Assembly: GCA_003233255.1 (NCBI GenBank)
Contig: QILH01000177.1
Span: forward strand, 1 to 34,941
Length of the DNA stretch: 34,941 nucleotides
Source of the DNA: Gammaproteobacteria bacterium
Lineage (GTDB): Bacteria > Pseudomonadota > Gammaproteobacteria > UBA6429 > Thiohalophilaceae
Direction: 5' to 3'
The translations under genes and the position numbers were made by a program. How positions within the stretch are numbered: position 1 is the stretch's first letter; each line of letters begins with the position of its first letter. Shown piece by piece: positions 1 to 34,941 of the stretch. Under the pieces are notes generated by a model. The model was given only the letters and a program-made list of their open reading frames with translations, did no database searches and was not told the DNA's origin.

Positions 1-130
1 ACTTTTTATCCGCTTAATATTATTGTGTCTATATGTAAAAATATCTGCAAGAACAAGCATTTGTCGTTCGCAGATGATTATTTTATATATATACTTATTA
101 GATCTGTGTTGCATAAAAAGGGAGGGAGTG

Positions 131-607
131 GTGGACAATAAACCACTTAAAATTGCAAAAGCGCTACGCCAGGTTAACATGTGGGTTCACCCTGAAGGAC
201 TGGTCACCGGTTCTATATTTGTCACTATCGGAGAAGATGATGACAGTCGGGAAGATCCTTCGTATGTCCTAAACGACGCTTCCCCTTTTTTGGTGCTGCA
301 ACGTGAACAGCCCAATGAACTTCGTTTTTATAATCGCGCCTCGATTGTTCGGGTTGAATATGAAGGCAGCAAACCCAGCAACTCGAAATACACCACCCTG
401 CCCTGTATCGCTCATCTTATGGACGGTTCAGTCATTGATGGCAATATCATTGAGATATTACCCAATGATCATTCACGTTTGTATGACTATCTTAATCAGG
501 GCCATGATCGATTTGTAAGACTGCACACGGCCGACGATCAAATATGCATGATAAACAAATCCTACATCATACAAGTGACCAGCGACTTGAATAGCCCACG
601 AGTTTAA
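131..607 (+). CDS. small conserved hypothetical protein, first gene of the HEAT-kinase/PilT/FHA operon
   Basis: ORF 23..607. GTG at 131 (or 128) follows a GGAGGG Shine-Dalgarno at ~121, so the true start is probably here. The 16-nt gap to the next gene suggests an operon. Contains MWVHPEGLVTGSIF and a C-terminal INKSYIIQV motif. Confidence 0.75.
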   Translation: MDNKPLKIAKALRQVNMWVHPEGLVTGSIFVTIGEDDDSREDPSYVLNDASPFLVLQREQPNELRFYNRASIVRVEYEGSKPSNSKYTTLPCIAHLMDGSVIDGNIIEILPNDHSRLYDYLNQGHDRFVRLHTADDQICMINKSYIIQVTSDLNSPRV

Positions 608-622
608 ATTAAAAATATAACC

Positions 623-2989
623 ATGAGCCTGCTAGACGGTTTCAAAATAAACAAAGCAATCGATGCCATTCTGGATTCTGAGAACCCCAGAGATCCAGAA
701 TTCATCGCGGCTCATTCTAAAATAAAGCATATCGGTCGCGCTGCTGTACCGAAACTGATTGACGCCTTGCTGGATTCACCCGGAAATCAAACAATAGAAA
801 GTTTATTGGCTAAATTGTTAGACAATAAATCACTAACCGATTTTGTTGATGCCTTAACCGAACCCGATCGTCAGCTGGTCTCCAGTATCGCTAAAATTCT
901 TGCGACAAGTACAAGCTATGATCCGAACAGTCTATTAAAACATCTTGACGACTCAGAAGTTCCTAAGAAACTTCTATTACAAATTCTAACACTTAAAAAA
1001 ACACAGCTGAATGTTCGTAAGATAACGTCACTTCTGGATACTCACGACAAAAACAAACGAAACCTTGCCTTTCACCTGTTACATGCCGTAGCTACACCCG
1101 ATGTTATACCGTTCATGCTTAAATATGCCGATGACCCTGATGTTTCTGTACGAATCCAGGCCATTAAGATTTTGTCGCAATTCAAAAATGAATCCGTTCG
1201 CAGCACACTTATTCGATCACTAACCGACTCGAATAAACTCGTTCGCCAACATGCACTTGATGGTATCTGCCAGCTACAGCTGGAAGTCTCAGCAGCGCAT
1301 TTATGTCCATTACTACGTGACAGCGATATGCAGGTACAAAATAAGGCCATTGCAGCGCTTGCGAAAATACAGGATCCCAATACTATCGGCTACCTGATCG
1401 AAATTCTGAATGATGATTCCGAATATGTTCGTCGTGCCGCCGTAGAAGTCTTAAACGAAGTCGCTGACCCTCGAGCCATTAAAAATTTACTCGGCGCCAT
1501 GCGCGATGCGGATTGGTGGGTGCGCGTACGCGCAGCAGATGCGCTGGGTTCAATCGGTGGGCCACGGGTTGTAGACGCTGTTATTTCTTTATTAAGTGAT
1601 AAAGACGAATTTTTACGTCGCACCGCCATTGAGATTTTAAATTCTGTCAAAGATGAACGTGCCTATTTCTACCTTGTACAGGCTCTGGATGACGACGATT
1701 GGTGGGTGCGCGAACGCGCGATTGATGCACTAACCGAAATGGGTGACCAGCGCGCCGTACCTGAGCTGTTTAAGGCCATTGATAAATACGCAGAATCTGC
1801 ACATATTATTGTTAAATCCATTATAAAAATTTCTGGTCAGGACAGTATTCCAAAATTAATGGAAAAAGCAAACCAGGCCACCGGCGATATCCGAAAAGAA
1901 ATGCTTTTAGCTATTAGTGAGTTCGCTAAAACTGAAAATATGGATCAAAATACCTCGATTGAAGATATTGGCACAAAGGTAATGAATCGTTCCGGTTCTA
2001 CTCTACAAATGGATTCTTCTGGTTCAAGTTCACCAACTCTGGAAAATTCTGAGTTGCCCGCTAACAAATCAGAAGATACCAGCGCTGGAATTTTAGACTT
2101 ATCCGACAAAAATCAACCCGCAGAAATCGCACATATTCTTGACGCATCTAAAGTAACGCCAGGATACATAATTTCGAATCGGTACAAGGTAATTAAACAC
2201 ATCGGCAAAGGAGCGTTCGGTGTAGTTATTTTAGTCGAAGACATGATGGTAAGCGATCAAATCATTTTAAAATTCTTAAATGCGCATATGTCGTCTGATG
2301 AAAATATTATCCAGCGATTTATCCATGAGCTCCGCTATGCTCGAAAAATAACACATGAAAAAATAATCCGTATCTACGATTTTATCACGTTCGGAAATAC
2401 CTACGCGATTTCTATGGAATACTTCGAAAGCCATTCGCTCGCATTTGAAATGAAAACCAATAAAAATCCATCGGTCATACGAACTATTAAAACATTTAAA
2501 CAAATTTGTCAGGGCGTTGGCTTCGCCCACCAACAAGATGTTGTGCATCGTGATTTAAAACCGGCAAATATCCTGGTTAACAATGATGATGAAGTTAAAA
2601 TTGTGGATTTCGGTCTGGCCGCGGCGGCAAGTTCGGCTGACTCACGAATCACAAAAACAGGCATTCTGGTCGGAACTCCCACGTACATGGCCCCTGAACA
2701 GGTTAGGGCTCGCACCATTGACCAGCGCACGGATATATACAGCCTGGGCATACTTTTATACGAAATATTCGTCGGCAGAGCGCCCTACAAGGGCGAAGAC
2801 CATCTGGCAACCCTGTTTCAACATGTTGAAGGTAAAGCAGTTCCTGCAAGTAAAGCCAATCCTAAAATATCGGATGAACTTAGTGATATAATAATGAAAA
2901 CCATGTCATTAAATCCAGATGAACGATACCAGACCGCAGAGGAATTGTCTGCGGCATTTGATGGAATTTTACAAAATGAGCCTGATTAA
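623..2989 (+). CDS. HEAT-repeat protein fused to a C-terminal Ser/Thr protein kinase domain
   Basis: N-terminal ~400 aa is PBS-lyase-type HEAT repeats (two copies of DxDWWVRxRAxDAL). C-terminal Hanks-type kinase has GKGAFGVV, ILK lysine, VVHRDLKPANIL, VDFGLA, GTPTYMAPEQ and TDIYSLGILLYE. Confidence 0.95.
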   Translation: MSLLDGFKINKAIDAILDSENPRDPEFIAAHSKIKHIGRAAVPKLIDALLDSPGNQTIESLLAKLLDNKSLTDFVDALTEPDRQLVSSIAKILATSTSYDPNSLLKHLDDSEVPKKLLLQILTLKKTQLNVRKITSLLDTHDKNKRNLAFHLLHAVATPDVIPFMLKYADDPDVSVRIQAIKILSQFKNESVRSTLIRSLTDSNKLVRQHALDGICQLQLEVSAAHLCPLLRDSDMQVQNKAIAALAKIQDPNTIGYLIEILNDDSEYVRRAAVEVLNEVADPRAIKNLLGAMRDADWWVRVRAADALGSIGGPRVVDAVISLLSDKDEFLRRTAIEILNSVKDERAYFYLVQALDDDDWWVRERAIDALTEMGDQRAVPELFKAIDKYAESAHIIVKSIIKISGQDSIPKLMEKANQATGDIRKEMLLAISEFAKTENMDQNTSIEDIGTKVMNRSGSTLQMDSSGSSSPTLENSELPANKSEDTSAGILDLSDKNQPAEIAHILDASKVTPGYIISNRYKVIKHIGKGAFGVVILVEDMMVSDQIILKFLNAHMSSDENIIQRFIHELRYARKITHEKIIRIYDFITFGNTYAISMEYFESHSLAFEMKTNKNPSVIRTIKTFKQICQGVGFAHQQDVVHRDLKPANILVNNDDEVKIVDFGLAAAASSADSRITKTGILVGTPTYMAPEQVRARTIDQRTDIYSLGILLYEIFVGRAPYKGEDHLATLFQHVEGKAVPASKANPKISDELSDIIMKTMSLNPDERYQTAEELSAAFDGILQNEPD

Positions 2990-4087
2990 ATGAGCGCTAG
3001 AATAAATGCATTTTTAAAACTTGGACGCCAACAAGGTGGGTCCGACATACACTTCGCCGTTGGTTCTCCTCCCCTGGTTCGCTTGCACGGCGACCTGGCA
3101 CCAATCAAATATCGCGACCTGACCGATACCGAAATATCTGATTTACTACGAGAAATCCTCAATCCGGTACAAAATGAACAGTTTGATGATGGCAATGATC
3201 TGGATTTTTCTTATGAGGATGACGAAGTAGGTCGTTTCCGGGTCAATATGTTTCATAAGGTAACGGGAATTGGTGCCTCATTCAGAGCCATTGCCCCGAA
3301 AATACCAACATTCGAAGATCTTGGCTTGCCGCCCATAATAGAAAAATTCTTACATGCAACTCAAGGCCTGATTCTGGTGACGGGTGCCACAGGCACGGGT
3401 AAGTCCACTACCCTGGCAGCTATGATCGACTGGTTAAATCAAAATCGACGATTTAATATTATCACTCTGGAAGATCCAATCGAATACGTTCACAAAAGCA
3501 AACAATCATTAGTCATTCAACGTTCTGTCGGCATGCATGTTGTCAGTTTCATTGAAGGACTACGTTCTGCCCTACGTGAAGATCCTGATATTATACTAGT
3601 TGGTGAACTACGAGACACAGACACTATTTCAATGGCCATGACGGCTGCTGAAACAGGCCATTTAGTGCTAGGAACTTTACACACAACAAGCGCCGTCAAA
3701 AGTCTGGATCGAGTTATTGATGCCATGCCCACAGAACAAAAAACATTAACCAAATCTTTTTTATCCCAACATTTAAATGCGGTAATAAGTCAGAAGCTTA
3801 TTCGCTCGGCAGATGGTCGACATCGTAAAGCCATACTGGAGATCATGATCAATAATCCAGCGATTGCAAACTTGATTGTGACGAATAAGCTGTTCCAGAT
3901 TCCATCTATCATACAAACCAGTCGTGATTCTGGTATGCAGTTATTAGACCACGCCCTGCTTGAGGCTGTAAAAAATAAAGAAGTCGACCCTGATGATGCC
4001 TATTTACATGCCGCGGATAAAAAATTATTCCAGCGCTTTGTAGCTAACCCTGATCTATTGCCTCAAGTCAACCTGTCGATCTCCTGA
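2990..4087 (+). CDS. PilT/PilU-family type IV pilus retraction ATPase (first paralogue)
   Basis: Walker A GATGTGKST, LEDPIEYVH, ALREDPDIILVGELRD, TAAETGHLVLGTLHT. ATG directly follows the upstream stop codon. Confidence 0.93.
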   Translation: MSARINAFLKLGRQQGGSDIHFAVGSPPLVRLHGDLAPIKYRDLTDTEISDLLREILNPVQNEQFDDGNDLDFSYEDDEVGRFRVNMFHKVTGIGASFRAIAPKIPTFEDLGLPPIIEKFLHATQGLILVTGATGTGKSTTLAAMIDWLNQNRRFNIITLEDPIEYVHKSKQSLVIQRSVGMHVVSFIEGLRSALREDPDIILVGELRDTDTISMAMTAAETGHLVLGTLHTTSAVKSLDRVIDAMPTEQKTLTKSFLSQHLNAVISQKLIRSADGRHRKAILEIMINNPAIANLIVTNKLFQIPSIIQTSRDSGMQLLDHALLEAVKNKEVDPDDAYLHAADKKLFQRFVANPDLLPQVNLSIS

Positions 4088-4089
4088 TT

Positions 4090-5205
4090 ATGCAACGCAT
4101 ACACACTTTTCTGGATCTTGTTTTAGCCCAAAATGGCTCAGATCTCCACCTGGTTGCTGGCAACCCACCGCGTATACGAATGCATGGCGTTGCTTATGCT
4201 GTAAAATATCGAGAGCTTTCTGCCGACGATGTTTATAATCTTGTTTATGAGCTTATCCCTGAGCAATGTCTTGCGGAATTCAAAGAAAAAGGAAATACCG
4301 ACTTTTCATATAATTTTAATGAAACTGCTCGTTTTCGTGTCAATGTATTTCAACATCTTGGTGGCCTTGGAGCTGTTTTCAGAACCATCCCAACAAAAAT
4401 TGTCACCTTAAATGAACTTGGTCTGCCACCGGTATTAAAAAATTTAACTCGCCATCGAAAAGGCCTGATTTTAGTCACCGGGCCTACGGGCTCAGGTAAA
4501 TCTACAACACTCTCGGCCATGGTAGATTTTATTAACACCGAGCGTTATGGTCATATAGTTACTATTGAAGACCCGGTCGAATTTGTACATAAAACCAAAA
4601 GATGCCTGTTTAGCCAACGTGAAATAGGAACACATACCCCCTCTTTTGCAAAAGCCTTGCTCTCTGCCTTACGTGAAGATCCAGACGTAATACTAGTGGG
4701 AGAAATGCGTGATCAGGAGACCATACATCTTGCCCTGACTGCCGCTGAAATGGGTATTCTGGTATTAGCGACACTGCATACGAATGGTGCCGCCGCGTCA
4801 GTAGATCGTATTATTAATGCCTTCCCTGCTGGTGAAGAACCCTATGTTCGAACCATGTTATCCACATCGCTTGTTGGGGTTATCTCGCAACAACTTGTGC
4901 GTAAAATCGATAAAAAAGGCCGCGTACCCGCATTAGAAATATTAATTAATAATGCCGCCGTTTCAAATCTGATTCGCGAGGGCAAAACGGATCAAATCGA
5001 AAATGTCATTCAAAGTGGCGGTATGGTAGGAATGCAACGAATGGATACCGCATTAATGCGTCTGATAGATGCAAACCTTATCTCACCTGAGGAAGCTTAC
5101 TTTAAATCACGCGTCAAAGCCGACTTTGAACCGTTACTGGACGGCAAAGAAATCTCAGAAAATGATTCCGCTACAGATTCCTCTGAATCCGTTAGCATTA
5201 ACTAA
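4090..5205 (+). CDS. PilT/PilU-family type IV pilus retraction ATPase (second paralogue)
   Basis: Walker A GPTGSGKST, IEDPVEFVH, ALREDPDVILVGEMRD, TAAEMGILVLATLHT. Starts 2 nt after the upstream stop. Confidence 0.93.
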   Translation: MQRIHTFLDLVLAQNGSDLHLVAGNPPRIRMHGVAYAVKYRELSADDVYNLVYELIPEQCLAEFKEKGNTDFSYNFNETARFRVNVFQHLGGLGAVFRTIPTKIVTLNELGLPPVLKNLTRHRKGLILVTGPTGSGKSTTLSAMVDFINTERYGHIVTIEDPVEFVHKTKRCLFSQREIGTHTPSFAKALLSALREDPDVILVGEMRDQETIHLALTAAEMGILVLATLHTNGAAASVDRIINAFPAGEEPYVRTMLSTSLVGVISQQLVRKIDKKGRVPALEILINNAAVSNLIREGKTDQIENVIQSGGMVGMQRMDTALMRLIDANLISPEEAYFKSRVKADFEPLLDGKEISENDSATDSSESVSIN

Positions 5206-5230
5206 TTACGGTATACACAGGAACTAAAAA

Positions 5231-5908
5231 ATGGCTAAACTTATTATGACTCTCGATGGTGCAATCATTCGTGAATTCATGGTTGATAAGGATAGTATAA
5301 GTGTCGGAAGAAAACATGGAAATGATGGAAATGACATTCAGCTCAACGATTTGACGGTGAGCGGACGTCACGCTCTCATCACCGTATCAAATGAAAAAAT
5401 ATTTGTTGATGATCTTGGAAGCACCAATGGCACCTTACTAAACGGTGGTCGCGTTTCCAAATCAGTCTTACAACACCGTGATGTGGTTCAAATTGGTAAT
5501 TATCAGTTCACCTATTTTGAGAACGAGGACGAAGATTACGAACCGACTATGTTTTTACGTGCTGAAATAGAGGATACACAAATATTACAGGCAAACCCGC
5601 CTAAATCAACTGACGCAAAAGGTGAGCCTCTCGCTGCAGTAAAAATATTAAATGGCCCATTAAAAACCAAGGTGCTCGAATTAAGAAAACCATTCAATAC
5701 ATTAGGTTTCAATGGAATTAAAATGGCTATGATTGCTCGTACTGCCGATGGCTATTCTATTTCATCGATTAAAAATACTAAATTACGTCGCTCCAACGAT
5801 ATCCCCAGCGTGAATGGTACTCAAATAGAATCGGATACGCATGCACTAAAGGACCATGATATTATTGAGCTGGTTGGTACACAAATGGAATTTTTCTATA
5901 TCCATTAG
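5231..5908 (+). CDS. FHA-domain protein with a probable second, degenerate FHA-like domain
   Basis: SVGRKHGNDIQLNDLTVSGRHALI...VDDLGSTNGTLLNG is a canonical FHA phosphopeptide-binding signature. C-terminal half ends PSVNGTQIESDTHALKDHDIIELVGTQMEFFY, which looks FHA-like. Confidence 0.92.
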   Translation: MAKLIMTLDGAIIREFMVDKDSISVGRKHGNDGNDIQLNDLTVSGRHALITVSNEKIFVDDLGSTNGTLLNGGRVSKSVLQHRDVVQIGNYQFTYFENEDEDYEPTMFLRAEIEDTQILQANPPKSTDAKGEPLAAVKILNGPLKTKVLELRKPFNTLGFNGIKMAMIARTADGYSISSIKNTKLRRSNDIPSVNGTQIESDTHALKDHDIIELVGTQMEFFYIH

Positions 5909-8900
5909 ATTTTGACTTCATTTCTTCGCTTGCGGACAAATATATCTGAACCGGCCATAAAAATAGCTGGAATTACTATCAAGGTGATTAGCGTTGCAAA
6001 TATCAGTCCCCAGGATAATGCCAACGCCATAGAAGAAACAAATGGATCTAACCCGCCCCATCCATATGCTGTGGGTAATAGACCAACAATAGTCGTTATA
6101 GCCGTTAATAAAACGGCACGCAACCTCCTTCGACATGAATAAATAATAGCCTGCCTTCGTTCCATTCCCTCTTTTATGCTTCTTTGAATAAAGACCAGCA
6201 ATATCAGCGAACTATTCACTACTACTCCAGTTAAGGCAACTATTCCTAGAGTAGACATAAACGATAATGGCATCGGTTTCCAGAATAAATCATGTAAATA
6301 AAAACTGATAATAACGCCGATAGCGCCAAAGGGAATCGCCAACATAACGGCAAGCGGATAACCAAGATTATTGAACTGAACTGCAAGAATAAAAAACACC
6401 GCAAGCAGCGCAAACGAAAAGGCAAGCACTAAATCATAAAATGATTCCTGGTTTTTTTCATTCTCACCACCATAATTGATCGTAACATGTTCATTATTGG
6501 CCGAGGATAGCCAATCTGATTGGTTCGCTTCGACCATTGAGTTCAACTCATTACTGGTAATTATTCTCGAATCAATATTGGCCAATACGTTAATCACACG
6601 TTGATTATCTTTATGTCGTATATTTGTAAAGCCTTTATGTTCATAGAATTTTGCAACTTTATTCAGGGTTATCATACCACCACGTGAATTCGGAATTTGT
6701 AATTCCTGAAGTTGTCGCAGTTGTTGTTGATAGGTTGTTTCTGGAAACCGAATAGTAATATCGACTTCATCGGTTCCCCAGCGAGTAGTGGCAACGCGGA
6801 GTCCATCAACCGCAGCACGTATATGACTGCCCGCCGTAGCCAAATCAATACCAGCATAGGCCGCCATAGTGCGATCAAAAATGATACGTATTTCCGAATC
6901 CCCTGGCAGCATATCGCTTTCGATTGTCGTAACACCGTTAATATTTTTCAGGTATGTCATAAGATTCGACGCAACTTGTTCTCCAATTTCATAATTTTCA
7001 CCGATGATCTCTACCTGAAGCGCGCGGCCTACTGGTGGCCCGGGTTGTATTTCCTGAAATGCGAATTTAAGATCCGAATACTCTGCAGCTAGTTTTTTCT
7101 TTAACAAAAACATATCATCAATAGCATCGTGCTCAGGTCTTAGCGTATAAGGTATGTAGACAACCCTTATCTGTCCAAATCGGCTACCAATTTGTATCAT
7201 CGGATCCCCTGAATCAACGGCCGTTTTTCCTGATGTAATTAAGGTTGCATCAATATATTTTACCTCGATAGAAGCACGAATAGATTCATCAATTTTTATT
7301 AAACGTTTGCGCATGTCTTCCAGGCTTGTCCCGGGGCTTGCTGTGACACGTACGATATATTGCTCGATACCGACCGAAGGAAATAATTGAAAACGCATTA
7401 CAGATTTCGCCATAATCAAGGTACCCAACAATATAACAATCGACAGCAGAACCATCCACCAATGATAGTTAAGCGTGAATTCCAGTACTGAAGCGTATTT
7501 ATCTTCAAGCCACTTTAACCATCGCCGCTCAGCTACGTTTTTCTTCGCATTGGTTAAATGAACCACATGATTGGGTAAAATTAAAAACGACTCAAGCCAT
7601 GAAAGTATGAGCAATAATATAACGACAATGGGTATTGCAACGATAAACTTTCCTATAATCCCCGACAGAAAAAGCAATGGTACAAAAGCGACTACCGTCG
7701 TTAATATTGTCGTTGTCACTGGGCCCATCAATTCTTTGGCGCCCACCACTGCTGCCTGAGTGGGCGGCATACCCTGTTCCATATGAAAAGTAATATTTTC
7801 GCCTAATATAATCGCATCATCCACTAACATACCTAAAACCATGATGAAGGCCATCATCGAAATTAAGTTTAAGGTTACGCCCATCATGTGAAGCACAAAG
7901 AGCCCGGTTAAAAAAACCAGAGGAATACCCAGTGTGGTAGAAACAGCAACTGAGGGACGTAGAAATATAATCAGGGTAAACAGTACTAAAAAAGCCCCAA
8001 CCATTCCATTATTGGTTAATACACCGAGTCGTAAACGAGCAAATTTTGAAAAATCATCAAATGTATCGACAACAAGTTGTTCTCCATATTTGTCAGGCAC
8101 AGTAGCAAGATAAGCCTTAATCTCATCTACCGTATCAATAATGTCTGCATCTTCTTGCTTCATGACAACCATGTGTATTGCTGGCTCGCCACTTACATCC
8201 TGATAAAACTCCGCCTTAACCAGCGTCTGTTTTACATCTGCTACATCTTTTAGCCTTAGATTCCTTCCTATTTGATTAGAACGCAATACCAGGTTTGCTA
8301 CGTCATCCGCATTTTTATACTCACCAACTATACGAACTGTTTTCTGACCTTGCTCAGTATCGATGCCGCCACCTGAGACATTCACATTCCATCTTTTCAA
8401 AACATTAGAAATATCACCGATCGTAATACGGTGCTTTTTTAACATCTCGGGCTTAACCGTTACCCTTATTTCTTCTTTCCGATCACCTTGTATTTGAACT
8501 CGTCCAACCCCATTAATCCGAAGCAAATCATCTTCTATCTTGCTGCTTATCTGTTTCATTTTAACTTCGTCATACGGCGCTGAAAAAGCAAGTTGTATAA
8601 CAGGAAAAACACGGGCATCAATTTCTAACACATAGGGTTTATTTGGGAGATCCGATGGTAATCGTGCCCGATCAATAGCAAGTTGAACCTCATTAGTAAT
8701 CTGGTCACGATTAGAAGCATCATGATCCAGTTCAAGAGTTATTCGTGCTGAACCTGGAAATGAAACCGATGTTATTTTATCGATACCATTTAATACTTTT
8801 AATTCTTGTTCTATCGGTATAACAATTAATCGTTCTATCTCTTGCGGGGAAGCCCCAGGCTGGGCAACACTTATTTGAACTAAATCAAGATTGACATTTG

Positions 8901-9015
8901 GAAAGGCTTCGCGATTCATTTTAATAATCGCGAACACACCAAGCGAAAAAATAAACACAGAAATCAAAGAGACAACCAGTCCTTTTTCCACCATAAATCG
9001 TATAATCGCCGTCAT
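5905..9015 (-). CDS. RND-family efflux transporter inner-membrane permease (AcrB/HAE-type)
   Basis: 1036 aa. N-terminal TM, two porter domains and TM clusters; MNREAFPNVNLDLVQISVAQPGASPQEIERLIVIPIE and MVLGMLVDDAIILGENI are typical RND motifs. Confidence 0.95.
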   Translation of the reverse strand: MTAIIRFMVEKGLVVSLISVFIFSLGVFAIIKMNREAFPNVNLDLVQISVAQPGASPQEIERLIVIPIEQELKVLNGIDKITSVSFPGSARITLELDHDASNRDQITNEVQLAIDRARLPSDLPNKPYVLEIDARVFPVIQLAFSAPYDEVKMKQISSKIEDDLLRINGVGRVQIQGDRKEEIRVTVKPEMLKKHRITIGDISNVLKRWNVNVSGGGIDTEQGQKTVRIVGEYKNADDVANLVLRSNQIGRNLRLKDVADVKQTLVKAEFYQDVSGEPAIHMVVMKQEDADIIDTVDEIKAYLATVPDKYGEQLVVDTFDDFSKFARLRLGVLTNNGMVGAFLVLFTLIIFLRPSVAVSTTLGIPLVFLTGLFVLHMMGVTLNLISMMAFIMVLGMLVDDAIILGENITFHMEQGMPPTQAAVVGAKELMGPVTTTILTTVVAFVPLLFLSGIIGKFIVAIPIVVILLLILSWLESFLILPNHVVHLTNAKKNVAERRWLKWLEDKYASVLEFTLNYHWWMVLLSIVILLGTLIMAKSVMRFQLFPSVGIEQYIVRVTASPGTSLEDMRKRLIKIDESIRASIEVKYIDATLITSGKTAVDSGDPMIQIGSRFGQIRVVYIPYTLRPEHDAIDDMFLLKKKLAAEYSDLKFAFQEIQPGPPVGRALQVEIIGENYEIGEQVASNLMTYLKNINGVTTIESDMLPGDSEIRIIFDRTMAAYAGIDLATAGSHIRAAVDGLRVATTRWGTDEVDITIRFPETTYQQQLRQLQELQIPNSRGGMITLNKVAKFYEHKGFTNIRHKDNQRVINVLANIDSRIITSNELNSMVEANQSDWLSSANNEHVTINYGGENEKNQESFYDLVLAFSFALLAVFFILAVQFNNLGYPLAVMLAIPFGAIGVIISFYLHDLFWKPMPLSFMSTLGIVALTGVVVNSSLILLVFIQRSIKEGMERRQAIIYSCRRRLRAVLLTAITTIVGLLPTAYGWGGLDPFVSSMALALSWGLIFATLITLIVIPAIFMAGSDIFVRKRRNEVKI

Positions 9016-9019
9016 GATC

Positions 9020-10483
9020 TCATTCTTCTTTTTTCTCGCGTGATAACAAGATTTTACTGTCCCAGAGCTCTCCCAGCATCAAATCCAGATCGGAATACAA
9101 TCTGGACAGCTCAATTTTTCTTGTTTTATAAAGCAAGCTACTTATAAATAGTGAGTTTTCATTGTCAATTAATTCATTAGTATTAGAGCGCCCGGTTTTA
9201 TATCGCTCAAAGGCTTCAATTAATTTCTCTTTTTCAACTTCCTGACGTTTTTTAATACTGTTAATCGACGTCTCACTACGTTGGATTTGCTCCATTAAAC
9301 TGTCAACAGTATAATCTATTTCCGTCTTGATTCGTTCAATTTCCTCTTCCGCCAACTCTTTTTGTAATACTTTTTGATAAAGTCCAGCATTGAATCCACG
9401 CTGATCGAATGAAAAACGATATTCTAATCTTGCCCCACCAGCCCATTCGTTATCAGAAACACTCCCAATTACGGTGTCACCAGAAGTGTTTCGCGCACCA
9501 ACTGATAGAACAAGATCCAGCTGATCCCGTTTAGCATCATTTGCTAGCATGATTTCTGATTCTGCCTGTTTTAATCGAGCATATTGAAACTGTAATTCAG
9601 GCGAAACCTGATACACTCGATCTAGAATATCTTTTCTGATTAGTTTTTTCTTAACTAATTTAATATCAGGAAATAATTCAACATTCGATTTCAGCCCTAT
9701 TAGCCGATTAAGTTCAGACCGCTGCCTGCTCCAGATCACCAAAAGATTATCTCGTTCAGCAATGCGCTCCAAATAAAGTGCATTTGCATCCAGAAAATCT
9801 TTTTTCTCGACCAGACCAAGTGATTTGTTTTTTTCGACATAACGAAGCAATCTTAATGATCTCTTAATCGATGCATTAGCATCTTCAATTCTCACAAGCG
9901 TAGAGGCTGCATCATAAAAGAGATTCGCAGTTTGGCTGATTAAAGCATCTGTCTGGTTTATTTTCTCGGCCAGGGTGCGTTCTAAACTCGCCTTTGCCAA
10001 TTCTAGCCCTTCACTGTAATTAGGGTTATCTTCACCTTGAGCTAGTGGTATACGATAATTTAAATCCAGGCTTGATCGCCTGGCGGGATTTAATAATGAG
10101 GGTATTATTGATGTATCGCTTTTTTCGTACGAATAATTGCCAGATACTCCAAAAGTCGAACCGGATTTATTCAAACTTGAAATATTGACATTAGCATCAA
10201 ATCGTTCATTCGGTATATTAAACGCAGATATGTCACGAGAAATTCCTGACTGAGCATTCAAAACCCAGCCTAACTGGCTCTCAATTTTCGAGAATTCCTG
10301 ACGTGCTTGTTCAACTTCCAGGCGAGCAACCTTTATGCTGGGATATTGTTTTAATATCTTATTAACCACATCATCCAGACTCAAGGTAATTTTCTGTCTG
10401 GCGTTCGTTTGTGATATAAGCATCCCCATCACAAGGAAAACTAAAAATATTTTGTTAAATAAAATGTTATGCATTATTTTCAC
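9020..10483 (-). CDS. TolC-family outer-membrane efflux protein
   Basis: Signal peptide, LSLDDVVNKILKQYPSIKVARLEVEQARQEF and coiled-coil organisation typical of OEP proteins. 4-nt gap to the RND gene. Confidence 0.88.
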   Translation of the reverse strand: MKIMHNILFNKIFLVFLVMGMLISQTNARQKITLSLDDVVNKILKQYPSIKVARLEVEQARQEFSKIESQLGWVLNAQSGISRDISAFNIPNERFDANVNISSLNKSGSTFGVSGNYSYEKSDTSIIPSLLNPARRSSLDLNYRIPLAQGEDNPNYSEGLELAKASLERTLAEKINQTDALISQTANLFYDAASTLVRIEDANASIKRSLRLLRYVEKNKSLGLVEKKDFLDANALYLERIAERDNLLVIWSRQRSELNRLIGLKSNVELFPDIKLVKKKLIRKDILDRVYQVSPELQFQYARLKQAESEIMLANDAKRDQLDLVLSVGARNTSGDTVIGSVSDNEWAGGARLEYRFSFDQRGFNAGLYQKVLQKELAEEEIERIKTEIDYTVDSLMEQIQRSETSINSIKKRQEVEKEKLIEAFERYKTGRSNTNELIDNENSLFISSLLYKTRKIELSRLYSDLDLMLGELWDSKILLSREKKEE

Positions 10484-11108
10484 TTATCCCATCGAAAAAT
10501 ACCTCAAGGTGCGACTTAATATAATTATCCGTGTCATATTTTTCGACATCAAATGGGGCTAAAGATTTTTCCCAGATGACAGCAAACATCATTGGCGCTA
10601 TTAATAATCGAGTCGTTACGATGGGATCTGACGGTTTAAACTCGCCCTGCTCGATACCGGTTGAAATACTCCTTTTAATAATATTTCTTGCTCGACTTAC
10701 CACTTTTTCGACATAAAATTCGGCCAATTCCGGAAAATTAGCCGCTTCTGATATTATCAGTTTTGGAATACCCGCCAATTTAGTTTTACCAATAACATTC
10801 CACCAGTTTAGAATTAACAAGGATAACAACTCACGTTGACTGCCACTAAACTCAGCCGCCTTTTGCTCTGCTTTTTCTATTTCGGGAATAATAATTTGCT
10901 GAACAACCGCCTGGAACAGGTCTTGTTTGCTGTCAAAATACAGGTAGACCGTTCCTTTCGAGACCCCCGCCAGTTTAGCGACCTCTTCTAAGCGAGTCGC
11001 ACTAAAGCCATTAGCGACAAATAACTCTAATGCCGCCTCAATAATTTCACCTGGGCGCGAAGCCTTGCGCCTCTGCCACCGGCTATTGTCTGTAGATTGC
11101 ATATTCAT
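10467..11108 (-). CDS. TetR/AcrR-family transcriptional regulator
   Basis: N-terminal HTH: IIEAALELFVANGFSATRLEEVAKLAGVSKGTVYLYFDSKQDLFQAV. Overlaps the TolC-family gene start by 17 nt. Confidence 0.95.
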   Translation of the reverse strand: MNMQSTDNSRWQRRKASRPGEIIEAALELFVANGFSATRLEEVAKLAGVSKGTVYLYFDSKQDLFQAVVQQIIIPEIEKAEQKAAEFSGSQRELLSLLILNWWNVIGKTKLAGIPKLIISEAANFPELAEFYVEKVVSRARNIIKRSISTGIEQGEFKPSDPIVTTRLLIAPMMFAVIWEKSLAPFDVEKYDTDNYIKSHLEVFFDGISENNA

Positions 11109-11114
11109 ACATTC

Positions 11115-11142
11115 ATTAGTAACTGACTGGTCAGTTATTAAT
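11115..11142. promoter_or_regulatory. palindromic probable TetR operator
   Basis: ATTAgTAACTGACtgGTCAGTTAtTAAT: 12-bp arms, symmetric except for the central TG and one base in each arm. Lies just upstream of the TetR start codon (11108). Confidence 0.75.
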
Positions 11143-11173
11143 ATACTAATTTCAATGGGATTGCAACTAATTT

Positions 11174-11413
11174 ACCTGAACGCGGGATAAGAGATAACCG
11201 AAACGGTTATCCTGAAAGCGGCTTCTGCATCCTGATGAGATGTTGAAGTTATAAACGAAAACGGGAGCCTTCGTAATCACTCCACATGTTTAGCACTGCT
11301 GGAACCACTGCGCGTTTTGAACAGCATTCCCTCCGCTTCGCTACGGTTAGGATGACCGCATAAATATTGGATGAAGGAATCTTCCTGATTACTCTCTTAA
11401 ACCGAGTTCAGGT
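11174..11413. mobile_element. MITE-like non-autonomous element, ~240 bp
   Basis: Left end ACCTGAACGCGGGATAAGAGA (11174-11194). Reverse complement of the right end (11393-11413) is ACCTGAACTCGGTTTAAGAGA, 18/21 identical. Flanked by direct TAATTT at 11168-11173 and 11414-11419. No coding capacity. Confidence 0.6.
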
Positions 11414-11433
11414 TAATTTAAATAATTACATTA

Positions 11434-13173
11434 TCAAGCAGCAAGTGTCCAGTGAAATGCAGCATGAACTCTGTTTCCAGTATCACTAAAATGTAACGAC
11501 TCACAAATCATATTAACCATAAAGATGCCTCGTCCATGTTTACTGTTTGATAGCTGAAGATGATCCTGGATAGTTCGGCTATCAAATCCTTTTCCACTAT
11601 CTTCAATAATTACTTCAAGCACGCCCCCATCTGCTGTGCCCGTATGTTCTACAACTAGTTTTATGTTGCCTTTCTGAAGTTTTCCCAGGCGAGATTGTCT
11701 TTCATTCATATATACAGAAAACCCTTTTGCAGCCTGCTTGAACCCAGAATCCAGTTCTAATAGGCCATGATCGAGCGCATTAACAAATAATTCACGAATA
11801 ATAATAAAGATGCTTTGTTTATATTTGTTTAATTTTTGCATTTCCATAATAGTTTGTATTACATTAGGAATGGGATCAAGTACTTTTAAAATATTCACAC
11901 CAAAATCATACTCTATTTTCCAGCTTGAATCTAATAAGGGTTGGATATCAACACTGTCCGTTCTTGCTGCAATAGGTTTATCAATTCCAGTAAAATCAAT
12001 TTCAAATATCGACACGTCGTCCAATTGGTTCTCCCCTCCCGCAAACTTCACCAAATTTAATTGTAACGAATCTATAAGCCATTCACTTCTGCAATTATTC
12101 AAATAATTGACAACTCGATCAATACCGTATAATTCCTTATCTTTGTTTCGTGTTTCGATTACACCATCGGTGAACAATAACAAACGATCGCCGCTATTAA
12201 CATGATATCGCTCTACGGTGTCTGACAGATTGATTACATTGGAAATTCCCAGCGGATAATTGTTTGAAGAAAATCTTTCCGTTACTCTCTTGCTATTATT
12301 GTTGTAAACGAGCACGTCTGGCAAACCTGCATTCCATATCGATAGTTTCTCTGATTTTTTATCAAACGCAATAAAACACAGCGCCAAAAACAATCCCCGG
12401 GGCAATATTCTTAGCATTTTAGTGTTCATTTCCTGTAATATTTCAGCTACATCAAAACCTTTTGCCGTCATCTCATAAAAAATATCCGCTGCAGGAATAG
12501 CGCCGATTGCAGCCGAAATGCCATGCCCGGTAAAATCACCCAACATAATATGCAACTCTCCACTAGGTCGGTAGGCCGCTAATAATATATCCCCATTAAA
12601 GACAGATACGGGTGACAAGGAATATTTTACTGCGGGTGACATCAATACATCACTGTGCATAACTTTTTCAAATACCTTGTTCGCGACGTCATAATTTTGT
12701 TTTAGCTGCGCATTATGGTACTCAAGTTCTTGTCGCTGTAAATTATTGTCCTGGTATAGCGATGAAAGCGAAATAAACGTGTTTATTTTTGAGGCGAGAA
12801 CCGTTTTATCAAAAGGCTTGCTGACTATATCAATACCGCCGCTTTCATAGCACCGAACCTTGGAATCTATTGTCTCAAGTGACGTCAAAAATAATATAGG
12901 AACAAATTCATCTTTCGCCAACTGGCCGATTCTATTAGAAACCTCGTAGCCATCCATACCCTCCATCAATATATCCACGATCACCATGTCCGGTTTTTCT
13001 TTAGCGAAAATATCCAAAGCAGATAACCCATTTGTCGCGATTAATACCTGATACCCTTCACTTTTCACTATTTCGGCAGCAATATTCAAATCCACAACAT
13101 TATCATCGATAACCAGGATTTTCTGACGACTCACAGCATCGTCATTAAGAGTATTAGTTTTATTAAGCTTCAT
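11434..13173 (-). CDS. response regulator-PP2C/SpoIIE phosphatase-HATPase (anti-sigma kinase) fusion, HsbR-like
   Basis: Receiver domain (ILVIDDN...MVIVDILMEGMDGYEV...SKPF), SpoIIE/RsbU phosphatase (GDFTGHGISAAIGA, LLFTDGVIETRN), C-terminal HATPase (RELFVNALDHGLLEL, VIIEDSGKGFD, HGRGIFMV). Confidence 0.92.
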   Translation of the reverse strand: MKLNKTNTLNDDAVSRQKILVIDDNVVDLNIAAEIVKSEGYQVLIATNGLSALDIFAKEKPDMVIVDILMEGMDGYEVSNRIGQLAKDEFVPILFLTSLETIDSKVRCYESGGIDIVSKPFDKTVLASKINTFISLSSLYQDNNLQRQELEYHNAQLKQNYDVANKVFEKVMHSDVLMSPAVKYSLSPVSVFNGDILLAAYRPSGELHIMLGDFTGHGISAAIGAIPAADIFYEMTAKGFDVAEILQEMNTKMLRILPRGLFLALCFIAFDKKSEKLSIWNAGLPDVLVYNNNSKRVTERFSSNNYPLGISNVINLSDTVERYHVNSGDRLLLFTDGVIETRNKDKELYGIDRVVNYLNNCRSEWLIDSLQLNLVKFAGGENQLDDVSIFEIDFTGIDKPIAARTDSVDIQPLLDSSWKIEYDFGVNILKVLDPIPNVIQTIMEMQKLNKYKQSIFIIIRELFVNALDHGLLELDSGFKQAAKGFSVYMNERQSRLGKLQKGNIKLVVEHTGTADGGVLEVIIEDSGKGFDSRTIQDHLQLSNSKHGRGIFMVNMICESLHFSDTGNRVHAAFHWTLAA

Positions 13174-13175
13174 TA

Positions 13176-13481
13176 TTACGGAATATTAAAAATCCGTCCA
13201 AACTGAAGCATTAAAAATGATTTTTTAATGGCCTCGTTAGCGTTGTCAATAAGTATATCGGCTGCATCACCTCCGACGTAATCACGAAAAACCAGCAACA
13301 TGCCAAATGCCGCACTGTCCATATATTCTGTGCCTCTTAAATCCAGAACGTATTTTTTAAAAGTCTGACCTTCACCTTCATAAGCCTCTCGAAATTCACT
13401 TTGGATTGATAAATCAAACACCTCACCGATCTTGATCGTCATCATGCTTTCATCTGTTGATATTTGTTTTTGCAATCCCAT
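13176..13481 (-). CDS. STAS-domain anti-sigma factor antagonist, HsbA-like
   Basis: 101 aa; YVLDLRGTEYMDSAAFGMLLVFRD is the STAS motif with the conserved Ser. 2-nt gap to the PP2C/HATPase gene. Confidence 0.9.
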   Translation of the reverse strand: MGLQKQISTDESMMTIKIGEVFDLSIQSEFREAYEGEGQTFKKYVLDLRGTEYMDSAAFGMLLVFRDYVGGDAADILIDNANEAIKKSFLMLQFGRIFNIP

Positions 13482-13506
13482 GTCATTACCTCTTAATTAA
13501 TAGCCG

Positions 13507-14718
13507 TCAAAATAAATCAACATCGCCTTCGCCCATTGAACCTTGTTGTACCGGTTTGTGCACCTCGGCAGACAGCTCTTCTACCACGCTGGATAGTTTA
13601 TCTTTTAGATCAATCATTGACTTATCTTCTGACTCTAGAGACGATTCAACAATATCTGAAATATCTTTCAGTCGTACAGCCACAACCTCCATCGCCGTTT
13701 TGATATGCCCGACAAGTTGCCCCGCTATATCTTCAAACTGTAAGGATCGGATCGCTTTTGCAACCGATGCGTTTATTTGATCTGATAGAATAGAAACTGA
13801 ACTCATATTCGCTTCAACCAGCTCGTCCATCTTTTTTACAGAGGACAGCAGCGAGTCAACTTTTGTTTTTGATGACAAATGCACATTCATATCTTTTGCC
13901 GCCATGTCATGAATAATTACCCGCGCATCTGTAATCGTATCCCGTGCAGAATAGACCTGCGATCGAATGTTATCATTCAATTCACGCGAACGAATGGATA
14001 AGTTACGTACCTCGTCGGCCACCACAGAGAACCCCCTTCCTGCTTCACCTGCCCGTGCAGCTTCTATAGCGGCATTTAATGCCAGCAAATTTGTTTGATC
14101 CGCTATCGCCTTAATATCTTCTAGTAAGTCAAATATCCCATCCATTTTTTTAACCATGTCATCCATTTTATGCACGATCAAAATACCCTGCTTGCTTACA
14201 TCAACAATAATATTGATAAAAAATTCCATGGTTTCGGATATGGTTTTACAAAACTCGGCAATATTGAGTCCGGACTGTTCATCTGAATCTGGGTCAGAAG
14301 AGGACTCTACGGTGGATAACACAACCTGTTTTTGTTTTAAACTCAATTCATTAAGCTCTTTAAAACTTAATGATAAAGTGCCAACTGCATCAGACAATAC
14401 AGAATCAAGCTGCCCTAAATTTGAGGTATTGCGGGTTAGATTTGTGCTTAATGCACTGCAAAATAACGAAAATATATGTTCAATCGATGGTGGATCAATT
14501 TCATTTGGCGAAAATATTTCCTGTTGCGTCACCATTGGCCGTTGCCTGGCACTGTAAAGCAAACCGGCCCAGGCTAGTATCGGAATAACAAACAAGATGA
14601 GTGTAATAAATTTGGATTCAGCGTTTGAAATCAGGATGCTTCCGCAAACAATCGTCAAAACAACCACCAGCCCGTACCAGAAGGCATTATTTTTACTAGC
14701 GTGTTGTTTTAGTTCCAT
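13507..14718 (-). CDS. methyl-accepting chemotaxis-like transducer without a periplasmic sensor domain
   Basis: Hairpin motif [40 protein letters not shown]. Two closely spaced N-terminal TM helices. Confidence 0.9.
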
Positions 14719-14888
14719 GAAATCGCGCTTCCTGACATTCAGGTTTGGGTATCGGCGCAGAAATTCAACTCTTAAATATTTATGTTTATCATATTTAGAA
14801 AAATGTTTTCCATTTTTAGGAAGTTGTTTTGGGGACCAAAATAAAAGAATGGGGATAGTTAAAGGGTATATTTGGTCGACAATCAGGA

Positions 14889-14920
14889 TTGCCCTGATCT
14901 GTTTAAGCTGATCAGGGCAA
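14889..14920. repeat. 11-bp perfect inverted repeat, possible transcription-end hairpin downstream of typA
   Basis: TTGCCCTGATC (14889-14899) / GATCAGGGCAA (14910-14920). No clear T-tract on either side. Confidence 0.55.
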
Positions 14921-14949
14921 ACATGTAAAACTACTACAAATTACAGGTG

Positions 14950-16757
14950 TTAACTGGCTTCTCGTGAAGCTCGTTTGCGCTCATGTTCCTTCAGGAATTT
15001 CTTACGAATACGGATGCTGTTCGGCGTCACTTCAACCAGCTCGTCATCATCAATGAATTCCAGCGCCTGTTCCAGGGTTAATTTTATCGGAGGAGTGAGA
15101 ACAATGTTTTCATCGGTACCTGCCGCTCGTATGTTGGTAAGCTGTTTCGCTTTTAGCGGATTAACCACTAAATCATTATCCCGCGAATGGATGCCCACGA
15201 TCATACCTTCATAGATTTCGGTACCCGGCCCAAGGATTAAACGTCCTCGTTCCTGTAAATTAAACAATGCAAAACCCAGTGATTTTCCAGTACCGTTCGA
15301 TATCATGACACCGTTGTTACGCTGCCCGTAATAGCCTTTTTTAATCGGGCCATATCGGTCAAAAATAGTATAAATTAAGCACGTAAAAATTCGGTTCGAA
15401 AACCAATCAGACCGCGCGCCGGCATAATGTAATCGACCTTAACTCGTCCTTTGCCATCCGGCTCGATGTTCTGCAGGTCACCACCACGCTGACTTAATTT
15501 CTCAATTATCGTCCCCTGATGCTCCGTTTCAACATCAACCGTAACCTGTTCGTAGGGTTCGCATAACTCGCCGTCTATTTCTTTGATAATAACTTCAGGA
15601 CGGGAAACGCCCAGTTCGTAGCCTTCACGGCGCATGTTTTCAATCAGAATAGAGAGATGTAACTCGCCACGACCTGATACTTTTAGCTTGTCTGGATCTT
15701 CCGTATCCTCCACTCGCAGGGCAACGTTATGAATTAATTCACGTTCAAGTCGCTCGCGAACCTGTCTGGAGGTAACAAATTTACCGTCTTTACCCGCAAA
15801 TGGAGAGGTATTTACCTGAAAGGTCATGGAGATGGTCGGTTCATCCACCGTTAAGGGCGGTAACATCTCAATGTGAGATGGATCACATAAGGTATCGGAA
15901 ATGTTTAATGGATCAATACCGGTGAAAGCAACAATATCACCAGCTTGAGCATCGGCTACATCAATCCGTTCAAGACCCGAAAAGCCCGACAATTGTAAAA
16001 CCCGTCCATTTCGAGTTTTCCCATCACGATCCATAATCGCAACCGGCGAATTCGCCTTGATCCTGCCACGGTTGATTCGACCGACCCCAATAACACCAAC
16101 ATAGCTATTATAATCCAGTGCCGTTACCTGCATCTGAAACGAACCATCAACATCAACGTCTGGCGCACTGACCTGTGAAATAATGGTTTCAAATAATGGC
16201 GTCATATCACCTTCATGCACGTCCGAATCCAGTCCTGCATAGCCACCTAAGGCTGAGGCATACACCACAGGAAAATCAAGCTGTTCATCGGTTGCGCCGA
16301 GACGATCAAAGAGATCAAAGGTTTGATCAACGACCCAGTCAGCACGAGCACTGGGACGGTCTATTTTGTTGACAACGACAATCGGTTTCAGGCCCAGTGC
16401 AAAAGCCTTCTGAGTTACAAAACGTGTTTGTGGCATCGGCCCGTCAACGGCATCAACCAGCAGCAAAACTGAATCAACCATCGACAGGACGCGTTCGACT
16501 TCACCACCAAAATCAGCATGTCCCGGCGTATCAACGATATTGATATGATAATCCTGCCAGTCCAGAGCCGTGTTTTTGGCTAGAATAGTAATACCGCGTT
16601 CTTTTTCCAGATCGTTCGAATCCATTACACGCTCAGGCGCATCAGCCCGCTCCCCAAGAGTGCCGGATTGCTGCAAAAGTTGATCAACGAGCGTTGTTTT
16701 TCCATGATCAACGTGCGCGATGATGGCGATGTTTCTGAGTTTATCGGTTGTGTGCAT
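14950..16757 (-). pseudogene. typA: typA/bipA GTPase interrupted by an apparent deletion/frameshift
   Basis: ORF 15375..16757 encodes the TypA N-terminus (NIAIIAHVDHGKTTLVDQLL) and ends prematurely at ...GLIGFRTEFLRA*. ORF 14950..15306 and its upstream in-frame extension (LIYTIFDRYGPIKKGYYGQRNNGVMISNGTGKSLGFALFNLQERG) encode the TypA C-terminus in another frame. Confidence 0.85.
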
Positions 16758-16783
16758 CTATTTTGTCCAAATCTATGTCCATA

Positions 16784-16817
16784 AAAAAACGGGCTCACTA
16801 TAATATGAACCCGTTTT
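16784..16817 (-). terminator. intrinsic terminator of the urea/guanidine carboxylase operon
   Basis: Minus strand AAAACGGGTTCATATTATAGTGAGCCCGTTTTTTTATGG: GC stem followed by a T-run, downstream of the allophanate hydrolase gene. Confidence 0.8.
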
Positions 16818-16947
16818 ACAAATTAATTGGGAGCGATGGCCATTAATTAGATTAGGTAATCGCTCTAACTATTTGATATTCATACCTATTAAAATAATAA
16901 CTTGGATATGAACCGGCGCAAGTCTAGCATATTCTCGACTTGAATAG

Positions 16948-18765
16948 TCATTTATTTTGTATGTATTTTCGCCACCCACCATATTGGCTAATATCCTCTG
17001 CCGTTGAGATTGCATAGCCCTCACAGATAAAACCACTCAGCCAGTTACCATTGTGCAGCTCAACCTTACCGATTCCCAGCGGGGCAGGAATAGCCGCAAC
17101 AAATGAACCCAGTTCGCTTGCCGATATTGACCAGACCTCGACCTCAATCTCACGTCCATTCTCATCATCGCGCACCAGACCAGGGCGATAAGGCGGTCCC
17201 CCGGCAAGCGCGAAAAATCGATAATGTTTAGACGTTGTCGTTTTAGACTTAAGATAGGCCCCCCGCTCGACAAGCTGCCAGTTTAACGGCAGGCCTTCTA
17301 AATGAGCACCACAAACGGCCAGAGAGACTCTTTCATCTGATTCAAGAGTTGGGAGCATTGTGTGATCATCAACTACCTCGGAGAATGGAAGGTTTGACGC
17401 CCCTACGGCCAGCAAAAAATCCTGCTGAAATTTATTTGCATAGGAAAGCAGTTTACGATCAGACTGGGCTAGATGGCTCAAGGTGATCCCGAAAGGCAAA
17501 CCATTATCTAATAGACCACAGGGAATCGCTATACCACAACAATCTAACAGGTTCATATAGTTTGTGTAATAACCCAGATTGCTGTTCAACGTGACAGGAT
17601 CTTTTTCTATCGCATCAATCGTATACGTCGTGCCAACGGTAGGCGTGACCAGAAAATCAATCGCAGACAATACTAAACGAGCCTGTTTACGAAATGCCTG
17701 CATTTTGTATTCCGCTTTAAACGCATCACTCGCCGTCTTATCGCGGCCACCACCAATGATGGTGTTGATAACCGGCAACAGGGCTTGTGGGTTGTTATTA
17801 ATTACGTCTTCAATAGCGGCGTATCGTTCCGCAACCCAGGGTCCTGCATACAGTAAGCGTGCGGCGTCAAGGAAGCAGCTGAAATCAATTTCTTTTTTGG
17901 TGCCCCCTGCTTTTTCCAGTTTTTCAATGCTTGCCTGAAAAAGATTTTTTGCGGAAATATTACCAAAAAACTCAAGCTGCTCATCTTTGGGAACCCCAAA
18001 AACAAAATTATGTTCCACCTTGCCAAAGTGGCGATGATTATTTTTGAAAACACATTTTCTTGCATACTGATCCTGTTCATCATAACTGGCGGCTATATTG
18101 AAAATATCATTCGCGTCGGTTGCGGTTAATGCAAAAATACTTACACAATCCAGGCTGCGACAAGCAGGTACAACGCCTTGCATGCTTAATAGACCCTTTG
18201 ATGGTTTGAGTCCGACGATATTATTTAAAGCCGCCGGTACTCGACCCGACCCCGCCGTATCCGTACCTAAGGAAAAAGATACCAGACCTAATGATACCGC
18301 CACCGCCGACCCCGAACTCGATCCACCTGAAATATAGTCTTTATTGAAGGCATTTCGGCATGGCCCCCATGGCTCGGGCGAACGAACGCCAACCAGGCCT
18401 GTAGCAAATTGATCCATATTTGTTTTGCCGATAGGAATGGCGCCTGCGTTAATTAATTCCTGCACGACAAAAGCGGATTCACTCGGGATATACTCGTAAT
18501 CAGGGCAGCCTGCCGTGGTGGGTATGTCCTGCAAATCAATATTGTCTTTAATTGCGAAAGGAATTCCGTATAAGGGTAAATCAGCATGACTGGATTCTTC
18601 TAGTATTTTTAAATACGGTTCTAACTCTGTATTACTTAATCGATAAATCCAGATATTGTGATCCAGATAGCCATCACATCGATTTAATATAGACGTTACC
18701 AGAGCACGAGGAGTTATCACATTATTCAAGTAGGCCCTTCGTAAAGTCGATATAGAAATATTCAT
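16948..18765 (-). CDS. atzF: allophanate hydrolase (amidase family with C-terminal AtzF-type domain)
   Basis: Amidase signature PLYGIPFAIKDNIDLQDIPTTAGCPDY and GGSSSGSAVAVSLGLVSFSLGTDTAGSGRVPAALNNIVGLKPSKG. Adjacent to the carboxylase gene. Confidence 0.93.
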   Translation of the reverse strand: MNISISTLRRAYLNNVITPRALVTSILNRCDGYLDHNIWIYRLSNTELEPYLKILEESSHADLPLYGIPFAIKDNIDLQDIPTTAGCPDYEYIPSESAFVVQELINAGAIPIGKTNMDQFATGLVGVRSPEPWGPCRNAFNKDYISGGSSSGSAVAVSLGLVSFSLGTDTAGSGRVPAALNNIVGLKPSKGLLSMQGVVPACRSLDCVSIFALTATDANDIFNIAASYDEQDQYARKCVFKNNHRHFGKVEHNFVFGVPKDEQLEFFGNISAKNLFQASIEKLEKAGGTKKEIDFSCFLDAARLLYAGPWVAERYAAIEDVINNNPQALLPVINTIIGGGRDKTASDAFKAEYKMQAFRKQARLVLSAIDFLVTPTVGTTYTIDAIEKDPVTLNSNLGYYTNYMNLLDCCGIAIPCGLLDNGLPFGITLSHLAQSDRKLLSYANKFQQDFLLAVGASNLPFSEVVDDHTMLPTLESDERVSLAVCGAHLEGLPLNWQLVERGAYLKSKTTTSKHYRFFALAGGPPYRPGLVRDDENGREIEVEVWSISASELGSFVAAIPAPLGIGKVELHNGNWLSGFICEGYAISTAEDISQYGGWRKYIQNK

Positions 18766-18766
18766 A

Positions 18767-21700
18767 TTAAATATCTTCCTGTATAACCAGTAATCCCTGA
18801 CCTGCTCCCACCTGGCTACCCTGGTGACGATTAATATCGTAAACCGTACCGTTATGCGTTGAACTCACCGTGATTTCCATTTTCATAGATTCTAAAATGA
18901 CCAGAGGTTGCCCAATTTTTATATGATCACCCTTTTTGACTAAGACTTCCCATACGCTACCGGCGACCGTGCTCTGTATTACAATGCCATTGTCTGGCAA
19001 AAATTCTTCTTCTAATAACTCAGCCTGTAGATCCTGTTCTGAATCAAAATTAATTTGTCCTGACGCTATCCATTGTTGCAATTCTTCGTTGAAGGCCTTT
19101 TCCCTGTTGTCAGTGTATTTTTCAATTGATTCAGCATTCTCAATTAAAAATTCTTTATACTCTGATAAGCTAAAATTAACATCTTCGATTTTTAGCGGAT
19201 AGCGACCATAAGGAAAGTCTTTTCTAATATCCTGCAATTCATCCGCACCCACTTCATAAAATTTAATTTGATCGAAAAATCGCAGCAACCACGGCTGACT
19301 GAATTCTCGAGTACTTTTATAACGGTTCCACATTTGCAGGGTGCGACCTATAAATTGATACCCTCCGGGGCCTTCCATACCATAAACGCACAGATATGAC
19401 CCGCCAATTCCCACTGAATTTTCGGCCGTCCAGGTGCGTGCCGGGTTGTATTTCGTCGTCACTAAACGATGCCGCGGGTCAATGGGTGTTGCGACAGGTG
19501 CACCCAGATAAACATCCCCAAGCCCCATAACCAGATAGCTCGCATCAAAAACAATTTTTTTCACATCATTAATGCTTTTCAGACCATTAATCCGACGTAT
19601 AAATTCTATATTGTCTGGACACCAGGGCGCATCCTTACGAACCGACTGCATATATTTTTCGATAGCCTGATGACAGACCTCATCATCCCAGCTTAGCGGT
19701 AAATGTACGATTCTGGCCGGTACTGACAAGCTGGTTTTATTGTCAATATTTTTTTCCAGCGCAGCTAACATTGTAAGTAATTCATCAAGTGGTAATTGGT
19801 GGTTATCGTAGTGAATCTGTAATGAACGAATTCCAGGCGTTATATCTACAATTCCCGCAATATTTTTCGCCTTTAACAACAAATACAACGCATGTACACG
19901 AAAACGAAGTTCGATATCAAGCACTAACGAGCCATACTCAATAAGTAAATATTTATCTCCAGCCGGTCGATACACAATTTCAGGCCCACAATTGTCTTCG
20001 GCTATCGTCTTAAGTATCGGTGTTTGTTCGATCACTGATTTAAGCGGACAGGGTATAACTGAAATTTCGGAAAACAAAAGATCCGATATCATTTGATTCT
20101 GACAAATTTCCTTGCGGGTTGCCGTCTCTAGATCTACCGGAATAAAGCGTAATTTATCACCCGCTTTAAGCTGACCTAACTTCCATAAATCAGCCGCTAT
20201 AACGGTTACAGGACAGACAAAACCACCGAGAGACGGGCCATCTGGGCCGAGAATCACCGGCATGTCACCCGTAAAATCAACACTGCCAATGGCATATGCA
20301 TTATCATGTATATTGGATGGATGCATTCCCGCTTCACCACCATCCGTACGCGCCCATTCGGGTTTCGGCCCCACCAGACGAATACCTGTACGACTTGAGT
20401 TATAATGAACTTCCCATACCGATTCAAAAAATGTTTCGATATCCTCTACTGTAAAAAAGTCAGGTGCCCCGTGAGGCCCATATATAACATTTAACTCCCA
20501 TTGGTTATTGATATCGGGGATTAATTTTTCCGGAAAAGAGGTCGACATTACCTGTCGAGCGGATAACGGAATTTTTAATACATCCCCAGTTCGAATCGCA
20601 CGTCCAGCATGACCGCCAAATTTACCTAATGTAAATGTTGACTTCGAGTACAGGTAATCGGGGCAGACAAAACCGTCTTTTATCGCCAGATATGCACGAG
20701 CTCCCGAAGTATCAATTTTTTTAATTGTTAAAGTTTGACCGGCTTCAACATCAATCACCTGCCAAAAGGGTATTAACTGATTATCCAGCAGGGCCATCAT
20801 CTTTGCTCCCGCAAGCACCAGTTGAGTAGCGCAGTTAAACTTTAAAACTGGACCATTTAAAGTTATCTCCAGACCTGCCGCAGTTGGTTTGTTGTTGAGA
20901 ATTCGGTTTGCAAATCGAAAGGACAGGCTATCAAAGGGGCCTGATGGGGGCACACCTACATCCCAATACCCTGTTCTGCCTGGGTAATCTTGAATGGTTG
21001 TCATCGTTCCGCCATTCAGGACATCAACAGTATTCGGTAAATAGTCAAACTCGTTCAAAAATCGAGTAAATATTCGTCCTTCGGTAAAGACAATGGTTTC
21101 AAGAATTTGTTGTATATATTCGCTATTTGTTTCAACGCCGTATATTTGTATTTTATCTAACGCCATATGCAGTTCTGCAATAGCCTGCTCTCGCGTATCC
21201 GATTTAACCACAACCTTTGCCAGCATTGGATCAAAATAAGACGAAACCTCTACACCCGCTGAAATCCAGCTATCGATTCTTAAACCAGAAACGACAGGAA
21301 AGACCACCTCACTTAATAAACCTGATGAGGGTTGAAAATCTTTATTCGCATCCTCAGCATATAATCTGGCCTGAATCGCATGCCCATCAGGCTTTAAGTT
21401 CTTTGGTAAGGCTGGCAGTTCATCTGCCGCCAGTTCTATCATCCATTTAACCAGATCCACTCCGAACACTTCTTCGGTAACACCGTGCTCAACCTGTAAC
21501 CGAGTATTAACTTCTAAAAAGTAAAATAGATCTGTTTCCTGATCGTATATATATTCAACAGTACCTGCATTACGGTAGTTAATAGCTGCAACAAGCTCGA
21601 CTGCCTTGTGCTGTAATTCGGCACGCACTTTATCAGGTATGTTTGGCGCAGGCGTTTCTTCTATTACCTTTTGATTACGTCGTTGCGTTGAACAATCTCG

Positions 21701-22375
21701 TTCACCCAGGGCTATAGCATGGCCTTTTCCATCACCAAATATTTGAACTTCAATATGACGCGCATGTTCAACAAATTTTTCTAAAAACACACCATCGTTA
21801 GAGAAATTATTTTCACTTAAACGACGAACCGAATCAAATGCATCGGCTAATTCCTGCTCATTCCAGCACAATTGCATACCGATACCACCTCCACCTGCAG
21901 TGCTTTTAAGCATGAGCGGGTAACCAATATCCTTACCTATCGTAATAGCCTGAGAAACATCCTCAATTAAATCACTACCAGGTAAAAGAGGCATATTATT
22001 TTTTTCAGCTAACGCTCGTGCGCTGTGTTTCAGTCCAAAGGCACGCATTTGATCTGCCGTTGGGCCGATAAAAACAATACCTTCAGCTTCACAGCGAGTA
22101 ACAAACTCAGCATTTTCGCTTAAAAAACCATAACCAGGATGAATCGCTTCGGCACCACACTTACGGATTATTGAAAATATCTTGTCCTGGTTTAAATAGG
22201 TATCCGCTGCTCGACCTTCACCTAATGAATATGATTCAGTTGCATGGGATACATGCAGAGATTCCGCATCGACCTCATTAAAAATGGCAACCGACTGGAT
22301 TCCCATATCATTGAGTGTACGAATTATTCGCGTTGCGATTGCACCACGATTTGCTATTAAGACTTTTTTGAACAT
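18767..22375 (-). CDS. biotin-dependent urea (or guanidine) carboxylase
   Basis: Biotin carboxylase domain (MFKKVLIANRGAIATRIIRT...HPGYGFLSENAEF), carboxyltransferase domains (GGTMTTIQDYPGRTGYWDVGVPPSGPFD; HDNAYAIGSVDFTGDMPVILGPDGPSLGGFVCPVTV), BCCP site LESMKMEI. ORF extends to 22414; ATG at 22375 matches homologous starts. Confidence 0.94.
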   Translation of the reverse strand: MFKKVLIANRGAIATRIIRTLNDMGIQSVAIFNEVDAESLHVSHATESYSLGEGRAADTYLNQDKIFSIIRKCGAEAIHPGYGFLSENAEFVTRCEAEGIVFIGPTADQMRAFGLKHSARALAEKNNMPLLPGSDLIEDVSQAITIGKDIGYPLMLKSTAGGGGIGMQLCWNEQELADAFDSVRRLSENNFSNDGVFLEKFVEHARHIEVQIFGDGKGHAIALGERDCSTQRRNQKVIEETPAPNIPDKVRAELQHKAVELVAAINYRNAGTVEYIYDQETDLFYFLEVNTRLQVEHGVTEEVFGVDLVKWMIELAADELPALPKNLKPDGHAIQARLYAEDANKDFQPSSGLLSEVVFPVVSGLRIDSWISAGVEVSSYFDPMLAKVVVKSDTREQAIAELHMALDKIQIYGVETNSEYIQQILETIVFTEGRIFTRFLNEFDYLPNTVDVLNGGTMTTIQDYPGRTGYWDVGVPPSGPFDSLSFRFANRILNNKPTAAGLEITLNGPVLKFNCATQLVLAGAKMMALLDNQLIPFWQVIDVEAGQTLTIKKIDTSGARAYLAIKDGFVCPDYLYSKSTFTLGKFGGHAGRAIRTGDVLKIPLSARQVMSTSFPEKLIPDINNQWELNVIYGPHGAPDFFTVEDIETFFESVWEVHYNSSRTGIRLVGPKPEWARTDGGEAGMHPSNIHDNAYAIGSVDFTGDMPVILGPDGPSLGGFVCPVTVIAADLWKLGQLKAGDKLRFIPVDLETATRKEICQNQMISDLLFSEISVIPCPLKSVIEQTPILKTIAEDNCGPEIVYRPAGDKYLLIEYGSLVLDIELRFRVHALYLLLKAKNIAGIVDITPGIRSLQIHYDNHQLPLDELLTMLAALEKNIDNKTSLSVPARIVHLPLSWDDEVCHQAIEKYMQSVRKDAPWCPDNIEFIRRINGLKSINDVKKIVFDASYLVMGLGDVYLGAPVATPIDPRHRLVTTKYNPARTWTAENSVGIGGSYLCVYGMEGPGGYQFIGRTLQMWNRYKSTREFSQPWLLRFFDQIKFYEVGADELQDIRKDFPYGRYPLKIEDVNFSLSEYKEFLIENAESIEKYTDNREKAFNEELQQWIASGQINFDSEQDLQAELLEEEFLPDNGIVIQSTVAGSVWEVLVKKGDHIKIGQPLVILESMKMEITVSSTHNGTVYDINRHQGSQVGAGQGLLVIQEDI

Positions 22376-22460
22376 ATGCTTGTAATTTTTACTACAAGTG
22401 ACAGGCCGTCCCATCGTGATACGTTCGTCTAACGGGTCGTCCCGCCGACAAAAAGTAGTA

Positions 22461-23099
22461 TTAACCCCAGATTAGCATTTCGATCGGCGTAGGGTTGTAG
22501 CCATTGCAGGGATTGTTTAATTGCGGACAGTTCGAAACTAACACTATCACGTCCATTTTAGCTTCCAGTTCAACATATTTCCCGGCTGCTGAAATTCCGT
22601 CTTCAAATGTTAATTCGCCTTCTGGAGTAACCGGCACATTCATGAAAAAATTAATATTGTGAGTAATATCGCGTTTACTCATATTAAACTGTTCGTTTTC
22701 GGCTACTGCCAACATCCAGCTATCCCGACACGCGTGCATGCATTTTTTTTCAAGAGCATAACGTACGGTATTACTTTCTGTGGCACAGGCTCCTCCTAGA
22801 GTGTCATGACGACCACAGGTATCGGCTATGATCTCCAACATTGGGTTGCATTCGTTCGACATCAAAACCGTTCCGGCAGAAAGATAAACATTGCCTTGCT
22901 CTCTAATCGTATCCATCGCGCTATAGCGTTCCGTAGGATCTTCAGCAGAATAAAAAAGGGTATCTGCGGCCTGATTTCCCTCCAGATCCAGTATTCGAAC
23001 CGTTTGCCCTTTGCTTATGGATCGTATGAAATAATCACCCGCCAGGACGATCTCACGAAAACTCGCCTGCGAAGAGGATAGCAGGCTTTCCTTAATCAC
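22461..23099 (-). CDS. urea carboxylase-associated protein 2-like (DUF1989; putative carboxyguanidine deiminase subunit)
   Basis: [49 protein letters not shown]...[21 protein letters not shown], family typical of urea carboxylase loci. Confidence 0.9.
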
Positions 23100-23116
23100 A
23101 ATGTATCTCCACTTGA

Positions 23117-23854
23117 TTAAGCTCCTAACCCAAGGTGATAAATTCTATTATTCTCAAATCCACGTTGATTCTCCGTACAGGAGTTCATACAAAGATCATC
23201 AGCGTTTATTGGTTGTGAAGTCAGTATTTCATAGTGTACAGGTTTTTGGGGATACGTTTTCTGTTTATTCAGTGGATGTGGGCAGGTATGTAAAATTAAC
23301 AGCGTGTCCATTTCGAATCTGAGCTGGATGAAATCGCCAGCACTAGAATGATTCTCGATATACCGAAGATTTCCTTCAACATCGGTTTCAACACGACTAA
23401 ACAAATTTAAATTTGCAGCCATATCTTTTTTTCCAAGTCCATATTTGGCTAACTCAACTAAAAAGCTGTCATAGCCATTTTTATACCAGTCATTGTGGTG
23501 GTCTTGATAGTTATGTTCACCCCATTTCTCAATCACCATGGGACGGGTGATATTGCCGCAAACGGTTTCATGCCAACCTGTTGTGTCATCTACAACCGAA
23601 CAAAATATGCGCCCCATATCTGAGTACAAACAATGTCCCCTGGTTATCTTGAATGTGTGTTGGCATTTTAATGTATCAGGGGCATTGTAACGCTCTAACA
23701 TATTTTCAGGATTATAAAATAACATCCCAACATTGGCCCCGCCCTCTATGTCCGTGAGCTTTAATGTCGTCCCTTTTCGCATTCGCATCGACCAGTGACA
23801 AGCCCCATTCAGCGTGTCCGAGTATAAAACAGGGTCTGTAGAATTATTTGGCAT
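23117..23854 (-). CDS. urea carboxylase-associated protein 1-like (DUF1989; putative carboxyguanidine deiminase subunit)
   Basis: [69 protein letters not shown]. Upstream of its paralogue with a 17-nt gap. Confidence 0.9.
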
Positions 23855-23875
23855 GGTAATGTCCTGATAGCAATT

Positions 23876-24337
23876 CTAATTTGACCCAGTCTGAGTCATT
23901 GGATGAAGTTGTGGCATTATTGCCGTGGAGATTAATAATTTACCTGACATGACGCCTCGACACGATAGCATTTGGTCAGCAATAGAATTCAATGTTTCTG
24001 TTGGCCCCTGTACTAAAATAACTTCCAACGTTTGTGAATCAATCAAATTAATATGCAAAGAACTAATTACTTCATTTATATATTTATGTTGTATAGCCGC
24101 CAATTTATTAACCAGCCCATGAGTAGAGTGATCGTAAACCAGATTTATGGTGCCGGCCATAATATTCTGTCCGACATCTTTTTTATGCTCGGTAACTTGA
24201 GTGCTCACTAATTCAGAGATTGCCTGCGAGCGACTACCAAACCCTCTACTATCCAACATTTCATCAAACTCAGTTAGCAATCTCTCGGGCAGCGAGATAC
24301 TAATTCGGGTTAACTCTGACTTGACGCTAATATCCAT
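23876..24337 (-). CDS. NikR-like ribbon-helix-helix transcriptional regulator with ACT-like C-terminal domain
   Basis: N-terminal RHH: LTRISISLPERLLTEFDEMLDSRGFGSRSQAISELV. C-terminal NikR-like domain: TINLVYDHSTHGLVNKLAAIQHKYINEVISSLHINLIDSQTLEVILVQG. Confidence 0.88.
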   Translation of the reverse strand: MDISVKSELTRISISLPERLLTEFDEMLDSRGFGSRSQAISELVSTQVTEHKKDVGQNIMAGTINLVYDHSTHGLVNKLAAIQHKYINEVISSLHINLIDSQTLEVILVQGPTETLNSIADQMLSCRGVMSGKLLISTAIMPQLHPMTQTGSN

Positions 24338-24355
24338 GATGATTAATTAAACTTT

Positions 24356-25273
24356 TTATTCAACATGATCTACATCGTCATCCACCGGCACCATGTTCAT
24401 CATATTCATGTGATCACCGGGTAACTCTGGATCTTCACTGTCTGCTGGATGAATCAGCTCTTCTAATCTTGCCTTGGTCGCTAAAAATTCCGGGCTCAAA
24501 AATTGTTCGGGATTGCGAGGCCTGGGCACGGGCACCTCAACAATTTCCTGTACTTCTCCGGGATTCGCTTTTAATACCAGTACTCTATCTGCGAGATAAA
24601 CCGCTTCATCTAAATCATGGGTAATAAACAGTATGGTTACATCAATATTACGCCAGATATCCAGTAGATAGGACTGCATTTTAGCTCGCGTTTGTGAGTC
24701 AAGCGCTCCAAAGGGTTCATCCATCAACAAAATCCTGGGTTTATTTGCCAGCGCACGAGCAATGGCGACGCGTTGTTTCATACCTCCAGATAATTGATGT
24801 GGATAGGCATCAGCAAACTTGTCCAACCCAACCAGATCAATCCATTGCAACGCATCTTCTTCCGCCGGCCCTTTTCCATGCCCTGCTATCTCAAGCCCAA
24901 ACATGACGTTACGTTTAACAGACAACCAGGGAAATAGTGTATAACCTTGAAATACCATACCTCGATCCGGGCCAGGCCCGTCAATTTCATTCCCATCGAG
25001 CAATACCTGACCGGACGTTTTAGTCTCTAATCCGGCGAGTGTCCTGATTAAAGTAGACTTACCACACCCCGATGGACCAATAACACATACAAACTCACGT
25101 CGGTAGGTTTTAAAATTAAGAGCTTTTAAAGCCACGACATCATCAGTGGGGGTTTCAAATATCTTTGTTAGATTTTTAATGTTCAGGATGACAGGACGCT
25201 GTTTTAGTTTATCAAAACGAGCCTTCACTTCATCAGACTGATCTAAATAGCTGGGTAAATCGAGTTTATTCAT
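24356..25273 (-). CDS. ABC transporter ATP-binding protein (nitrate/sulfonate/taurine-type family)
   Basis: Walker [10 protein letters not shown], signature [15 protein letters not shown], Walker [14 protein letters not shown]-loop [17 protein letters not shown]. Confidence 0.95.
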
Positions 25274-25293
25274 AATTTTATATCTACGGCCAA

Positions 25294-26253
25294 TTAAGAT
25301 AATGACTTATGTTGTTCCCACGGGAATAGATGTTTTCCAATCAATCTTAAAATAATATCGCTCGATAACCCTATGATACCAATCATCATGATCGCCGCAT
25401 AAACGTTATCAAAATTTTTGTATCGTGCCTGTTGCGTTATGAACCAGGTAATTCCCGAACTGGAACCAATTAATTCCGCAACGATTAAATAGGTCCAGGC
25501 CCAGCCTAGTAAAATTCGCAAATCACGGAACAAGTTAGTGCTAATTCCGGGTAAAACTACTTTGAATAATAAAGATGTGCGTTTTGCTCCCAAGGTTAAA
25601 GCTGCTTCTACTAACATTGGATCAAGTTTGCGTGTGGTATTAGCAATGACTAAAACCTGTTGAAAAAACGTACCTATGAATATGATCGCAATCTTTGGCC
25701 CCTGATGGATACCGAGGATGGCCACGGCCAGTGCCCCGAAGGCCGGAGCAGGTAAATAGCGAAAAAATTCTATAAACGGTTCATTTAGTTTGGAAAAAAT
25801 CCGGTATGTTCCCATTAATACCCCTAAGGGGACTCCAAAAATCGAGGAAATAACAAACCCCCAGAATATAACCTTGATACTGTCCCATAGACTCTCGTGT
25901 AACCACTTTTCATTTCGTCTTGTGGGTTCAGTTACAAAGGCAGTATAAAATGCGGATGCCACTTCATCAGGAGCAGGAAAATAAATAGGATTCGCAGGCA
26001 GGCCTTCCGGAATGGCTTTCCCTTCAGCTAAAACATTAGCTTTTTCTCTTTCAAATATTTCACGATCAACCAGCAGCCCCTCACTAAAATAAGATACATC
26101 TCCAGGAACGGTAATCTCAACTTTAGGATGCCAGACGTAAGGAACATAACTAACAATAGACCAGACCGTCAATGGGATAATAAAACTTAACGTGGCCAGA
26201 ATAAAATTCTGGTATTGTTTTAATTTCCGTCTCAATATAGATGATGCAGACAT
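25294..26253 (-). CDS. ABC transporter permease (nitrate/sulfonate/taurine-type family)
   Basis: Multiple TM helices. [48 protein letters not shown] contains the EAA loop. Extended periplasmic insertion after TM1. Confidence 0.92.
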
Positions 26254-26323
26254 ATAGTTGATCGCATTTTTGTTATTGGTATATGTTTCTGTCTAAAATA
26301 ATTAGCAACAGTGTAGCTAAAAT

Positions 26324-26354
26324 CGTCATCCCCGCTATGTATACGGGAATGACG
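26324..26354. repeat. intergenic hairpin (REP-like) between substrate-binding protein and permease genes
   Basis: CGTCATCCCCGCTATGTATACGGGAATGACG, imperfect palindrome in the gap inside the transporter operon. Confidence 0.65.
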
Positions 26355-26391
26355 TTTATTATCTTATATAATATGATAATTTAGCATGCGC

Positions 26392-27369
26392 TTACATCTT
26401 ATCGATTATCGATGAGTCAATATAAGACTCATACTTCTCAGGCTTTTTATACACCTTATTCGCAACATTGAAGTCATCGGATATTTTCGACGAACCATAA
26501 ATGGATTTAAAACCATCGGCTTTTTTGAAGTAAGCTTTCGCTTCTTTTAGCGTCAGTATTTTAGTACCCTTAACAATCTCGGCATACTGCTTTGGTTTTA
26601 ATCCTACGCGTGATGCCATAATTTTTATAGCATCATCATGCGTCTTTGGGTTTTGAATATATTCGACTATGCGATACCACACTTTCGCAATTTTTGCGTA
26701 CTCCGCCTTACGTGCAGAATAACTCTGTGGCGTGGCGGCAAGTGTGTCATAGATTAATCCAGGTTTATCCGCACTGCTATAGAGTTTTTTGGATCCAGGA
26801 ACCAGTTTTAATGCCTGACCGGAATTCGGTTGCCACGCTACTATTGCTGCAACCTGACCTGATGCGAGCACTTGCGGAGTTTCATTGGTCGGCACATTGA
26901 CAAGTTCAACATCTTTCTCACTCATGCCGTGGTCTTTTAACGCATTCAATAAAATTAAATGCCCAACGAAGCCAATTTCAACTCCAACTTTTTTGCCCTT
27001 AAGATCTTTTATCGATTTAATCCCCGGTGCACCAACGACCATATCATTACCGTTACTATAATCATTGATCAGAAACATAACGCTCTTTGCGCCCGTTGAC
27101 CCGGTAACCAGCGCATCGCCATTGGTCATCGCTACGGCATCGAGCTTACCTGCCGCAAAAGCATCCATTGACGCAACATAATCGAACCACTCAAACTGCA
27201 CCTTAACGCCGGCTTCTTTAAACCAGTCTTTTTCAATCCCAACTTCCCAGGCAACCCAGCCCGGCCAATCGCTATAACCTATTCTAATTGGGTCTGCGGC
27301 CTGGGCCGTCGCCGATAATAAAAACGCCGCGACCAGGGTCACCAGATATTTTTTTATTGTTAATCTCAT
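26392..27369 (-). CDS. ABC transporter periplasmic substrate-binding protein (NMT1/TauA/SsuA-like)
   Basis: Signal peptide [27 protein letters not shown], then [38 protein letters not shown] at 27369 preceded by GAGGAG SD; the longer ORF start at 27384 is a TTG. Confidence 0.93.
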
Positions 27370-27431
27370 CAATTCACTCCTCAAGTATTACAAAATTGGA
27401 TTTAAGTATTACTATTCTTTTACTACATCAG

Positions 27432-27447
27432 AGCAAAGGCTGTGCCA
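27432..27447 (-). promoter_or_regulatory. sigma-54 (RpoN) -24/-12 promoter upstream of the transporter/carboxylase operon
   Basis: Minus strand TGGCAC-AGCCT-TTGCT: GG (-24) and GC (-12) with exact 10-nt spacing, ~63 bp upstream of the ATG. Confidence 0.8.
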
Positions 27448-27511
27448 CGATTGTTTTATTAATATTTTTGATGTATTTCAATGGCTTATCATATCTGGCA
27501 TTAAATCATAC

Positions 27512-27526
27512 GCACCAGGAAGGCGC
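27512..27526. promoter_or_regulatory. probable NtrC binding site (enhancer)
   Basis: Minus strand GCGCC-TTCCT-GGTGC, one mismatch from the NtrC-type palindrome GCACC-N5-GGTGC, ~65 bp upstream of the -24 element. Confidence 0.6.
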
Positions 27527-27698
27527 AAGACATTTTATTTTGACTCATTATAGAGCGTAAAGCGGCTATTATTTGTTTATTTTAAACAGCCGTTCTCTAT
27601 GCAAAATCAATGACCGGCGTATGATGAAGTAATCTACTCTGAATATAAGTAACGACGGCTTGTTGCTTAATCCGTTCGCTAATTCAAACCCGTCACTA

Positions 27699-28448
27699 TT
27701 AATCTAAGTATTTCTTCTGCCAGATTAAATACTGCTGGCGAACCTCTTCGGCGAATTTAAATTTGTTCGTCTGCCCCTCAGGAGAAATCGCATCGTAAAC
27801 AATAAAGTTCGCATGATCATTTGGGCTGCTCATAAAGTGCCACATTTTATTCAGCAGCGTATGGGGTTCTGTCCATTCGAATACATCTTGCGCTTCGTAG
27901 TTAATAAACACAGGAATGATCGGAACCCCTGTTCGCATAGAAATATCAAATGCACCGGCTTGAAAGGTATCGTTTATGCGCTTACCAAAACAGCCGCCCT
28001 CAGGAAATAACGCAATATTCTTACCCTGCTCCAGCTTCTCGATCATCATGTCGACGGCCTCATGGCGAGAGTCACGGTCTTTGCGCTGTACAAAAATAGT
28101 TCCCGCAGCCACATTGATGCGACCCGCTAACCACCAGCTCTTTACCCCTTCTTTGGCCAGTGGATAGATGTCAAATAAGGCCGGGATTCCGACATCTTCA
28201 AATGCCGAGGGATGATTAGCAATTAATATAAATTGCTTTGGTAATGGATTCTGATTTTTTTGATGTAATCTAAGATCGACCCCAAGCGCCCGAACAAACA
28301 TAGAACACCAAATACGAAAAAACCGATGAAAGTAAGGCCTCGTCATGTGAGTCGGTAACCAGGCCCACATGTAAAGGCATAGAGTCAAAATCGCTAACTC
28401 TATCCAGCTCCATGTTAACCATAATATCTTAATTACTAATGCCAGCAT
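27699..28448 (-). CDS. 1-acyl-sn-glycerol-3-phosphate acyltransferase (PlsC-like)
   Basis: LIANHPSAFEDVG resembles the N-H-x(4)-D acyltransferase motif; ALFPEGGCFGKRINDTFQAGAF is the glycerophosphate-binding FPEG block. Confidence 0.85.
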   Translation of the reverse strand: MLALVIKILWLTWSWIELAILTLCLYMWAWLPTHMTRPYFHRFFRIWCSMFVRALGVDLRLHQKNQNPLPKQFILIANHPSAFEDVGIPALFDIYPLAKEGVKSWWLAGRINVAAGTIFVQRKDRDSRHEAVDMMIEKLEQGKNIALFPEGGCFGKRINDTFQAGAFDISMRTGVPIIPVFINYEAQDVFEWTEPHTLLNKMWHFMSSPNDHANFIVYDAISPEGQTNKFKFAEEVRQQYLIWQKKYLD

Positions 28449-28571
28449 GAGCGTCTTTTCTCCACGAGAAATTTGTTACGGCTCCCTAAAGCATAGTCAA
28501 TAATCTAAAACCTCGATAGGAAAGACGCTTTTTTGTTGTTCATCCGGTAATATAAACCTCATAGTAGCATC

Positions 28572-30860
<2,289 letters not shown>

Positions 30861-30959
30861 TTAAATATATAAGCTGGCCGCATAAATAGCGGACATTATA
30901 TTTCAATTTAAGAACGGGTTCAGCCTTTTAATTTATTCTAAGGTATGCATTTAATTCAT

Positions 30960-31175
30960 GGATGCAGGCATCCCATAACTCGCGACAAATAGAAAACATC
31001 TCATAGCCGCGTGCGATTTATGTTCGTCATTGGCGTGTAGAGAATGCTTCTTGAACCGCGCAGCCATTCCAGGCAGTGCGAAGCATGTGAACCGAAGCGC
31101 AGCATAATGGAAGAATCTTGAGTACCGTACTTTCCATTACGCTTCGCTCCAGTCAAGATGACCGTATCCAGTTAA
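30960..31175. repeat. intergenic region with several imperfect inverted repeats
   Basis: GGATGC-AG-GCATCC at 30960-30973. AATCTTGA (31114-31121) / TCAAGAT (31153-31159) and an imperfect ...AATGGAA / TTCCATTACGCTTCGCT pair nested inside 31092-31160. Confidence 0.5.
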
Positions 31176-31213
31176 CGGGACAGTCGTGATATTATACCCC
31201 AGTTAATGTTATC

Positions 31214-32596
31214 TTATAATGTGCCAACAGCATTTCCTAATACATTTCTACCGAAGCATCCACCCACAACTGGCCCAGGCGCTCTATTTCGTTTAAACGA
31301 AGGCACGGTACCATAGCCTTTTACATTAATAACCGGAGCCGCTGCGAGAAATTTGGTGAATCGCGCACTCAATAGAGCGGCAAACTTTCTAATCTCACGC
31401 ATATATCGGCTTCCTCCAATTTTTCGAGTGTTGTTTAAAATGTCATTGGTGAGAGCACGAGGAGACATTCCGATCAAACCTTGCGATACAAATACGCCAA
31501 GGGGCATCGGTACATTAAGCGTTTCTGGCGCAACAGGCCCGGGGAATGCAGCAAACGTCGGGTACATAGGCAGGCTTGGAATAGTGACGTTTCTGGCCCA
31601 GTTTTCGAACGCATCTTTATACGCTTTGTCCCATGCGGAAGCTACTTTTCCCGCGACTTTTGCTTTGATTAAGGCATCTTTAACACGTCCTCTCCAACGA
31701 TGTCGACTCGTAAATACACCCGCACCAGCTATGGCATTACTGGCCGTTACTTTACATCGACGTTGACTTATCGTGGCAAATAAAAACCATCCTTTTAATT
31801 CTTCTACTGCGGCGGTAACAACGACAGAGGAAAAATTATTGGTATTCATTCTGCTAATAGTTCTATTCGTTCTAGTTTGCGTTTGCCTTGCGCGACTACG
31901 CGCCGCATCCGCAGTTCGCTTTGCCGCAGTCTGGGCCATGCCATAATATTTATTTAACGCCGCCATTATCAAGCCTGACTGAAAACGTGCCCTTAATAAA
32001 ATTCTTCTGGCCGTTGCCTGAGGTAGTTTAAATCTGTTTTTTAATACGGAAACCGTATCATCAGCACTTATATTTGCTTTCATAAACAAATTAGCAATGG
32101 TCTGAACATTTAAATTGAATTTTGATACCAGCTGGCCAGCAATAAAACTGGGAGTACGACCGCTCGATAATAAACTTGTAATCAGGGCCGAAGCGGAAAC
32201 ATTAACACTCACCCCGCCCGAAGCCGATGGAGCACTGCTTGCTGCCGTATTTAAGCACTGGATTTTTACAAACTTTGGCGTCCCTGCATACATTCCACCC
32301 GCAGGATTCCGCTGATTTTTGTTTAACGTTATAGGACTGGAAATGACATTGGTTAAGAAAACTTTTACCTGATTGTTATTTAAATTCTTAATGAAATTCA
32401 TCCGTGTTTTATTTACAAATTTCACCTGGCCTTTATTCAGAAAAAGATACCCGGAATTGTTTTTAAAAGTCCCCTGGAATGAATTCCCGGTATTCCAGCC
32501 GTATTGTATCCTGCATTCATTTGCAGCAAATGCGGCGGTCATAAAAGCAAAATAAAGCAGGATAATATTAACGATATAACTCGATATAGACTTCAT
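31214..32596 (-). CDS. uncharacterised secreted protein with ~30-aa helical repeats
   Basis: Signal peptide MKSISSYIVNIILLYFAFMTAAFAANEC. AGGAAA SD before ATG 32596; the ORF extends to 32704. Three approximate helical units follow the N-terminal domain. Confidence 0.75.
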   Translation of the reverse strand: MKSISSYIVNIILLYFAFMTAAFAANECRIQYGWNTGNSFQGTFKNNSGYLFLNKGQVKFVNKTRMNFIKNLNNNQVKVFLTNVISSPITLNKNQRNPAGGMYAGTPKFVKIQCLNTAASSAPSASGGVSVNVSASALITSLLSSGRTPSFIAGQLVSKFNLNVQTIANLFMKANISADDTVSVLKNRFKLPQATARRILLRARFQSGLIMAALNKYYGMAQTAAKRTADAARSRARQTQTRTNRTISRMNTNNFSSVVVTAAVEELKGWFLFATISQRRCKVTASNAIAGAGVFTSRHRWRGRVKDALIKAKVAGKVASAWDKAYKDAFENWARNVTIPSLPMYPTFAAFPGPVAPETLNVPMPLGVFVSQGLIGMSPRALTNDILNNTRKIGGSRYMREIRKFAALLSARFTKFLAAAPVINVKGYGTVPSFKRNRAPGPVVGGCFGRNVLGNAVGTL

Positions 32597-33004
32597 GTTA
32601 GTTTCCTTTGCCATGTTTTGTCGTATAAGAGCCCACAGCCCACTGTGTGGAAAATCGTATGCTCTAATAACAACCTCATGAACTAACAGTAATTCTAATA
32701 TCATATTACGGCTATCCTTAATCTATGGGATGTTTGTGCAGAAAAAACACTCAAAAACCTTAAGCCTTGTTATTTATTTATAGACTTAGTGTCGTTGAAC
32801 GATACTGATGGCATGTCCAGGCACTGCTAAACAGATTAAAATAAAGCAGCTTCGTTTTAGTGGAATATTTTTTTGCTTGCCTGTTAAACGTAAAAATTAA
32901 GAGACACGCCCAATATGCATATTTTGGATCCTGCCTCTTTGAGCCAATTGCCCCCGCCTGGTTGATAATGATAAAAAATACCAGATATAGTTTACGTGAA
33001 TGTC

Positions 33005-34210
33005 CTACTTAAATTTTCGTGTTCCCTTATTTTTCGAGGGGATTGCATGCTCGGCACTTAAAAGAGGGAGCAAGATTTTAGATTTTCCTGCGTTGGGGTG
33101 ATACCTGACCAGACGCAGGACAGCCTTAGCTTCGTCTTTATAAAGATTGTAAATAGAAAAAAGCGTACCCTTAGCGGAGAAACCAGTCCCGGAAAGGCTC
33201 AAATCAGATTTCCCCTCGCTGATACGAACAACCCTGGTTTTATGCCCGGTAACTGAATTCACATAACTTAGCACTACCTTTTTGGACCCGGGGCCCGCCC
33301 CGGCCGATTTTTTTGCTACGAAATCAAGTCTGAGACCGATTGCGGGTGAGCCCGGATAAAATGATGTGTAAGCCTCAACGGCGGTCTTTTTTTCGACCAA
33401 CCCGCCTTGCTTATTCAATATCCAGTATTCGTATACTTGCGAAAAGTTACCTCCTTCATTAAAGATCACCATACTCACCCATAATTGACCCGCAGCAACA
33501 CGGAGCCGAAACGGATTCCAGTCTTTGCCCGCTGCCAGTAAACCATCGAAGCGAAACCATGGCTCAAAAGAAAAATCTCCGGGTTGCCGCTGGCGGACAA
33601 TACGTTGGTCATACGTCGCGTAGATCAAACCAGTTTCCCTGTCTATGGCAATGTCCGATAGCGACAGATTTACACCAGAAACGGGGTGGTTTTTAATCTT
33701 AAGTTGACTGTCGGTTGGCCAATAGGAAAAAGAATTTCCCTTTCGGTAATAGAAATAAATATTCTGATCCTTATCCATAACCGCCCGGTGATGCTCAAAA
33801 TCGAAATATTTTTCACAGTTCCCCTGTTCAGAGAGCAACGTATAGTTATCTCCTTCACGCTGATATCGAAAGAGTTTCATTGTCAGATTAGTCCGCGACA
33901 TGAATGAACCTTTGACTTTTTTCAATTTGTAAAACACAACGAATGCGGCGAGATGCTGGGCATCATCGGAAACCAGCAGTAAGTTACTGTAATACTGATA
34001 TCCAGAATCCAGAAGTTTTTCTGCGCTTTGCTCGCACGAGGGTGTGCGATCAAATAAGCCAGCAAAAACCTGCGTATAAGGATAGTTTCCCGCCAACACC
34101 AGAAGAAAATAGAGTAGAATTTTTTTAGCCATCAAGACGGATACTCTGACCTGCACAGGTGAAGACACCCTGTCGCTATCTACATTAATTAAACATGCAG
34201 GCCTAATCAT
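33005..34210 (-). CDS. uncharacterised secreted protein (possibly beta-rich/propeller-like)
   Basis: Long ORF with internal hydrophobic leader (MAKKILLYFLLVLAGNYPYTQVFAG, alternative start 34132). Repeated short beta-like segments; 2-nt gap after the upstream ORF. Confidence 0.7.
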   Translation of the reverse strand: MIRPACLINVDSDRVSSPVQVRVSVLMAKKILLYFLLVLAGNYPYTQVFAGLFDRTPSCEQSAEKLLDSGYQYYSNLLLVSDDAQHLAAFVVFYKLKKVKGSFMSRTNLTMKLFRYQREGDNYTLLSEQGNCEKYFDFEHHRAVMDKDQNIYFYYRKGNSFSYWPTDSQLKIKNHPVSGVNLSLSDIAIDRETGLIYATYDQRIVRQRQPGDFSFEPWFRFDGLLAAGKDWNPFRLRVAAGQLWVSMVIFNEGGNFSQVYEYWILNKQGGLVEKKTAVEAYTSFYPGSPAIGLRLDFVAKKSAGAGPGSKKVVLSYVNSVTGHKTRVVRISEGKSDLSLSGTGFSAKGTLFSIYNLYKDEAKAVLRLVRYHPNAGKSKILLPLLSAEHAIPSKNKGTRKFK

Positions 34211-34212
34211 GT

Positions 34213-34683
34213 TTATTGGCAGCCTTTATATTTGGCCAAACTATAAACGACTCTGTCGTACCCTTCTTCGAGCAAAGCCACCATCAATAACGACAAGGCG
34301 TCAGCAGATTCACTTTCATAGATGATGGTACCCCCTACCTTAAATGCCTTTGTTTTACCTGCACTATCTGCTCCTTTGTTTTTAGGCACAAATTTACTTT
34401 GCACTGTATAATTCTCTGATTCTCTCACTATAGAAGAAAGTTTCAATTTTCTTGTAATATTTTCAACTTTATCCAGGACCTTGTCCCACTCGGCTTGAGC
34501 ATCAGCCGGGGCTGAAATATCTATAGACACAGTAAGCACCGTAAAACCATCTATTGAATCGTCTTCGACTCCAGAAGTACAATCCTTGCTAACGCCTACA
34601 GCACCTTTCTTTGCGTACGAGTGATAGGAAAAAAAAGACACCACAATAATAAGCACGATAATAATATAATCTTTTATTTTCAT
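34213..34683 (-). CDS. uncharacterised small secreted/anchored protein, possibly SIMPL(DUF541)-like
   Basis: N-terminal hydrophobic segment MKIKDYIIIVLIIVVSFFSYHSYA. Spacing and pattern vaguely SIMPL-like (VSIDISAPADAQAEWDKVLDKVENITRKL...FKVGGTIIYESESADALSLLMVALLEEGYDRVVYSL). Confidence 0.65.
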   Translation of the reverse strand: MKIKDYIIIVLIIVVSFFSYHSYAKKGAVGVSKDCTSGVEDDSIDGFTVLTVSIDISAPADAQAEWDKVLDKVENITRKLKLSSIVRESENYTVQSKFVPKNKGADSAGKTKAFKVGGTIIYESESADALSLLMVALLEEGYDRVVYSLAKYKGCQ

Positions 34684-34700
34684 TTTTTCTTCACTCCGTT

Positions 34701-34941
34701 TCAGGTTGTTATATCCAGGGTGGCTTGCGCCATTTTTTCCATATACTCTTTTGTTGATAGTTCAATATATTGTTTGCTCTTATTGCGGCCACTCAAGTCT
34801 ATGTGGTCACCATCAAAACCCAGGTAAATTTGCCATTTTTTTCCAGTAGGAATGTTTTTTACCAGGGATGTATCGTTCTCCAGTTGAACGCAAACCCGTT
34901 GCAGCAGGCAGCGCATGGCATCCGTATTCCAGAAATTTTCG
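34701..34941 (-). CDS. C-terminal part of a hypothetical protein truncated by the window edge
   Basis: The reading frame stays open to the right edge (ENFWNTDAMRCLLQRVCVQLEND...TLDITT*), so the annotated ATG at 34916 is probably internal. Confidence 0.55.
   Translation of the reverse strand, partial: ENFWNTDAMRCLLQRVCVQLENDTSLVKNIPTGKKWQIYLGFDGDHIDLSGRNKSKQYIELSTKEYMEKMAQATLDITT

What the first reader, a model, noticed from the sequence alone, without database searches (positions are those of the whole stretch)
27432..27526. Sigma-54/NtrC promoter architecture for the carboxylase operon in place of a ykkC riboswitch
TGGCAC-N5-TTGCT has exact -24/-12 geometry. An NtrC-like palindrome GCGCC-N5-GGTGC is centred about 97 bp upstream of the predicted start site, a typical enhancer distance. 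Guanidine-I riboswitches often precede such operons, but I see no ykkC-like core here. This suggests control by nitrogen limitation plus the NikR-like protein.
Basis: partly seen in the sequence, partly recalled or inferred. Interest (0 to 1): 0.6.

Follow-up and report, generated by a model that had tools for sequence, protein, structure and literature searches.

The report
NikR-derived repressor replaces guanidine riboswitch
The nitrogen-starvation promoter seen in front of this guanidine-eating operon is real, but what stands in for the usual guanidine riboswitch is probably a former nickel-sensing protein that lost its nickel site, binds a conserved DNA site over the transcription start and most likely senses guanidine, for which no protein regulator is known.

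Summary
The sigma-54 promoter (TGGCAC-N5-TTGCT, 27447-27432, minus strand) and the NtrC-like palindrome about 98 bp upstream are real and conserved in relatives. 'In place of a ykkC riboswitch' is wrong: related operons that carry a Guanidine-I riboswitch have the same sigma-54 promoter just upstream of the aptamer. What differs is the guanidine sensor. Operons with a linked NikR-like gene (here 23876-24337) have no Guanidine-I aptamer in that leader; instead a 28-bp dyad, GTAWTAC-N14-GTAWTAC, lies across or just after the predicted transcription start. It has the geometry of the E. coli NikR operator. In this genome it occurs once, at 27385-27412. It is in all 18 readable leaders of NikR-linked units and in none of five riboswitch leaders. 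These NikR-like proteins form one clade in which the nickel cysteine is gone (0/19, against 22/22 kept in other NikRs). Best reading: NtrC/sigma-54 activation under nitrogen limitation, gated by a NikR-derived repressor that most likely senses guanidine, plus translational control by Guanidine-II. The ligand is inferred, not shown.

The parts
27511..27527 (-). NtrC-like enhancer palindrome TGCGCC-N5-GGTGCG, centre about -98
   Evidence: same place in L025
27432..27447 (-). sigma-54 -24/-12 promoter TGGCACAGCCTTTGCT
27385..27412 (-). Operator dyad GTAATAC-N14-GTAATAC (about +10 to +37), predicted binding site of the NikR-like protein
   Evidence: (only exact match in own genome)
26392..27369 (-). 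ABC transporter substrate-binding protein (NMT1/SsuA-like), first gene; ATG at 27369 after AGGAG (the TTG at 27384 in the ORF list is not the likely start)
25294..26253 (-). ABC permease
24356..25273 (-). ABC ATPase
23876..24337 (-). NikR-like ribbon-helix-helix regulator without the nickel Cys (H76 H87 N89 T95 in E. coli numbering)
23117..23854 (-). UAAP1 (DUF1989), one of the two presumed carboxyguanidine deiminase subunits
22461..23099 (-). UAAP2 (DUF1989), the other presumed carboxyguanidine deiminase subunit
22401..22448 (-). Guanidine-II (mini-ykkC) riboswitch, 28.0 bits (gathering score 32), directly before the carboxylase
   Evidence: same place above threshold in L007, L011, L050, L063, L054 and L119, L121
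18767..22375 (-). Guanidine carboxylase (Asp at K. lactis 1330 and 1584 positions); likely ATG 22375, not 22414
16948..18765 (-). Allophanate hydrolase

Best explanation
The promoter at 27447-27432 is a sigma-54 promoter activated by NtrC~P bound near -98 when nitrogen is scarce. It transcribes a guanidine uptake and carboxylation operon. A NikR-derived repressor encoded within the operon binds GTAWTAC-N14-GTAWTAC across or just after the transcription start and blocks the promoter. Guanidine (or a compound made directly from it) most likely relieves the block. The protein thereby does the job that a Guanidine-I riboswitch does, downstream of the same kind of promoter, in relatives. Translation of the carboxylase is gated again by a Guanidine-II riboswitch. 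The operon thus needs two conditions: nitrogen limitation and guanidine. Shown here by sequence: promoter, operator, linkage, loss of the nickel site, swap with the aptamer, Guanidine-II. Inferred: that the protein binds the dyad, that it represses, and that guanidine is the ligand.
For: sigma-54 site in 21 of 22 leaders of this transporter type, riboswitch-bearing ones included; rpoN in own genome; NtrC in 11 of 12 relatives; NtrC-dependent urea-carboxylase genes and associated transporter in Burkholderia cenocepacia (PMC5491218). Operator: sole exact match in own genome; 12-14/14 in all 18 readable leaders of NikR-linked units, phased at about -4 to +24 of the predicted start in most; absent from five riboswitch leaders and from canonical NikR/nickel-transporter loci; 28-bp geometry as GTATGA-N16-TCATAC of E. 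coli NikR (PMC7055735). Swap: NikR-linked units 0/11 with Guanidine-I in the same unit, 38/39 other genomes have it (Fisher p 3e-10 without correction for kinship); new cases G119, G759, G723, G439 follow the rule. Ni Cys lost in 19/19 against kept in 22/22. Guanidine carboxylase signature Asp.
Against: No binding or expression data exist. The swap represents only about two independent events on the transporter tree, so the correlation rests largely on descent. Own 70%-complete genome shows no NtrC above the curated cut-off. The NtrC-like site is weak or absent in some leaders (L026, L027, L030, L054, L050). G192 has its only exact operator before another gene pair (L155:11664), and its transporter leader has neither operator nor sigma-54 site. 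G213 has NikR and operator on a contig stretch without carboxylase genes. The ligand could be a pathway intermediate rather than guanidine.
Confidence: 0.72

Rival explanations
1. The NikR-like protein binds the operator but senses another pathway signal (carboxyguanidine, allophanate, methylguanidine, ammonium or glutamine), not guanidine itself.
For: NikR C-terminal domains are ACT-like and such domains often bind amino acids (general knowledge). Many relatives carry a creatininase-like plus type III glutamine-synthetase-like pair in the same unit, so the imported compound may be a substituted guanidine.
Against: The aptamer that takes its place in matched operons (for example L152, with the same transporter and gene pair) is Guanidine-I, which in Vreelandella binds guanidine and discriminates against methylguanidine (PMC12508155).
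Confidence: 0.22
2. The NikR-like protein is still a nickel or other metal regulator that ties guanidine use to metal status.
For: It passes NCBIfam NikR cut-offs; two of the four nickel ligand positions are still His in the window protein.
Against: Cys95 is lost in 19/19 and His89 in 14/19 of the clade, with Glu30 of the second metal site changed to Gln in 17/19; no nickel transporter or nickel enzyme is in the operon; canonical NikRs next to nickel ECF transporters keep all four ligands.
Confidence: 0.05
3. One reading: sigma-54/NtrC control alone replaces riboswitch control, with no guanidine input at the promoter.
For: No Guanidine-I in the leader; sigma-54 site strong.
Against: sigma-54-like sites precede 32 of 56 Guanidine-I aptamers (6.7% in shuffles), so the two normally go together; a conserved operator lies over the start.
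Confidence: 0.05
4. The dyad is bound by an activator or an unrelated regulator, and the NikR-like protein acts elsewhere.
For: Binding has not been tested.
Against: Exact co-occurrence with the NikR-like gene, NikR-family spacing, and a position over the start that fits a repressor.
Confidence: 0.06

Closest known systems
E. coli NikR and nikABCDE operator
   Same: RHH plus NikR_C architecture; 28-bp dyad with 6-bp half-sites 16 bp apart, beginning GTAT and ending ATAC
   Different: Half-site GTATTA instead of GTATGA; nickel Cys (and mostly His89) lost; linked to guanidine catabolism, not nickel import
Guanidine-I (ykkC) riboswitch control of guanidine carboxylase operons
   Same: Same genes, same sigma-54 promoter type, presumably the same signal
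   Different: Sensor is a protein acting at initiation instead of an RNA acting on elongation
Vreelandella boliviensis guanidine carboxylase operon (Gd-I in the leader, Gd-II before gca; PMC12508155)
   Same: Guanidine-II before the carboxylase gene
   Different: Guanidine-I is replaced here by the NikR-like protein and its operator
NtrC/sigma-54 nitrogen regulon (B. cenocepacia urea-carboxylase genes; PMC5491218)
   Same: NtrC-type site plus -24/-12 promoter on urea-carboxylase-type genes
   Different: An added repressor operator at the start site

Membership tests
sigma-54 promoter | GG and GC 10 bp apart within TGGCACG-N4-TTGCW | tested here: met
sigma-54 promoter | RpoN in the genome | tested here: met
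sigma-54 promoter | RpoN-dependent transcription start | not testable with these tools
   needs RACE and an rpoN mutant
NtrC regulon | TGCACC-N5-GGTGCA-like site about 100 bp upstream | tested here: met
   10/12, conserved in L025; weak in some relatives
NtrC regulon | NtrC encoded in the genome | tested here: inconclusive
   not above cut-off in the 70%-complete own genome; present in 11 of 12 relatives
NikR (nickel-responsive regulator) | RHH plus NikR_C domains | tested here: met
NikR (nickel-responsive regulator) | High-affinity Ni ligands H76 H87 H89 C95 | tested here: not met
   H, H, N, T in the window; Cys absent in all 19 of the clade
NikR (nickel-responsive regulator) | Operator with 6-bp half-sites 16 bp apart | tested here: met
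   GTAATA-N16-TAATAC at 27412-27385; binding itself not tested
Guanidine-I riboswitch | RF00442 match in leader | tested here: not met
Guanidine-II riboswitch | Two hairpins with ACGR loops, RF01068 match | tested here: met
   GGGACGACCC and GGGACGGCC; 28.0 bits, below gathering 32; E 4e-4 locally; sole hit (E <= 1) in own genome
Guanidine carboxylase | Asp at K. lactis 1330 and 1584 positions (criterion in PMC11410670) | tested here: met
   AIGSVDFTGD and GLGDV aligned with KlUA

The most novel reading that the evidence does not exclude
A clade of NikR-derived proteins has changed from nickel to guanidine as ligand and is the first guanidine-responsive transcription factor, interchangeable in evolution with the Guanidine-I riboswitch behind the same sigma-54 promoter.
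Probability: 0.6. Interest if true: 0.82.

Novelty: new variant of a known kind. Interest (0 to 1): 0.74.

Why it matters
[quoted passage not shown] This clade is a concrete, testable candidate with a defined 28-bp operator. It also shows a protein sensor and an RNA sensor exchanged on the same operon, with the promoter left in place. And it warns that 'NikR' annotations in this clade are probably wrong about nickel.

Tried and rejected
Rfam at gathering threshold on the whole window gave nothing; the Guanidine-II element is visible only below threshold plus context. A low-threshold Rfam scan of the leader gave only chance matches. The idea that sigma-54 replaces the riboswitch was rejected by riboswitch leaders with the same promoter. 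Nickel control was rejected by the ligand loss. A urea rather than guanidine substrate was rejected by Asp at position 1330. Testing the swap on independent pairs lacked power (one pair); adding G723 gave two changes, and a single riboswitch clade was rejected with p 0.012, which rests on one row with few columns and a long branch. Literature search for NikR with guanidine and riboswitch found no paper (open-access library only). No structure prediction was run, as a single-chain model would not show the ligand site between subunits.

Full report
What was checked. The finding names a sigma-54 promoter and an NtrC-like palindrome on the minus strand, upstream of an operon that ends in a urea-carboxylase-type enzyme. 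Both are exactly there. TGGCACAGCCTTTGCT runs 27447-27432 and TGCGCCTTCCTGGTGCG runs 27527-27511, centred about 98 bp before the predicted start at 27421. The exact promoter pattern occurs 6 times in the 2.6-Mb genome (reversed control 0). A score as high as this one was reached in 0 of 1000 shuffles of the leader, and an NtrC match as good as this one in 0.6%. In the closest relative, L025 (an uncultured Ectothiorhodospiraceae; 88-91% identical transporter proteins), both elements stand at the same distances.

What the operon is. In order: substrate-binding protein, permease, ATPase, NikR-like regulator, UAAP1, UAAP2, carboxylase, allophanate hydrolase. The carboxylase has Asp at the position equivalent to K. 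lactis Asn1330 (AIGSVDFTGD) and the Asp1584 equivalent. That is the published criterion for guanidine, not urea, carboxylase (PMC11410670). UAAP1 and UAAP2 are taken as the two subunits of carboxyguanidine deiminase; the pathway is described in PMC11410670 and PMC12186494, the assignment of these two families to it is from my own knowledge.

Between UAAP2 and the carboxylase, 22448-22401 reads as two hairpins, GGGACGACCC and GGGACGGCC. It matches Guanidine-II (RF01068) at 28.0 bits, a little below the gathering score of 32; E 4e-4 for the stretch searched. It is the only Guanidine-II hit (E <= 1) of the own genome. Relatives have the same element in the same place above threshold (L007, L011, L050, L063, L054; L119, L121). 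Vreelandella has Guanidine-I in the leader and Guanidine-II before the carboxylase gene (PMC12508155). The window keeps the second and lacks the first. The mechanical ORF start at 22414 overlaps the element; ATG 22375 is the likely start.

What takes the place of Guanidine-I. Eighty genome loci with UAAP1 were fetched and mapped. Of 50 genomes scanned with RF00442, 38 of 39 without a NikR-like gene at the locus have a Guanidine-I match; the exception, L034, lies on a contig that starts just before the operon. Of 11 with the NikR-like gene, seven have none. The other four (L026, L027, L030, L054) have divergent units, with the riboswitch on the UAAP1 side and the NikR-like gene at the end of the opposite unit. 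So no unit has both. Four cases found afterwards follow the rule. G119 (same transporter, no NikR) has Guanidine-I directly before the transporter. G723 likewise. G759 and G439, the latter from another class, have the NikR-like gene and no Guanidine-I.

The operator. Lined up on the sigma-54 promoter, all leaders of NikR-linked units share GTAWTAC-N14-GTAWTAC between the -12 element and the start codon. It matches at 14/14 or 13/14 positions, with 12/14 in L156, in all 18 readable leaders. It spans about -4 to +24 of the predicted start in most, and +10 to +37 in the window and L025. The five riboswitch leaders score 7 to 9. In the own genome the pattern occurs once, here. Across 1.42 Mb of loci there were 21 hits at 13/14 or better; 20 lie in NikR-linked clusters or in L153, whose contig ends before the place where the NikR-like gene would be, and one is stray. 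In G127 the cluster has further copies before the carboxylase and UAAP1 genes; in G192 the copy precedes a creatininase-like/glutamine-synthetase-like pair. The 28-bp spacing and outer bases are those of the E. coli NikR operator GTATGA-N16-TCATAC (PMC7055735). Loci of canonical NikR with nickel ECF transporters have no full match.

The regulator. The 17 operon-linked NikR-like proteins tested form one clade, with support 100/99, separate from 22 other NikRs. All 22 others keep His76, His87, His89 and Cys95. In the operon-linked proteins (19 with the two later finds) Cys95 is Thr in 17 and Ile in 2, and His89 is kept in only 5; Glu30 of the second metal site is Gln in 17. One further, broken sequence at a contig's edge (L039) was left out. 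The canonical relatives sit beside nickel transporters. A nickel response through the known site is therefore very unlikely.

Promoter and sensor are separate layers. sigma-54 sites are found in 21 of 22 leaders of this transporter type, at -61 to -126 from the start codon when the NikR-like gene is linked, and at -230 to -250, upstream of the aptamer, when Guanidine-I is present. More widely, 32 of 56 Guanidine-I aptamers have a strong sigma-54-like site upstream, mostly 70 to 90 bp before the aptamer core, against 6.7% of shuffled sequences. RpoN is in the own genome. NtrC is above its cut-off in 11 of 12 relatives but not in the 70%-complete own genome. In Burkholderia cenocepacia, urea-carboxylase genes and the associated transporter depend on NtrC (PMC5491218). 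So sigma-54/NtrC is the common nitrogen input, and the guanidine input is either RNA or, here, probably protein.

Mechanism. Under nitrogen limitation NtrC~P at -98 drives open-complex formation by sigma-54 polymerase. Without guanidine the NikR-like protein covers the start and blocks transcription; guanidine or a close derivative releases it. The regulator's own place in the operon would make the switch self-limiting. Guanidine-II then allows translation of the ATP-consuming carboxylase only when guanidine is in the cell. Position, conservation and exchange for a guanidine aptamer make repression and guanidine sensing the most likely reading; neither has been measured.

Limits. Many genomes are metagenome bins. 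Counts are not independent: the transporter tree shows two exchanges (a single riboswitch clade is rejected with p 0.012, resting on one row with few columns). The NtrC-like site is weak in several leaders. No paper in the open-access library links NikR with guanidine and riboswitches, but subscription papers were not searched.

Noticed in passing
L007:5333-7493, L119:6030-8177, L152:3468-5619 (-), L169:5307-7486, L171:6169-8333: A creatininase-family hydrolase and a type III glutamate-ammonia ligase lie between the transporter and the regulator in many relatives (absent from the window), under either the NikR operator or Guanidine-I; perhaps a route for a substituted guanidine by gamma-glutamylation.
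   Followed up: partly
L155:11664 and L121:5338, 5510, 8162, 13814: Extra copies of the operator before the creatininase/ligase pair (G192) and before carboxylase and UAAP1 genes (G127): a small regulon.
   Followed up: partly
upstream of Guanidine-I aptamers in L042-L048, L056, L058, L062, L065, L071, L073, L078 and others: Strong sigma-54-like sites 70-90 bp upstream of the Guanidine-I core suggest a widespread promoter-plus-riboswitch gate for guanidine operons in Gammaproteobacteria.
   Followed up: partly
L024 carboxylase: Asn at the K. lactis 1330 position (urea type) although the gene sits with UAAP1/UAAP2 and its genome has a Guanidine-I match.
   Followed up: no
L170:15711-15830 (-) and 16262-16395 (+): Two divergent Guanidine-I riboswitches back to back, one for a lone substrate-binding protein and one for a UAAP1-like gene.
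   Followed up: no
L153 (G299 C173): Operator and sigma-54 site without a NikR-like gene found; the contig ends in the ATPase gene, so an unassembled NikR-like gene is predicted.
   Followed up: partly
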